Shown here: positions 1 through 64,000 of the stretch, one piece after another
Layout of the letters: every line of letters starts with the position of its first letter
Numbering within the stretch: position 1 is the first letter of the stretch
DNA from: Moritella sp. 24
GTDB lineage: Bacteria > Pseudomonadota > Gammaproteobacteria > Enterobacterales > Moritellaceae
DNA length: 64,000 nucleotides
Assembly (NCBI RefSeq): GCF_018219155.1
Contig: NZ_CP056123.1
Span: 3,915,505 to 3,979,504 of the forward strand
Direction: 5' to 3'
Made by a program: the position numbers and the translations under genes
The notes under the pieces: model-generated
Seen by the model: the letters and a program-made list of their open reading frames with translations, nothing else
What the model was told of the DNA's origin: nothing
Database searches by the model: none

Positions 1-395
1 TTATCGTTATTATCCCAAATCGCAATAGCAAACATGCCATTTAATTTAGAGACAAAATCAATACCGTGTTTTTGATATAAACGTAATAATACTTCAGTAT
101 CACAGTGCGTTTTACACTCAAATTCCGTATTTTTTAGTTCATCCGCTAATTCAACATGGTTAAATATCTCACCATTTTGAACAACCACAATTTGTTTATC
201 ATCCGAGATAAAAGGCTGTTGACCATGCTCAATATCTAAAATAGCCAAACGCTGGTTACCTAAAGCAAGTCCAGGCTCGACAAATATACCTTGGCCATCT
301 GGGCCTCGGTAATTAATCACATCCCCCATGTTCTGTAATGCTGAACCCGTTAGGCTACGACCTTGTAAGTCAAAATATCCAAAAATACCGCACAT
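1..395 (-). CDS. Asparagine synthase-like glutamine amidotransferase (partial, N-terminal part)
   Basis: The reading frame starts at 395 with MCGIFGYF and runs off the left edge, so only about 131 residues are visible. Cys2 directly after the initiator Met is the nucleophile of class II (Ntn-type) glutamine amidotransferases. NYRGPDGQG and QNGEIFNH are typical of the AsnB/glutaminase domain. The synthetase half lies outside the window. Family members either make asparagine or amidate sugar carboxylates in polysaccharide loci (the WbpS/AsnB-like group). The place at the end of a glycan gene set, 2 bp upstream of an initiating sugar transferase, favours sugar amidation, but that is inference. 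Confidence 0.85.
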   Translation of the reverse strand, partial: MCGIFGYFDLQGRSLTGSALQNMGDVINYRGPDGQGIFVEPGLALGNQRLAILDIEHGQQPFISDDKQIVVVQNGEIFNHVELADELKNTEFECKTHCDTEVLLRLYQKHGIDFVSKLNGMFAIAIWDNND

Positions 396-397
396 AA

Positions 398-952
398 TTA
401 GTTACCGCCTTTCACTACAACTTGCTTTATAGTCATAAAAATAATTTTCAAATCAAATATAATATTATGGTTATCCACATATTCGAGATCTAAATTTTCC
501 CTCTCTTCAAACGTAGCACTCGAACGTTTAGTCGCTTGCGCTAAGCCTGTAATACCTGGTTTAACCGTATTCCTTTTTTTCCACGAGACAGGTGAATATA
601 ACTCCTCCTGCTGTGCTACATTTGGTCTCGGGCCAACAACACTCATATGGCCTAGTAATACATTAAGTAATTGTGGTAATTCATCAATACTGGTCCGTCT
701 CAAAAATTGACCAACACGTGTAATACGAGGGTCATTTACAGACGTGAAATAAGGACCTATTTTATCCGCATCAACACGCATACTACGAAACTTATACATG
801 CCGAATTCTTTCCCATTTAGACCAATACGTTTTTGGGTATAAAAAACAGAACCAAAGTTATCCCATACGATGGCAATTGCCACGATCAAAAAGAATGGTA
901 AAACACAGAGCAATACACACAACGATGAGAATATATCAAAAAATCTTTTCAT
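398..952 (-). CDS. PglC-like initiating sugar-phosphate transferase
   Basis: This 184-residue protein has one hydrophobic segment (about residues 9-31) followed by the bacterial sugar transferase domain. The motifs FYTQKRIG, YKFRSMR, DELPQLLNVL and SVVGPRP are all present. The family transfers a sugar phosphate from a UDP-sugar to undecaprenyl phosphate at the inner membrane, the first step of repeat-unit synthesis. The length fits the short monotopic PglC/WecP-type enzymes, so it is not truncated. It overlaps the stop of the aldolase gene by one base and precedes the amidotransferase, so the three look co-transcribed. It is the second initiating transferase in the window (the other is at 9133-10041). 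The donor sugar is unknown; the product of the dehydratase at 3268-5193 is the obvious candidate. Confidence 0.9.
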   Translation of the reverse strand: MKRFFDIFSSLCVLLCVLPFFLIVAIAIVWDNFGSVFYTQKRIGLNGKEFGMYKFRSMRVDADKIGPYFTSVNDPRITRVGQFLRRTSIDELPQLLNVLLGHMSVVGPRPNVAQQEELYSPVSWKKRNTVKPGITGLAQATKRSSATFEERENLDLEYVDNHNIIFDLKIIFMTIKQVVVKGGN

Positions 953-1770
953 TAATGCTTACTCGCAATTATACTGTTAATAATATCAATAACTTTCGTT
1001 TTATCCGCTAACTGCACGGCTTCATTTCGTTGTAATAAATACGTTCTTGTGTCCATAATTTTGCTCACCTCATTCTCAAGGTTCATCACACTTTTAAATT
1101 CGACTAAAGATTCACTTTTATGATGAAAAGCTCGAGATAAAATAACACAAGAAGAACCTAAACGAACATGCTCAGCTAAAATCAATTCGGCAGGTAACGT
1201 CCCTTCACCAATACGAGCCATACCACCAAAACCAAACGGTAGCCCAGCATCTTTTACTATGTTAATCAATGATTCAAGTAAACCATTTGCTAACGGCTCA
1301 AACATGAAGTTAAGTTTTAAATCTAAATGTAGGTCATTTAAGCCAATATAGATTTCACTGACCCCTTCAACTTTAACAACATCAGCGAGACAGGCAGCTG
1401 CAGCCGCAGTTTCAACTAAGGGAATACATTTGGCGCGACCAGCGATCAAACGACAAAAAGAATTTACCTGTTCGGCCGTCGTAAACATCGGTAGCATAAG
1501 TAAATCAGCACCAGCACTAATCGCCTGTTCGACTTCCAGTTCAGAACCATCATACAAAGGATTTAATCGGATCAATAATTCATGCTCACCAATCACATTG
1601 CGGATATGGCGGGCATCTTGTATCGAGTGCTTGCTGATCAAGGTATCTAAATGGCCTTGTCGTTCAAATTTACCATTAACCTCTAAATCAACAAATATTC
1701 GCGATATACCAGCATCAACGGCGTGTTTAGCTAAATCCACATCATTTGTAATTAGCATTAAATTAAACAT
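952..1770 (-). CDS. HpcH/HpaI aldolase / citrate lyase family protein
   Basis: This is a 272-residue TIM-barrel protein of the HpcH/HpaI (phosphoenolpyruvate/pyruvate domain) superfamily. Visible family residues are Arg68 in LIRLNP, metal-ligand Glu120 in IPLVETAAA and Asp146 in IGLNDLHLD. The family catalyses retro-aldol or aldol reactions with pyruvate or oxaloacetate-type enolates. It starts one codon before the flippase stop and overlaps the sugar transferase start, so it is embedded in the glycan operon. That suggests it makes or uses a small keto-acid building block for the polysaccharide. This role is inferred; no sugar-specific motif is visible. Confidence 0.8.
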   Translation of the reverse strand: MFNLMLITNDVDLAKHAVDAGISRIFVDLEVNGKFERQGHLDTLISKHSIQDARHIRNVIGEHELLIRLNPLYDGSELEVEQAISAGADLLMLPMFTTAEQVNSFCRLIAGRAKCIPLVETAAAAACLADVVKVEGVSEIYIGLNDLHLDLKLNFMFEPLANGLLESLINIVKDAGLPFGFGGMARIGEGTLPAELILAEHVRLGSSCVILSRAFHHKSESLVEFKSVMNLENEVSKIMDTRTYLLQRNEAVQLADKTKVIDIINSIIASKH

Positions 1771-3264
1771 TTAAAACCCTTTTTTAGACTTAATTATTTG
1801 TCGAATGTCTTTATTCATCAAAACACATAACACTAAGAATATAATACAAGAAATACTTGCTACCAGCATGTCCAGCCAGATACTGGCTTGAACGAGATTG
1901 ATTTGTGACAGTAACCAAGCATAAATCACTGCAGCTACCACTAGCTTAATAAAATCAATAATGAAATGTTGATTAACAATGTCTATTTTATGTTTAACGA
2001 CAAGAACCAAAAATAACGATAAGCTCAATAATGCATACGTTAATACCATCAAATCAAATAGTTCATCTATACTACTGACAACGCCATAACCTATGGTAAA
2101 GAATAATATCGCTAAACCAGTTGAACAAAGTAATGCACTTAAAGTATCTCGTCTTGACGCTAAGACAGCAATTAATAATGCATTAACCCCCTGAAAAGGT
2201 AAGGTACGAACTGCACTATTAAAATAAATAGATATCTTATCAAGCTGCTCAACATTCAGTTGATTCCAATCATAAATAAGTGTTACAACCGAAGCAGAGA
2301 AATGCTGTAAAGGCACAAAAACAGCAAACGAGATGGCTATAACAGAAAGTATCACACGTTTGAATGTTGTTAAAAAATCTCGTTCATTGTCTGCCGCAAA
2401 TAGCCCTGAAAAACGAGGGAAAAACACAATTGAAAACACCGTTAAAACAACGCCTAACGGAAACTCGACCAACTTAATCGCGTAATTAACCAACGATAAT
2501 TCTCCAGCGCCATTTTCAGAAGCGATCGCCCGAGTCACCACCGGCATGAGAAAAATAATACCACCAGTTAGTACACCATAAAAATAGCGTCTCAACAGCG
2601 AACTAGACACTAAGTTTTGCTTAAAAGCACTGAAGCTGAAAGGTATAACCTGAGAGTTTATCACTTGACTCGTCCAGCGAACAAAAGCCGCCGAACAGAC
2701 ACCTATTGATATAATGAATAATATATATTCCGCATCAAACAAACTCGTTATATATAAACTAGCAATAAGTACCAAATTAAAAATAAAAGTGCCTAATGCT
2801 GGTATAAGAAACTTACCATTAGAATGCAAAAATGCAGTTGTAATTCCAGCGGATACCGTCAAAGGGATAGCAATAAAAGTGATCGCAAACGTGCTGCTAT
2901 ACTTTTGAATAACCGTGTCGCTTAATCCCGGTGCAAATGCATTCAAAATATCACCCGCGAAGAAATAAGCGCATATACTAAAAATACAAAACGTCCCTAG
3001 CAATAACATAATAATTTGTTGATAAAGTGCTTTCGCAGCCTCTTTATCTAAACGCTTAAACTCAGGTATTAATGCCATACCAAGCGCACCACCAACAAGT
3101 AAATTAACTAAAACATCAGGTGTAGATAAAAAAACAATGATTAAATCTGTTTGCTCTGAAGCACCAAACGTTGACGCAATAAAAGTTTCTCGGACAAAAC
3201 CAGACAATCGACCAATAAAAAGTCCGATAGAAACAAATAAACTCGATACTAACAAATTACGCAT
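1771..3264 (-). CDS. MurJ/MviN-like MOP-superfamily flippase
   Basis: This 497-residue, highly hydrophobic protein has about 14 predicted membrane segments. It begins with the MurJ-type N-terminus (SGFVRETFIASTFGASEQTD, about residues 21-40) and has GGALGMALIPEF near residue 58. The family flips undecaprenyl-linked glycans across the inner membrane. It sits between the dehydratase and the aldolase, with only a few bases between the genes, so it probably serves the second glycan set. The housekeeping peptidoglycan MurJ is usually near ribF or rpsT, which are not here, so I read this as a glycan-locus paralogue. A separate WzxE-like flippase is at 29875-31131. Confidence 0.8.
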   Translation of the reverse strand: MRNLLVSSLFVSIGLFIGRLSGFVRETFIASTFGASEQTDLIIVFLSTPDVLVNLLVGGALGMALIPEFKRLDKEAAKALYQQIIMLLLGTFCIFSICAYFFAGDILNAFAPGLSDTVIQKYSSTFAITFIAIPLTVSAGITTAFLHSNGKFLIPALGTFIFNLVLIASLYITSLFDAEYILFIISIGVCSAAFVRWTSQVINSQVIPFSFSAFKQNLVSSSLLRRYFYGVLTGGIIFLMPVVTRAIASENGAGELSLVNYAIKLVEFPLGVVLTVFSIVFFPRFSGLFAADNERDFLTTFKRVILSVIAISFAVFVPLQHFSASVVTLIYDWNQLNVEQLDKISIYFNSAVRTLPFQGVNALLIAVLASRRDTLSALLCSTGLAILFFTIGYGVVSSIDELFDLMVLTYALLSLSLFLVLVVKHKIDIVNQHFIIDFIKLVVAAVIYAWLLSQINLVQASIWLDMLVASISCIIFLVLCVLMNKDIRQIIKSKKGF

Positions 3265-3267
3265 AAC

Positions 3268-5193
3268 TCAATTCTTTTCATTAGTTAAAGTGCTGGTTTT
3301 ATTATTTTCTAACCAAACCAAATCACATATACCATCTTTCGGCTTAAATCCAGTGGGCGCTGAAAGTAGAACATCACGAATAGCTTGATTATCAAAATCA
3401 AAACAAGCTTTCTCTAATGTTGCTAATAATATTTCCATTTCAAGCCAAGGTAAGTGCTCTTCATGCGCGGTCATAATCCGCTGATGACTCGTTTTAGCAA
3501 CGTTATCACCAATTAATAGCTCTTCGTACAACTTCTCTCCTGGTCGTAATCCGGTCACAGTAATCTCAATATCTCCTTGTGGATTACTGTCATCTTTTAC
3601 CGAAAAACCACTCAAATGAATCATCTTAGTAGCAAGATCATATATTTTTATCGGTTCGCCCATATCCAGTACAAATACGTCTCCACCTTGACCCATGGCG
3701 CCAGCTTGTATAACTAATTGCGCCGCTTCGGGGATCGTCATGAAATAACGAATAATGTCCTTGTCAGTCAACGTTAAAGGACCACCAGATTGGATTTGCT
3801 TCTTAAACAAAGGGACTACTGAACCAGAAGATCCCAGTACATTACCAAATCGCACCATACAAAAACGTGTTTGACCTTGCTCTTTGGCTAATGCTTGTAA
3901 TACCAATTCAGCCATACGTTTACTTGCCCCCATAACATTAGTCGGGCGAACAGCTTTATCGGTAGAAATTAATACAAAATTTTCGACTCCAGCACTGATC
4001 GCTGCGCGAGCAGTTTTTAGCGTTCCAAAAACATTATTACTGGCACCTTCACTCACGTTATATTCAACCAGTGGGACATGTTTATAGGCAGCTGCGTGAT
4101 AAATCGTCTCCACTTTAAAGGCCATCATAATCGACAGTAGTCGTGACTCCAACTGCACAGAGCCCATTAAAGGATAAAGTTCGATATCTAAATCACTTCG
4201 TATTATCGTTTCACGTAGTTCTTTTTCAATGGTATATAAATTAAATTCAGACACATCAAAAATAACTAATTTAGTCGGAGCTTGTAACAAAATTTGGCGA
4301 CAAAGTTCAGAGCCAATAGAACCGCCCGCCCCCGTGACCATCACTACTTTATTTTGAATATTCGCATGCATCAAAGATGAGTCTGGCTGCACCGAGTCTC
4401 GACCAAGCAAGTCCGCAATATCAACTTGCTTTATTTGATCAATTTGATAATCACCATTAACAAGTTCAGTCATACCTGGAACCGTCAAGACCTTAATCTC
4501 TGATTTCTCTAATTCCGCTATTACGTGTTGACGCTCAAATTGTTTCGCACTCGGTATAGCCAATAACACTTTTTCCACATCATAATGTTCAATGAGTTTA
4601 TTTAACTGAGTCACTGAAAATACGCTTAAACCATTAATTGTTTTACCATGAAGTAACTGATTATCATCCATAAAAGCAACTGGTTTAAATTCTTTACTAT
4701 ATGCAAGTGCAGAATGCAGCTGTCGACCAGCACCACCTGCACCATAAATAATAATAGGAACACCGCGCTTTAACGTCGTCATATAATGAAATAGATTACG
4801 GTAGAGTAAACGTGAACCACCAATAATAAGCATGGTGTAAGCAATATAAATAAAAGGTAATGATCGTGGTAGCATTAAATCATTAATATAAAAGCCTAAA
4901 ACAAGGAATAACCCTGCAACAAGAATACCTTGTGTAATTGTCCGAATAAAACTTGCGCTAACATATCGGAAGACTACTTGGTACATCCCAATTTTAAAAA
5001 AATAAGCAACTGAACATAATGCGATAACGCTAATCCATCCCCAATACAAAGGCTCAAAAATCAGCTCACTCGCATCTATACGAGTAAAAAATGCAGCCCA
5101 AAAACAAAATATCAGACAACAGAAATCAAATGTTAATTTAATCCCATTTTTTATTGTTTTCGATAAATCAAATACTCGTAATATAAACTGCAT
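3268..5193 (-). CDS. Membrane-bound UDP-HexNAc 4,6-dehydratase (PglF/WbpM/FlaA1 type)
   Basis: This 641-residue protein has four N-terminal membrane segments (within residues 15-130), a first Rossmann-like domain around IIIYGAGGAGRQL (about 147), and a second NAD-binding domain starting at TGAGGSIGSELCRQ (about 289). The active-site region reads STDKAVRPTNVMGASKRMAE, where Met replaces the usual SDR tyrosine, as is normal in the PglF/FlaA1/WbpM group. These enzymes convert UDP-GlcNAc to a 4-keto-6-deoxy sugar for QuiNAc, FucNAc or bacillosamine. No obvious aminotransferase or reductase partner lies beside it within the window; it may lie beyond the left edge. It is first in its set, with 228 bp upstream before the MBL gene. 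Confidence 0.92.
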   Translation of the reverse strand: MQFILRVFDLSKTIKNGIKLTFDFCCLIFCFWAAFFTRIDASELIFEPLYWGWISVIALCSVAYFFKIGMYQVVFRYVSASFIRTITQGILVAGLFLVLGFYINDLMLPRSLPFIYIAYTMLIIGGSRLLYRNLFHYMTTLKRGVPIIIYGAGGAGRQLHSALAYSKEFKPVAFMDDNQLLHGKTINGLSVFSVTQLNKLIEHYDVEKVLLAIPSAKQFERQHVIAELEKSEIKVLTVPGMTELVNGDYQIDQIKQVDIADLLGRDSVQPDSSLMHANIQNKVVMVTGAGGSIGSELCRQILLQAPTKLVIFDVSEFNLYTIEKELRETIIRSDLDIELYPLMGSVQLESRLLSIMMAFKVETIYHAAAYKHVPLVEYNVSEGASNNVFGTLKTARAAISAGVENFVLISTDKAVRPTNVMGASKRMAELVLQALAKEQGQTRFCMVRFGNVLGSSGSVVPLFKKQIQSGGPLTLTDKDIIRYFMTIPEAAQLVIQAGAMGQGGDVFVLDMGEPIKIYDLATKMIHLSGFSVKDDSNPQGDIEITVTGLRPGEKLYEELLIGDNVAKTSHQRIMTAHEEHLPWLEMEILLATLEKACFDFDNQAIRDVLLSAPTGFKPKDGICDLVWLENNKTSTLTNEKN

Positions 5194-5421
5194 TTACTTT
5201 ATGTTTCCGGTCATAAGTGGGAAGAGATAGTTAATAACAGGCTAATATCATGATACAACGAACAACTTTTAGACAACTAAAACTGCTCATATCCATCCAT
5301 AACTATAATTAGCTAAATAACCTTAGAAAATACCAGTTTTATAGTTGTCCCGCAACTAGCACATCACAACTGAATTAAATCATTCGGCTTAAATAGTACT
5401 GAGGAAAATATAGATATAAAC

Positions 5422-6858
5422 TTACTCAGTCGGCCTTAATATCCTAGAATCAGGAACTAATTGTCTCAGCTTTTCTTCTAGTACTAATTTCGCCTCTTCA
5501 TCACCGTGCACTATACGTATCTCTCGTGGTTTATGGCGAATGTGTTTAACAAAATTCAGTAAATCAAGTTGATCGGCATGGGCTGAATAACCACTAATCG
5601 TATGAATACCTGCCTTGATAGCGATACGTTTATCATTGAGTTCAACATAACCACCTGTTGGTCCGTACTGTTGGATATCACGGCCAGGCGTCCCCTTAGC
5701 CTGATAACCAACAAAAATGACATCAGCTTTAGCATCGGGTAGAAATTGCATGAGGTAATTAACGATACGTCCCCCGCTACACATACCACTGGCAGCAATA
5801 ACGATGGCTGGTCTGTTACGTTTCGATAGGTATTTGACAACTGTACAGTGATCTTGGTGGCTGTCGATGGTGTAGAGTTGATCAAAATCGAGAGGATGCC
5901 GACCTTGTTTCAATATTCCCTGTGCTTCCTTATCCCATAGTTCTTTAAAATCACGGTATTTACTGGTGAAATTAGCCGCCATGGGTGAATCGACGATGAT
6001 CTCGATATGTTTCCATAAACTCTTCTTTGGTGCGGCATGGATAAATTGTTCAATTTCGTAGAGTAACTCCTGTGTTCGGCCAATACTGAATGCAGGGATC
6101 AGTACCACGCCATTATCACTGACGGCATGTTCAATCACGGCTTGGAGTTTTTGACTACGCTGATTACGATGCTCGTGTCGTTTATCACCATAGGTACTTT
6201 CAATAATTAAGGTATCAGCACGGTACGGCGCACGAGGGGCAGATAACAGCGGGCTGTAAGAGGCGCCGAGATCACCTGAAAATACGAGGCGATGACGGTA
6301 AATCGGCTTATCAGTAGCTAATTCAATCTCGACATAAGCAGAACCGAGAATATGACCGGCAGGACAAAAACGGATCTTTTGGCGTTGATAGCAGATTTCA
6401 TTATCACTGATGTCTTCTTTGGGGATATTCAATACGTCAATGGTTTGCCATTTTTGATACGGCACTGGGATAAGTTGTTTTTCTAATAGGGATAGGCAAG
6501 CTTGGATGAGTTTTTTATCGCGGGTGACGCCAACTTTCAGGGCATCTTCAATAACAAGAGGTAGGAGTGCTACCGTGGCTTCAGTCGCGTATATTGGACC
6601 GGTATAGCCTGCGGCTAGTAGATAGGGTATACGACCGACGTGATCGATATGACAATGGGTGATGATAAGCGCTTTAATGGTACGGACATTAAAGTCGATA
6701 TTGAGTTGGTTTTTATTATGACTGTTATTATTGTTCGCTGCGGCTTCAGAACCTTGAAATAGACCACAATCAATTAATACTGAATTGTAGTCATTCATAT
6801 ACAGCTGATGACAAGAGCCTGTCACGCCATTAACAGCACCATGATGTAAAATACGCAT
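5422..6858 (-). CDS. MBL-fold beta-CASP RNase-like protein
   Basis: The 478-residue protein carries the metallo-beta-lactamase metal motif HCHIDHVGR near residue 70. The later metal and beta-CASP motifs GDLGASYSPLL, ESTYGDKRHEHR, ASGMCSGGRIVNY and SGYSAHADQ are also present, and the C-terminal part is an RMMBL domain. The family cleaves RNA (YsgA/CPSF-73-like). I chose the ATG at 6858 over the one at 6879 because AAGGA lies 8 bases before it. It is a single gene between galE and the second glycan set, with no sign of translational coupling to either. No glycan role is evident. Confidence 0.88.
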   Translation of the reverse strand: MRILHHGAVNGVTGSCHQLYMNDYNSVLIDCGLFQGSEAAANNNNSHNKNQLNIDFNVRTIKALIITHCHIDHVGRIPYLLAAGYTGPIYATEATVALLPLVIEDALKVGVTRDKKLIQACLSLLEKQLIPVPYQKWQTIDVLNIPKEDISDNEICYQRQKIRFCPAGHILGSAYVEIELATDKPIYRHRLVFSGDLGASYSPLLSAPRAPYRADTLIIESTYGDKRHEHRNQRSQKLQAVIEHAVSDNGVVLIPAFSIGRTQELLYEIEQFIHAAPKKSLWKHIEIIVDSPMAANFTSKYRDFKELWDKEAQGILKQGRHPLDFDQLYTIDSHQDHCTVVKYLSKRNRPAIVIAASGMCSGGRIVNYLMQFLPDAKADVIFVGYQAKGTPGRDIQQYGPTGGYVELNDKRIAIKAGIHTISGYSAHADQLDLLNFVKHIRHKPREIRIVHGDEEAKLVLEEKLRQLVPDSRILRPTE

Positions 6859-7085
6859 TGTTTCCGTCCTTGGAAGCATATGATACCAATGACAATAAAT
6901 AGATATTCATATTTAATGCAACGGGTATTTAAACAATTAGTTTAAAGCTTGGAACCAAAGAAAGTAATAGGTCAATGCGCTTATTTAAGTACGGCTTTAG
7001 CGCTGAATTACATTGTCAGCTTAATAACATTTAACTCTATGTTAATTAGACCGCCAACTCTCTGTTAACAGCCTTTTAAACATCT

Positions 7086-8093
7086 TTAATAACCGTCTGG
7101 GTTATTTGATTGCCAGCGCCATGTATCAGCGGTCATGTCACTAATACTACGCTCGGCTTTCCAACCTAATTCTCGCTCGGCAAGATCTGTTGCTGCATAA
7201 CATTGAGCTATATCACCTTCACGGCGTGGTGCTATTTGATAAGCAACTGCTTTACCAGATGCTTGCTCAAACGCTTTAACCATCTCGAGTACACTGTAAC
7301 CTTGACCAGTGCCTAAGTTATACGTCACTAAGCCTGGATTAGTCATTAGCTTTTCTAAGGCTTTTAAATGCCCTAATGCTAAATCAACCACGTGGATATA
7401 ATCACGAACGCCCGTGCCATCAACCGTGGCATAGTCATCACCAAATACGCTTAATTGCTTTAGTTTACCCACAGCCACTTGTGAGATGTATGGCATGAGG
7501 TTATTTGGAATATCATTTGGATCTTCACCAATCAAACCACTCTCGTGTGAACCAACTGGGTTGAAGTAACGTAAGCGGGCAATATTCCAACTATTGTCAG
7601 ACTTATACAGGTCAGCAAGAATTTCTTCAACCATTAACTTAGAGCGGCCGTAAGGATTAGTTGCAGACGTTGGGAAGCTTTCATCAATTGGTACAGAAGC
7701 CGGATCGCCATATACTGTTGCAGATGAACTAAATACAAAATTCTTCACATTGTGCTCAGCCATCACTTCTAAGATATTAACCGTCGCAGCAATGTTATTA
7801 CGGTAATACGTTAACGGGATCTGATTTGACTCGCCTACCGCTTTTAAACCCGCAAAGTGAATAACAGCCTTAACATCGTGCTCAGTAAAAATACGCGTTA
7901 ATACATCACTATCAAGCACATCACCACAGTAAAACTTAACACTTTTACCTGTGATTGATTTTACACGGTTTAATGATTCTTCACTTGAGTTACACAAATT
8001 ATCAATCACAACCACATCTTGATTGCTGTTTAATAATTCTAATACGGTGTGGCTACCTATATAACCTGCACCGCCTGTTACTAAAATTGTCAT
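7086..8093 (-). CDS. galE: UDP-glucose 4-epimerase
   Basis: This protein interconverts UDP-glucose and UDP-galactose in the cytoplasm. The 335 residues start with the NAD-binding [11 protein letters not shown], followed by [10 protein letters not shown] and the catalytic YGRSK, which fits the 338-residue E. coli enzyme. Start choice: GAGGG lies 6 bases before the ATG at 8093, whereas the ATG at 8099 abuts it and is too close. It is downstream of galU, separated by a strong hairpin at 8157-8206, so galE may have its own promoter or depend on read-through. Confidence 0.97.
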
Positions 8094-8156
8094 TTTCATC
8101 CCTCGTACTTATATCAAGTAAGTGAATTTTATATCTGACTTACTCATAAATGTATA

Positions 8157-8206
8157 AAAAAGGGGGGGAGTGACATTATATTATAAATGCCAACTCCCCC
8201 CTTTTC
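8157..8206 (-). terminator. Rho-independent terminator after galU
   Basis: Read on the minus strand, a GGGGGGAGT arm and an ACTCCCCCC arm flank a loop of about 20 bases, and a run of T follows. It lies between the galU stop and the galE start. The very G-rich stem plus T-tract is a classic intrinsic terminator and could attenuate galE. Confidence 0.8.
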
Positions 8207-8228
8207 AATCATCAACTAAAGATTAATT

Positions 8229-9131
8229 TTACTTTACAAGAGTTGTTAAAAAATCTTTCAGCTCATCACCAAACTCTTCATTACGAATACCGTATTCGAT
8301 ACATGCCTTCATATAACCAAGTTTTGAGCCACAGTCATGTGATTTACCACTAATATGGAAAGCTTCTACAGTTTCAGTTTCCATTAACGTTGCAATTGCA
8401 TCGGTCAATTGGATCTCGTCACCCGCGCCCGGAGGCGTTTTAGCTAGAATATCCCAAATAGCTGCAGGTAATACATAACGGCCAGTAACAGCAAGGTTTG
8501 ATGGCGCTTCTTCAATACTTGGTTTTTCCACAACAGCAGTCATCGCCGTTGATTGACCTGCATTCAACTCCGCACCACCGCAGTCAGCCACACCGTAACC
8601 AGATACGCTTTCTTTTGGCACAGGTTCAACCATGATCTGGCTAAAACCAGTGTCATTAAAACGAGTCATCATGCTCGCTAGATTTTCAGTATGAAGATCT
8701 GCACACATTTCGTCCATTAATACGTCAGGTAACACAACAGCAAATGGTGAATCACCAATAATTGGTTTCGCACACATAACAGCGTGGCCTAGACCCTTAG
8801 CAACGCCTTGACGAATATGCATGATCGTCACACCTTTTGGGCAGATCGCTTGTACTTCTTCAAGCAATTGACGTTTAACACGCTTTTCAAGGGTTGATTC
8901 TAATTCAAATGAAGTATCGAAATGGTTTTCAATGGCATTTTTAGAAGCATGCGTAACAAGCACAATTTCAGTAATGCCTGCCATCGCACATTCATTAACG
9001 ATGTATTGAATTAATGGTTTATCAACAACAGGCAACATTTCTTTTGGTATTGCTTTGGTTGCAGGTAGCATACGCGTGCCTAAGCCAGCAACAGGGATAA
9101 CCGCTTTTGTAATTTTAATTTCATTATTCAT
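8229..9131 (-). CDS. galU: UTP-glucose-1-phosphate uridylyltransferase
   Basis: GalU makes UDP-glucose from UTP and glucose-1-phosphate, the precursor for GalE and Ugd products. The 300-residue protein shows the nucleotidyltransferase motif [19 protein letters not shown] near its N-terminus, VLPDVLMDE and the VVEKPS segment, all standard for the family. I start it at the ATG at 9131, which follows the sugar transferase stop almost at once. A start at 9149 would overlap that gene and add six non-conserved residues. It lies in the ugd-transferase-galU-galE block. Confidence 0.96.
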
Positions 9132-9132
9132 G

Positions 9133-10041
9133 TTATTGACCCATACCAAAGATGACTACAGTAACAGTCTTAATAAGGATTTTAATATCATTCATGAATG
9201 TATGGTGTTTAATATAATACATATCATATTTATGTTTCCATATGGCATCTTCCGTTGAAGCGCCATATGGATAGCTCACTTGAGCTAAACCTGTTACGCC
9301 AGGCTTAACCGCATGCCTAAAACGATAAAACGGGATTTCTTTTTCTAATCCAGAGATAAAAACTTCACGCTCAGGTCTTGGCCCTACAATTGACATTTCA
9401 CTTTTAAATATATTAATAATTTGTGGTAATTCATCAATACGAGTTTTACGAATAAACTTACCCACTTTTGTTACTCGAGCATCATTTTTAGATGCCCACT
9501 GCGCACCATTTTTTTCAGCATCATTACGCATGGAACGAAATTTATAAACAAAAAATTCTTTATTAAACCGACCAGTTCTTTTTTGCTTATAAAATACTGG
9601 ACCTGGACTTTCAAGTTTAATAGCTATAGTAGTAATTAAAGCAATAGGCCAAGTTATCAATAATAAGATAACAGCACAGATAAGGTCTAAAATACGCTTA
9701 TTTCTCTGCTTCACTTTCTTAGATAGAATTGAAAATGACTTTTGATGTAAAAAATAGTTGGAGTGTAATAATTCAACTTCAGTATATTTTAGAGTAGCAT
9801 CAAGGTAACTAACTAAAGGCTCTACGTTTGCGCCATATTTTGTGGCTTGTACTAAATAAAATTGTTTTTCTTCAGACAAATCTGATGACATATAATGGCA
9901 AAACACTTTATCTTTATAATTATTAATGCTGTAATCATTAACAATTCCTGTAAATAAGTGTTTATCACATAAGCTACTTATAATTTCAACTTTATCATCA
10001 GGACAATAAATATGGATTATTTTTTTTTTTACGCTATTCAC
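9133..10041 (-). CDS. Undecaprenyl-phosphate sugar phosphotransferase (initiating transferase, short form)
   Basis: The 302-residue protein has a divergent N-terminal part (residues 1-110), one hydrophobic segment near 120-140 and then the bacterial sugar transferase domain with [33 protein letters not shown] and SIVGPRPE. It probably loads the first sugar phosphate onto undecaprenyl phosphate for the wza-type locus. It lacks the multi-pass N-terminus of full-length WbaP/WcaJ. The start is a GTG at 10041 with AAAGG about 11 bases upstream. Codons 4-8 contain an uninterrupted A11 tract, a possible slippage site. Ugd is upstream and galU immediately downstream. Confidence 0.9.
10020..10030 (-). 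repeat. A11 homopolymer at the 5' end of the initiating transferase gene
   Basis: The plus strand has 11 consecutive T, which reads as A11 in codons 4-8 (Val-Lys-Lys-Lys-Ile) of the gene at 9133-10041. Such tracts are prone to polymerase or RNA polymerase slippage. Confidence 0.9.
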
Positions 10042-10082
10042 TATGAAAATACCTTTTATTAATTTATTTAATTTTTCATTGT

Positions 10083-11249
10083 TTAATCACTACCAAATAA
10101 ATCTCGCGTATAAACCTTGTCTATCACTGATTTTAAAACATCTTCCATACGATTAGATACAATCACATCAGAGATCTGTTTAAATTCTTCAAAATCAGTG
10201 ATAACACGCGAGTTAAAGAATGATGTTTCTTTTAACACAGGTTCAAAAATCACAACTTCGATACCTTTGGCTTTAATACGCTTCATGATGCCTTGGATAG
10301 ACGAGGCGCGGAAGTTATCAGAGCCCGTTTTCATGATTAAACGGTAAATGCCTACAATCTTAGGCTGCTTAGCAAGAATAGAATCCGCTACGAAGTCTTT
10401 ACGGGTAGTATTCGCATCAACAATAGCCCCGATCAAGCTATTCGGCACATCGGCGTAATTAGCACGCAGTTGCTTGGTATCCTTTGGTAAACAGTAACCA
10501 CCGTAACCAAAAGAAGGGTTATTATAATGGTCACCAATACGTGGGTCTAAGCCCACACCTTCGATGATTTGACGAGAGTTTAAGTCATGTATCTCAGCGT
10601 AGGTATCTAACTCATTAAAATAAGCAACACGTAAAGCAAGGTAAGTATTTGAAAACAACTTAACCGCTTCAGCTTCAGTTGAATCAGTAAATAGAACATC
10701 GATGTCTTTTTTTACAGCCCCTTCTGCAAGTAGGTTTGCAAATATAGTTGCACGTTCACTTTGTTCACCAACGATAATACGCGATGGATACAGATTGTCG
10801 TATAATGCGCGACCTTCACGTAAGAATTCGGGTGAAAAAAGTATATTTTTACAAGCAAATTTAGCTTTAATATCTTTGGTATAACCCACAGGTACAGTTG
10901 ATTTAATAACCATCACCGCATTGGGATTAATCGCCATCACGTCTTGAATAACCGCTTCAACAGACGCTGTATTAAAGTAGTTATTAACGCTATCATAATC
11001 AGTTGGAGTGGCAATAATGACAAAATCAGCATTTTGATATGCCGATACTTTATCCAATGTCGCCGTAAAGCTTAATGCTTTATGTTGTAAGAAATATTCA
11101 ATATCAGTATCTGCGATTGGTGAAATACCTTGATTCAATTGGCTTATTTTTTCTTCGATAATATCAACTGCGATGACTTCATTGTGTTGCGCAAGAAGCA
11201 TTGCATTTGAAAGGCCTACATAGCCAGTTCCGGCGATTGCAATTTTCAT
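10083..11249 (-). CDS. ugd: UDP-glucose 6-dehydrogenase
   Basis: Ugd oxidises UDP-glucose to UDP-glucuronate with two NAD+. The 388-residue protein starts with the Rossmann motif [11 protein letters not shown], contains STVPVGYT and SPEFLREG, and has the catalytic cysteine in [12 protein letters not shown]. Length and motifs match the single-domain-pair bacterial enzymes. GGA lies about 9 bases before the ATG. It is followed by the initiating transferase and galU, so UDP-glucuronate is probably a repeat-unit precursor. Confidence 0.97.
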
Positions 11250-11271
11250 TTAAAATCCAATTAATCATTAA

Positions 11272-12012
11272 TTAATGTTTTCTCATTACGCCATTAACAG
11301 CATAATGAATGAAATAATACATTGAAGAGAATAAGCCCAAATTTTCGACTTCTCTATATAGTCGCCATTGATATTTCAGCACGCCTAACTTATTGGATGA
11401 AAGAGATGCACCACCAACACGGTACTTAGCCAAAGGAACATTTAGTCCTTTCGCTACATTTCCATTTCGTAATATTTCAAGCCACAAGCCTAAATCTTGG
11501 CGCTTCCCTATATTTGGCATGTAGACTTTACCGAGTAACTCTTTATTATAAATAGCTGTTAAGCAACCTATCTTATTACTTTTCAATAAATCTCTATAAC
11601 TAATAGAACCAGGTACAGTCCGAAGCCCCATAAATTGTCCATCGAGATCAATTACATCATAAGCCGAATACGATAAAGATAAATTTTCAGATTCCATAAA
11701 CTCAATTTGCTTTTCTAATTTATCTTCATTCCATAAATCATCAGCATCTAAAAAAGCTATGTATTTCCCTTTCGCTTCACTAATACCACGATTACGAGTA
11801 ACAGCAGGGCCCGCATTCCAAGTTCGCTTAATTAATTTAATTCTAGAATCATCTAAGATTAAATGTTCAAGGAAGGTAAAATCAAAATTTGGAGAGCAAT
11901 CGTCAATAATGATATGCTCATAGTTTTTATAGGTTTGACTTTGAACTGATTGTATTGTCGATAAAAGTTTATCTTTAGAGTTATAACAAGGCGTAATAAT
12001 TGAAACTTTCAT
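11272..12012 (-). CDS. Family 2 glycosyltransferase
   Basis: This 246-residue GT-A fold enzyme begins with VSIITPCYNSKD and has IIIDDCSPN and the donor-binding FLDADDLWNEDKLEKQ. It is probably cytoplasmic or membrane-associated and adds one sugar to the lipid-linked repeat unit. A good ribosome binding site (AAGGGAAAT before ATG) supports the start. It lies between manB and ugd. Acceptor and donor cannot be told from sequence. Confidence 0.9.
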   Translation of the reverse strand: MKVSIITPCYNSKDKLLSTIQSVQSQTYKNYEHIIIDDCSPNFDFTFLEHLILDDSRIKLIKRTWNAGPAVTRNRGISEAKGKYIAFLDADDLWNEDKLEKQIEFMESENLSLSYSAYDVIDLDGQFMGLRTVPGSISYRDLLKSNKIGCLTAIYNKELLGKVYMPNIGKRQDLGLWLEILRNGNVAKGLNVPLAKYRVGGASLSSNKLGVLKYQWRLYREVENLGLFSSMYYFIHYAVNGVMRKH

Positions 12013-12059
12013 ATTTCCCTTCTTGAGGCCTAATTATCATAGATAATTAGGCCTCTCTA

Positions 12060-13463
12060 TTAAGAACGTAATAACGTCAATAGCGCTGCAGTTTTCTCTT
12101 CCATTAATGGAACATTACGACGCGACTCAACATTCAACCTCACCACGGGTTCTGTATTAGACGAGCGTAAATTAAAGCGCCAGTCAGCAAACTCTAAGCT
12201 AATGCCATCGGTTTCATCCACTACCAATGCATCAGACTCATATTCTGCACGCACTCTGGCGATTGCTTCTGCTGGATTTTCGAGTTTAGAATTAATTTCA
12301 CCTGATGACGGATAGGCTTCAATACGTTCTTTGACTGTATCTGACAATTTCATATTTTTAACTGACAACAGTTCCGTCACTAATAACCAAGGAATCATGC
12401 CTGAATCACAGTAAGCAAAGTCACGGAAATAATGATGGGCACTCATTTCACCGCCGTATACCGCATCTTCTTTGCGCATGCGTTCTTTGATGAAAGCATG
12501 GCCTGTTTTCGACATGATTGGCTCGCCGCCATTGGCTTCGACGATATCAATGGTGTTCCAGCTTAGGCGCGGGTCGTGAATTATTTTAGTTCCACTTTTT
12601 CCTTGTGAAGCGTCTTTTTGTAAAAATGCTTCAGCCAATAAACCAACTATGTAATAACCTTCGATAAACTCGCCATTTTCATCAAATAAGAAACAACGGT
12701 CAAAGTCACCATCCCACGCAATGCCCATATCCGCACTATGTGCAATAACCGCATTTGCGGTATCTGCACGGCAATCATGTAACAATGGATTAGGGATACC
12801 GTTAGGGAAGTTACCATCCGCTTCATGATGTACTTTAATAAACTCGACAGGTACATTAAGCGCTTTAAAACGTGACTCAAGTTCATCAACAACATGACCT
12901 GCTGCACCATTACCTGAGTTAACAACCAATTTAATTGGTTTAATATTAGTAGGCGTAATGTACGTCATTAAATGGTCAATATAAGCGGTTAATGTAGATT
13001 GCTGTGTTAATTTACCACGCTGATTTTCAAAAACCTCTGCAAAGTTATTTTCTTCTGCTAATGTCTGTATTTCACGTAATCCGGTATCACCACTGATTGG
13101 TTTTGAATCTTCACGTACCAACTTCATGCCATTATAATCCATTGGATTATGACTAGCTGTTACTTCAACGCCACCATCAACACCTAAGTGTTTCGTAGCA
13201 AAGTAAATCTCTTCTGTACCCGTCATGCCGATATCAATCACATCAACACCAGCGTCCAGTAAGCCATTCGCTAATGCTAACTTTAGCTCTTCTGATGTAA
13301 GACGTACATCACCACCCACCACGACATTTTTTGATTCAGTTGCCGTTGGAGCAAGGAACTGACCAAATGCACGACCAATACGGTACGCGATATCAGTGTT
13401 TAGCTCTGTTCCTAACTGGCCACGAATGTCATAAGCTTTAAATGCAGTTAATTTTGTTGTCAT
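12060..13463 (-). CDS. manB: Phosphomannomutase
   Basis: ManB/CpsG interconverts mannose-6-phosphate and mannose-1-phosphate. The 467-residue protein has AYDIRG near the N-terminus, the phosphoserine loop [14 protein letters not shown], the metal site GDFDRC and the C-terminal RSSNTEP phosphate-binding loop, the complete alpha-D-phosphohexomutase set. I chose the ATG at 13463 because AAGG lies about 9 bases upstream; the ATG at 13481 lacks one. It follows manC, and together with gmd the pair supplies GDP-mannose and its 6-deoxy derivatives. Confidence 0.96.
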
Positions 13464-13511
13464 ATTCTTTACCTTAGTCATTCACTATTGCCTTAACTAT
13501 TTAACCAAAGA

Positions 13512-14927
13512 TTAAACGCGGCCATACTTGTCATCGAAACGAACAATATCGTCTTCACCAAGGTATGAACCCGTTTGTACTTCAATCAATTCTAGCGGTA
13601 AACAGCCAGGATTTTCCAAGGCATGAATTTGACCTAATGGAATATACGTTGACTCATTTTCTGTCACTAAGAACGTCTTATCACCATTGGTTACTTTTGC
13701 CGTACCCGATACCACAACCCAATGCTCAGCTCTGTGATGATGCATTTGAATTGATAATTTAGCACCAGGTTTTACCGTAATACGTTTTACTTGGTCACGA
13801 ACACCAAAATCAAGTGAGTCGTATTTACCCCAAGGGCGGAACACTTCACGTTGATGTTTGTATTCATAACGGTCTTCCGCCTTAAGTTTTTCAACGATGC
13901 TTTTTACGTCTTGCACTTGGTCTTTGTTCGCAACAAGTAACGCATCTTTGGTTTCAACAATCACTAAATTATCAACACCCACAGTCGTCACTAATTTATG
14001 ACCTGCATTGATGTATGAGTTCGTTGTATTGTGCGAGATAATATCACCGTGATTCACATTACCATTACCATCTTTCTCACTAACTTCCCATAGCGATGAG
14101 AATGAGCCTACATCACTCCAACCAGCGCTCATCGGAACAACTACAGCATCCTTTGTACGCTCCATCACCGCGTAATCGATAGAGTCTTCAGGGCATTGTG
14201 CAAAGATATCTGCACTAATACGGGTAAAGTCTAAATCTTGGGATTTATTCTCAAAAGCGTTAGTACAAATCGCTAGCATTTCTGGTGAAAATTTAGCTAG
14301 CTCTTCAAGATAACGTGATGCCTTAAACATAAACATACCGCTATTCCATAGATATTCATCTGAATCGAGGTAAGTTTGTGCCGTTGCTAAATCAGGTTTT
14401 TCAACAAAGCTATCTACGTCAAAGCCTTCTGCATCATTATTCGCTTGCCTAGCACCTTGCTTAATGTAGCCATAACCCGTTTCAGCATGCGTTGGAACAA
14501 TACCAAACGTCACTAATTTATCTTGTTCAGCAAATGCTTTTGCATCCATAACCGCTTGCTGAAATGCCGGAATATCTTTAATCACATGGTCAGCAGCAAG
14601 TACTAATAATAAAGGGTCATCGCCTTTAGCAACAGCGGCAAGTGCTGCTAAAGTAATAGCTGGTGCGGTATTTTTACCCATCGGCTCAAGAATGATGTCA
14701 CTTGCCGCGGTATCATTCGCGCGCAGTTGCTCTGCAACAATAAAACGGTGTTCGTTATTGCAGATAATTAATGGATTTAAGCATTTTGAATTATCAAGGC
14801 GATTAATTGTTTCTTGCAATAACGTATTTTCGTTAAGTAAAGCTAAAAATTGCTTCGGGTGTAATGCGCGGGATAACGGCCATAAACGAGAGCCGCTACC
14901 GCCTGACATGATTACGGGTAAAATCAT
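13512..14927 (-). CDS. manC: Mannose-1-phosphate guanylyltransferase / mannose-6-phosphate isomerase
   Basis: This 471-residue bifunctional enzyme has an N-terminal nucleotidyltransferase domain ([28 protein letters not shown]) and a C-terminal cupin-type isomerase domain ([32 protein letters not shown]). It makes GDP-mannose. The length matches the type II PMI/GMP family. It lies just upstream of manB in the same direction and supplies the substrate of Gmd at 19872-20912. Confidence 0.97.
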
Positions 14928-15090
14928 AAATTTTATTTACCTTAAATATTGTTTAAAAGTTAATTTAATATACTACTTCCGCTTTATTTAAAATATATAA
15001 CAAAAACCGAACGGAATACTATTAATAATACAAGTACTACTAGATGTAGTTATTTAAAAAAGTTAAGGATTGTTAAAAAACCGATTATAT

Positions 15091-16995
15091 TTATAAATAT
15101 TTAATAATACTTTCTCTAAGAATAGTTTCAGAAACAAACTTTGAACCGGATGCGGACAAATGACCATAATCGACTTGTAATAAAGTATCGTCCCCTGACT
15201 TAACCCTACAAAAATAATCATCATCGAAATAACATAAATCATCAATTAAAGAGATATATTGAAAGTCAAAATTTGGTTCCAATAGTTTCATTTTAAGATC
15301 TGTATTAATAATATCCATATCTAAAAAATCATCATTAATGTATGGTTCTAGAGAATTCCAGTGTTCTGGTTTTATCATTACCTTAGGTAAGGAAGGTCGC
15401 CACTGAGAAACAGGGCCAATCAATAATATATTTTTAACACCTATTCCTCTCAAGTAATTATATATTTCATTCCAATTAGTTTCTTCGTGCATACCAGCTT
15501 GTGACATAATTACTAAATCAGGTTTGAGGATCGTCATTTTTTCCAAGGCTAGTTCATTCGACAGATCACAAGCTAACGTCAATTCGCCATTAGAGCCTCC
15601 AGATTTAGATAACGACGGTTTACAACCTGCGGATGTGACTTGATAAAAAGAAATATTAAGAGGTTTTAAAGTATCTCGAATTCCTAAAGATAAAGCTTCT
15701 GCATGTGAGTCTCCCCATAAAAAAACACCTTTTTTATATTTCCGTTCAAAGCAACTAAAATCAATAGAGGAATTGCCTTGTTTATAAACAGCATCATAAT
15801 AATCACATTTTAGCCAATAAGCATCATCTAAATTAGCATGAGCTTCAGAGTAATAATCTAAAAATTTAGCTTGCGGTGTTGAAGCCCCGTCTCTAAATGA
15901 AGTATTAAAACCATTATTAAAATAAATAACCGAACCAATCAACGCTAATATTACACTTGTAAATACTATTTTTGATTTAAAACAATCATACATTGTTTTA
16001 AAGTTAGATTTATATGATTTACTTTCAATATATCGATAGCTCAAGAAGCCCAATAATAAAGATAAAAACATACCTATAATTACAGCTGTACCACTAAGAG
16101 AGAAGTAATATATACCTACTACAATAGGCCAGTGCCATAAATATATTGAGTATGACCATGAACCTAAATATTGAAATAACAAATTATTAGTCAATAAGCT
16201 ATTATTTCTCTGAGCCTGTATTACAAAAAATGCCCCTAGCGTAGGAAAAATAGCTAAATAACCAGGCCATACATTATCTTCTGTAATGAAAAAATAAGAC
16301 AATAAAATCAATGAAAAACCGATGTACTCTATGATTTTTTTATGTTTTTCTTTATTAAAATTAATCGGATATAAATAAGCAACACCACCTAACAGCATTT
16401 CCCAAATTCTAGTCGGTAATAAGTAGTAAGATGAATCAGACCATATGTTAGACGCAAAAATACAAAATAAAAATCCTGCTACACAACCAATGAAAATTGT
16501 AAACTTAATATATTTTAGACTTAACGATTTATATCCTGTAGCTAACACTACAGGATATAGTATATAAAACTGCCACTCAGCAGAAAGGGACCAAGTATGA
16601 AGCAACCACTTTTCATTAGATGATGATGAAAAATAACCGGACTCATTCCAATATATAAAGTTAGATATAAACCCTAGACTACTCGCAATATGCTTACCTA
16701 AAGCTTTATAATCCAAAGGAGGAAGAAAATACCAACCAAAAATAATCAACGTTAAGCATAAAACGATTAGTGGGGGTAAAATCCTATCAGCTCTTGACAT
16801 GTAAAATTTAAAAACTGAAAACTTATTCAAATCAAGACTAGTAAAAATTATTTTGGTCATTAAAAAACCAGAAATAACAAAAAATACATCTACACCGCTA
16901 AATCCACCAGGGAGCCAAGAATTATTGAAATGGAATAATACCACCGCAATCACCGCGATAGCTCTGAGTCCATTAATATCTTTTCTAAATTTCAT
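15091..16995 (-). CDS. OafA-type acyltransferase with C-terminal SGNH domain
   Basis: This 634-residue protein has an acyltransferase-3 membrane domain (about residues 1-340, ten or so segments) starting DINGLRAIAVIAVVLFHF with GVDVFFVISGFL. A periplasmic SGNH/GDSL domain follows: WGDSHAEAL near 420 and YGHLSASG near 615 hold the catalytic Ser and Asp/His. The family O-acylates, usually O-acetylates, surface polysaccharides. It lies inside the glycan operon between the GT4 gene and manC. The DNA is notably AT-rich here, as in the next genes, which is typical of exchanged O-antigen cores. Confidence 0.92.
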   Translation of the reverse strand: MKFRKDINGLRAIAVIAVVLFHFNNSWLPGGFSGVDVFFVISGFLMTKIIFTSLDLNKFSVFKFYMSRADRILPPLIVLCLTLIIFGWYFLPPLDYKALGKHIASSLGFISNFIYWNESGYFSSSSNEKWLLHTWSLSAEWQFYILYPVVLATGYKSLSLKYIKFTIFIGCVAGFLFCIFASNIWSDSSYYLLPTRIWEMLLGGVAYLYPINFNKEKHKKIIEYIGFSLILLSYFFITEDNVWPGYLAIFPTLGAFFVIQAQRNNSLLTNNLLFQYLGSWSYSIYLWHWPIVVGIYYFSLSGTAVIIGMFLSLLLGFLSYRYIESKSYKSNFKTMYDCFKSKIVFTSVILALIGSVIYFNNGFNTSFRDGASTPQAKFLDYYSEAHANLDDAYWLKCDYYDAVYKQGNSSIDFSCFERKYKKGVFLWGDSHAEALSLGIRDTLKPLNISFYQVTSAGCKPSLSKSGGSNGELTLACDLSNELALEKMTILKPDLVIMSQAGMHEETNWNEIYNYLRGIGVKNILLIGPVSQWRPSLPKVMIKPEHWNSLEPYINDDFLDMDIINTDLKMKLLEPNFDFQYISLIDDLCYFDDDYFCRVKSGDDTLLQVDYGHLSASGSKFVSETILRESIIKYL

Positions 16996-17055
16996 TTTAT
17001 AAATCTTATATTATATATTGAAGTAAATAACGTCCATCATCCGACTCTGTTTAAT

Positions 17056-18057
17056 CTATTTATCGTATATTATTTTATATATATTTATATGATCATCTGA
17101 TATTTTTTTCCATGTCGCTACAGAAGCAATCTCTAATGAAGTTAAGCTAACTTCATTCAAGGTTACTTTATCTTCCATTATTCCATTAAACTCATTTATA
17201 GCCGACTGGAACCCTTCGAGTAAGTGACTATCTGAAACTAACCTCATTATTTTATTAGGCAACATGGATTTTATTTGTACATTTTCAGAAATAATTACAG
17301 GAGTACCTGATGCTATAGACTCCAAAGCTACAATGCTAAATGATTCATATTTTGAAGGTATCAACGTTGAAATTGCATTTTGATATAAGCGTTTTAAATC
17401 ATAATCAGATAAGCCCGTTACGTATTTGATATTTTCTGAATTTGACTTATTTGTATTACAAACACAAATAAAATTAAGATTTGGATTTAATTTAGCTAAC
17501 TCTTCAACAATATACATTCTTTTATTATCGTCATCACGTCCCACAAACAAGAAATGAGTTCTTTTATTAGATATATCATTTTTAGATATTATTTCATCTA
17601 TACCACTTGGTATAAATGAAATACGGTCTAAATGTACATATTTAGAAAAGAAGTCAGCCTCAAATTGCGACAACACTAATATTTTGTCAATTTTATATAA
17701 CGATGGTTTTAACAACAGATAGAAATTAAACCTTGCCAAAATAGGGAATCTATGTGTATAAAATGGGTGCATGCAAGGAGTATAAACTATATGCTTATTC
17801 TTAGAAGTAAAACGTAAAAGTATGCCTACAAATAAACATGTAAATCCAAAAAAGTGGATCACCCCTTTAGATTCTCTTAATTTAAAAAAATCCTTTAAAC
17901 TTGGTAATGGTTTATTTAGAATTTTCATTCTTGAGTTAGGAACATGTAATTCGACATGAATTTTATTCACTTTCATTTCAGAAACAATATTATTTACATG
18001 TTTCTGAATCCCACCAAATAGTTTCAGATTACTTCCTACAACAAAATTTAAAATCAT
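17056..18057 (-). CDS. Family 4 (GT-B) glycosyltransferase
   Basis: The 333-residue protein has FVGRDDDNKRMYIVEELAK at the start of the C-terminal Rossmann domain and the retaining-GT EX7E motif in YESFSIVALESIASGTPVI. It also has the N-terminal GGIQKHVNNIV acceptor-side motif typical of GT4 enzymes. It overlaps the upstream GT2 gene by 4 bases (ATGA type), so the two are translationally coupled. It probably adds mannose- or 6-deoxyhexose-type residues given the nearby GDP-sugar genes, but the specificity is inferred. Confidence 0.88.
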   Translation of the reverse strand: MILNFVVGSNLKLFGGIQKHVNNIVSEMKVNKIHVELHVPNSRMKILNKPLPSLKDFFKLRESKGVIHFFGFTCLFVGILLRFTSKNKHIVYTPCMHPFYTHRFPILARFNFYLLLKPSLYKIDKILVLSQFEADFFSKYVHLDRISFIPSGIDEIISKNDISNKRTHFLFVGRDDDNKRMYIVEELAKLNPNLNFICVCNTNKSNSENIKYVTGLSDYDLKRLYQNAISTLIPSKYESFSIVALESIASGTPVIISENVQIKSMLPNKIMRLVSDSHLLEGFQSAINEFNGIMEDKVTLNEVSLTSLEIASVATWKKISDDHINIYKIIYDK

Positions 18058-18971
18058 TTAAATACCTTCTGAATAACTTGGACTATTTTCAAGGGCCTTA
18101 AAATAGCGAAACAATAATAAAAAACATCTGATCTCTTTGACTTTTTATTATCAAATAAATAAATAGTTATTTTTTTTGAAAAAAACATGACCTTTTGATC
18201 TAAAACTTGTATAAAATTAACATTAGGCCATATCTCTTTTTTATAAATAGATTCCAAACAATTTAAAAATTTAACATTGCCTATTTTTTCTGTATTCTTA
18301 CTTAATGAATCAGAAACACGGTAATAAACAGTTTCATCATTAAAATAACTAAGCTTAATGCCATTTTTTGTCAACTTTAGCCACAACGGATAATCTTCTA
18401 TCATTGAATAAGCATCATTAGCCATTCCGATTTTTTTTATGGTGTTAACATATAAAAATACCGAAGGCGCTATTAAATCACAAGATTTTAATAGCTGTCG
18501 GTATTGTCCACAAGAATCTAAATTAAAGAATGATTCATTATGTTTAATAAGCTGAGTACTAGAGGTATCTGAAATACTTTTAAATTTATAAACATTTGAA
18601 AATATAATATGCTCTGATTTTTTTTGACCTATAAAGATTATGTTTTTATCAATACAATCTTTCATCAATATATCATCAGCAGCGATGATTTTAATCCAAT
18701 CGGTATTACAATTATAAATCACATTATTAAAGTTTTTAGAAACACCTTCATTTTTTACTTTAAATAATGTAATTACTTTAAAAAATTTTAATTCATGCTC
18801 TTTAACCCAAGTCTTAATTACTTCAACTGTTCCATCAGAACTCCCGTCATCTGATATTATTAAAGTCAAATTATTTGAACCATAAGTTTGATTGATAATA
18901 CTATCAAGAGTTTCTAACACTGTTTTTTCAGAATTATATGAAATAACTCCTACGGCAACTTTTAATACCAT
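18054..18971 (-). CDS. Family 2 glycosyltransferase
   Basis: This 305-residue GT-A enzyme has VAVGVISYNSEKTVLETLDS at the N-terminus, LIISDDGSSDGT, and the donor-site IIAADDILMKD near residue 95. The C-terminal part is lysine-rich and AT-rich. It lies between the GDP-6-deoxyhexose reductase gene (4 bp away) and the GT4 gene (4-bp overlap). It is probably one of the repeat-unit transferases; the linkage is unknown. Confidence 0.88.
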   Translation of the reverse strand: MVLKVAVGVISYNSEKTVLETLDSIINQTYGSNNLTLIISDDGSSDGTVEVIKTWVKEHELKFFKVITLFKVKNEGVSKNFNNVIYNCNTDWIKIIAADDILMKDCIDKNIIFIGQKKSEHIIFSNVYKFKSISDTSSTQLIKHNESFFNLDSCGQYRQLLKSCDLIAPSVFLYVNTIKKIGMANDAYSMIEDYPLWLKLTKNGIKLSYFNDETVYYRVSDSLSKNTEKIGNVKFLNCLESIYKKEIWPNVNFIQVLDQKVMFFSKKITIYLFDNKKSKRSDVFYYCFAILRPLKIVQVIQKVFK

Positions 18972-18975
18972 ATAA

Positions 18976-19871
18976 CTACGACCTTAACATCCAATATAAA
19001 GTATCTTTAATAGAATATTTTTGGTATTCTCCAATTAAATTTATTAATTTATCATTCGAACCATACAAATCCAAGATCTCATTATCTCTTTTAAAATCCT
19101 CATTCACAGTTACTTTTATTTCATAACCAGAAAGTAAGTTTAATTCTTTTATTATTTGTTCAATTGATGTTGAAATACCTGAGCAAACATTTAAAGTCAA
19201 ATTGCTTTCGTTAATTGTAAGTAATCGAGTGTAAGCTTCAACTACATCTCTAACATCTGAAAAGTCTCGAGATACATCGAGATTACCTAAACAAACCTCT
19301 GTATTAAACTTTTTATATTCCGATATTATTTTTGGAATTAAAAAATCGTGGCTTTGGCCATTTCCTGTATAATTAAATGGCCTAACAACAATAATAGGAA
19401 GATGGCTATACAAGCCCAACGCTTTTTCCATTGCGAGTTTAGATATTGAATAATGATTCACAGGATTGACAATTGTAGTTTCAGTTATTGGTAATTTATT
19501 ACTGCGTCCATATATATTACCAGTACTAGCGACTATTATTTTCTTCAACGGTAATACTAGTTCATCAACCAAATCTATTAAATTTAACGTTGCAACTATA
19601 TTATTTTTATATATTGTTGCACAATCTCTAAACCCGACATAACTTACGGCTGCTAAATGTACAATATAATCGAACTTAATATTTGTTATTAAACACCTTA
19701 GTTCATCTTTCTCTAATAAATCAACTTCAAAATACTGCACATATTCCATCGTGTTAGTTGGTTTTTTTCGAACTAGGGCTATACATTCAAAGCCCTTTTC
19801 TAATGCATTTTTAATAAAATGCTGACCTGTAAACCCATTAGCACCTGTAACCAGTATTACCTCTTTATCCA

Positions 19872-19872
<1 letters not shown>
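18976..19872 (-). CDS. rmd: NAD(P)-dependent GDP-4-keto-6-deoxymannose reductase-like SDR (Rmd/Tld type)
   Basis: This 298-residue extended SDR starts with ILVTGANGFTGQHF and has HLAAVSYVG, STGNIYGRS and the catalytic YSISK, followed by the RPFNYTGNGQ segment. It overlaps gmd by one base. Such proteins reduce the Gmd product to GDP-D-rhamnose (Rmd) or GDP-6-deoxy-D-talose (Tld). They differ from the fucose-forming Fcl epimerase-reductase, whose longer sequence is not seen here. The choice between rhamnose and 6-deoxytalose cannot be made from the sequence alone. Confidence 0.78.
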
Positions 19873-20984
<1,112 letters not shown>

Positions 20985-22166
20985 CATTATTTTTTAGTAA
21001 AATATACACATTATAAAATAAAAAAGTAAATACCACATAATTATCCAATGCGCCACCAGAAAGCATAGAACCCATCAATATAGGAATAACTACTATAGTA
21101 TGTTTATATCTCCCACTGTTGTTCATAAAAACAATAAAAATAAACAAGGAAAAAACAAGCAAACATAATAAATACACTCCGCTATTAACCATCGTCTCTA
21201 ATATTATATTATGAGGATAAAAAGAAAACACATGATTATTATCACCTAACCCAAATAAAATATTCATTGGATTATTATCATCAAAGAACTTTAATGCATT
21301 ATTATAAAACATAATCCGACCTGCTTCACTATTATTACTTTGATCAAAGTAAACCAACCTCCAAAACAATTCAGCTATATCATCCCAGTAATAAAAACAG
21401 AAAATAAAAATAGATAAGAACATAAATCTAACGGAATTAATTATGAGTTTATTATGTCTTAAAGAAACCACCATGAATAGAGTAGTTACTATTAACACAA
21501 GCATCCCGCCCCTGGAGCCAGTGCTAAGCATCGATATTACATAAGAAAAATATGAAATGACAAGTAAAAGAACACTTCGATCTTCCGCTAACTTTGACAA
21601 AAACAATATTAAACCTAGAAGGAACATCACACCGAATATGCGGTATAAAATATTTGGTCCAAAGATAAAAATCAACCGTCCATCACCATTAAAAATACTT
21701 AGCGTGGCGATTGGCGAAAATAAAATAATTAAAATCCATGCCCAATTATATCCTGACTTGCTAATAATCCTTTCCAATATAGGGAATGCATTGAAATATA
21801 GAATAATAAAAAAAAGGAAATTTGTATAATATTCAGGTTTAAAAATACTAAATGTTATAACAGGAGCCAATAGTAATATCAAAAAACTTTGGAAAAACAA
21901 TTCATTACTTTTAAAAAACAAGCCTGTTAGTATTCTATACAAAACCATCATAAACCAAACGATATAAAATGCAGGCACACCGGTTAAATTATAATCTCCT
22001 ACAAATGTCAACGCGAGAAAAATGACAACATCAAAAAAGGTGACAATGTTTTTCAACATAAATCTATATAGTCAAAATAGCGTTTGTATGACAATTCCAA
22101 CCCTCCATTCACCATACTAAAAAATAAATTTACAACTTTCATTTATAATGCCTTAGCTAGGAAAAA

Positions 22167-23234
22167 TCATTTATAACTAAATTTTAAGGTGTATAACAGT
22201 ATAATTATGTTTTTAATTTCCTTATCGGTTAACAGAGGGCTAATAAGTAAACTAATTACTTGCTCATGTAATAGCCCAGATATAGGTAACAGCCTATTCT
22301 CCCCCCTAATAAGCTAATTGTCGATGAGGAGGTATGTGATAATGAAGTAATGTCTGAATGTCATTATCAGTAAGGTGTCGTTGTAACTTTTATCGACATT
22401 TTTTTAACAACAAAAAAATATCAAACACACCCTTCATCATTAACAACATATGGAAGTTTAATTAAAGAATTATGAATCTCGTCAAAATAGTGTTTTCCCA
22501 CATTTTGACGAGCCTTAGTTTCTCTATCTAAATACTTCAACTTAACACGTAACATTGCAGCTTGAATTTCATCAAGACAATTATTCACACCTTTATATTT
22601 ATTCTTATACTTTTCATGAGCACCACAATTACGTAGCCCATTAATGATACTTAATCACTTAGCATCGTCGGTTGTTAGCGCACAGCATCACCTAACGCAC
22701 CGATATTTTACCGGGATAAAAACTAAATGCCCCCACATCGCACAAGAGCCTGATTTTAACCATGATATCCTAAAACAAATAAATTATGTTCTTTTGAAAA
22801 AACCATGACTTCTTTCATTAGCAATGACTTTACCATATAAATACGCAGGTAAAATAACTTTTGTTTTATCTGTAATACTAGCCTGATACCTTTAGCCGTT
22901 AAGTTAAAGTTTTCTTCATCAGGTTCAACTAATACAGGCATTAAATTATTTTATGACATAGAAAGAATCGATATGATATAAGTATTAGATGGAACTATGA
23001 CCTCATCACCATCTTGTAATTCATCTAATTCTTTCCATGCTTTTAACGTTAACGCGTCTAAACCATTCGCCACACCAATACTGTATTTAGTTCCTAGTCT
23101 GAAAACACTTGTTCAAAGGCTTTCAATTCATTATCCATGATGTACCAACCAGTATTGATAACTCAAATACAGGTTTCTTTTAATTCTTCATGATATTGTT
23201 GATTAATTACTTGTAAATTTAAAAAAGGAATCAT
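22167..23234 (-). pseudogene. Decayed full-length DegT/FdtB aminotransferase gene
   Basis: This region has no long ORF but matches the intact aminotransferase at 23347-24462 from end to end in broken frames. It starts MIPFLNLQVINQQYHEELKE at 23234, and a premature stop follows the next few codons. Further matches are PVLVEPDEENFNLT (intact copy [14 protein letters not shown]), a degraded [17 protein letters not shown] segment, LTDNDIQTLLHYHIPPHRQ (intact [21 protein letters not shown] region) and a C-terminus around LLTDKEIKNIII. Several in-frame stops and frameshifts exclude function. It explains most of the apparently empty 22060-23346 gap; 22060-22166 holds nothing I recognise. Confidence 0.9.
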
Positions 23235-23245
23235 GTTTTAACACT

Positions 23246-23346
23246 CTATATGTAGAATTGTTTTTCAGCATTACCAACTACGACAGCGTAAGTAGGAACT
23301 ATCTCGGAAACAAGGCGCCATCACAGCGGTTTTACCTATTGTTATA
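23246..23346 (-). pseudogene. C-terminal remnant of a hexapeptide-repeat acyltransferase
   Basis: Reading minus from the stop of the intact fdtB gene, one frame gives [12 protein letters not shown] and, after a frameshift, EIVPTYAVVVGNAEKQFYI and a stop. That is the typical end of a left-handed beta-helix (hexapeptide) acyltransferase, of the form IGKNAVIGAGSVVTKDVP-YAIVVGNPAK. It does not resemble the C-terminus of the intact acyltransferase at 24459-25214, so it comes from a different parent. It directly precedes the aminotransferase pseudogene, mirroring the intact acyltransferase-aminotransferase order. Confidence 0.72.
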
Positions 23347-24462
23347 TCAGCTAAAATCGTTAACAACGCTGATAACTACATCAACTTCATCTTGACTTAT
23401 AACTGGACTTATCGGAATGCTCAAGACTTGCTGATGTATTTCCTCTGAAATAGGAAACGATGCGTTTTTCCACTCTTGATAAGCATCTTGTTGATGAGGC
23501 GGAGTTGGATAATGAATTAATGATTGCACACTATTATCAGTTAGATAGCTTGCTAACTTGTCACGCTGGGTAGTTTTAATCACAAACAGATGCCAAACAT
23601 GAGCATTTATGTTCTCAACAAGCGGCAACTCAATTAACGGGTTATTAATACCCTTTAAATAAGCCTGAGCAACAGTTTGTCTCGCAATTATCTCTTTATC
23701 TAAATAGCGTAATTTAACACGTAACATTGCCGCTTGGATCTCATCCAAACGACTATTCATACCTTTATATAAATTTTTATACTTTTCGTGTGAGCCATAA
23801 TTTCGCAGTGCCGCAATAGTATTGGCTAATTCACTATCATTAGTCGTGACAGCTCCGCCATCACCAAGTGCACCTAAGTTTTTCCCCGGGTAGAAACTAA
23901 AACCAGCTGCATCACCTAGACTACCCACTTTTTTACTTTGACCTTTTTTATTCGTATATATAGCACCGTGCGCTTGAGCACAGTCTTCAATAACTTTTAA
24001 ATGATGCTTTTTAGCTATAGAATTTATCTCATCCATCGCCGTGACTTGTCCATAAAGGTGGACAGTTAAAATTGCTTTAGTTTTTTCTGTAATTGCAGCT
24101 TCAATTAATACAGGATCTAAATTGAAGGTTTTAATATCAGGTTCAACCAATACTGGTGTTAAACCATTCTCAGAAATAGCAAGAATTGAGGCAATATAAG
24201 TATTTGAAGGGACAATCACTTCATCACCTTTTGCAATTATCCCTAATTCCATATAAGCACGTAAGATAAGTACTAACGCATCTAAACCATTTGCAACACC
24301 TAAACAATATTCAGTTTCACAATACGTAGCAAATTCTTTTTCAAATTCAGCAACTTCTTTACCTAATACATACCAGCCTGAATCAATAACACGAGAGCAA
24401 GCTTCTTTAAGTTCAGTCTGATACTGCTGGTTTACTGCTTTTAAATCTAAGAATGGGATCAT
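23347..24462 (-). CDS. fdtB: dTDP-3-keto-6-deoxyhexose 3-aminotransferase (DegT/DnrJ/EryC1 family)
   Basis: This 371-residue PLP enzyme has [27 protein letters not shown] and the PLP lysine Lys194 in [16 protein letters not shown]. It probably transfers an amino group to C3 of the dTDP-3-keto-6-deoxyhexose made by RmlA, RmlB and the FdtA-like isomerase, giving dTDP-Fuc3N or dTDP-Qui3N. It overlaps the acyltransferase stop by 4 bases. A decayed paralogue lies directly downstream. FdtB and QdtB are not separable by eye. Confidence 0.9.
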
Positions 24463-25214
24463 TTTATTTTTATCTCTTCTATTTCACTAATCCAACGCTG
24501 TACATCAACCTCTGAGTACCCTCGATGGAAACGATTTCGCCAAGGATATGCTTTTATTTTAGGGTTGTTGTGTAACCGTAAAATTTTAGCATCACATATG
24601 ACTTTGGCCGGACTACCTGAGGCGACTTTACCAGCTAAAACGTTTCCTTTAACGATTGAGCCAGCAGCAATGACTGCATCTTTCCCTATATTCACACCTG
24701 GTAAAACAAGCACTTTAGCCGCTAAAACTGCAAAGTCTTCAACTGTAACTCCCAGTAGCTTATCACTTGGTGGTGTCGGATCATTGGTGAGTAGTACTTC
24801 CGGAAACATCCAAACATAATTACCAACTTGGGACTCTTTACCAATATGAACATCCGCATGCATTTTTGTATAATGTCCAATCGAGCAATCTCCTTGGATA
24901 TCACCTCTTGAACCTAGCTGACAATAATTACCAATAGCACTATTCTCTCGGATCGTAACGTAATGACCCGTTTGGAAGTTCTTCCCAATTGTCGAACCAA
25001 TATAGATTGTTGAGTGGCTACGTATTATCGAATTTTCACCAATAATTAAAGTATTTGTGATTGCTAATCTTGTCGCTATGCCGATCTCACAATATGAACC
25101 TATTTGAGTACCTTTTTTGATTATCACATTCTCATGTATGACACAAAATGGGCCAATAGTTACGTTTTCTTGAATTTCGGCTTTGTCAGATACAATTGCA
25201 CTTGGATGGATCAT
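24459..25214 (-). CDS. fdtC: Hexapeptide-repeat sugar N-acyltransferase (FdtC/QdtC-like)
   Basis: This 251-residue left-handed beta-helix protein carries many imperfect hexapeptides from residue 2 ([20 protein letters not shown]) to about 200 ([10 protein letters not shown]). A C-terminal extension of about 45 residues follows. Relatives acylate the 3-amino group of dTDP-Fuc3N or dTDP-Qui3N, usually with acetyl-CoA. Here an ACP, an acyl ligase and a reductase are encoded upstream in the same operon, so the acyl donor may be an ACP- or CoA-bound hydroxyacid instead. That substrate is inferred. Confidence 0.8.
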
Positions 25215-25216
25215 AA

Positions 25217-25942
25217 TTAAGCAGTACTCCCTGCATCAACAGTAATTGTAGAGCCAGTCATTGAACTAGCACCTTCTGACAACAAAAATATAGTCGCTTG
25301 TGCTGCATCATTAACATGTGCAAGACGCCCTAGGGGACTTCTGCGGGTGATTGAAGCTAATTTATCACCTTGTAAGCCTTGGGTCATATTAGTTGCCATA
25401 TAGCCAGGAGCCAAAGTATTAACGGTTATATTCGCTCGACCTAGTTCACGCGCCAAAGATTTGGTAAATCCGCCTAATGCAGATTTAGTTGCGCCATAAA
25501 CACTTAAACCATTAAAGCCTGTTGAACCAATAATTGAGCCCACATTAACAATCCGCCCCTCTCGATTTAAAAGCATTGATCTTGAAACATATTTAGCTAA
25601 TAAGATAGGAGCTTCGACATTGACTTTAATTAGCTCAGAGATACTTTTCTCGTGCATCGTAGCTAAAACGCCATCATGTCCCAATGCTGCATTATTAATT
25701 AATGCGTAAGGTCGACCATATGTTTTAACAATATCTTTAACCAAGGCTGAAATACCTTCAGTATTGGAAAAATCAAATGAATGAAAAAATACAGAACTAG
25801 GATTACTTGACATCAAGTGAAGGTAATCTTCAGAGTTCGTCCGACTCACACCAACAACGAGGTACCCAGCGTTCACTAATTGTGAGCTAATTGCAAACCC
25901 TAAACCTTTTGTAGCACCAGAAACTATTACAATTTTACTCAT
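25217..25942 (-). CDS. FabG-like short-chain dehydrogenase/reductase
   Basis: This 241-residue classical SDR has the cofactor motif GATKGLGFAIS, NNAALGHDG, the catalytic serine in NVGSIIGSTG and YGATK. It resembles FabG 3-oxoacyl-ACP reductases. It starts directly at the stop of the acyl ligase gene (TAAATG) and ends 2 bases before the acyltransferase, so it is tightly coupled to both. I infer that it reduces an ACP-bound ketoacyl group (or forms it) for transfer to the amino sugar. A sugar-nucleotide substrate is possible but less likely for this subfamily. Confidence 0.85.
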   Translation of the reverse strand: MSKIVIVSGATKGLGFAISSQLVNAGYLVVGVSRTNSEDYLHLMSSNPSSVFFHSFDFSNTEGISALVKDIVKTYGRPYALINNAALGHDGVLATMHEKSISELIKVNVEAPILLAKYVSRSMLLNREGRIVNVGSIIGSTGFNGLSVYGATKSALGGFTKSLARELGRANITVNTLAPGYMATNMTQGLQGDKLASITRRSPLGRLAHVNDAAQATIFLLSEGASSMTGSTITVDAGSTA

Positions 25943-27289
25943 TTATTTTCTCACTATTTTTCCAGATTCATTGACAGCAATGTTATCAACAAACTTAATC
26001 ATGGCGGGTACTTTGAAAGAGACTAACTCGCTCTTACAAAACATAATTAGCTCTTTTTTAAATACCTTTTCTTCATCTTTTGCTAATGTTTTTTCACTCA
26101 CAATTTCAGCATTAACCAACATTCCAAGAACTGGGTTTTTTTTACCAAAAACTTTCGATTGAACAACATCTGGGTGGCTATTCAACACAGATTCTATTTC
26201 TTCGGGGATTACTTTATTACCACCGACATTAATAGTGCCACTATCACGACCAACAAAGAAAACACGATCATTTATGACTTCAACAATATCACCAGTATTT
26301 ATAAATCCATCGATATCGACATCTAAAGAACCATTAAGTAAGGTATCAGCTCCGCGGTTGCTTTTAATCCATAACAGATCATCAACTATCTTTAATTCAA
26401 TCGATGACAATTTAGAAATACCTATATAATCATATGGAAAACCAGCTTTATAGTCTTTTACAGTAAAGCCAACTCCCGCCTCTGTCGAGGCATATATATG
26501 AATAACGTTTGCATCAACAAAGTGTCTTTTTAATGAATTCAATACCGTTTGGTCTGCAATCTCACCACCTAACGTAATTCTTTTAAGCGGCAGAGAATTT
26601 GAATTTTTAGTCATCAACACTTTACGCCAAAAAGAAGGCGTGGCTGATAAACAATTAACCCCTTTATCTGTAAAATCCGCTACAATTAAATTTAAATCTT
26701 CCTCACTCTCAGAAATAGTTAAAGATGATCCAGAAGCAATTGCTTGAAGATAAACTTGCATTCCAGCAAAACGATTTAGGTCGTAGCATAACCCCCAGTT
26801 AAAATTAGCTCCTTTAACTACATCTTTTTTAGTGGTTTTCATTAAAGAAGCAATATAGTAACTCACCAATTTTGGCGTTCCAGTTGTACCAGAGGTTGAT
26901 AACAACCATTCCTGCTCAGACTTATTCAAGATAACAACATCTGAAACCTTAACGATCTCTATATCGGCATGTGATATTTTAACCACATACTCAATATCAG
27001 CCTTTGAATAAAATTCTTCAATAACGTCTTCTTTTAAACATTGAGGCTGAAGGAATATTTTATGCGCTACAGAAGCAACAAGAGGAAGTGATTTAGCTAA
27101 ATCAAATCTTGAATTTGACACTAAAGCACAGTTTTTCCCAATCAACTCTGGATTCTGATCTTTAAATTTCGCTATTGAACTTTGAATTTCTCCATAAGTA
27201 ATAACTTGATGTCGATTCTGTATATAAACTCGATCACTCGGAATGACATTAAAAGTATCAGTAAATAAATTAATCATTAAATCGCTCAT
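25943..27289 (-). CDS. Acyl-adenylating enzyme (acyl-CoA/ACP ligase)
   Basis: This 448-residue ANL-superfamily enzyme has the phosphate loop LSTSGTTGTPKLVSYY, YASTEAGVGF, NTGDIVEV, GRDSGTINVGGNKVIPEEIE and the terminal catalytic lysine region NESGKIVRK. It activates a carboxylic acid as acyl-AMP and would load it on the ACP encoded just upstream. I start it at the ATG at 27289, inside the ACP stop region; the ATG at 27334 would overlap the ACP by 65 bases and adds an unconserved leader. It resembles in concept the V. cholerae O1 RfbK-RfbL pair for tetronate activation. Confidence 0.88.
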   Translation of the reverse strand: MSDLMINLFTDTFNVIPSDRVYIQNRHQVITYGEIQSSIAKFKDQNPELIGKNCALVSNSRFDLAKSLPLVASVAHKIFLQPQCLKEDVIEEFYSKADIEYVVKISHADIEIVKVSDVVILNKSEQEWLLSTSGTTGTPKLVSYYIASLMKTTKKDVVKGANFNWGLCYDLNRFAGMQVYLQAIASGSSLTISESEEDLNLIVADFTDKGVNCLSATPSFWRKVLMTKNSNSLPLKRITLGGEIADQTVLNSLKRHFVDANVIHIYASTEAGVGFTVKDYKAGFPYDYIGISKLSSIELKIVDDLLWIKSNRGADTLLNGSLDVDIDGFINTGDIVEVINDRVFFVGRDSGTINVGGNKVIPEEIESVLNSHPDVVQSKVFGKKNPVLGMLVNAEIVSEKTLAKDEEKVFKKELIMFCKSELVSFKVPAMIKFVDNIAVNESGKIVRK

Positions 27290-27515
27290 AGATATTAACA
27301 AACTCACCAAACGTACTAGGATATACAGGTTCATCCATTAATTGAAAAGGGTCTAAATCCAATTCTTCTTCTAGAAATGCCACTAGAATAGCAAAACCTA
27401 AAGAGTCTAATCCAGTTTCGAGCAAGATCGCATTATCATCAATATTTTCATATTGTTCTGTTTTACCCGTTTGCTCTAATGCTTCGTTAAATTTTTCTAA
27501 AATTAGTTTTCTCAT
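27270..27515 (-). CDS. Acyl carrier protein
   Basis: This 81-residue acidic, helical protein has the phosphopantetheine attachment site LETGLDSLGFAIL with Ser38. It is a dedicated carrier, not the housekeeping AcpP, which is near fabF and has a different sequence. The start codon overlaps the FdtA-like stop by one base and the end overlaps the ligase start, so production is probably coupled. It probably carries the acyl group activated by the ligase at 25943-27289. Confidence 0.9.
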   Translation of the reverse strand: MRKLILEKFNEALEQTGKTEQYENIDDNAILLETGLDSLGFAILVAFLEEELDLDPFQLMDEPVYPSTFGEFVNIYERFND

Positions 27516-27916
27516 TATTTTTCACTTACCATTTTTGTAAATTCGTTATAATCACGGATGTAATCTGATTCATCATAAAAAGAATCTGCTAAAACCATTA
27601 ATACGCAATCATCTGAAAAATCATACATTTCACGCCACATAAATGACTCAATATATAAACCTTGTTCCGGATTATCTAATAACAGTTCAATTTTTTCTTT
27701 ACCATCATCTAATAAAAATCTACAAGAGCCTTTTAATACGATAGCCAATTGCTTTAATTCTTTATGTGCATGAAATCCACGACGTACATTCTCTTTAGTA
27801 TCAAACATATAGTAAACACGTTGAATCGTAAACGGAATGTTTTTATGATCCTCCAGTGAAACTAGGGAGCCCCTGTCATCACCATGGCTTTGAAACTGTA
27901 TGAATTTAATATCCAT
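27515..27916 (-). CDS. fdtA: dTDP-4-keto-6-deoxyglucose 3,4-ketoisomerase (FdtA/QdtA cupin)
   Basis: This 133-residue cupin of the WxcM-like family has DDRGSLVSLED, RVYYMF and the conserved RRGFHAHK with His49 and His51, then LKGSCRFLLDDG. These enzymes move the keto group of dTDP-4-keto-6-deoxy-D-glucose from C4 to C3, setting up amination. It sits 2 bases after rmlA, which fits the RmlA-RmlB-FdtA order of reactions. Whether the product is the galacto (Fuc3N) or gluco (Qui3N) epimer cannot be told by eye. Confidence 0.9.
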   Translation of the reverse strand: MDIKFIQFQSHGDDRGSLVSLEDHKNIPFTIQRVYYMFDTKENVRRGFHAHKELKQLAIVLKGSCRFLLDDGKEKIELLLDNPEQGLYIESFMWREMYDFSDDCVLMVLADSFYDESDYIRDYNEFTKMVSEK

Positions 27917-27918
27917 TA

Positions 27919-28791
27919 CTACCTTGCCCCCTTAATCAAATCTAATAGGTATTCACCATAAGTATTCTTCATTAGTGGTTTAGCTATTTCTTCAATTTGA
28001 CATGCAGTTAACCAGCCTTGATTAAACGCAATTTCTTCCAAACAAGCAATTTTAAAACCTTGACGGTGTTCAATTGTCTGCACGTATTGTCCTGCATCCA
28101 TCAAACTGTCATAAGTACCAGTATCCAGCCAAGCAAAACCACGCCCTAACAATTCAACGTTTAATTTACCACGTTTTAAATACTCATTGTTCACGCAGGT
28201 AATTTCCAGCTCTCCACGAGCAGAAGGCTTAATATTTTTAGCTATTTCAACAACATCATTATCGTAGAAATACAATCCTGTCACAGCAAAATTAGATTTT
28301 GGCTGTTCTGGTTTTTCTTCTATCGAAATCGCTTTATAGTTATCATCAAACTCAACAACGCCAAAACGCTCAGGGTCTTTAACCTTATAACCAAATACAG
28401 TAGCTCCGCTATCCCGACCAGCTGCGCTTAACAATTTTGGTGTAAAACCTTGACCAAAATAAATGTTATCACCTAGAACCAAGCACACATTATCATCGTC
28501 AATAAACTCTTCGCCGATAATAAAAGCCTGCGCTAATCCGTCTGGACTTGGCTGTATTTTGTAAGTTAATTGAATACCAAATTGACTACCATCACCTAAC
28601 AAGCGGATAAAACCAGCTTGATCTTCCGGTGTAGTGATAATCAATATTTCTCTAATGCCTGCTAACATCAATACAGATAGCGGATAGAAAATCATTGGTT
28701 TATCATAAATCGGTAATAGTTGTTTAGATATACCCTTGGTTATCGGATATAAGCGTGTTCCAGAACCCCCCGCTAAAATAATACCTTTCAT
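27919..28791 (-). CDS. rmlA: Glucose-1-phosphate thymidylyltransferase
   Basis: RmlA makes dTDP-glucose. The 290-residue protein starts [18 protein letters not shown] with [25 protein letters not shown] and [15 protein letters not shown], all invariant in the family. It is 1 base downstream of rmlB. No rmlC or rmlD is present, which fits an amino-sugar rather than a dTDP-rhamnose pathway. Confidence 0.97.
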
Positions 28792-28792
28792 C

Positions 28793-29863
28793 TTATACCT
28801 TATTTTCCGAGCCTAAACGTTCACAAGAATATGAACCGTCTAATACACGACTCCACCAATCACTATTGCTCAAGTACCATTCAACTGTTTTACGAATACC
28901 GCTTTCAAATGTTTCTTGTGGTTTCCAGTTTAACTCTAGCTCAATCTTACTTGCATCAATCGCATAACGTACATCATGACCCGGTCGGTCTAATACATAG
29001 GTAATTAAATCTTGGTATTGAGCGACACTTTCAGGCTTATTCGGTACTAACTCTTCGAGTAATGAACAAATTGTTTTTACAACATCAATATTGGCTTTTT
29101 CATTATGCCCACCAATATTGTAGGTCTCACCAACAATGCCCTCAGTAACCACTTTATATAATGCTCGAGCATGGTCTTCTACAAACAACCAATCACGAAT
29201 CTGCATACCGTTACCATAAACAGGTAAGGGTTTTCCTTCGACGGCATTTAAAATCACTAATGGAATAAGCTTTTCTGGAAAATGATAAGGCCCATAATTA
29301 TTAGAGCAATTAGTGATTAACGTTGGCAAACCATAAGTACGCTGCCACGCTCGAACTAAATGGTCACTAGATGCTTTAGATGCAGAATAAGGGCTGCTTG
29401 GAGAGTATGATGTTGTTTCAGTAAACAGATCATCAGTTCCTTCAAGATCACCATACACTTCATCCGTAGAAATATGATGAAAACGAAATGTAGTCTTCTT
29501 ATCTACATCGAGTTCATTCCAATAAGCACGTGTAGCTTCAAGTAACGTATATGTACCGACAATATTTGTTTCTATAAATGCCGCGGGACCATCAATTGAA
29601 CGGTCAACATGTGACTCAGCTGCTAAATGCATGACTGCATCAGGCTGATATTGTTTGTATACACGATCTAATTCAGAGCGATTACAAATATCAACCTCTT
29701 CAAAAAAATAACGAGAGTTATCATCCACATCTTTTAATGATTCTAAATTCCCCGCATATGTTAACTTATCAAGATTAACAACCGAATCAGATGTTTTATT
29801 TAAAATATGTCGAACAACAGCAGAACCAATAAAGCCAGCACCACCTGTGATTAAAACTTTCAT
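28793..29863 (-). CDS. rmlB: dTDP-glucose 4,6-dehydratase
   Basis: RmlB converts dTDP-glucose to dTDP-4-keto-6-deoxy-D-glucose. The 356-residue extended SDR has [30 protein letters not shown], the STDEVYGDL motif with the catalytic Asp/Glu pair, [12 protein letters not shown] and [18 protein letters not shown]. It lies just downstream of the Wzx gene and upstream of rmlA, feeding the FdtA/FdtB branch. Confidence 0.97.
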
Positions 29864-29874
29864 ATTTAGCCTAA

Positions 29875-31131
29875 TTAAAATATAACTTTACAAGTAATTA
29901 ACAACATGGAAAAAAAATAAATGACATAATTTAATGCGTAAGCGTATGTCATTCCAATTAGTCCATATAGATCAATAAAATAAAATGATAATAGCATGAA
30001 GCTAGCTGAAAATGTGACTTCAGTTATAATGAATACTTTAGTCATAGACTTAGCTAGCATTAAATAAGAGAGTAGCCATGCTATAATTTTAACTACATCA
30101 CCAATCAATTGCCATTTAAACAAATCAAGCATTACTTTAAAGTCTTCAGTGAAAAGTAACCAAACTATAAAATCTCGTAACATATATATTGCCAACGATA
30201 GGCATATGACTATTGGTACAATGATTAAATAACCTTGCTTTAGCTCAGCTCTTAATTCTATTTTTGACGTAATTTCGGATAGTCTAGGTAAGTAATATGT
30301 AGATAATGCTGTTGTAACAACCATAAGGTACATAGATGATATGTACCACATTGCTTGCCAATAACCTGCATCATCCCATGATAAATTTTCACCTATATAA
30401 TCACGAATAAACAGATGCGAAACGGGAACAGTTAATGCCGATGTAAGTGCCATTGCTGAATATGATAGTAATTTACGTCCTTCAGCATTATCAAACTTGT
30501 GTTTAAAGTTACTCAATATAATCTGTTTATGATTACGTAATCGCCATAACACTGTAATAAACACAATCGATTGATTTGTTACCATTGCGATTAATGCACC
30601 GTCCAAACCAAAACTAACAATTAATAATGTTGTAAATATAAGGCTATAAATACTTTGCGTTATATTTATAGCAATAAACGTTCTAATTTCTTTTAAACCA
30701 TTTAGTATTGATAACAATAATTGATTAATGGAATAAAATATTATTGTAAAACCAAACATTATGAATATATAAGTGAATTCATCTGTCTTTAGGGCGTATT
30801 CTGAAATATATTTTGAACATACAATTAAAACAAGACCGACAATAATAGAACAGCTTAGTGTTATTTTAGATGCAGAACTCCACAACTTAGGTAACGGTTC
30901 GCTTTCAGCGCCATATTCAGCCGTATACTTGGTAACACCGGTATTAATACCTCCTTGTGCAATAGTCATGACAAGTTGAGATATATTTTGAAATTGCCCA
31001 ATCAATGCTAATCCAGATGGACCAATTAATATCGATACTGCTTTATTTATAACAAGAGCAGCTATCATTTTTATTGTTGTTGCTATTAGTGTTAAAAAAG
31101 AAGTTTTTGCTAGGTTCATTTTATAATTCAT
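29875..31131 (-). CDS. wzx: O-antigen flippase (WzxE-like)
   Basis: This 418-residue MOP-superfamily protein has about 12 membrane segments. The N-terminal part ([47 protein letters not shown]) resembles the WzxE lipid-III flippase group. It should translocate the undecaprenyl-linked repeat unit to the periplasm for Wzy. The start could also be the ATG at 31119. It lies between wzc and rmlB, the usual border between export genes and the variable core. Confidence 0.87.
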
Positions 31132-31265
31132 TATGTTTAATTGAATAAAATCAATATTAATTCTCAGAATTTAACAACCACTGAGACATATTTTATCTAT
31201 TTTGAGACATTCCATGTCTGGCAATCCCTTGTAAAGCCTAGCTATTACGGTTTTTTAGCTACAGG

Positions 31266-33455
31266 TTACGACTTATCACTCTCATAGCTATAGTTATAAT
31301 AACCATACCCATAAGACGCACTTGCCTTCTTCTCTACAGCATTCAGAATAAAGCCTTTCACTTCAATCCCTGCCATTTCAAATCTGTGACGTGCTACTTC
31401 AATTTCTTTTACTGTATTTTGACCAAAACGACCAACCATCAAGGTCGTACCAGCAATAGCACCAACGATACTTGGATCTGTTACAGCAAGTACAGGTGGC
31501 GTATCAATAATAACTAAATCATATTCACTTGATGCCCATTCAACAAAATCAGCAAAGCGAGGGTGCATCAACAGTTCTGAAGGATTGGGTGGGATTTGAC
31601 CTCGGGTAATAACATCTAGATTTTCGATACCCGATGTTTTAATTACGTCTTTAGTTTCCAATTTACCAGAAAGCATTTCTGACAAACCGCGATCCCATTC
31701 CAGGTTGAAATGGCGTTGTAAATAACCTTTACGCATATCACCATCCACCAGTAGTACTTTTTGACCTGTTTTAGCAATCACCGCAGCAAAGTTTACTGAT
31801 ACGAATGATTTACCAATACCAGGCGCAGGGCCTGAAATCATCACTACATTATTCTTCGCTTCCATCATCGCAAAATGCATGCTGGTACGTAAACCACGTA
31901 AGGCTTCAATCGATAAATCAGCAGGATTAGACTCTGCTAATAAAGTTTCGTGCAGTTCAAGTTTCTTCTTACGTTTATTCTTTTTAAGCTTCGCATCCAT
32001 TTCAGCCTGCCAATCAGACATTGGAATGCTGGCATAAACAGGTAACCCTAACGCTTCAACTTCATCTGGGTTTTCAACACCTTTATGCAATGCTGCACGA
32101 ACAAGTACAATAGCAACTGATAGCATGCCACCTAATAGCGTAGCTAATACAACAATTAATGATTTCTTCGGTTTAACCGCATTACTATACGCTTGTGCTG
32201 TATCTAAAATACGTACATTACCAACAGTGCCCGCTTTCAAAATATTCAATTCTTGTACTTTATTTAAAAGCTGAATATAAATTTGCTGGTTCACTTCAAC
32301 ATCACGCTTCATACGTAATACATCACGTTGCGTTTTTGGTAATTTTTGAACTTGTGCGTTTAGCTCATTTTGTTTCTCTAATAATACTTCGCGCTTGTCT
32401 AATAATGACTTATAAGCGGGATGATCTTTAGTAAAGCGTTGACTAATTTCACTTTCTTTAAAGGTCAACTCATTAAGCTGGGCCTCTAAAGCAACCATTA
32501 CTTTTAATGTCGACTGTGCTTCCAACCCTAAGTCAATTGATTCATTGTCTTGACGGAAACGGTTCAAAGTATCTTCAGCAGCTGTTAAACCAACTTTAAT
32601 GTTCGGTAAATGGCCTTGCAAAAACTCTAAACTTTTCTCTGCTTCAGCTGAGTTACGATCCACATTTTGTAAGAAGTAGTTTTGGCTTACGTCATTAAGA
32701 ATATCTTGGATTAATACTTTATCTTCACCACTAAACGATAACTGTAAAATACCTGTTTGCTTACCACGTTCGCTTACCGACAAACCAGCTTGTAGCCATT
32801 GAATCGCATCGAACGAAGAACGCTTCACAACAGCGAATTCATCTGCATTGTTACCCACTAATGACTGTACAAATAAACGGTAATCGTTGTTTTGTGCTAA
32901 TTCACCTACAACACCAGATAAAACTTTACGCTCTTCAGCGTCATATAATGAATAAGTACCTTTACTCGCATCATCAATAACTAAGTTAAATGAAGGTGTC
33001 GCATAACTTGGGATCTCAAAACGACTAATAGTAATGTCATTTTGCTGACCACTCATACGTGCTAATCCTTTACCGATAACTGGTAAATATTTAGGTGCTG
33101 CAAGTGTGGTTAAATTTAACTTTTCAACAGTCAGGCTTAAGATCATGCGTGATTTAATGATCTCAACTTCGGTCGTTGCAGACGATTCACTGGAAAACAA
33201 ATCGCCCATGTCACCAACAAGTGCAGACATACCACCACTTTTTTGTTCAACTTGAATCAACGCATCCGCTTTATAAACAGGTGTTGCTAATAATGCATAG
33301 CTAACACCAAATACAGCGAAGATAAACGTAACAGCGATAATGCTCCAACGCGCATCGAGTAATATGCCGAATAACTTACCTAAATCAATTTCATCTGCAC
33401 CGCTGCTTTGTGGCGATTGCTGCTTGCTGGTCTGATTGAGAGTATTGCTGCTCAT
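31266..33455 (-). CDS. wzc: Polysaccharide co-polymerase / BY-kinase
   Basis: Wzc is an inner-membrane tyrosine autokinase that works with Wza in capsule export. The 729-residue protein has an N-terminal Wzz domain with membrane segments near residues 35-55 and 435-455 and a periplasmic helical part. The cytoplasmic kinase domain has Walker A GPAPGIGKSF, Walker A' LLVDGDMRKG and Walker B YDLVIIDTPPVL. The C-terminus is a tyrosine cluster (SYGYGYYNYSYESDKS), the autophosphorylation tail. It is in the wza-wzb-wzc order. Confidence 0.96.
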   Translation of the reverse strand: MSSNTLNQTSKQQSPQSSGADEIDLGKLFGILLDARWSIIAVTFIFAVFGVSYALLATPVYKADALIQVEQKSGGMSALVGDMGDLFSSESSATTEVEIIKSRMILSLTVEKLNLTTLAAPKYLPVIGKGLARMSGQQNDITISRFEIPSYATPSFNLVIDDASKGTYSLYDAEERKVLSGVVGELAQNNDYRLFVQSLVGNNADEFAVVKRSSFDAIQWLQAGLSVSERGKQTGILQLSFSGEDKVLIQDILNDVSQNYFLQNVDRNSAEAEKSLEFLQGHLPNIKVGLTAAEDTLNRFRQDNESIDLGLEAQSTLKVMVALEAQLNELTFKESEISQRFTKDHPAYKSLLDKREVLLEKQNELNAQVQKLPKTQRDVLRMKRDVEVNQQIYIQLLNKVQELNILKAGTVGNVRILDTAQAYSNAVKPKKSLIVVLATLLGGMLSVAIVLVRAALHKGVENPDEVEALGLPVYASIPMSDWQAEMDAKLKKNKRKKKLELHETLLAESNPADLSIEALRGLRTSMHFAMMEAKNNVVMISGPAPGIGKSFVSVNFAAVIAKTGQKVLLVDGDMRKGYLQRHFNLEWDRGLSEMLSGKLETKDVIKTSGIENLDVITRGQIPPNPSELLMHPRFADFVEWASSEYDLVIIDTPPVLAVTDPSIVGAIAGTTLMVGRFGQNTVKEIEVARHRFEMAGIEVKGFILNAVEKKASASYGYGYYNYSYESDKS

Positions 33456-33504
33456 AATAATGATCTAATTCCAATATTTAAGTTTAAGCGATATAAAGCA
33501 CTGA

Positions 33505-33594
33505 TTAATGTCACTGCTTTTATCCTAAAGTCTATTAATCTCGTTGCTTTTAAGCTAATGGCTCTTAACCTAACTGCTTTTAGCCCAACTTCTT
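33505..33594 (+). repeat. Three imperfect 30-bp direct repeats between wzb and wzc
   Basis: Units start at 33505, 33535 and 33565 with exact 30-base spacing. Each begins TTAA and carries a TGCTTTTA core about 10 bases in. The third unit runs into the 3' end of wzb. They make up most of the 124-base wzb-wzc gap. Confidence 0.7.
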
Positions 33595-34011
33595 TGCCCA
33601 AGCATTTGCCGAGGCTTCAATCAGTTTGAAAGCATGATCAAACGCTTCTTTACTTTGACGATACGGATCCGGTATATCTTGCTTTTGTAACCATTGACTG
33701 AACAACATAGTCTTACCACGCGCTTCAGGGGCAATATTCGTTACCGCATTAATATGGCCTTGCTCCATCACTAAAATCAAATCAAACTCTCTACATAAAG
33801 CAGACGTTAACTGACGACCTTGATGGCCTGCTAAGCTAACACCGTTTTCTTCCGCTACCTGACAAGCCATTTTATCTGCTGGTTTACCAACTAATGCACC
33901 AACACCTGCAGATTCAACATTCTTATTCGGTAATAACGCTTTAAGCAAATACTCGCCCGACGGAGAACGGCAAATATTACCGACGCACACCACTAAAATA
34001 TTATTAAACAT
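33580..34011 (-). CDS. wzb: Low-molecular-weight protein-tyrosine phosphatase
   Basis: Wzb dephosphorylates the Wzc tyrosine tail, allowing the phosphorylation cycle needed for export. The 143-residue protein has the active-site P-loop CVGNICRSP (Cys9, Arg15) and the general-acid loop DIPDPYRQ. Start choice: AAGGG lies 6 bases before the ATG at 34011, while the ATG at 34041 has no ribosome binding site. It sits between wza and wzc. Confidence 0.96.
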   Translation of the reverse strand: MFNNILVVCVGNICRSPSGEYLLKALLPNKNVESAGVGALVGKPADKMACQVAEENGVSLAGHQGRQLTSALCREFDLILVMEQGHINAVTNIAPEARGKTMLFSQWLQKQDIPDPYRQSKEAFDHAFKLIEASANAWAKKLG

Positions 34012-34068
34012 AGCAAACCCTTTTAATTCATAACCTTTCAATCAATGCTTTCATTCAAACGCTATAAA

Positions 34069-35256
34069 TTACCAAGCTCGAACACGGTTAATACCTTCAG
34101 TAATATCATTAAAGCCTGTCACTGTTGGTAAGATCTGACCAATAACACGGTTCCAACGGGTAATTGGTGCTGCTGTTACATAGACAATGTCATAAGGTTG
34201 TAATTCAAATTCAGTACCGATAACCAATGCAGCGGCGTTACTGATATCTAATTGGTAGATATCTGCAATTGTATTAGCGCTAGCCTCATCTGACTCATTT
34301 ACAGGTGCAGTACTTTTGAGATGAGTAGTACGGTTCGCACGTACAACAAAGATACCTGTCGCATCAGCAGCTAGTTGGTTAATACCACCAACACTGCTTA
34401 ACGCTTCAGTCAAACTCATGCCTGCACGATCAATTTTTAATAATTTAGGTTCGTTTACTTCACCCATTACAAATACTTTTTGCGCATCATTACGTGGTAC
34501 GTGAACAATATCACCCGGCATTAATAAACGGTTCTGGGTTAAATCACCACGTTGCATCAAGGCATATAACGATAGCTCTTGCTCAACACCTTGACGGGTT
34601 AAGGTAATATTACGCCAATCAGCATTTTCAGCTAAACCGCCCGCACTGTTTACCGCATCTAATAACGTTAAAGGTACGTTGGAAATAAATTGTTGACCCG
34701 GCTTGTTCACTTCACCGGTAATATAAGTTTTTTTAGAACGGAACGCTGCAACGTTAACGTCAACTTGTGGTGTTTCAATAAATTTAGCTAACTTCTTCGT
34801 TAACATTGCACGAATTTCAACAACTGTTTTATCTGCTACTTTCACAAAGCCTATATAAGGATAGAAAATTGTACCGTCTGCATGCACCCAATTACCTGAT
34901 TCACTTGCACTACGGTAAGAACCAGCAGGAATAGTTAACTCAGGATGATCCCAAATCGTGACATTTAAAATATCCCCCGCACCAACACGGTATTCATATG
35001 CTGCCAATTTAGCATCTAATTCAGGGTTAATCTGTGCACTTTGGCGTGGCGTTTTATACGTCGCCATTTTATCTGCTGTTAACGGATATAAATTAACACG
35101 TTCTAAAATATCGACGTTTTCAGCACTATGACCGTTACTATCATCATTACTATTTGCAGCTTTATCGTCTATATTTAAATAAGAGCCAGGTACAGTACAA
35201 CCTGCCAGTATTACAGGTAAGGCAATAGCCACCAATAATTTTTTATAATGATTCAT
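34069..35256 (-). CDS. wza: Outer-membrane polysaccharide export lipoprotein
   Basis: Wza forms the outer-membrane export channel. The 395-residue precursor has a lipoprotein signal with lipobox VILAGC near residue 19. It then has a polysaccharide export domain (YRVGAGDILNVTIWDHPEL), two SLBB-type repeats (TYITGEVNKPG and VFVMGEVNEP) and a C-terminal amphipathic region ending RVRAW. I prefer the ATG at 35256 to the TTG at 35265. It is the first gene after the ops element and promoter near 35770-35846. Confidence 0.95.
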   Translation of the reverse strand: MNHYKKLLVAIALPVILAGCTVPGSYLNIDDKAANSNDDSNGHSAENVDILERVNLYPLTADKMATYKTPRQSAQINPELDAKLAAYEYRVGAGDILNVTIWDHPELTIPAGSYRSASESGNWVHADGTIFYPYIGFVKVADKTVVEIRAMLTKKLAKFIETPQVDVNVAAFRSKKTYITGEVNKPGQQFISNVPLTLLDAVNSAGGLAENADWRNITLTRQGVEQELSLYALMQRGDLTQNRLLMPGDIVHVPRNDAQKVFVMGEVNEPKLLKIDRAGMSLTEALSSVGGINQLAADATGIFVVRANRTTHLKSTAPVNESDEASANTIADIYQLDISNAAALVIGTEFELQPYDIVYVTAAPITRWNRVIGQILPTVTGFNDITEGINRVRAW

Positions 35257-35537
35257 ATGATCCAAAGTTCATTTTTAAAATTAGCGGGATTATACCGCGA
35301 AGATGAGGAAATAACTAAAGTGAACGACGTAACAAGACGCAAGTCACATTTCTAGATATCTTTTTCTACTTTTATTTCAACCTGTACTATGGCGATATGT
35401 TACATTGGATACATACATATTATCGTATGTGTCGACAGCCTCAAACATAAAATACCTAAGCACGTCTTACGTATTAATAGTCAAATATAATAATGAGGCC
35501 TTTGCAATGTTACCAAAATACAGAGTAAGAGATTCTT

Positions 35538-35753
35538 ATGTTCAGACGTTATGCCATCTTCACTAACAACTACCCACTGCTGCACAATATAAACCTGATG
35601 ATTGTTATATTGGTTATGCTAGGCAGTCTTTATCAGTTAATCGAAAATGAACAGCTAATCTATGCGAACGGTATCGCTTTCGCATTATTGTCAGTAATTA
35701 TGTTTGCGCGTTCAGCTGAATATAAACGTAAATATTTAACGCATAATAAATAA
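35538..35753 (+). CDS. Small membrane protein of unknown function, antisense to the wza leader
   Basis: The 71-residue protein has a central hydrophobic stretch (NLMIVILVMLGSLY and a second one, IAFALLSVIMFA) and a basic tail (EYKRKYLTHNK), so it looks like a two-segment inner-membrane protein. An AAGAGA-like site precedes the ATG. Codon composition looks coding rather than random. It is on the plus strand between wza and the ops element, so the wza mRNA leader would run antisense to it. I recognise no family. Confidence 0.5.
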   Translation: MFRRYAIFTNNYPLLHNINLMIVILVMLGSLYQLIENEQLIYANGIAFALLSVIMFARSAEYKRKYLTHNK

Positions 35754-35769
35754 TTATTATGCTAAAAAG

Positions 35770-35781
35770 CACGCTACCGCC
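35770..35781 (-). promoter_or_regulatory. ops element (JUMPstart) for RfaH recruitment
   Basis: The minus strand reads GGCGGTAGCGTG here, an exact match to the canonical ops core. It is preceded by TTGGGGTACTGCAACCC, which resembles the rest of the JUMPstart sequence. In enterobacteria ops pauses RNA polymerase and loads the antiterminator RfaH on long polysaccharide operons. It is about 515 bases upstream of wza and some 35 bases downstream of a predicted promoter. Confidence 0.9.
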
Positions 35782-35818
35782 CTAGGGTTGCAGTACCCCA
35801 AGACCGATAAAATTCTAA

Positions 35819-35846
35819 ATTATAAGGGATAATAAATAACTGTTCA
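35819..35846 (-). promoter_or_regulatory. Predicted sigma-70 promoter of the wza operon
   Basis: On the minus strand a TGAACA hexamer (35841-35846) is followed after 16 bases by a perfect TATAAT (35819-35824). Transcription would start near 35812 and reach the ops element about 30-40 bases later, the usual ops position. This is a sequence prediction only. Confidence 0.6.
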
Positions 35847-36204
35847 CATGATTATAAATTTATAAACAGTGATTTATTATCTTTTCAAGCTTCGCTATAA
35901 CACCCAAAAACGATGCAATACTCGCATATTCCCCTACTTTGAGCAAGTACTTTAGCTACTCCATAGTGGATAACTTAATTCCATTTAATATAATAAAATA
36001 CTGTTGATATTAATAGCTAAAATGTGACTAAACTAGCAAGGTTCAGCGAATAATCATGACTAAGCATTACACTTTAAATCATTCTTCAACCATATATAAA
36101 TACAATTTAAAACAACTACTAAAGTGAAATGCATTATATATTTTATAGAAATCAGATTATGTGATTGCTATCAAACATAAGGGCAGCACTGTACCCTAAT
36201 TACA
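35847..36204. other. AT-rich intergenic region upstream of the wza promoter
   Basis: About 360 bases of AT-rich sequence lie between the wza promoter and the end of the TrmB-like gene. I see no ORF, no RNA gene and no strong hairpin. It may hold upstream regulator sites. Confidence 0.5.
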
Positions 36205-36906
36205 TTACAATTTAGCGACCAACTGCCAAGATGTCTGACCACTAGCCCAATATTTTCGTTCAAACGGTGTTGTCGCCTCATCCGCTGTATACGTTTGTAA
36301 CTCACTGTCCACTTTCGCCAGTTCTAATGCGCGCTGAAACTCTTGTAAATATAGCGGCCAGTTACTACGTAACTCTAATTCACCACCCAAAGCGATAATA
36401 GACGGGAATACCGCCGCACCATGCCAGCGACGTTGCAAGTGCTTCGCTTTCGGCCAAGGGTTTGGATACAAGATATAATGCTTGTGTAACTGCCAACCCG
36501 CATCTACTGCCAAACGCCACAGGTCATTTAAATCAACTTGAAATAAATGGTAAACCTGCCCGTCCACTTGATGCGCATGGCGATGTTGTTCATTACGGTC
36601 TAAACGGTCTGCCGACTTATCCATACCAAACACTAAACAGTCAGGATGCATCTGTGCAATCTTAGCCGTACTTTCACCAACACCACAGCATGAATCAAAA
36701 ATAATAGGACGAGGATCAGCCGCGACAATCGCTTTCATTTGTTCAAATGCTTCAACTGTATGCTGACGATAAGGTTTACGGAATTTATGGGCTAAATGCT
36801 TTAATACCACTTCATCAAGATGCTCATTTAAGCCAGTTTGATTAGTCGTGATCTCACGAGAATTACCCATTGAGTCATCTTGTACTGTTTGTTGTTCAGT
36901 GTTCAT
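36205..36906 (-). CDS. TrmB-like SAM-dependent methyltransferase
   Basis: The 233-residue protein has a Rossmann SAM motif IIFDSCCGVGESTAKIA (about residues 69-85), FGMDKSADR and the TrmB-type LYPNPWPKAKHLQRRWHG. It also has the C-terminal TPFERKYWASGQ signature of tRNA (guanine-N7) methyltransferases. The N-terminal 30 residues are hydrophilic and unlike TrmB. It may be a paralogue with a different RNA target, because its SAM loop (DSCCGVGEST) differs from the usual EIGFGMG-type loop of TrmB. Confidence 0.75.
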   Translation of the reverse strand: MNTEQQTVQDDSMGNSREITTNQTGLNEHLDEVVLKHLAHKFRKPYRQHTVEAFEQMKAIVAADPRPIIFDSCCGVGESTAKIAQMHPDCLVFGMDKSADRLDRNEQHRHAHQVDGQVYHLFQVDLNDLWRLAVDAGWQLHKHYILYPNPWPKAKHLQRRWHGAAVFPSIIALGGELELRSNWPLYLQEFQRALELAKVDSELQTYTADEATTPFERKYWASGQTSWQLVAKL

Positions 36907-37024
36907 TGCTGTTACCGGTTTTTAAATACGAGAGAGAACTCCTCTCATCTTCACTTTTAAAAATAGAAGTGAAGCAAAGAGAAGTCTTATTTATTAGTTT
37001 AATTATAGAGCCTGAGGCGTACTC

Positions 37025-37795
37025 TTAACTTCTTAGCCCTACACCTTTACTGATCAAACGATATACCAAGGCATACAGCACAGCGATAAAGCCAATGATG
37101 ACAGTAAATGAATAGAGTAGAGGAATATTTTCGATACCTAAGAAACCGTTACGGAACGCACTGACCATGTAAATGATAGGGTTCGCATGTGAAATAGTTT
37201 CCCATACAGGTGGTAATAATGACGTTGAATAAAATACACCGCCTAAATAGGTTAAGGGTGTGAGTACAAACGTCGGGATAATAGAAATATCGTCAAAGCT
37301 TTTTGCAAAAATGGCATTAAGCAGCCCAGCTAATGCGAATAGAATCGAAGTCAATAATAGCGTCGTGATGATCACCAATATACTGTGGATTTGTAATGGT
37401 ACAAAAAACAGCGATACACAGGTAACAATAAAGCCCACCAGTAAACCTCGTGTCACACCACCACCGACATAACCAGCAATAATGATATAAGTGGGCACTG
37501 GTGATACCAGTAACTCTTCAATATTGCCTTGGAATTTAGCACTGTAAAATGACGACGCAACATTCGAATACGAATTGGTGATCACCGACATCATAATCAG
37601 TCCAGGGACGATAAACGCCATGTAGCTAAAACCATCCATCTGACCTACACGAGAGCCTATTAAGTTACCGAAGATAACAAAATACAAAGTCATGGTAATT
37701 GCAGGCGGTACTAGCGTTTGTACCCAAATACGTGTGAAGCGCGTGATCTCTTTGTTCAGAATACTGTTAAACGCGATTAAATAATTTTGTTTCAT
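37025..37795 (-). CDS. yadH: ABC-2 type transporter permease
   Basis: This 256-residue permease has six hydrophobic segments and the ABC-2 membrane motif region GGVFYSTSLLPPVWETISHANPI (about residues 185-207). It pairs with the ATPase YadG encoded upstream. The substrate of YadGH is not established. The hpt-yadG-yadH neighbourhood resembles the E. coli hpt/can/yadGH region. Confidence 0.92.
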   Translation of the reverse strand: MKQNYLIAFNSILNKEITRFTRIWVQTLVPPAITMTLYFVIFGNLIGSRVGQMDGFSYMAFIVPGLIMMSVITNSYSNVASSFYSAKFQGNIEELLVSPVPTYIIIAGYVGGGVTRGLLVGFIVTCVSLFFVPLQIHSILVIITTLLLTSILFALAGLLNAIFAKSFDDISIIPTFVLTPLTYLGGVFYSTSLLPPVWETISHANPIIYMVSAFRNGFLGIENIPLLYSFTVIIGFIAVLYALVYRLISKGVGLRS

Positions 37796-37856
37796 TTTAA
37801 CTAACCTATCAAGATATTGTGTGAACCGTGGTACAAATTAGTGGAGAGTTAATAAA

Positions 37857-37943
37857 GAAAGACAACGGTTGTTGGCATGGATGCCAACCCCAAGCTCGCG
37901 CCTACCAAAATAGGATGTGTTTACAGCACGTTGTCGTCTTTAG
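37857..37943 (+). repeat. REP-like intergenic hairpin, copy A
   Basis: The core TTGGCATGGATGCCAA (37873-37888) is a perfect stem-loop. It is followed by CCTAC, AGGATGTGTTTAC and an outer arm (CGTTGTCGTCTTT) that pairs with the initial AAAGACAACG. A second copy, B, occurs at 39050-39125 with the same block order. Confidence 0.75.
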
Positions 37944-37958
37944 TTAACTCGGAACATA

Positions 37959-38891
37959 CTATGAACTAGCTTGCACCTGTCTACCCTGCTCTACTATATC
38001 CATAAACAAGGCTTCTAAACGATTCTCTTTATTACGAATACCTTGCACTTCAATATTCATCGTCGCCAATTGCGAGAATAACGAATTCAAACCACGATTC
38101 TTCGCTACATCCACTTCTAAAGTATGATCATCTAATAATCGACAGCTATAACCGTCTAATTTAGGTTTAATTAATTGGCTATTTATATCCAACAGGTAGG
38201 ATTCACTATTCAGTTTAGATAACAGCGCCTTCATTGAAGTGTTTTCAATCAACAGGCCTTTATCAATAATACCAATATTACGACACAGCATTTCAGCTTC
38301 TTCTAAATAATGCGTTGTCAGAATAATGGTAATACCTTGCTCGTTTTTACGTTGTAAGAATTCCCACATAGTACGGCGTAATTCAATATCAACACCGGCT
38401 GTTGGTTCATCTAAAATAAGTAACTGAGGTTCATGTACAAGCGCACGGGCGATCATTAATCGGCGCTTCATCCCGCCAGACAAATTACGTGCCGCTTCAT
38501 GGCGTTTATCCCATAATTCCAGCTGTTTTAATAATGCTTCACAACGCACTAGCGCTTCTTTACGGGGTACACCGTAATAGCCCGCCTGATTGACAATAAT
38601 ATTTTCAATTTTTTCAAACGGATTAAAGTTAAATTCTTGTGGTACTAAACCAATTTGGCTCTTTGCCGCTTCAAGGTCAGTATCAATATCAAAACCAAAA
38701 ATTTTAACTTGCCCAGCGGTTTTATTAACGAGTGAACTCATCACGCCAATCGTGGTCGACTTACCCGCACCGTTAGGCCCTAGCAGCGCATAAAAATCGC
38801 CTTTTTCTACTGTCAGATCGATACGCTTTACTGCTTTAACTCCGCCAGAATAAGTCTTCTGAAGCCCTTTAATTTCGAGTGCTAACGTCAT
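37959..38891 (-). CDS. yadG: ABC transporter ATP-binding protein
   Basis: This 310-residue ATPase has Walker A GPNGAGKSTTIG, the signature LSGGMKRRL, Walker B LLILDEPTAGVD and the switch His in TTHYLEEAEML. A C-terminal regulatory extension of about 90 residues follows. It energises YadH. I start it at the ATG at 38891, giving MTLALEIKGLQ; the TTG at 38912 only adds seven residues. A REP-like hairpin separates it from yadH. Confidence 0.93.
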   Translation of the reverse strand: MTLALEIKGLQKTYSGGVKAVKRIDLTVEKGDFYALLGPNGAGKSTTIGVMSSLVNKTAGQVKIFGFDIDTDLEAAKSQIGLVPQEFNFNPFEKIENIIVNQAGYYGVPRKEALVRCEALLKQLELWDKRHEAARNLSGGMKRRLMIARALVHEPQLLILDEPTAGVDIELRRTMWEFLQRKNEQGITIILTTHYLEEAEMLCRNIGIIDKGLLIENTSMKALLSKLNSESYLLDINSQLIKPKLDGYSCRLLDDHTLEVDVAKNRGLNSLFSQLATMNIEVQGIRNKENRLEALFMDIVEQGRQVQASS

Positions 38892-39049
38892 GTGAGGAAT
38901 AAACCTAATCAAGAATGGGAGGTGAATTATACTGGAATAGCTTAGAAATGCGAGAGTGGAGTCTTAACTCACTATGTAATAATTGCTCTAAGACTTAAGG
39001 GCTAAGGCGTGAGGCGTAATAAGACGATAACTTAAGAGAGTCGCTTAAA

Positions 39050-39125
39050 GTAAGATCAGCTGTTGCTGGCAGGGATGCCAGCCCAAGCCTACAAGGATGT
39101 ATTTACGGCGGGCTGAACGTCTTTA
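39050..39125 (+). repeat. REP-like intergenic hairpin, copy B
   Basis: The core CTGGCAGGGATGCCAG matches copy A at 37857-37943, with the outer stem pair changed from T-A to C-G, a compensatory change. The blocks CCTAC and AGGATGTATTTAC follow in the same order. It lies in the yadG-hpt gap. A separate arm pair GACCAGC / GCTGGTC occurs at 39134-39157. Confidence 0.72.
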
Positions 39126-39168
39126 AACGACTCGACCAGCAACTACTAGAGCTGGTCTTAGGGTTAGA

Positions 39169-39702
39169 TTAACCTTCTAATGGTACAACTTTACCTACGT
39201 AAGGTAAGTTACGGTATTTTTGACCGTAATCGATACCATAACCTACTACGAATTCATCTGGAATTTCAAAACCTACCCAATCAACTGGTACGTTTACTTC
39301 ACGACGAGATGGTTTGTCTAATAATGTCGTGATTGTGATTGATTTAGGATCACGTAATTCTAGCATCGTTTTGATTTTGCTTAACGTGAAACCAGTATCA
39401 ATGATGTCTTCAACGATAAGTACATCTTTACCTTTAATGTCGCTATCTAAGTCTTTTAAGATACGCACATCACGGTTACTTTCCATTGAATTACCGTAGC
39501 TTGATGCTGTCATAAAGTCTAATTCAACAGGTAAGTTGATATGACGACATAGATCAGACATATAAATTACTGAACCACGTAACAAGCAAACAATGATTAG
39601 CGTGTCAGTGTCTTTATAATGCGTTTCAATTTGTGCAGCTAGCTCTTTTACTTTTGCTTGCACGTCAGCTTCAGTGATCATCACTTCAACAGTGTGTTTC
39701 AT
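39169..39702 (-). CDS. hpt: Hypoxanthine phosphoribosyltransferase
   Basis: Hpt salvages hypoxanthine (and guanine) to IMP or GMP using PRPP. The 177-residue protein has the PRPP-binding loop [16 protein letters not shown] and [25 protein letters not shown] before the ATG at 39702 decides the start over the 39738 alternative. It is divergent from the HapR/LuxR-type regulator gene, the arrangement known from Vibrio. Confidence 0.96.
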
Positions 39703-39982
39703 GTTAATTTCTCCAAACGATCTCAGTACCACCAGCAATAAATAGGCTAAGTACTCATCTCTAAAAATGTAATCATAATGATATATTGCGCATAGTTTAG
39801 CAGCCTAATACCAATATTCGAAATGGTTTCATAAAAAACAGCGCTGTTATCGCGACAAAATACAACCGACAAACCGCATAGAAAGCGTGATTAGTTTCAC
39901 ATTAGAGTTGAACTGGATATAAGCCTAATGATAGCATTAACAATAATTTAACATTGTTATTTATTACCTTTGGATGCTACAT

Positions 39983-40630
39983 ATGGAAATGCCTGCAGTA
40001 ATCAGACGCCGTACCCGTCTATCCCCCGAAGCACGTCGCGAACAACTGATGCAGTGTGCAATCGAAGTTTTCTCTAAACGTGGTCTAGGTCGTGCGGGTC
40101 ATGCTGAAATAGCAGAGCTTGCGCAAGTATCGGTTGCGACAGTCTTTAACTACTTCAGTAGCCGAGAAGAATTAGTGGATAATGTATTAATACAAATTGA
40201 AGACTTCTTCAGTGATATGGTACGCCGTAACTTTGTTGATATTAACGAACCATCAAACAACAGTACGCAACCAATTAAGAGTGCTCATCAAGCAATCCAC
40301 GATTACCTGTCCGATTTTGTTGATGCCGCCATTAACAATCCACAGTTCACTTACATTTGGTTGGAATGGAGTTCATCTATTCGCGAAGAGACTTGGCCAC
40401 GCTACCTTGCTTTACTCGATAATAACATTGCCATTATCAGTAACAAGATCGAACCAGCCATCGCATCCGGTGAAATAAATACCTATTTAACCACCACTGA
40501 ATTTGCTCGTAGCCTATCAAACCAAGGCTATATGATCTTGCAATTAGTCAATCAACCAAAGGCAATGAGCAGAGAACGAATTATTGAGTTTTTAGAAAAG
40601 TATGTCACGTCAGCATTAGCGAAAGCATAA
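39983..40630 (+). CDS. HapR/LuxR/LitR-family TetR-type quorum-sensing regulator
   Basis: The protein of about 215 residues has an N-terminal TetR helix-turn-helix (RRRTRLSPEARREQLMQCAI, AEIAELAQVSVATVFNYFSSREELVD) and a C-terminal segment with WLEWSSSIREETWPRYLALL. Both match the Vibrio HapR/LuxR/SmcR master regulators much better than general TetR proteins. In that family it controls cell-density-dependent genes. The location next to hpt is the conserved Vibrio location. Starts at 39974, 39983 and 39989 are possible; GGATG six bases upstream favours 39983. A terminator follows. Confidence 0.88.
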   Translation: MEMPAVIRRRTRLSPEARREQLMQCAIEVFSKRGLGRAGHAEIAELAQVSVATVFNYFSSREELVDNVLIQIEDFFSDMVRRNFVDINEPSNNSTQPIKSAHQAIHDYLSDFVDAAINNPQFTYIWLEWSSSIREETWPRYLALLDNNIAIISNKIEPAIASGEINTYLTTTEFARSLSNQGYMILQLVNQPKAMSRERIIEFLEKYVTSALAKA

Positions 40631-40646
40631 AATCCAACACAGTTTA

Positions 40647-40689
40647 CCCCTCCTTTTCTTTCCTTTCCTTTTAATAAAAAAAGGAGGGG
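40647..40689 (+). terminator. Bidirectional terminator between the HapR-like gene and ubiX
   Basis: An 11-base arm CCCCTCCTTTT (40647-40657) and its complement AAAAGGAGGGG (40679-40689) flank a T/C-rich loop. It lies between two convergent genes. The stem is GC-rich at its base and the flanks are T-rich in the plus direction, so it can serve both genes. Confidence 0.8.
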
Positions 40690-40707
40690 GTTGTTTAATC
40701 TTCAGGC

Positions 40708-41337
40708 CTAGCGTCCCCAACCAGCATAAATCGATTGCTCTACATCTATGTGATCAAGAATACGCGCCACCATCAAGTCAATCAGATCATCCAATGTCTC
40801 TGGCTTACGGTAAAAACCCGGTGCCGCGGGCATGATCGTCACGCCTAAACGCGATAACTTCAGCATATTCTCTAAATGGATTGGAGAAAGTGGTGTTTCA
40901 CGCGGGATCAAGACTAGTTGACCACGCTCTTTTAATACTACATCCGCCGCACGCTGTAAGAGGTTTGTCGACATACCTTGCGCAACAGCCGCTACCGTCC
41001 CCATACTGCATGGACAGATCACCATCTGCTTTGGTGCACCAGAACCCGATGCGACTGGCGAGAACCAATCTTTACTGCTTGGCACAAATAATTGCCCCGC
41101 TCTCGCGTTATACTTTTCTGATAAATAAAGCTGTAGTGACTTATTATCCGCAGGCCAGTTTTCATCGGTTTCAGTGGCCATCACCACTTTTGCTGCATCT
41201 GACATCAATAAATGTACTTGCACATCCGCTGCTAATAATAGCTCTAATAAACGTACCGCATATTGTGAACCTGACGCGCCACTAATACCTAAGGTAATAC
41301 GCTTATTAAATGTAGTTGATTCAGCTTTAGCTAGCAT
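40708..41337 (-). CDS. ubiX: Flavin prenyltransferase
   Basis: UbiX makes the prenylated FMN cofactor of UbiD decarboxylases in ubiquinone synthesis. The 209-residue protein has [19 protein letters not shown], the [15 protein letters not shown] loop, and [17 protein letters not shown], all family hallmarks. The gene lies downstream of mpl, as in many gammaproteobacteria, with a 52-base gap. Confidence 0.95.
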
Positions 41338-41389
41338 GATAATCGAAACCCTTTTTCATATAAGTCATTATTTAACTTATCGTGTTTAA

Positions 41390-42835
41390 TTATAATTGTG
41401 CGAGTAATTTATCATGAATACCAGCGAAACCACCATTACTCATAATTAGTACATGGCAAGGACCATCCTGCTTATGTGCCAGTGTCGCTATATCTGCAAT
41501 TAATACATCAATTTGCTGATGGATAACCGCTTTATTCTTATTTATATCACTACATTCAATATCGACACTCGCACATAACTCATCTGCAACAGGTTGTAGA
41601 TTCCAGTCGAGTCCTTCAGGTTGATACAAAAATACATTATCTGCCAAGGTGAGAGATTGCGCCAATGCTTGCTGATGTGTGCCCATACGCATGGTATTTG
41701 AACGCGGTTCTAACACCGCGATAATACGCTCATTGCCTACCGCTGCACGTAGCCCCGCTAACGTAGTCGTAATTGCAGTCGGGTGATGCGCAAAATCATC
41801 ATAAACACGGATACCCTGCACTTCACCTTTTACTTCCATACGACGCTTTGGGGTTTTAAACTCCCCTAACCCTGTAATGGCTTGGCTTAACTCAACACCT
41901 GCATAATGCGCTGCTGCAATAGCCATCATGCCATTTTGTAAGTTGTGCTCGCCAATCAAGTTCCAGTTAACCACACCAGCAAGTTCACCCTTACAGTAAA
42001 CTTCGAATTGGCTCGCATCTTCACGTAACTTCTTCGCTTGCCAATGACAGTTATCTGCAACATCTCTAGATTTATATTCCGAGCCTAGCTCTTTATCCTC
42101 TAAAGACAAACGTTGTACTGGTGTCCAGCAACCTTGTGCTTTCACTTCATCCAATGCAGGTACATTATCCGGCATTAAAATAAGGCCATTACTTGGTACT
42201 GTTCTCACTACATGATGGAATTGGCGTTGAATTGCCGCTAAATCAGGGAAGATATCCGCGTGATCATATTCAAGGTTATTCATAATCAGAGTATTTGGCT
42301 GATAATGCACAAACTTAGAACGCTTATCGAAAAAGGCAGTATCGTATTCATCGGCTTCAATCACAAAGAAATAGCCACCACCAAGACGTGCTGACTCAGT
42401 GAAGTTCTGTGGTACACCACCGATTAAGAAACCCGGATTTAATCCTGCGTATTCTAAGATCCATGCAACCATGGCCGCAGTCGTTGTTTTACCGTGTGTA
42501 CCCGATGCCGCTATCACATAACGGTGTTGTAGCAGATGTTCAGATAACCACTGTGGTCCCGATGTATATGGTAGTTTTCGATTTAGCATATATTCAACGC
42601 ACGGATTACCACGAGACATTGCATTACCAACAATGACCATATCAGGCGCGGGATCAAGCTGACTCGGATCATAGCCTTCGATGAGTTCAATACCTTGTTC
42701 TTCTAACTGGGTACTCATCGGCGGATACACATTAGCATCAGACCCCGTCACTCTATAACCAAGCTGTTTAGCCAGTACCGCAATACCACCCATGAAGGTG
42801 CCACAAATACCAAGAATATGAATATGTTTAGACAT
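41390..42835 (-). CDS. mpl: UDP-N-acetylmuramate:L-alanyl-gamma-D-glutamyl-meso-diaminopimelate ligase
   Basis: Mpl ligates recycled tripeptide to UDP-MurNAc in peptidoglycan recycling. The 481-residue Mur ligase has GICGTFMGGIAVLAKQLGY, the ATP loop SGTHGKTTTAAMVAW, EADEYDTAFFDKRSKF and VYDDFAHHPTAI. Length and motifs match Mpl rather than MurC. AAAAAGGTAATCTG before the ATG is a good ribosome binding site. Confidence 0.95.
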   Translation of the reverse strand: MSKHIHILGICGTFMGGIAVLAKQLGYRVTGSDANVYPPMSTQLEEQGIELIEGYDPSQLDPAPDMVIVGNAMSRGNPCVEYMLNRKLPYTSGPQWLSEHLLQHRYVIAASGTHGKTTTAAMVAWILEYAGLNPGFLIGGVPQNFTESARLGGGYFFVIEADEYDTAFFDKRSKFVHYQPNTLIMNNLEYDHADIFPDLAAIQRQFHHVVRTVPSNGLILMPDNVPALDEVKAQGCWTPVQRLSLEDKELGSEYKSRDVADNCHWQAKKLREDASQFEVYCKGELAGVVNWNLIGEHNLQNGMMAIAAAHYAGVELSQAITGLGEFKTPKRRMEVKGEVQGIRVYDDFAHHPTAITTTLAGLRAAVGNERIIAVLEPRSNTMRMGTHQQALAQSLTLADNVFLYQPEGLDWNLQPVADELCASVDIECSDINKNKAVIHQQIDVLIADIATLAHKQDGPCHVLIMSNGGFAGIHDKLLAQL

Positions 42836-42847
42836 CAGATTACCTTT

Positions 42848-43594
42848 TTAACGAAATTTATGATGAACGCGGTTGATCGTCACACCGATAATGACACCAA
42901 ACAGCAATAACAACAGAAACAATAATAAAATAGATTTAGTGGCATCAAATTGAAAAATAGTGAATGTTTTTAGCATTTCTTGATAACTGAAATGCAGCTG
43001 TAAAAAGCCCACTGGTTTCTTACTTCCTAATGAATCTTCCGCTAATATCGGCTTTAAATATACACGCACATCCTTTGGTGCTGAATATTGCTTTTGGGCA
43101 AGCAGCTGCGCGACATAATCTTCTTGTGAAGAACTTAATAACTTACCATTTTCGGCAAACACATGCAGACTCGTCACGTATTGATTTTCGCTGACTTCAT
43201 CCACCAGCTGTTGTAGTTGTTTTCTACTATTAGCTCGAATAGCACTGTCACTAGAATCACGTTCAACAATTAAGTTGGCTGCCATTTTTGTGGGATAGTC
43301 CAATAATGAATGCACTAGCATATCGACTTGATGATAACGAGAAGCGGTGACATTGTTATATAACGAAATCGCAATGAAAATAAACAGTGTACTCAGACTC
43401 AGTGCGATTAATAGTGACGTTTGACCTTTCAAAAATTTATTTCGGCTATTAGAAATACTGTCTTGGCTAAGCTTGTTTTCCTGCTGACTTATCTGGTCAC
43501 TTACCTGATGGCTTATCTTATTAGTCGCTGAATCCGTTTCATGCAGAACGAGCTCTGTATTGACAGGGTTGTCCTTACTCTTATCTTTCACCAC
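42848..43594 (-). CDS. ytjB: YtjB/Smp-like inner-membrane protein
   Basis: The 248-residue protein has a hydrophilic N-terminus (about 55 residues), two membrane segments (TSLLIALSLSTLFIFIAISL and SILLLFLLLLLFGVIIGVTI) and a periplasmic domain of about 130 residues. This is the layout of the YtjB/Smp (AhpA) family, which is divergent from serB in E. coli as here. The start is decided by a strong AAGGAG six bases before a GTG at 43594, so the upstream TTG reading is rejected. Its function is poorly defined. Confidence 0.8.
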   Translation of the reverse strand: MVKDKSKDNPVNTELVLHETDSATNKISHQVSDQISQQENKLSQDSISNSRNKFLKGQTSLLIALSLSTLFIFIAISLYNNVTASRYHQVDMLVHSLLDYPTKMAANLIVERDSSDSAIRANSRKQLQQLVDEVSENQYVTSLHVFAENGKLLSSSQEDYVAQLLAQKQYSAPKDVRVYLKPILAEDSLGSKKPVGFLQLHFSYQEMLKTFTIFQFDATKSILLLFLLLLLFGVIIGVTINRVHHKFR

Positions 43595-43696
43595 AACGAG
43601 CTCCTTTCTGAATAGCCTAATTACGAATCGCAATTTTAAATCTAATGCGTTATCTTTACTAGCAGTAACCTATCGATTACAAGGATTAGTAGCAAA

Positions 43697-44878
43697 ATGA
43701 CTCAACTCACTGAGACTTTATTTAGTAATACATCACCAATAGCATGGCAACAATTATTAAGCTTGCAAAGCACCCAGATCAAACAAGTCACCTATTGTCA
43801 GGGACAATTTAATATTTCGGCACAAGCACGACTAATCAGTGATAGTTATGCTGATAGTGATAGTGATAGTGATAGTGAGCATGCGCATCATTACCTCACA
43901 TTAATAGGGCGTACGTTAACTGCGGATGCCGTGCTTAATTTACTATCAGCATTAAGTCAGTTGCAAGTATCAGCGCAATTGTCTGGTGATATTATCATTT
44001 ATCCACCAGCGCACTACCCTATATCAGATGAGTCTATATCCGATAAGTTCCTATCAGACAGTACATTATCAGGCACCGCACCGAATCAAGGTGAAATAAT
44101 TGTACTTGGATTACCTACATTATCTGATGAATTACACCAGCAATTTGATAACACACTATCAAGCTGGAGTAATGATTACCATATCGATTATGCCATCAGC
44201 CAAACACTACCAAGTTTAAATGAACCTGGTGTTGTACTTATGGATATGGATTCAACTACGATACAAATTGAATGTATTGATGAAATAGCAAAACTTGCAG
44301 GCGTTGGTGAACAAGTTGCAGCGGTAACCGCTCGCGCAATGAATGGTGAGTTAGATTTTGCTGAAAGTTTACGTTCTCGAGTTGCAACACTCACTAACTG
44401 CCCTGAAACAGTGCTTACTCAAGTTGCAGATGCAATGCCACTCATGCCTGGATTAGAGTTACTGATTGCAACCCTACACCAAGCAAACTGGAAAGTAGCA
44501 ATTGCATCCGGTGGATTCACTTACTTTGCTAAACGCTTGCAAGATGATCTTGGCTTTGATGCTGTTTATGCTAACGAGTTGGAAATAATCGATGGAACTT
44601 TAACGGGGAACGTTATTGGCAGCATTGTTGATGCACAGGTGAAAGCAGATACCCTGCAAGCATTAGCACTGGTACATAATATAGCACCACAGCAAACGGT
44701 GGCAATTGGTGACGGCGCGAATGATTTAATTATGCTTAAGAGTGCCGCACTCGGTGTCGCTATTCATGCAAAACCAATTGTTCAGCAACAAGCGCAAGTA
44801 GCATTAAATCATCATGATTTAGAAGGACTAGTAGGTCTATTACAAGCAGCAACGTGTGTGGAAGCAAGCTGGACTTAG
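43697..44878 (+). CDS. serB: Phosphoserine phosphatase
   Basis: SerB performs the last step of serine synthesis. The HAD domain (about residue 175 onward) has the nucleophile motif VVLMDMDSTTIQ, IASGGFTYFAKRL, and GDGANDLIMLKSA. The 393 residues exceed the 322-residue E. coli enzyme because the N-terminal half is enlarged by Ser/Asp-rich stretches (DSYADSDSDSDSEH and SDESISDKFLSDSTLSG). Two hairpin terminators follow. It is divergent from ytjB. Confidence 0.95.
   Translation: MTQLTETLFSNTSPIAWQQLLSLQSTQIKQVTYCQGQFNISAQARLISDSYADSDSDSDSEHAHHYLTLIGRTLTADAVLNLLSALSQLQVSAQLSGDIIIYPPAHYPISDESISDKFLSDSTLSGTAPNQGEIIVLGLPTLSDELHQQFDNTLSSWSNDYHIDYAISQTLPSLNEPGVVLMDMDSTTIQIECIDEIAKLAGVGEQVAAVTARAMNGELDFAESLRSRVATLTNCPETVLTQVADAMPLMPGLELLIATLHQANWKVAIASGGFTYFAKRLQDDLGFDAVYANELEIIDGTLTGNVIGSIVDAQVKADTLQALALVHNIAPQQTVAIGDGANDLIMLKSAALGVAIHAKPIVQQQAQVALNHHDLEGLVGLLQAATCVEASWT
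43853..43876 (+). repeat. Hexanucleotide GATAGT tandem repeat inside serB
   Basis: Four perfect GATAGT copies, with a further copy at 43841-43846, encode Asp-Ser repeats in the SerB N-terminal domain. Copy changes would stay in frame and only vary the length of this linker. Confidence 0.9.
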
Positions 44879-44888
44879 CTTATAAATC

Positions 44889-44929
44889 ATAGCGCTTAAC
44901 TCACTTATAAATAATGAGTTAAGCGCTAT
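44889..44929 (+). terminator. Long hairpin after serB
   Basis: Perfect 15-base arms ATAGCGCTTAACTCA and TGAGTTAAGCGCTAT flank an 11-base loop, just after the serB stop. It is a strong stem-loop; the T-run is weak in the plus direction. Confidence 0.75.
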
Positions 44930-44932
44930 ATA

Positions 44933-44969
44933 AAAAGGCCGATATTAACGATATTAATCTTGGCCTTTT
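44933..44969 (-). terminator. Terminator between serB and the PilZ gene
   Basis: AAAAGGCC and GGCCTTTT arms flank a 21-base AT-rich loop between two convergent genes. It is T-rich on both sides, so it can act in both directions. Confidence 0.7.
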
Positions 44970-44993
44970 AAAACTCGATAATCCAACCCTAAC

Positions 44994-47354
44994 TTAACGC
45001 ATCCGGCGTAACCCCAGTCGATACATTAACTCGTCAGACACATCAATCAAGTCAACGACACCACGGACACTCCATAACTCATCTTCAAGCTTTTGCGCCC
45101 TGTGCATTGCGTAATGACTCACGTAATTCAATTCTTTTTCAATGTATTCCATATCCGGTCGCCCAGTGCGAGACAGCATCACTTGGATAGCAAAGAAAGC
45201 GCCTTTCTGTAATCCATGAGTAATAAACTGACGACGTTCGTGATCATCACTAAAATCTTTCTCGAATCGCGTTGTTACAGCAGAATCACTGGATGCAATT
45301 TTAATATACACGACCTGCTGCCAAGGTCGGTAATTTGGTTCTAATCCCGCTAATGCCTCATCAAATACGTGCTTAACACTCGAATCAGATAGTAGTGGAT
45401 ACAAATTATAAGGCGCATCAGGCTGACCAAAAAATTCAAATAGCGGTGATAAGCTATTCTCATTAGGGCTAATACCGATTCTATCCATCTGATAGCTGTT
45501 ATTAACCTTATGGATATACAAAGGCATAGTCGCCAACTGCTGGCAGTACATATTTCTTAATACGGCTGTGACACCCGGTGATTGAGTCGGCTCTGGCATG
45601 CTCTTTAGTTTGTCTTTATTACTACTAATTAATAAGCTAAAGAACTTACAGCCAATATGATTCTCTTTATCACCCGAGATCTGTAGATGCAGAATGGTTT
45701 TCGCTTTATTACAACCAACCACACTATAAGGCAAATTAGCGAGCGCAATTTTCTTCGATAGCTTTTGCAGCATCGGTAATTCAAGATAAATACGGTGGCC
45801 TATCTGCACATCCAGTGGCGCTTCTAATTCAATCTGTAGACCTTCTGTCGAAAAGTCATTACTCCAACCTTTAACACTACGCTCTGTATTGCTGGCCACA
45901 ATAGCCGTTTTATAACTGAATCGTGCTTCTTTACGTAACTGCACAAACTTAAACTGGGTTAATACCGCACGCTGCTCTGCTGCAGGTAAACGGTATTGAT
46001 GCAGTTGATTAAAATCACTCCCCGCCTGTGAGTAAGCCTTATAATCATTCAAGATATTTTCATTGGTAATGTCTTGTAGTAAACCAACCCAACGAATTTC
46101 TTGTAATGCAGAAAGTGTAACTGAGCCCATTGGTTGCTGATTACTTTCCACTTCAAGTAAATGTTTCTTTTCATCAAATTTTGATGGGTTTAATGAAAGT
46201 TTAAATACTCTGAAGTTAGGACGCTGACAAGCAAATGATAAAAAGAGTGCTTTCAGGCCCGACTTAGCAAGACTATCCGCATCCGCAGCATAAAAATATA
46301 AGCGACCATTTTGCGTATAATAAAAACTGTAAATAGTGGTGTCGATGCTTTTTTTCGCAGCTAGCATCCCTTGCATCCAAGGCGTTTGCCAACATGCTTC
46401 AAGCTGACTTTTCGATTCTTCATTGATCCAATAATCGTATACACCGCGATTATTTTCATTCAATAATAAATGACTAAGTACAGGGCGTTCATCATTTGAA
46501 ACGTATAACGGTAAACCTGACATACGTGGTAAGAAGAATTGCTCGTAACCTTTTACGACTACATTTTCTTCTTGGAAGCGGACATTCACTTTATATTTAC
46601 TTTTGTTTTGCTTGATCAGCTTACTGATAAAAACATCTAATTCATCATTTTCATCAATACGCATTAAACGCAAATAATCGAACTTTTCTTCTTCATCAAT
46701 GCCCATGAGCTTATAAGCAAAGAATTCACGTAATAAATGATTACCATATTCTTGGCGTAAACTAGAAAAATTCACATTAACCAGATTGCCAACGACCATC
46801 TTGTTATTTTTATCGACTTTAACTTTTATCCCGCTCGTTGATAGGTCTGAAGTCATCGCATCAACGACACGATCACCAATGCGCATTTTGATCGCAGAAC
46901 TATAATGCATGCGCTCTTCGTTACGCACAAAGTAAGATGCATATTGAATCGATTCAACAGCAAATGGCGCAGCGGGTTCTAATACTTCAACATGACGTTC
47001 ATTAGCAGGTTTGCTACGTTCACACTGATGATACGCCATTATTTCTTCGTATATACCCAGCGTGTAATGGCCTTCGTGTTGAACTAATAATTGTTCTAAT
47101 AGTTTAATTTCGGCGGGGTTAATGTGATGGAGAATATCATCGTATTCATAGGCAACAGCACCATTATCACCACGCTGACGAAAATCAAGGATCCGGCGAG
47201 TTGGGGCTGAAAGGCGGTTAACCTCCATCTTAATCAAGAAGCGGGTACTGTTGGTTTCATCTTCAGTCAACTGCTCGAACAAGCGACTGAAATCTGGCTC
47301 ATGATACAAGGTCGTTAGTTTTTTAATGACGTCGGTGTAACGAGATAATTCCAT
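44994..47354 (-). CDS. Large protein with two PilZ domains
   Basis: This protein of about 786 residues has two PilZ-type regions. The first, near residues 155-245, includes the motif DLSTSGIKV. The second, near 480-580, has RKEARFSYK and DFSTEGLQIEL, the R-x4-R and D/N-x-S-x2-G c-di-GMP signature pattern. The first region lacks a clear RxxxR box, so the second is the better binding candidate. The rest is a soluble scaffold without a catalytic motif. Large PlzA-type proteins of this kind occur in vibrios. The GTG at 47366 is an alternative start. Confidence 0.82.
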   Translation of the reverse strand: MELSRYTDVIKKLTTLYHEPDFSRLFEQLTEDETNSTRFLIKMEVNRLSAPTRRILDFRQRGDNGAVAYEYDDILHHINPAEIKLLEQLLVQHEGHYTLGIYEEIMAYHQCERSKPANERHVEVLEPAAPFAVESIQYASYFVRNEERMHYSSAIKMRIGDRVVDAMTSDLSTSGIKVKVDKNNKMVVGNLVNVNFSSLRQEYGNHLLREFFAYKLMGIDEEEKFDYLRLMRIDENDELDVFISKLIKQNKSKYKVNVRFQEENVVVKGYEQFFLPRMSGLPLYVSNDERPVLSHLLLNENNRGVYDYWINEESKSQLEACWQTPWMQGMLAAKKSIDTTIYSFYYTQNGRLYFYAADADSLAKSGLKALFLSFACQRPNFRVFKLSLNPSKFDEKKHLLEVESNQQPMGSVTLSALQEIRWVGLLQDITNENILNDYKAYSQAGSDFNQLHQYRLPAAEQRAVLTQFKFVQLRKEARFSYKTAIVASNTERSVKGWSNDFSTEGLQIELEAPLDVQIGHRIYLELPMLQKLSKKIALANLPYSVVGCNKAKTILHLQISGDKENHIGCKFFSLLISSNKDKLKSMPEPTQSPGVTAVLRNMYCQQLATMPLYIHKVNNSYQMDRIGISPNENSLSPLFEFFGQPDAPYNLYPLLSDSSVKHVFDEALAGLEPNYRPWQQVVYIKIASSDSAVTTRFEKDFSDDHERRQFITHGLQKGAFFAIQVMLSRTGRPDMEYIEKELNYVSHYAMHRAQKLEDELWSVRGVVDLIDVSDELMYRLGLRRMR

Positions 47355-47587
47355 ACGGGTGATCACTACTTAAATTAGAAAACGAATACAACTATTACGG
47401 TTAGTCACTTACGATAAACATAAGTAACACAACTAAAGTAAGTCACTGTTAGCTGTGTTTTATAGCGCGAAGACTCAATAACCTGTCATTATTATCTTAC
47501 AGGTAAAAGCAGGCTTCTTACTACTAACGACACGTATAAACCGTCAAGTAATAGATAATAACGCTAGCTAAGCAAAATAAATGCCAT

Positions 47588-49270
47588 TTAACACACTATT
47601 TTCTTTCTTTTTTGATGATGCTCACTTTTTATCTCGTACATCTGATCATCGGCACCCGTTAGCAACTCATCTGCACTCATATTCTGGCGATAAACACTAT
47701 AACCAATGCTAATACCAATCGACACATTACAGACAGATAAGGCAAATGATTGCAATAAGGTACGCTCGATTTTATCACTGAGCTGAGCTGCATATTGTAA
47801 ATTAGAGTTAGGTAATAAGATAACAAACTCATCCCCACCTAAACGTGTTAATAACTCCCCAGGCGCGCCCAACAACCGAGAGATACGCTGCGCAGCGGCA
47901 ATTAATAGTTCATCCCCAGCAGCGTGACCATAGCGATCATTCACCAACTTGAAACGGTCAAGATCCATAAACAACAATACCGGCGTGACTTTACCTCTCT
48001 TCGCCAGTGGTAAAGTATGTTCAAGGGTATCCATTAGTTGCGCTCGGTTTGCCAGCCCAGTTAAATTATCATGCATCGCTGCATAGCGAACCTGTTGCTC
48101 TGCACGCTTACGCTCTAGTACTTCGCGCTTTAATCGTTGGTTGATGATTAATAAATAGAATAACCACAACCCATTAAACAATAAGGCGGCAATAATTACC
48201 TTCAGCCAAACACCCCACACTTGCCAGTCTATTTTAGCCCGTGGTGGCGTAAAGATAAATTGACTGAAGTCACTGCCGTTTTCAATAAAACCAAGATCAA
48301 TCAATTGCTGTTGAATATCGAAAAGGTGTTGTGGGTTGATATAACCTAAAGGGATGAAGTCAGGTAAAATAAAGTCCCTCATGGTGATCAACTGATATTT
48401 AAGTTTGTTGCGCTCTTCATTGCTTGGGGCATCGAGTAGTGAAGAAGGTGACTGTTGATTTAACGCAACAAGTACATCTAATGTTTCTTCGGTATGAGTC
48501 AACGCATACTCCCACCCCTGCAGCACCGCTCTGCGCACTGCTGCAACGCGATCGGGATTGACGGTTGCCTCTTCCGTGTTCGTAAATAAGAAACCACTGT
48601 AAAAATCGATACCATAATCTTTAGGCATAAATAATATCGGTTTAACGCGTTGCCGAACGGCGTTATAAGGCCCTCTGGTTACATTAATACTTAAGGCATC
48701 AAATTGATTATTAATAAGAGAAGTTAAATCGCGTGAGACTGACGGTGATGAGATATTAATTGATTGAATATGTCGCTGACGTAATAAACTAATAACTTCA
48801 ATATCTTGAAATTCGGAAGATAATAAAATACGTTTATCATTTAAATCAGCTAATTTATTAATCCCTTTACCTTTTAATACAAGTAGCGCTGCAGGAGAGT
48901 GTTGAAATATAACGGCAATGGCCCGCAGCCCAAGGCCATTGGCTTTTTCAATTAATACATTGGCATTCGTCACGCCATATTCAACGTCCCCAGCATCGAC
49001 AGCGTCTGTAATTGACTGCCTTGTACGAGCCGGAAATAACGCAGCATCAATACCTTGCGAGCGGAAGAACCCTTTATGCTGCGCCATGTAATAGCCCGCA
49101 GATTGAACCATTGAGGTAGGAGGTAATAAAATCCGGATATGCTCGGCATTATCACTAGCCTGCACAATAAAAGATAAACATCCTAGGTACAGAGATAGAA
49201 TGGTAAAAATAGCGTATTTAATTAAAATCACGGGGAATAAAACAATCCATTGTTTATATCGTATGACCAT
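47588..49270 (-). CDS. GGDEF protein with periplasmic NMT1/SsuA-like sensor
   Basis: This 560-residue membrane protein has an N-terminal signal anchor (about residues 10-36). A periplasmic substrate-binding-like domain follows (residues 45-290; IRILLPPTSMVQSAGYYMAQ, YGVTNANVLIEKA), then a membrane segment (about 350-375) and a cytoplasmic GGDEF domain with TRLGGDEFVILLP near 478. The intact GGDEF motif suggests diguanylate cyclase activity. The inhibitory RxxD site is absent at its usual place. The sensor resembles ABC binding proteins of the NMT1/ThiY/SsuA group, so the ligand may be a pyrimidine, sulfonate or similar small molecule. It lies upstream of the PilZ gene. Confidence 0.9.
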   Translation of the reverse strand: MVIRYKQWIVLFPVILIKYAIFTILSLYLGCLSFIVQASDNAEHIRILLPPTSMVQSAGYYMAQHKGFFRSQGIDAALFPARTRQSITDAVDAGDVEYGVTNANVLIEKANGLGLRAIAVIFQHSPAALLVLKGKGINKLADLNDKRILLSSEFQDIEVISLLRQRHIQSINISSPSVSRDLTSLINNQFDALSINVTRGPYNAVRQRVKPILFMPKDYGIDFYSGFLFTNTEEATVNPDRVAAVRRAVLQGWEYALTHTEETLDVLVALNQQSPSSLLDAPSNEERNKLKYQLITMRDFILPDFIPLGYINPQHLFDIQQQLIDLGFIENGSDFSQFIFTPPRAKIDWQVWGVWLKVIIAALLFNGLWLFYLLIINQRLKREVLERKRAEQQVRYAAMHDNLTGLANRAQLMDTLEHTLPLAKRGKVTPVLLFMDLDRFKLVNDRYGHAAGDELLIAAAQRISRLLGAPGELLTRLGGDEFVILLPNSNLQYAAQLSDKIERTLLQSFALSVCNVSIGISIGYSVYRQNMSADELLTGADDQMYEIKSEHHQKRKKIVC

Positions 49271-49412
49271 TTTGCCAACTTGTTAAATCGAAAGCAAAAT
49301 TTCATCCCCTACGAGGGACAAGCAATGACTCATTACGCATTTTTTCCTAGCGTAATCATGCAACCACATGGTGATTTAAAGACAAAGCCATTAAGCATAA
49401 GAATTAAACAAG

Positions 49413-49449
49413 CAAAAAAAAGCCTGTAATATCAGAATCACAGGCTTTT
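49413..49449 (-). terminator. Terminator after ettA
   Basis: On the minus strand AAGCCTGT, a short loop and ACAGGCTT are followed by eight T. It lies about 50 bases beyond the ettA stop. This is a textbook intrinsic terminator. Confidence 0.9.
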
Positions 49450-49496
49450 AGTCTTAATTAACGTTTATTTTATTACGCTAAATGATACAAGAACAA

Positions 49497-51167
49497 TTAG
49501 CTAATACGTTTGTACTTGATACGGTGTGGTTGAGCCGCTTCAGCGCCTAATGTTTTCTTCAACCATGCTTCGTAATCCGTGTAGTTACCTTCGTAGAAGT
49601 TCACTTTACCTTCATCACGGTAATCAAGGATATGCGTCGCAATACGATCAAGGAACCAACGGTCATGGGAAATAACCATCGCACAACCAGGGAACTCTAG
49701 AATTGCTTCTTCAAGTGCACGTAATGTCTCGATGTCCAAGTCATTGGTTGGCTCATCCAGTAGGATCACGTTACCGCCAGACTGTAGCAGTTTAGCAAGG
49801 TGTAAACGACCACGTTCACCACCCGATAACTGACCTACACGTTTTTGCTGATCAGTACCTTTGAAGTTAAAACGGCTGCAATAAGCACGTGATGACATTT
49901 CAGTATTACCGACCTTGATAATATCTAAGCCGTCTGACAGTTCTTGCCATACTGTGTTATCGCCGTTCATGTGATCACGGAACTGATCAACACTTGCTAA
50001 CTTAACTGATTCACCGACTGAAACAGTACCAGAGTCTGGAGACTCGCTACCATCTAGCATTTTGAATAGTGTTGATTTACCTGCACCATTGGGACCGATA
50101 ATACCGACGATTGCGCCTTTTGGCATAGAGAATGATAAATCGTCAATTAATACACGACCATCATACGCTTTACCTAGGTTTTCAACATCAATTACTTTGT
50201 CACCTAAACGCTCACCCGGTGGGATAAACAGTTCGTTAGTTTCGTTACGACGTTGATAATCCGATTGGTTAAGCTCTTCAAAACGCGCCATACGTGCTTT
50301 GCTTTTCGCTTGACGACCTTTTGGATTTGAGCGAACCCATTCAAGTTCTTTCTCAATCGACTTTTTACGTGCGCTTTCTTGTGACGCTTCTTGCTCTAGA
50401 CGGGCATCTTTCTGCTCTAACCAAGAAGAATAGTTACCTTCCCATGGAATACCTTCACCACGGTCAAGCTCTAAGATCCAGCCTGCTACGTTATCAAGGA
50501 AATATCTATCATGCGTAATAGCAACAACAGTACCTTCATAATCATGTAGGAAACGCTCTAACCAAGCCACAGACTCTGCATCCAAGTGGTTGGTTGGTTC
50601 GTCTAGTAGTAACATATCAGGTTTTTCTAATAACAAACGACAGATAGCAACACGACGACGTTCACCACCCGATAGAACTTTAATTTTAGTGTCCCATTCA
50701 GGTAAGCGTAATGCATCTGCAGCACGCTCTAGTTGGTTCTCGATGTTGTGACCATCGTGTGCTTGAATGATTGATTCAAACTTTTCTTGTTTCTTAGCAA
50801 GCTTGTCAAAATCTGCATCAGGTTCAGCATAATCAGCATAAACTTGGTCAAGACCAGCCATTGCATCTTTCAGTTCTGAAATTGCTTCTTCAACAACTTC
50901 ACGTACTGTTTTTTCTAGATCCAATACAGGTTCTTGCGGTAAGTAACCAATCTTAGTACCAGCAAGTGGACGCGCTTCACCTTCGAAGTCTTTATCTACG
51001 CCAGCCATAATACGTAATAAGCTTGATTTACCAGAGCCGTTTAGACCCAATACGCCAATTTTAGCGCCAGGGTAGAAACTAAGCGAGATGTCTTTAAGAA
51101 TTTGACGCTTCGGTGGCACAATTTTGCCAACACGGTGCATCGAATAGATAAACTGAGGACCAGCCAT
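49497..51167 (-). CDS. ettA: Energy-dependent translational throttle protein EttA (ABC-F)
   Basis: EttA binds the ribosomal E site and gates translation according to the ATP/ADP ratio. The 556-residue protein has two ABC domains: GLNGSGKSSLLRIM with LSGGERRRVAI, and GPNGAGKSTLFKML with LSGGERGRLHL. The arm and the linker lie between them. I start it at the ATG at 51167 (MAGPQFIYSMHRVGK), preceded by AAGAGAAC. A start at 51248 would add 27 residues not found in the family. Confidence 0.96.
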   Translation of the reverse strand: MAGPQFIYSMHRVGKIVPPKRQILKDISLSFYPGAKIGVLGLNGSGKSSLLRIMAGVDKDFEGEARPLAGTKIGYLPQEPVLDLEKTVREVVEEAISELKDAMAGLDQVYADYAEPDADFDKLAKKQEKFESIIQAHDGHNIENQLERAADALRLPEWDTKIKVLSGGERRRVAICRLLLEKPDMLLLDEPTNHLDAESVAWLERFLHDYEGTVVAITHDRYFLDNVAGWILELDRGEGIPWEGNYSSWLEQKDARLEQEASQESARKKSIEKELEWVRSNPKGRQAKSKARMARFEELNQSDYQRRNETNELFIPPGERLGDKVIDVENLGKAYDGRVLIDDLSFSMPKGAIVGIIGPNGAGKSTLFKMLDGSESPDSGTVSVGESVKLASVDQFRDHMNGDNTVWQELSDGLDIIKVGNTEMSSRAYCSRFNFKGTDQQKRVGQLSGGERGRLHLAKLLQSGGNVILLDEPTNDLDIETLRALEEAILEFPGCAMVISHDRWFLDRIATHILDYRDEGKVNFYEGNYTDYEAWLKKTLGAEAAQPHRIKYKRIS

Positions 51168-51285
51168 TATGTTCTCTTTTAACAAGGAATAAGGAATGTG
51201 TGATAAGTGTAAACCTTGGATGCAGTTGATACAAGCATTCATCATCACACGTATAAGGAGTCATCATTGACACCAAATTACCGAT

Positions 51286-51324
51286 AAAAAAATACCCACC
51301 AATTTACATTGGCGGGTATTTTCA
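51286..51324 (-). terminator. Terminator after deoD
   Basis: Arms AAATACCCACCAAT and ATTGGCGGGTATTTT (one G-U type mismatch) form a strong hairpin just past the deoD stop, followed on the minus strand by a T-run. It ends the deo operon. Confidence 0.9.
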
Positions 51325-51337
51325 TTAAAACTAAATA

Positions 51338-52051
51338 TTAGTCTTCGATAATTACAGATTCTAATGCCATGATGATCATGTCATTGAATGTTAATTGACG
51401 TTCTTCAGCAGTTGTTACTTCACCCGTACGGATGTGATCAGATACAGTACAGATACAAAGTGCATTTGCGCCGAATTCAGCTGCAACACCGTATAGACCA
51501 GCCGCTTCCATTTCAACACCTAGTACACCCAGTTTTTCCATTGAATCAAACAATTCTGGTTTTGGCGTGTAGAAAAGGTCAGCAGAGAAGATGTTACCCA
51601 CTTTAGCATCGATACCAGCCGCTTTAGCAGCACGAGTTGCTTTGCTTAGTAGTTCCCATGATGCGATAGCTGCAAAATCATAACCATCAAAACGTGCACG
51701 GTTTACTGCAGAGTCTGTACAAGCACCCATGCCGATCACAACGTCACGAACTTTAACATCAGTACTGATTGCGCCACAGCTACCAACACGAATAAGGTTT
51801 TTAACACCGTATTCAGTGATCAGTTCTTTTGCATAGATAGAGCAAGATGGGATACCCATACCAGAACCCATTACAGAAATGCGTGTACCTTTGTAAGTAC
51901 CAGTGAAACCTAACATGTTACGCACGTCATTCACTTGTTTAACGTCTTCTAAAAATGTTTCTGCAATGTATTTAGCGCGTAGCGGATCACCTGGGAATAA
52001 TACCGTTTCAGCGAAATCACCTTTTTCTGCATTAATATGTGGAGTAGCCAT
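51338..52051 (-). CDS. deoD: Purine-nucleoside phosphorylase
   Basis: DeoD cleaves purine (deoxy)nucleosides with phosphate. The 237-residue protein has [36 protein letters not shown], the nucleoside site EMEAAGLYG and SDHIRTGE. It matches the hexameric bacterial PNP family in length. It is the last gene of deoC-deoA-deoB-deoD. Confidence 0.97.
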
Positions 52052-52171
52052 TATTTTTACCTTCTTGTTTTGTGTATACCCAGCATTCTGTAGCTAGATA
52101 TTATTATTTATAAAAGAGTTATTCATTAAAAATCATTTACATAATCAATCGAGTGTCATCACTCAGTCGAT

Positions 52172-53386
52172 TTATAAAAAACTCGTGCCGTATTCTAATT
52201 TTGGTAGACCATGGTAAGCCGCAATTGACTGACCAATATCTGCAAATGTATCACGTAAGCCCAGTGGACCCTTTGGTACATTATGACCATAGAAAATGAC
52301 AGGGATATGTTCACGCGTATGATCTGTTCCCGGTGCAGTTGGATCGCAACCGTGATCAGCCGTTAATACCACGACATCACCTTCATCTAAAATAGCCAGT
52401 AACTCAGGTAAACGTGTATCGAAATACTCTAACCCTTTAGCATAACCAGCAACATCGCGACGATGACCCCAAGATGAGTCAAAATCAACAAAGTTAGTGA
52501 ATACAATAGTATGATCGCCCGCTTGCTTAACTTGCTCTAGCGTTTGATCAAACAAAGCTTCAAGACCTGTGCCTTTCACTTTCTTAGTAATACCTTGCTG
52601 TGCATAGATATCAGCGATTTTACCCACACTCACAACTTCACCACCTGACTCCGCCATGCGGTCAAGCAATGTCGGTGCTGGCGGTAGCAATGAATAATCA
52701 CGACGATTACCCGTACGTGCAAAATCACTCTTATCATTACCGATAAATGGACGCGCAATAACACGACCAATATTATAAGGTTCTAATAATTCACGTGCTA
52801 ATTCACACAACTTAAGCAAGCGATCTAAACCAAAGCTTTCTTCGTGACAAGCAATTTGGAATACACTGTCTGCCGAAGTATAGAAAATTGGTTTGCCAGA
52901 AGCCATGTGCTCCTCGCCCATCAGGTCTAAGATCTCAGTACCAGAAGAGTGACAGTTACCTAAATAGCCAGGTAAGTCTGCTTGTTCTACTAATTGATCC
53001 AGTAACTCCTGAGGGAAGCTGTTTTCTGTATCAGAGAAGTAACCCCAATCAAACAGTACAGGTACACCTGCGATTTCCCAGTGGCCACTTGGCGTGTCTT
53101 TACCACTTGAGATCTCTTGTGCGTAACCGTATGCACCAACAACTTCAGCGTTCTCGTCTAAGCCTGCAGGGAATGAACCCACGCTATCAGCACATGCATG
53201 CGCTAGACCTAATTTGGTAAGGTTAGGAATATGTAATGGACCTTCACGACCATCATCCGCTTTACCTTCAGCACACCACTGCGCGATGTGACCAAATGTA
53301 TTACTACCTACGTCACCAAATTTATCAGCATCGGCAGAAGCACCAATACCCAATGAATCCAACATTAATATAATTGTACGTTTCAT
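52172..53386 (-). CDS. deoB: Phosphopentomutase
   Basis: DeoB interconverts (deoxy)ribose 1- and 5-phosphates. The 404-residue alkaline-phosphatase superfamily enzyme has the metal and nucleophile motifs [36 protein letters not shown] and [11 protein letters not shown]. It lies between deoA and deoD in the usual gammaproteobacterial order. Confidence 0.97.
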
Positions 53387-53451
53387 CGTTATAACCTATT
53401 TATCTTGACTGTATTTATCGATATCTAACTATTATGAATCATCACTAAACA

Positions 53452-54783
53452 TTAGACATCAGTAAGTCGAATTTGTTGGTAAACATCTGCGCTTGCTGCA
53501 GGTTTCGTGTCACCGATATGAATCGACTTCAAGATCTCAGCTTGTGCTGCATCAAATTGTGCTTCACTACGCGCGTGAACCATCGCCACAGGTGTTTCTG
53601 TATCTAACTGCTGACCAAGTGCCGCAATATCAGATAAACCCACTGCATAGTCAATTTGATCTGTCGCAACACGACGTCCACCACCCATAGCAACAACAGC
53701 CATACCAAAACCACGTGTATCCATCTCAGTTAAGTAACCGCTTTGGGTCGCAAATACTGGACGAATAATCTCTGTTTTTGGTAAGTGTAGGTCATAGTTG
53801 TCAACAAAATCTGCTGGACCGCCTAAACCTGTCACCATAGTGCCAAATAATTCAGCCGCTTTACCGTTGTCTAATACAGCTTGTAGTTTATTACGCGCAT
53901 CATCAGCATCTGTAGCTAAGTTGGCAGATAATAACATTTCAACACAAAGCGCCATCGTCACTGCGAACAAACGCGGATTGCGGTATTCACCAGTAAGGAA
54001 GCGAACTGCTTCACGTACTTCAACTGCGTTACCAGCACTACTTGCTAGCACTTGATTCATATCAGTGATCAAAGCTGATGTTTTACAACCCGCTCCGTTC
54101 GCTACTGATACAATGCTTTTCGCTAATTCAACAGACTGCTCATGCGTTGGCATGAATGCACCGCTACCAGACTTAACGTCCATCACTAATGCATCAAGAC
54201 CAGCCGCTAGTTTCTTCGATAAAATAGACGCGGTGATCAGAGAAATAGACTCTACTGTCGCGGTAATATCACGAATACCATAAAAGCGTTTATCAGCTGG
54301 CGCTAAATTTGCTGATTGACCAACAATCGCAACACCACTGTTTTTTACTACTTGACGGAATTGTGCGTTATCAACTGTCGTTTGGTAACCCGGGATCGCA
54401 TCAAGCTTATCTAGCGTGCCACCAGTATGACCTAAGCCACGACCTGAAATCATCGGTACGAAACCGCCACAAGCCGCAACCATTGGACCAAGCATCAGTG
54501 AAATAACATCACCAACGCCACCAGTAGAATGCTTATCTACGATTGGACCATTAAGTTGCATTTCACCCCAACTTAATACATCACCTGAATCACGCATTGC
54601 AGATGTGATCGCAATACGCTCATCCATATTCATATCATTAAAATAAGTCGCCATCGCAAAAGCTGCGATTTGTCCTTCCGAAATGCTGTTATCAGAAATT
54701 CCGTTAACAAAATATTCAATTTCAGCACGACTTAATACTTCGCCATTACGTTTACGACGAATAATCTCTTGCGGTATAAACAT
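53452..54783 (-). CDS. deoA: Thymidine phosphorylase
   Basis: DeoA splits thymidine and deoxyuridine with phosphate. The 443-residue protein has the family motif [34 protein letters not shown] and KSGSGAFM, typical of the dimeric pyrimidine phosphorylases. It follows deoC, with a 192-base gap that contains a nested hairpin. Confidence 0.97.
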
Positions 54784-54874
54784 AACTATCTACTCCTTGA
54801 ATCGGAAAAAGCCACTCTTAAAAAATGAAAAGAGCGTAGTTTAGATACGAAAATCAGGATCGAATAAGCACATA

Positions 54875-54927
54875 CTGTATTGATTATGTCAGCCAGTAAT
54901 CACTGGCCTATAACTTAATCAATACAG
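54875..54927 (-). other. Nested hairpin in the deoC-deoA intercistronic gap
   Basis: Outer arms CTGTATTGATTA (54875-54886) and TAATCAATACAG (54916-54927) are perfectly complementary over 12 bases. They enclose a second perfect hairpin, GCCAGT / ACTGGC (54892-54907). No T-run follows, so it is not a normal terminator. It could stabilise or process the deo mRNA. Confidence 0.8.
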
Positions 54928-54975
54928 AACACATTAAGATAAAATATTACTTTATCGAACCCGAGAAATAGATAC

Positions 54976-55749
54976 TTAGTAACCGCTGCTGTCAGCAGGT
55001 TTTTCAGCTAATTCAAGTTCAGCTAATAAGTTAGCTAGTAGGCTTGAAGCACCGAAACGGAATTTTGCTGGAGAAACCCAGTCTTGGCCTAGGATTGATT
55101 CTGCTAATGCAAGGTATTCGCCTGCTTGTTCAGCATTTTTAACGCCACCAGCTGGTTTGAAACCAACATCAGTGTTTTTCTCGCTGATCACTGTAAGCAT
55201 GATCTTAGCGAATTCTAGTGTTGCATTAACAGGCACTTTACCTGTTGATGTTTTAATAAAGTCTGCACCCGCATCAATTGAGATTTCACTCGCTTGACGG
55301 ATTAATGCTTCAGTTTTAAGTTCGCCAGTTTCAACGATAACTTTAAGTTGCACGTTTGCAGGACATGCTGCTTTACATGCTTTAACTAATTCAAAACCAA
55401 CTTCTGCATTACCAGCCATTAGTGCACGGTATGGGAATACCACGTCAACTTCGTCTGCACCGTATGCAACAGCTGCTTTTGTTTCTGCAACTGCGATAGC
55501 AACGTCATCGTTACCGTGTGGGAAGTTAGTTACTGTTGCGATTTTTACTGTTTCAGCGCCAATTGCATTTAATGTTTTACGTGCGATAGGAACAAAACGA
55601 GGGTAAATACAAACAGCAGCAGTGTTACCAGCGGCACTTTTTGCTTTATGACACAGTTCAATTACTTTTGCATCTGTATCGTCATCATTAAGTGTCGTTA
55701 GGTCCATCATGTTTAATGCACGTTGCGCTGCTACTTTAAAGTTACTCAT
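54976..55749 (-). CDS. deoC: Deoxyribose-phosphate aldolase
   Basis: DeoC cleaves deoxyribose-5-phosphate to glyceraldehyde-3-phosphate and acetaldehyde. The 257-residue TIM barrel has [12 protein letters not shown] and the Schiff-base lysine in [10 protein letters not shown]. It is first in the deo operon, behind a 680-base leader whose sequence is duplicated upstream of the neighbouring nupC. Confidence 0.97.
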
Positions 55750-56340
55750 ATTAAGTCTCCGGACTTGTTAAATTCTTATAAACCAATTTTTATTGGTCAA
55801 TTTTTTATAAACCAATAGGAAATCATAGCAATTGAATGCCATTGCTATGGTAGTTATTCTGGAATTATTTAACGAAAGATGTGTTTACTCTAAGCTTGAT
55901 AGCCAAGGTAAATAGATGACGTATAAAGAATTAATACCTATATTACAGTAAGCATTAATCTAACTATCGACATAACTATCTTTAAGATAAATATCCATTA
56001 AGAATAACTATGCGGACTTGGTTCCGTGAAGACTTGATATGACTATCAATTAACATCCATATAACCGCGCTAATACGACTTATTGTTCACTTTAATTCTA
56101 GCGTGAAAATAAGCAATATTTAACGAAAAACACCGAAAGTACCTCATGTACTATCAGTTTAAACTACGCAACTAAAGTTACGCTAAGTGGTAAATAAATC
56201 AAGTAATAAATACCTTCAAAACCGCCTCACATCTCACAATGAACAAATAAACGACAATAAAACAACATATTAAATGTATGGCTATGTAAGCTTACTATTT
56301 ATTAAATATAAGGTGATGAAAGTACTTATTTATCTCGTTC
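55750..56340 (-). promoter_or_regulatory. deoC upstream region (leader copy A)
   Basis: About 590 bases without an ORF. Most of it is similar to 57658-58187 upstream of the nupC at 56431-57657. The best block (55954-56080) is nearly identical to 57812-57934. A hairpin ACCAAT-TTTT-ATTGGT (55782-55797) lies near the deoC start. It is expected to hold the deo promoter and repressor sites, but no CRP, CytR or DeoR site is certain by eye. Confidence 0.7.
55824..55849 (-). promoter_or_regulatory. Perfect dyad in leader A upstream of deoC
   Basis: CATAGCAAT and ATTGCTATG flank an 8-base spacer about 75 bases before the deoC start. The corresponding place in leader B has a different dyad, CAGTAATT / AATTACTG, with the pairing kept. 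It may be an operator or an RNA hairpin. Confidence 0.7.
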
Positions 56341-56381
56341 AAAAAAAGGCCTCAAGACTGCCTATTAAACAACCTCGAGGC
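56341..56381 (-). terminator. Terminator after the first nupC
   Basis: On the minus strand GCCTCGAGGTTG pairs with CAGTCTTGAGGC over 12 positions including wobble pairs, followed by CC and seven T. It separates nupC from the deoC leader and is duplicated at 58188-58230. Confidence 0.88.
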
Positions 56382-56430
56382 ATCCATTATTTTACCATCG
56401 CAATAACAACGATATATAAATGGCAGCGTA

Positions 56431-57657
56431 TTAACCTAAGAATAAACCCGCTAATGTTGCGCTCATTAAGTTAGCTAACGACGCAGCAAGTACTGCTTTT
56501 AGACCCATGCTTGCAATGTCAGCACGACGTGAAGGAGCAAGACTACCTAAACCACCAAGCAAGATCGCAATTGATGAGAAGTTAGCGAAACCACACAATG
56601 CAAATGAGATGATGATTTGTGTATGCTCAGATAATTCGTTATTTTTAATGTAATTAACGAAATCGAGGAAAGCAACAAACTCATTCACTACTAGTTTTTG
56701 ACCAATGAAACTACCCGCTGCAATCGCTTCATTCCACGGCACACCAATTACAAATGCAAGTGGCGAGAAGATCCAACCTAAGATCATTTGGATTGTTAGC
56801 TCAGGCATATCGAACCAAGCACCGATACCACCCGTGATACCATTTGCTAATGCAATTAGACCTACGAATGCAATTAACATTGCCCCGACGTTAAGCGCAA
56901 GCATCATACCTGAAGATGCACCTGACGCTGCAGCATCTAGCACGTTTGCAGGTTTGTCATCATTGTTCTCTTCAAGATCATCTAGTGATAATTTTGGCGT
57001 TTCTGTTTCTGGTTTAATAATCTTCGCCATTAATAGACCACCCGGTGCAGCCATAAATGACGCAGCAACCAAATATTCAATCTTAATACCAAGACCAGCA
57101 TAACCCGCTAATACTGAACCAGCGATAGAAGCAAGACCACCTACCATGACGGCAAATAGTTCTGATTTAGTCATTGATTTAATAAACGGACGCACAACAA
57201 GTGGTGCTTCAGTTTGACCAACAAAAATATTTGCTGTGGCAGAAAGTGATTCCGCACGGCTTGTGCCTAATAGTTTCTGTAAACCACCACCGATAAAGTT
57301 AATAACGATGCTCATTACACCTAAATAATAAAGAACGGCAATCAGTGAAGAGAAGAAAACAATAACTGGCAATACGTTAATCGCAAAAATGAAACCAACT
57401 TTGAATCTCGCCAAGTCACCAAATAAGAACTGAATACCTTCATTACCATAAGCAATGACGTTTGCGACACCAGTAGAGAGGCTCTGTAGTAACTCTTTAC
57501 CCGGAGGGAAATATAAAATGAACGCGCCAATAATGACCTGAATAGCGAATGCGCCACCCACGGTGCGTAAGTTAATTGCTTTTCTGTTATCCGATAATAG
57601 CAGCGCTAAACCGAGTAGCGCGAAAACGCCTACAATACCCATTACAAAATTCATCAA
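56431..57657 (-). CDS. nupC: NupC-family nucleoside:cation symporter (copy 1)
   Basis: This 408-residue CNT-family permease has about ten membrane segments and the family motifs [32 protein letters not shown] and NEFVAFLDF. It imports nucleosides at the inner membrane for the deo pathway. It differs from copy 2 (58279-59502) at only about twenty scattered positions. Its upstream region is a copy of the deoC leader, so it may be co-regulated with deo. It has its own terminator. Confidence 0.95.
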
Positions 57658-58187
57658 GAATCATCTCCAAACTTTATTGACTTTTATAAGCCAATATTTA
57701 TAAACCAATAGTGAAATCACAGTAATTAATGTTAATTACTGGCGGTAGCTATTCTGAAATGATTCTAATGAAGAAGTGTTTAACTGCAGGTAAATTGGTG
57801 ATGAATACAACAATTAATCTAACTATCAACATAACTATCTTTAGGCAATATCCATTAAGAATAACTATGCGGACTTGGTTCCGTGAAGACTTGATATGAC
57901 TATCAATTAACATCCATATAACCGCGTTAATACCACTACTCTGCTACCTTAATCCAAGGCCAAAGAGTCAGTTGTATTGAACGAAAAACACCAAAAGTAC
58001 ATCTTGTACGATCAGTTTTAATTACCTAGTTGAGGGTACTCTTCATAATAAGGAAATCAAGTAATTAATATCGTCAAAACCGACCAACCTCTCACAACGA
58101 GAAAATACAGTCGAGACGCTTAAAGTGCACAATGAAAAAACTAAACGAAGAAGAAGTTTAAAAGGAAGAATTCAAATTAATTGCGGC
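57658..58187 (-). promoter_or_regulatory. nupC copy 1 upstream region (leader copy B)
   Basis: This spacer of about 530 bases is homologous to the deoC upstream region. It shares ATAAACCAATAG near the start, the dense 57812-57934 block with GCGGACTTGGTTCCGTGAAG, and the AACGAAAAACACC stretch. No ORF is seen. It should carry the promoter of the first nupC. Confidence 0.7.
57720..57741 (-). promoter_or_regulatory. Perfect dyad in leader B upstream of nupC
   Basis: CAGTAATT and AATTACTG flank a 6-base spacer. It corresponds in position to the dyad at 55824-55849 upstream of deoC, with different arm sequence but intact pairing. Confidence 0.68.
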
Positions 58188-58230
58188 CAAAAAAAATGCC
58201 TCCAGACTGTAATGAAACAACCTCGAGGCA
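58188..58230 (-). terminator. Terminator after the second nupC
   Basis: On the minus strand TGCCTCGAGGTTG pairs with CAGTCTGGAGGCA with one mismatch and wobble pairs, followed by eight T. It is the paralogue of the terminator at 56341-56381. Confidence 0.87.
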
Positions 58231-58278
58231 TTCGCTATTTTATAACCGTGATAACCACGGTTTATAAATAATCGTATA

Positions 58279-59502
58279 TTAGCCTAAGAATAAGCCCGCT
58301 AATGCAGCACTCATTAAGTTAGCTAAAGAAGCAGCAAGAACCGCTTTTAGACCCATGCTAGCAATATCTGCACGACGTGTTGGTGCTAAGCTACCTAAAC
58401 CACCAAGCAAGATTGCAATTGATGAGAAGTTAGCAAAACCACATAATGCAAATGAGATGATGATTTGTGTATGCTCAGATAACTCGTTATTTTTAATGTA
58501 ATTAACGAAATCTAGGAAAGCAACAAACTCATTCACTACTAATTTCTGACCGATGAAACTACCAGCAGCAATCGCTTCGTGCCATGGCACACCAATGATG
58601 AATGCAAGTGGTGAGAAGATCCAACCTAAGATCATTTGGATTGTTAGTTCAGGCATATCGAACCAAGCACCAATACCACCCGTGATACCATTTGCTAATG
58701 CAATTAGACCAACGAATGCGATTAACATTGCACCAACGTTAAGTGCTAACATCATACCTGAAGATGCACCAGCGGCAGCAGCGTCTAATACGTTTGCAGG
58801 CTTTTCATCATCATTTTCTTCAAGATCATCAAGTGATACTTTTGGCGTGTCCGTTTCAGGCTTAATAATCTTAGCCATTAATAGACCACCCGGTGCCGCC
58901 ATGAATGACGCAGCAACTAAGTACTCAATCTTAATACCAAGACCAGCGTAACCCGCTAGTACTGAACCAGCGATAGAAGCAAGACCACCTACCATTACGG
59001 CAAATAATTCTGATTTAGTCATTGATTTAATAAACGGACGCACAACTAACGGTGCTTCAGTTTGACCAACAAAAATATTTGCTGTAGCAGAAAGTGATTC
59101 AGCACGGCTTGTGCCTAATAGCTTCTGTAAACCACCACCGATAAAGTTAATAACTACGCTCATTACACCTAAGTAATAAAGAACAGCGATCAGTGCTGAG
59201 AAGAAAACAATAACTGGTAATACGTTAATCGCAAAGATGAAACCAACTTTGAATTTTGCCAAGTCACCGAATAAGAATTGAATACCTTCATTACCGTAAG
59301 CAATTACGTTTGCTACACCAGTAGAGAGACCTTGTAGTAACTCTTTACCCGGAGGGAAGTATAAAATGAAAGCACCAACAGCAACCTGGATAGCAAATGC
59401 GCCACCAACAGTGCGTAAGTTAATTGCTTTTCTATTATCAGATAACAGAACAGCCAAACCAAGTAGGACAAAAATGCCCACAATACCCATTACAAAATTC
59501 AT
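58279..59502 (-). CDS. nupC: NupC-family nucleoside:cation symporter (copy 2)
   Basis: This 407-residue CNT permease is almost identical to copy 1, with the same [15 protein letters not shown] and GQTEAPLVV motifs. It precedes copy 1 in transcription order. Its upstream region (59503-59711) is unrelated to the deoC leader, so its promoter probably differs from that of copy 1. It ends with a terminator of the same design. Confidence 0.95.
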
Positions 59503-59711
59503 CAGGAATAATCTCCATTTTCGCTTCAGAAGCGTTTTTGTTTCTCGATATAATAATCAAAGTAGTAGATAGAATTGTAATTAATAGTAAATTCACAATT
59601 TAATCATTGATTATAACAATTGGCGCGATTATAACTGTTATTAGCCACTTGTTAAGTGCTTGAGATCAGACCTCTAAAAAAAGTAGCGAAAAAGTTCATT
59701 TTTTTTATATT

Positions 59712-60488
59712 TTAATCAATACCTGCCAAAAACTGCTCAAAAAACGTACTCAAATTGATTTTTGCAATGTGTTCTTCCGGTTCTTTTCGTAATTCACCCA
59801 AAGAATGTAACACTTTTGCAATGTTAGCAGGTTCATTACGCTGACCTTGATACCCATATATAGGCATATCAGGAGAATCTGTTTCTAATAGTAATGACGA
59901 TAAAGGAAGTTCACTCACCGCTTGCCGTGTTTTTACCGCTCTTGGATAGGTAATCACGCCGCCAATCCCTAATTTAAACCCAAGCTTAATATACTGCATC
60001 CCTAATTGCGAACTGCCACTAAACCCATGAATAACCCCGCCACGAGATAATTTCACCTGCTGCAATAATTGAATCAATTCGTTATGCGCTTTACGGCAAT
60101 GCAAAATAACCGGTAAATTATATTTTTTAGCTAACAATAATTGCTGCTTACAAATGTGAACCTGTTGTTCAAAGGGGAAATCGACAACCTTATCTAAGCC
60201 AAACTCCCCGACAGCAACAATACCTTTTTCTGTTGCTAAATATTCATCAAGTAATTGCAAGTGACTCGCATCAAAGTCTGCGAGAAAGTACGGGTGAATA
60301 CCCAGCGCCGGATAAACACCCTCATGCTGCTTTGCTAATGTTAAAACAGTCTGCCAATGGGCAGCGCCAATACTCGGCACCAGAAAATGTTGAACGCTTT
60401 TACTTCGTGCGCGTTTTAGCACTGCCACTAAGTCTGAATTAAAGTCAGTAAAATCTAAGTGACAATGACTGTCGACGAGTGTTATCAC
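59712..60488 (-). CDS. yjjV: TatD-family metal-dependent hydrolase (YjjV)
   Basis: This 258-residue TIM-barrel hydrolase has the metal motif DSHCHLDF, ALGIHPYF, GEFGLDKV, VILHCRKAHNEL, HGFSGSSQ and LLETDSPDMP. GFKLGIGGVITYPRAVKTR and NEPANIAKVLH match YjjV rather than TatD or YcfH. In E. coli yjjV is also close to the deo operon. The start is a GTG at 60488. Its substrate is unproven; TatD-family members act as nucleases. Confidence 0.92.
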   Translation of the reverse strand: MITLVDSHCHLDFTDFNSDLVAVLKRARSKSVQHFLVPSIGAAHWQTVLTLAKQHEGVYPALGIHPYFLADFDASHLQLLDEYLATEKGIVAVGEFGLDKVVDFPFEQQVHICKQQLLLAKKYNLPVILHCRKAHNELIQLLQQVKLSRGGVIHGFSGSSQLGMQYIKLGFKLGIGGVITYPRAVKTRQAVSELPLSSLLLETDSPDMPIYGYQGQRNEPANIAKVLHSLGELRKEPEEHIAKINLSTFFEQFLAGID

Positions 60489-60611
60489 AATATACTCAGG
60501 CCTTTTTAGTGATTAATAGGGGTAGTCAAATAAAGAGAGCGTGTAACTTGGCGCATAATTTGATTTAATAGCGAAATTAATCATTAGTTAAAAACCTTTA
60601 TGGAATGGTGC

Positions 60612-61643
60612 ATGTCGAAAAAACTCTTTGCTTTATCCGCTCAATACTTAAAAAAAGCCATGCCACTGATGATCCAGTATCAAATTCCGACCACGCCAAC
60701 AAACTATGCGCTGTGGTATCACTACGTTTCAGATAATAATAGTGCATTACAGAAACATCTCGATGATAAAATAGCGCAACACGGTACGTGTACACCTGCC
60801 GCAAGTGAAGAACTTTACCAACGCTTCATTGTTGATAAACGTGAACAAGAGATTTCGCAGTTACGCAGCGAACTTGATTCAATGACCAATGAATTGAGTA
60901 GCTCATTACACGATACGCTTAATGATACCAATGAATTTGATCGTATGCTGAATAAATGCTTGAACGATTTATCGGGTGTGGAACAAGATGGATTTTCAAT
61001 TGAAAAAACATTATCCGCAGTGCGTGAATTGGTCAAAGAATCTCATGATGTACGCTCATCAACACGCCATTTCAAAAGTCAGTTGCACGAAGCACAAGCA
61101 GAAATAGCACAGTTGCGTGAAACCTTGTTAGAAACACAGCATGATGCCATGCATGACAGCTTAACAGGCTTACTTAATCGCCGCGTGTTCAGTAAAGAGA
61201 TTGAAACCTTTTGCAGTAACCCAAGTTTAAATCGTAGTTTTTCAATATTGATGGTCGATATCGATAACTTCAAAACCTTTAATGATGACTTTGGCCACCA
61301 ACTCGGTGATCAAGTCTTAAAAGCGATTGCGAAACGTATCTCTGATAGCTGTCAGGAAGGTGAACAAGTATTCCGCTACGGTGGCGAAGAGTTCGTGCTC
61401 ATCTTACCTAATAAAAACTACACGATAGCACGCCAGAATGCAGAATCGATTCGCCGTGCTATTGAACGTCTGAGTATTCGAGATAAACGCTCGGGTAAGC
61501 TTATTGATAATATAACCGTGTCTATCGGTGTCACCGAAAATAAACCTCGTGATACCAGCCATGATATTTTAACGCGTGCCGACTTACAGTTATATGAAGC
61601 AAAACGCCTTGGTCGTAATCGAGTGATGCCACTACCACGTTAA
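60612..61643 (+). CDS. Cytoplasmic diguanylate cyclase (GGEEF)
   Basis: The 343-residue protein has no membrane segment. Its N-terminal helical region (residues 1-165) is predicted coiled coil toward the end (SQLHEAQAEIAQLRETLLE), followed by a GGDEF domain with DSLTGLLNRR and YGGEEFVLILP. It should make c-di-GMP from GTP. The inhibitory RxxD site is missing at its usual place (Gln and Glu instead). The start at 60612 is preferred over 60600 (MEWCM). A terminator follows. It is divergent from yjjV. Confidence 0.92.
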   Translation: MSKKLFALSAQYLKKAMPLMIQYQIPTTPTNYALWYHYVSDNNSALQKHLDDKIAQHGTCTPAASEELYQRFIVDKREQEISQLRSELDSMTNELSSSLHDTLNDTNEFDRMLNKCLNDLSGVEQDGFSIEKTLSAVRELVKESHDVRSSTRHFKSQLHEAQAEIAQLRETLLETQHDAMHDSLTGLLNRRVFSKEIETFCSNPSLNRSFSILMVDIDNFKTFNDDFGHQLGDQVLKAIAKRISDSCQEGEQVFRYGGEEFVLILPNKNYTIARQNAESIRRAIERLSIRDKRSGKLIDNITVSIGVTENKPRDTSHDILTRADLQLYEAKRLGRNRVMPLPR

Positions 61644-61663
61644 AATTAGACGTATTTAGAAAC

Positions 61664-61696
61664 AACAATGCCTCATCTTTAGCATGAGGCATTGTT
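61664..61696 (+). terminator. Terminator between the diguanylate cyclase and RND genes
   Basis: Thirteen-base arms AACAATGCCTCAT and ATGAGGCATTGTT are perfectly complementary with a 7-base loop between convergent genes. The flanks are A/T-rich on both sides, so it can serve both. Confidence 0.85.
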
Positions 61697-61723
61697 AATA
61701 TTTAATGATGTACTCACACCCCG

Positions 61724-64000
61724 TTACAGGTTAGTCACCATCTTCGCTTGATGCTTAATATCTTGTGAGCGGTAAAATAAACTATACAGCACAGGTACAA
61801 CACCGAGCGTTAATACCGTTCCTACAGCCATACCAAAAATCATCACAATCGCCATTGAATACCAGAATTCACCACCCCAGATAGCCAAAGGAATAAGGCC
61901 GAGTATTGTGGTTAATGTCGTCATCAAAATAGGACGTAAGCGTGCTTTTCCGGCTTCAATCAATGCTTCATTCACTAACATGTTCGCTTTACGGTTCGTT
62001 TCAATCTGATCGATAAGCACAATACCGTTATTAATAATCACCCCAGCTAAACTGAACATCCCCAACATTGCAGGGAAAGTGAAGAAAGCGCCTGTCACAG
62101 TCAGACCAAACACGGCGCCAATCAATGATAACGGAATTGTCATAAGAATAACGGCAGGACGACGGAATGAGTTCAATTGCAGCACGAGTAATAACGCAAT
62201 CAATGCAAAGCAATGGGGCATATAAGCAAATAATGCACTACTCGCTTCATCTGCACCACGTAACTCACCACCTAGACGTAATCGATAACCAGCGGGCAAA
62301 TTAAGCTGAGCTAATGTCGGTTGCATTAATTGGTGTAACTCACTCGCTTGTAATTGACGATGTTTAGCACTTACGACCAAGGTACGTTGTTGATCTTCAC
62401 GACGAATAATCGCGGGTTCACTTTCACCACCAAAGTCAGCGACTTGAATTAACGGAACCGTTACTCCATTCTGTCCCGAGGTCACTTCAACACTACGTAA
62501 TTTGTCAAAATCATTACGTGATTGGTTACCCCTTAATAAAACAGGAATGACACGATCACCATCACGAAAATCAGTCACCTTATAACCATCAAAGAAACCA
62601 TTTAATGATAAGGCAATATCACGGCTGCTGATACCAGCGCGACGAGCACGATCCTGATCAACATCAACGAGGATCTTAGGAATGTTATTTTCCCAATCGT
62701 TCGTAATACCGACCACACCATTAATCTCAGCAAACCCAGCCATCAGTAGTGCCGCTTTTTGCTGTAACAGTTCACCATCAGGGCCTTGCAGTTTGTATTC
62801 AACAAGGCCTAGCTCACTGCCACCTAACCACATACGCTTAGCTTGACCTGTCGCCTCTGGTAATTGCTGTTGAATATAATTATTAGTTTTCTCAATCATC
62901 ACTAATGCAGATGCAAGATCACGGGTATTTACTACCACAAACGCCTTATTCGATGCGCGATCAACCGGTGCTAACGCAAGGAAGAAACGCGGGCCACCAT
63001 CACCAATATAGGTAATATGACTCGTTACATCAGGGTTTTCGTTCTCGTCATTCAACCACGTCAAGAATCGTTGCGTTACTTTATCCGTTTCTGCTGTTGG
63101 CGTGCCCGCAGGTAAATTCAAATAAACTAAATACTGATTACGCTCTGAACCCGGCATAAACTGCACGGTAATAAACTTAAAGCCATACATAGCCACGACG
63201 AGTAATACCAACATCATCGCCATAAAGCTAACGCGATAATTAAGTAATACTTTTAATACACTGCCATAGCGTTGATTTACCCATATAACCCAACTTGGCA
63301 TCGCGGTTTGTTTCGTTGCTTTTGCAGAAAAGAACCACACGCACATCAGGGGGGTAACGAGTAAGCTTAATAACCAAGAAGACAATAATGCGATAATAAT
63401 AACTTGAGAGAGTGAGCGTAAATACTCACCAGCCACATCCTGCGCTAACATCAACGGCATAAAGGCGAGAATAGTCGTTAATGATGATGTTAATAATGGG
63501 ATCGCTAATGTTTTACTGGCAGCAAGCGCTGCTGCTTCACGTTTCATTCCTTGCAGAATACGGGTATTAATATTCTCAGCAATCACAATACCGTTATCAA
63601 CAAGCAATCCAAGCGACACAATAATCGCTGCAATCGACATGCGTTGTAATGAAACATCCCATATTTGCATGCCGATAAACGACAGCATCATCGTTAGCGG
63701 TACAATCGTGCCAACAATCATCCCCATTCTAAACCCTAAAAACAGCATCACAACCGCAAGCACAATCGCTACCGTTTGAAATAAGTTAGAAGTTGCAGAA
63801 GAGATCGCCGTCGCCACTTTATCTGGCTGAAAGGTCGCTAATTCAAACTGTAAGCCCGCAGGCAATGATTGCTGTTCCGCAGTAACAAATTGGTTAATAT
63901 CAGCACCAAAACTATCACTGGTGATACCAGACAGCATAGACACAGCTAATACTACACTTGGTTTACCGTTGTAATACACAGGTGTATTTTGGGGTTCAAC
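61724..64000 (-). CDS. RND efflux transporter permease (partial, C-terminal part)
   Basis: The open frame continues to the window edge (the first visible residues are VEPQNTPVYYNGK), so the N-terminal part is outside. About 758 residues are visible. The central membrane block has SLGLLVDNGIVIAENI and the second has SLAGVIINNGIVLIDQIETN, the RND domain-D-like motifs. Two periplasmic loops with GGELRGADEAS lie between the blocks. It belongs to the AcrB/HAE-type proton-driven exporters. Substrate unknown; its adaptor gene must be beyond the right edge. Confidence 0.93.
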   Translation of the reverse strand, partial: VEPQNTPVYYNGKPSVVLAVSMLSGITSDSFGADINQFVTAEQQSLPAGLQFELATFQPDKVATAISSATSNLFQTVAIVLAVVMLFLGFRMGMIVGTIVPLTMMLSFIGMQIWDVSLQRMSIAAIIVSLGLLVDNGIVIAENINTRILQGMKREAAALAASKTLAIPLLTSSLTTILAFMPLMLAQDVAGEYLRSLSQVIIIALLSSWLLSLLVTPLMCVWFFSAKATKQTAMPSWVIWVNQRYGSVLKVLLNYRVSFMAMMLVLLVVAMYGFKFITVQFMPGSERNQYLVYLNLPAGTPTAETDKVTQRFLTWLNDENENPDVTSHITYIGDGGPRFFLALAPVDRASNKAFVVVNTRDLASALVMIEKTNNYIQQQLPEATGQAKRMWLGGSELGLVEYKLQGPDGELLQQKAALLMAGFAEINGVVGITNDWENNIPKILVDVDQDRARRAGISSRDIALSLNGFFDGYKVTDFRDGDRVIPVLLRGNQSRNDFDKLRSVEVTSGQNGVTVPLIQVADFGGESEPAIIRREDQQRTLVVSAKHRQLQASELHQLMQPTLAQLNLPAGYRLRLGGELRGADEASSALFAYMPHCFALIALLLVLQLNSFRRPAVILMTIPLSLIGAVFGLTVTGAFFTFPAMLGMFSLAGVIINNGIVLIDQIETNRKANMLVNEALIEAGKARLRPILMTTLTTILGLIPLAIWGGEFWYSMAIVMIFGMAVGTVLTLGVVPVLYSLFYRSQDIKHQAKMVTNL

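Follow-up and report, generated by a model that had tools for sequence, protein, structure and literature searches.

The genes for an acyl carrier protein (ACP), an ANL ligase and a FabG-like SDR, found within a dTDP-3-amino-3,6-dideoxyhexose operon of the window (the whole 64-kb stretch of DNA analyzed here), are a conserved unit whose order is kept far outside this genome. On balance, we regard it as probable from the sequences that this trio assembles a carrier-bound 3-hydroxyacyl (likely 3-hydroxybutyryl) group and that the neighboring acyltransferase attaches it to the 3-amino group of the sugar. Small hydroxy acids are a frequent decoration of bacterial surface sugars and affect serology as well as phage and host recognition; to our knowledge, the source of the acyl group on such sugars is mostly unknown.

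All six operon ORFs are confirmed on the minus strand between positions 23347 and 27916, end to end behind rmlB-rmlA, in the order ketoisomerase, ACP (Ser38), ANL ligase, FabG-like SDR, QdtC-like acyltransferase and aminotransferase (Table 1). The tight six-gene run described in the first-pass annotation is borne out by the ORFs, by Pfam and by the junctions, with base 27515 common to the isomerase and ACP genes, the ligase and SDR genes directly abutting (taaatg), a gap of 2 bases between the SDR and acyltransferase genes and a 4-base overlap of the acyltransferase and aminotransferase genes. For the ligase, a start at ATG 27277 (or 27289) is more likely than the longest-ORF start at 27334. 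Five of the six proteins have Pfam support, the ACP being the exception. Just to the left of the window, two NeuB-like genes are located on the same contig.

Table 1. Features of the operon and its surroundings, with positions in the window
Feature	Positions	Strand	Evidence
rmlB, dTDP-glucose 4,6-dehydratase	28793..29863	-	TIGR01181 524 bits, over cut-off
rmlA, glucose-1-phosphate thymidylyltransferase	27919..28791	-	TIGR01207 511.5 bits, over cut-off
dTDP-4-keto-6-deoxyglucose 3,4-ketoisomerase, QdtA/FdtA family; R15 and WREM as in E. coli O91	27515..27916	-	FdtA PF05523 1e-51; motif alignment
Acyl carrier protein, DSL with Ser38	27270..27515	-	PF00550 in relatives; D37 S38 L39; helical model
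Stand-alone ANL (acyl-adenylate) ligase, predicted ACP loader	25943..27277	-	AMP-binding 5.2e-17 and AMP-binding_C
FabG-like SDR, predicted 3-oxoacyl-carrier reductase	25217..25942	-	adh_short_C2 PF13561 5.1e-49
QdtC-like hexapeptide acyltransferase, trio-linked clade	24459..25214	-	Hexapep 4.7e-27; PDB QdtC 3fs8 212.6 bits; tree; clade-specific residues
PLP sugar 3-aminotransferase, QdtB/FdtB family	23347..24462	-	DegT_DnrJ_EryC1 PF01041 5.1e-110; PDB matches
Decayed second aminotransferase copy (not mended)	22203..23237	-	tblastn pieces; blastn 66-67% identity to 23347-24462; in-frame stops

The ACP gene adjoins the ligase gene in all 43 related ligase loci and the SDR gene is adjacent in 42, the sole miss (L136) ending at a contig edge, compared with 0/77 (ACP) and 4/77 (SDR) in a control of 77 distant ligase loci taken from a generic two-pattern contig scan (at least 80 loci, 3 of them close). 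Protein distances of ACP, ligase and SDR correlate at 0.85 to 0.89, with 0/999 permutations as high (n = 42). Since the order of the trio is conserved far beyond this genome, its grouping is more than chance. Pseudaminic-acid loci make up 33 of the 43 trio loci, which leaves room for a different acyl group in our operon. In the qdt-type loci (3/3), the trio lies within the operon, flanked by the isomerase and acyltransferase genes; these trios do not form one clade (AU p 5.4e-5), and their substrates may therefore differ. The trio recurs mostly next to the genes of another sugar pathway, which suggests an exchangeable module. A ligase search of nine genomes of the genus of G049 returned two loci, both already counted. 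With the isomerase-to-SDR stretch, blastn matched 169 of 5,426 E. coli genomes, none covering 80% of it and the best 20 of the 169 matches lying at the isomerase end only; the acyltransferase and aminotransferase genes matched 308 E. coli genomes, the best 40 matches being to the aminotransferase only. We know of no enzyme activity or glycan structure for any of the trio loci seen.

The dedicated acyl-activation set that had been proposed for this dTDP-sugar operon is thus supported by gene content and by the conservation of the trio. It is not peculiar to this locus, an impression that the first-pass annotation gives: the trio occurs widely, above all in loci for pseudaminic acid, and a similar set is already listed for the polar-flagellin glycosylation island group II of Aeromonas, where orf1-3, in the pse locus, are described as ACP, 3-oxoacyl-ACP reductase and AMP-dependent synthetase (PMC7874193). 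That set, likened to the trio by gene description only, has another order and another sugar. New here are the trio as a conserved unit, three types of supply gene, a trio-linked acyltransferase clade and the Qui3N-type reading. RfbK/RfbL of V. cholerae O1, which resemble the window by description, are likewise an ACP-ligase pair for an N-acyl sugar, differing in the GDP-sugar and in the acyl group (tetronate on perosamine). The sfm operon of Shewanella oneidensis was dropped as a comparison, as the description of its five genes names a 3-oxoacyl-ACP reductase and no ACP or ANL ligase (PMC3765264). If our proposal is true, it would tie O-antigen or capsule loci to a module that is common for flagellin sugars.

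The window's own ACP has no Pfam match, and PP-binding (PF00550) is matched by 31 of the 39 ACP family members. Both a DSL phosphopantetheine site, with D37-S38-L39 kept in 43/43 trio loci, and a helical bundle (predicted structure, pLDDT 93.4) are present, and carrier proteins are the best Foldseek matches of the model (best E 0.029, none below 0.001). Like DltA, the ligase is a stand-alone ANL enzyme that is paired with a separate carrier protein, and its ANL Lys441 is present in 43/43. At the R170 position, which aligns to the His of MenE FHxxG and which we take to be the amino-binding Asp position of NRPS domains, we observe Arg in 42/43 and Lys in 1/43; amino-acid activation was judged unlikely on this basis. 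For the SDR, N108, S136, Y149 and K153 are found in 42/42, and the best NCBIfam match is 3oxo_ACP_reduc (190 bits, under its cut-off). The ACP-docking arginines of FabG, as we presume them to map onto the SDR family, are partly kept, with Arg/Lys at the first position in 27/42 and Ala at the second in 33/42, which counts against our proposal; residue 169, next to the second position, is Lys/Arg in 42/42.

The acyltransferase is homologous to the hexapeptide enzyme QdtC across residues 4-245. It is present in 10 of the genomes searched, with the trio beside it in 3, a gene resembling 3-hydroxybutyryl-CoA dehydrogenase (3HCDH) in 2 and one resembling a MaoC hydratase in 3, while the other 2 have no supply gene, which counts against a hydroxyacyl supply; family searches of a further 24, 5 and 12 genomes yielded no new loci. 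For the two 3HCDH genes, NCBIfam gives 3-hydroxybutyryl-CoA dehydrogenase as the top model, with 306 and 324 bits against a cut-off of 408 that neither reaches, and all three MaoC-like proteins have the GD.NP.H motif. The three trio-linked acyltransferases form one clade (100/100), a grouping of the trio loci that is not seen in the isomerase and aminotransferase trees. Trio (3/3) and non-trio (7/7) acyltransferases have different fixed residues at eleven positions. QdtC carries the non-trio residue at eight of them (92, 102, 103, 116, 120, 121, 141 and 169) and the trio residue at 76, and it agrees with neither group at 139 and 228, so that only part of the eleven differences can be read as a departure from the acetyl type. 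These clade-specific substitutions suggest a changed donor.

From gene content, order and families, we infer the following steps. RmlA and RmlB would give dTDP-4-keto-6-deoxyglucose, the QdtA-type isomerase would move the keto group to C3, and the aminotransferase would yield dTDP-Qui3N (or, less likely, the Fuc3N form). Spending ATP, the ligase would charge the phosphopantetheine of ACP Ser38 with a small 3-oxo acid (acetoacetate being the simplest choice), the SDR would reduce the 3-oxoacyl-ACP to 3-hydroxyacyl-ACP, and the acyltransferase would use this thioester as donor instead of acetyl-CoA. In the sister operons, the equivalent CoA thioester would come from the 3-hydroxybutyryl-CoA dehydrogenase or the MaoC hydratase. 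As all three routes would give a 3-hydroxyacyl thioester, the group is predicted to be 3-hydroxyacyl, probably 3-hydroxybutyryl. The hydroxyacyl amide of the first-pass annotation is probably right in view of these supply genes and the trio-specific acyltransferase clade, and its idea is largely upheld and sharpened, the comparative data being firmer than a reading of the sequence alone. We propose more tentatively that the supply site beside the acyltransferase is exchangeable, occupied by the pse-shared cassette, a 3-hydroxybutyryl-CoA dehydrogenase or an (R)-enoyl-CoA hydratase, that the cassette acyltransferase has switched from CoA to a dedicated ACP, and that the choice of gene sets the donor, and even R or S. 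Were this true, the supply gene would predict the acyl group, the carrier (ACP or CoA) and perhaps the configuration from the genome; the enzymes, few and soluble, would also lend themselves to work in vitro. Searches of the open-licence literature found no paper joining 3-hydroxybutyryl, Fuc3N, acyl carrier protein and O-antigen, and none joining Qui3N with acyl carrier protein.

The alternative that survives best, which we consider unlikely, keeps the module and changes the acid to 4-hydroxybutyryl, 3-hydroxy-3-methylbutyryl, malyl or amino-acyl. A ligase pays off chiefly for acids that are not made by fatty-acid synthesis, the 14 PDB matches include 4-hydroxybutyrate-CoA ligase, and amino sugars with such groups are known, with 4-hydroxybutyryl on 3-amino-3,6-dideoxygalactose in Pseudoalteromonas and, depending on the medium, 3-hydroxy-3-methylbutyryl or 3-hydroxybutyryl on Qui4N in Shewanella MR-4 (PMC3210612). 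However, the 3-hydroxybutyryl-CoA-dehydrogenase-like and MaoC genes beside the sister acyltransferases point to position 3, and the residues at the R170 position of the ligase make an amino acid unlikely.

Plain N-acetylation, with the trio a passenger or serving another sugar of the polysaccharide, appears distinctly unlikely. The QdtA-QdtB-QdtC and FdtA-FdtB-FdtC pathways share the isomerase, the aminotransferase and a homologous hexapeptide acyltransferase with the window, use acetyl-CoA as donor and work without a carrier, ligase or reductase. The two acyltransferase relatives without a supply gene would fit such a pathway, and the usual pse neighbors of the trio, together with the NeuB-like pair, would fit a role with another sugar. 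Against this, the trio is found within the operon in all three qdt-type loci, from lineages that are not one clade, the trio-linked acyltransferases are a clade of their own, differing from the Qdt/Fdt type at clade-fixed positions, and 5/7 of the other relatives have another kind of gene for forming a hydroxyacyl group next to the acyltransferase.

The closest known system is the viosamine island (vioA, vioB, vioR, vioS, acp) of P. syringae, which shares a dedicated ACP, a 3-oxoacyl-ACP reductase, an acyltransferase and a dTDP-sugar aminotransferase with the operon, makes a 3-hydroxybutyryl amide and loses 3-hydroxybutyryl-viosamine from flagellin when the reductase VioR is lost (PMC3927599). 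It differs in that a KAS III (VioS) builds the acyl group, no ligase is listed among its genes and the sugar is a 4-amino sugar (PMC3927599). No KAS III or ketosynthase is found among the genes of our operon, which has the ligase instead and may thus be a new variant of carrier-based hydroxybutyrylation. As dTDP-N-acetoacetylviosamine is named as an intermediate (PMC3927599), reduction in that island would follow transfer, and the acyltransferase of the window could likewise move acetoacetyl from the ACP, with the SDR acting later on the dTDP-sugar; we find this quite improbable, given that the dehydrogenase-like and MaoC genes of the sister operons belong to thioester-acting families and that the SDR best matches a 3-oxoacyl-ACP reductase. 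That the SDR reduces a keto-sugar unconnected with the acyl group, a common reaction among SDR enzymes, is very improbable, considering this same match, its retention together with this ACP and ligase next to the pse genes, which serve a different sugar pathway, and an operon that leaves no keto-sugar step open.

For the acyl group proposed here, the FdhC pathway of E. coli O103 offers a precedent, with 3-hydroxybutyryl on Fuc3N (PMC4869667). In both the O91 and O103 operons, a GNAT occupies the transferase position (its role being taken from position); we find no ACP-ligase-SDR module there and no supply genes annotated beside the GNAT, which counts against our proposal. The structure of E. 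coli O91 has 3-hydroxybutyryl on Qui3N. A GNAT-type hydroxybutyryl transferase (FdhC/QdhC) was rejected for the window, as blastp between these GNATs and the window's acyltransferase gave no significant match (best E 0.38).

With respect to the sugar, the naming of the isomerase as FdtA, with Fuc3N as the default, is weakened. The alignment shows WREM in the window, as in the O91 enzyme, and WHEM in FdtA and O103; the Arg/His position of this motif presumably steers product stereochemistry. WREM rather than WHEM makes Qui3N likelier than Fuc3N, and both the isomerase motif and the acyltransferase look Qui3N-type, not Fuc3N-type. Among solved enzymes, the isomerase scores higher to FdtA (2pa7, 164 bits) than to QdtA (114 bits), a ranking that is a weak guide because the O91 enzyme, too, scores higher to FdtA. 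The aminotransferase matches QdtB (3frk) with 425.5 bits, its top PDB match being 7n63 with 462.2 bits.

All six genes that the first-pass annotation had placed in one overlapping run (isomerase, ACP, ANL ligase, FabG-like SDR, acyltransferase and aminotransferase) are borne out on the minus strand, with Pfam support for five. Upstream lie rmlA and rmlB, each above its NCBIfam cut-off, and a Wzx-like flippase gene (Pfam); a Wzy-like polymerase gene (Pfam Wzy_C, 1.1e-08) lies downstream. The decayed aminotransferase copy is consistent with past cassette exchange beside it, and the dehydratase-family pair, probably Gmd and an Rmd-like reductase, suggests GDP-D-rhamnose in the same polymer. Taken alone, the window's ACP has no Pfam match; PP-binding is matched by 31 of 39 relatives, the DSL site is unchanged in 43 of 43 loci, and the top Foldseek matches of the ACP model are carrier proteins (best E 0.029). 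Numbering of ligase residues starts with the 27280 codon, which immediately precedes the likely ATG at 27277.

Features in and around the operon (window positions unless a genome or locus is named)
Feature	Position	Placement	Remark
Decayed second aminotransferase copy	22203-23237	Downstream of the six genes	DNA 66-67% identical to the intact copy
Possible glycosyltransferase remnant	22040-22180	Between decayed copy and Wzy-like gene	By eye only
Two GDP-mannose 4,6-dehydratase family genes	18976-20912	Downstream of the six genes	
HpcH/HpaI aldolase-family gene	952-1770	Flanked by sugar-transferase and flippase genes, judged by eye	Pfam 8.1e-07; odd for a polysaccharide locus
Neighbouring membrane-protein genes	56431-57657 and 58279-59502		Near-identical by eye; apparent tandem duplication
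Two NeuB-like synthases	G000 (window's genome) C1:3901097 and C1:3912323	Outside the window, just left	Under the PseI cut-off; a nonulosonate locus may adjoin
GNAT acetyltransferase with fused MaoC domain	L125 6685-7599	In a pse locus of another genome	One more acyltransferase paired with a hydroxyacyl-type enzyme

At a threshold of E 1e-60, the ligase was found only in the window's genome among 11 genomes of the genus, in 7 of 394 genomes of the order (window's genome counted) and in 34 of 295 genomes of one family, one of them also in the order set, giving 40 distinct genomes and, with the named loci L009, L010 and L011, 43 loci. An ACP gene adjoins the ligase in all 43 and an SDR gene in 42, the lone SDR-less locus (L136) lying at a contig end. 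Among the matches listed, 77 distant ANL loci served as control and had an ACP neighbour in 0 and an SDR neighbour in 4, as called by blastp likeness to the window's proteins, which highly divergent carriers would escape. Pairwise correlations between ACP, ligase and SDR distances are 0.85 to 0.89 (42 loci), values partly fed by common species history and equalled in 0 of 999 permutations. ACP, ligase and SDR are a unit. Its context is a pseudaminic-acid locus in 33 of the 43 cases, another nonulosonate locus in 1 and the isomerase-aminotransferase type in 3 (the window, L126 and L133), with neither context in the stretch examined, short contigs included, for the remaining 6; the PseI model scores over its cut-off in 19 of 21 trio genomes searched, at most 4 kb from the ligase in 16. 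What had been noted as a local oddity widens into a likely exchangeable module, of predicted activities, that extends beyond this locus.

Searches with the acyltransferase matched 5 of 394 genomes (E 1e-55), 3 of 369 (E 1e-45; window's genome counted) and 3 of 295, ten distinct genomes in total, and added sets of 24, 5 and 12 genomes held no new locus. The trio lies beside the acyltransferase in three of the ten (the window, L126 and L133). Two others (L153 and L183) have a 3-hydroxyacyl-CoA dehydrogenase gene (Pfam 9.3e-44 and 1.3e-48) with the isomerase on one side and the acyltransferase on the other, the top NCBIfam match of both being 3-hydroxybutyryl-CoA dehydrogenase, under cut-off. Three more carry an adjoining MaoC-type gene, between acyltransferase and isomerase in L154 and following the acyltransferase in L155 and L182 (Pfam 4.6e-24, 7.1e-22 and 1.4e-23; top NCBIfam match an enoyl-CoA hydratase domain, under cut-off), and all three contain GD.NP.H, which we take to be the (R)-specific hydratase motif. 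L181 and L184 have no supply gene beside the acyltransferase. The expected product would be a 3-hydroxyacyl thioester whether the enzyme is a 3-oxoacyl reductase, a 3-hydroxybutyryl-CoA dehydrogenase or an enoyl hydratase, and this convergence of three routes is the chief argument from which we infer a 3-hydroxyacyl group.

In the acyltransferase tree (ten rows), the three trio-linked enzymes form one clade (100/100, branch 1.51, the sole starred branch), while in the trees of the isomerase and the aminotransferase the same loci do not group together. L155 is 86% identical to the window in the aminotransferase and 84% in the isomerase, and just 49% in the acyltransferase; blastn found no match between the two flanks. 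Eleven acyltransferase positions (76, 92, 102, 103, 116, 120, 121, 139, 141, 169 and 228) are fixed differently in trio-linked (3/3) versus other (7/7) enzymes. In the alignment, QdtC agrees with the non-trio enzymes at eight of these and with the trio-linked ones at 76, and at 139 and 228 it matches neither group. These patterns indicate that the trio-linked acyltransferase has specialised, and a donor switch from CoA to ACP is a candidate that would explain the differences. L126 and L133 repeat the window's six-gene order. In the ligase plus SDR tree, L133 falls away from the window and L126 and is among six flagged long branches, and a topology that groups the three trios can be rejected (AU p 5.4e-5). 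Probably, therefore, this insertion either arose on separate occasions or one trio replaced another at the existing site.

The closest functioning parallel is the viosamine island, reported to use an ACP, a 3-oxoacyl-ACP reductase, a KAS III and an acyltransferase for 3-hydroxybutyryl-viosamine, which a vioR mutant loses (PMC3927599); the window operon has a ligase in place of KAS III. Since the scheme for that island names an N-acetoacetyl sugar intermediate (PMC3927599), the acyl group may be reduced there once it is on the sugar, an order that is a less likely rival for the window operon. The three trio functions are already in print as a set, as Aeromonas group II flagellin islands are listed with an ACP, a 3-oxoacyl-ACP reductase and an AMP-dependent synthetase, labelled fatty-acid synthesis proteins (PMC7874193). 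In the open-licence papers searched, we found none joining Qui3N and an acyl carrier protein. GNATs dissimilar to the window acyltransferase are encoded in the corresponding operons of E. coli O91 and O103.

With respect to the sugar, the isomerase motif is WREM in the window and in E. coli O91 and O71, and WHEM in FdtA (2pa7) and E. coli O103; across the ten acyltransferase loci it is WREM in nine and WRVI in L181. Presumably the second position of WxEM steers the isomerase product, and we take the O91 product to be Qui3N. The O103 product is reported as Fuc3N (PMC4869667). The top-scoring solved enzyme for the window isomerase is FdtA, which counts against Qui3N and is equally true of the O91 enzyme. 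The core of the first-pass proposal, a probable dedicated acyl supply for an N-acylated sugar, is upheld. Its view of the sugar needs correcting: it had called the isomerase FdtA-like and left the sugar between Fuc3N and Qui3N, and dTDP-Qui3N is the better guess because of the WREM motif and the QdtC-like acyltransferase.
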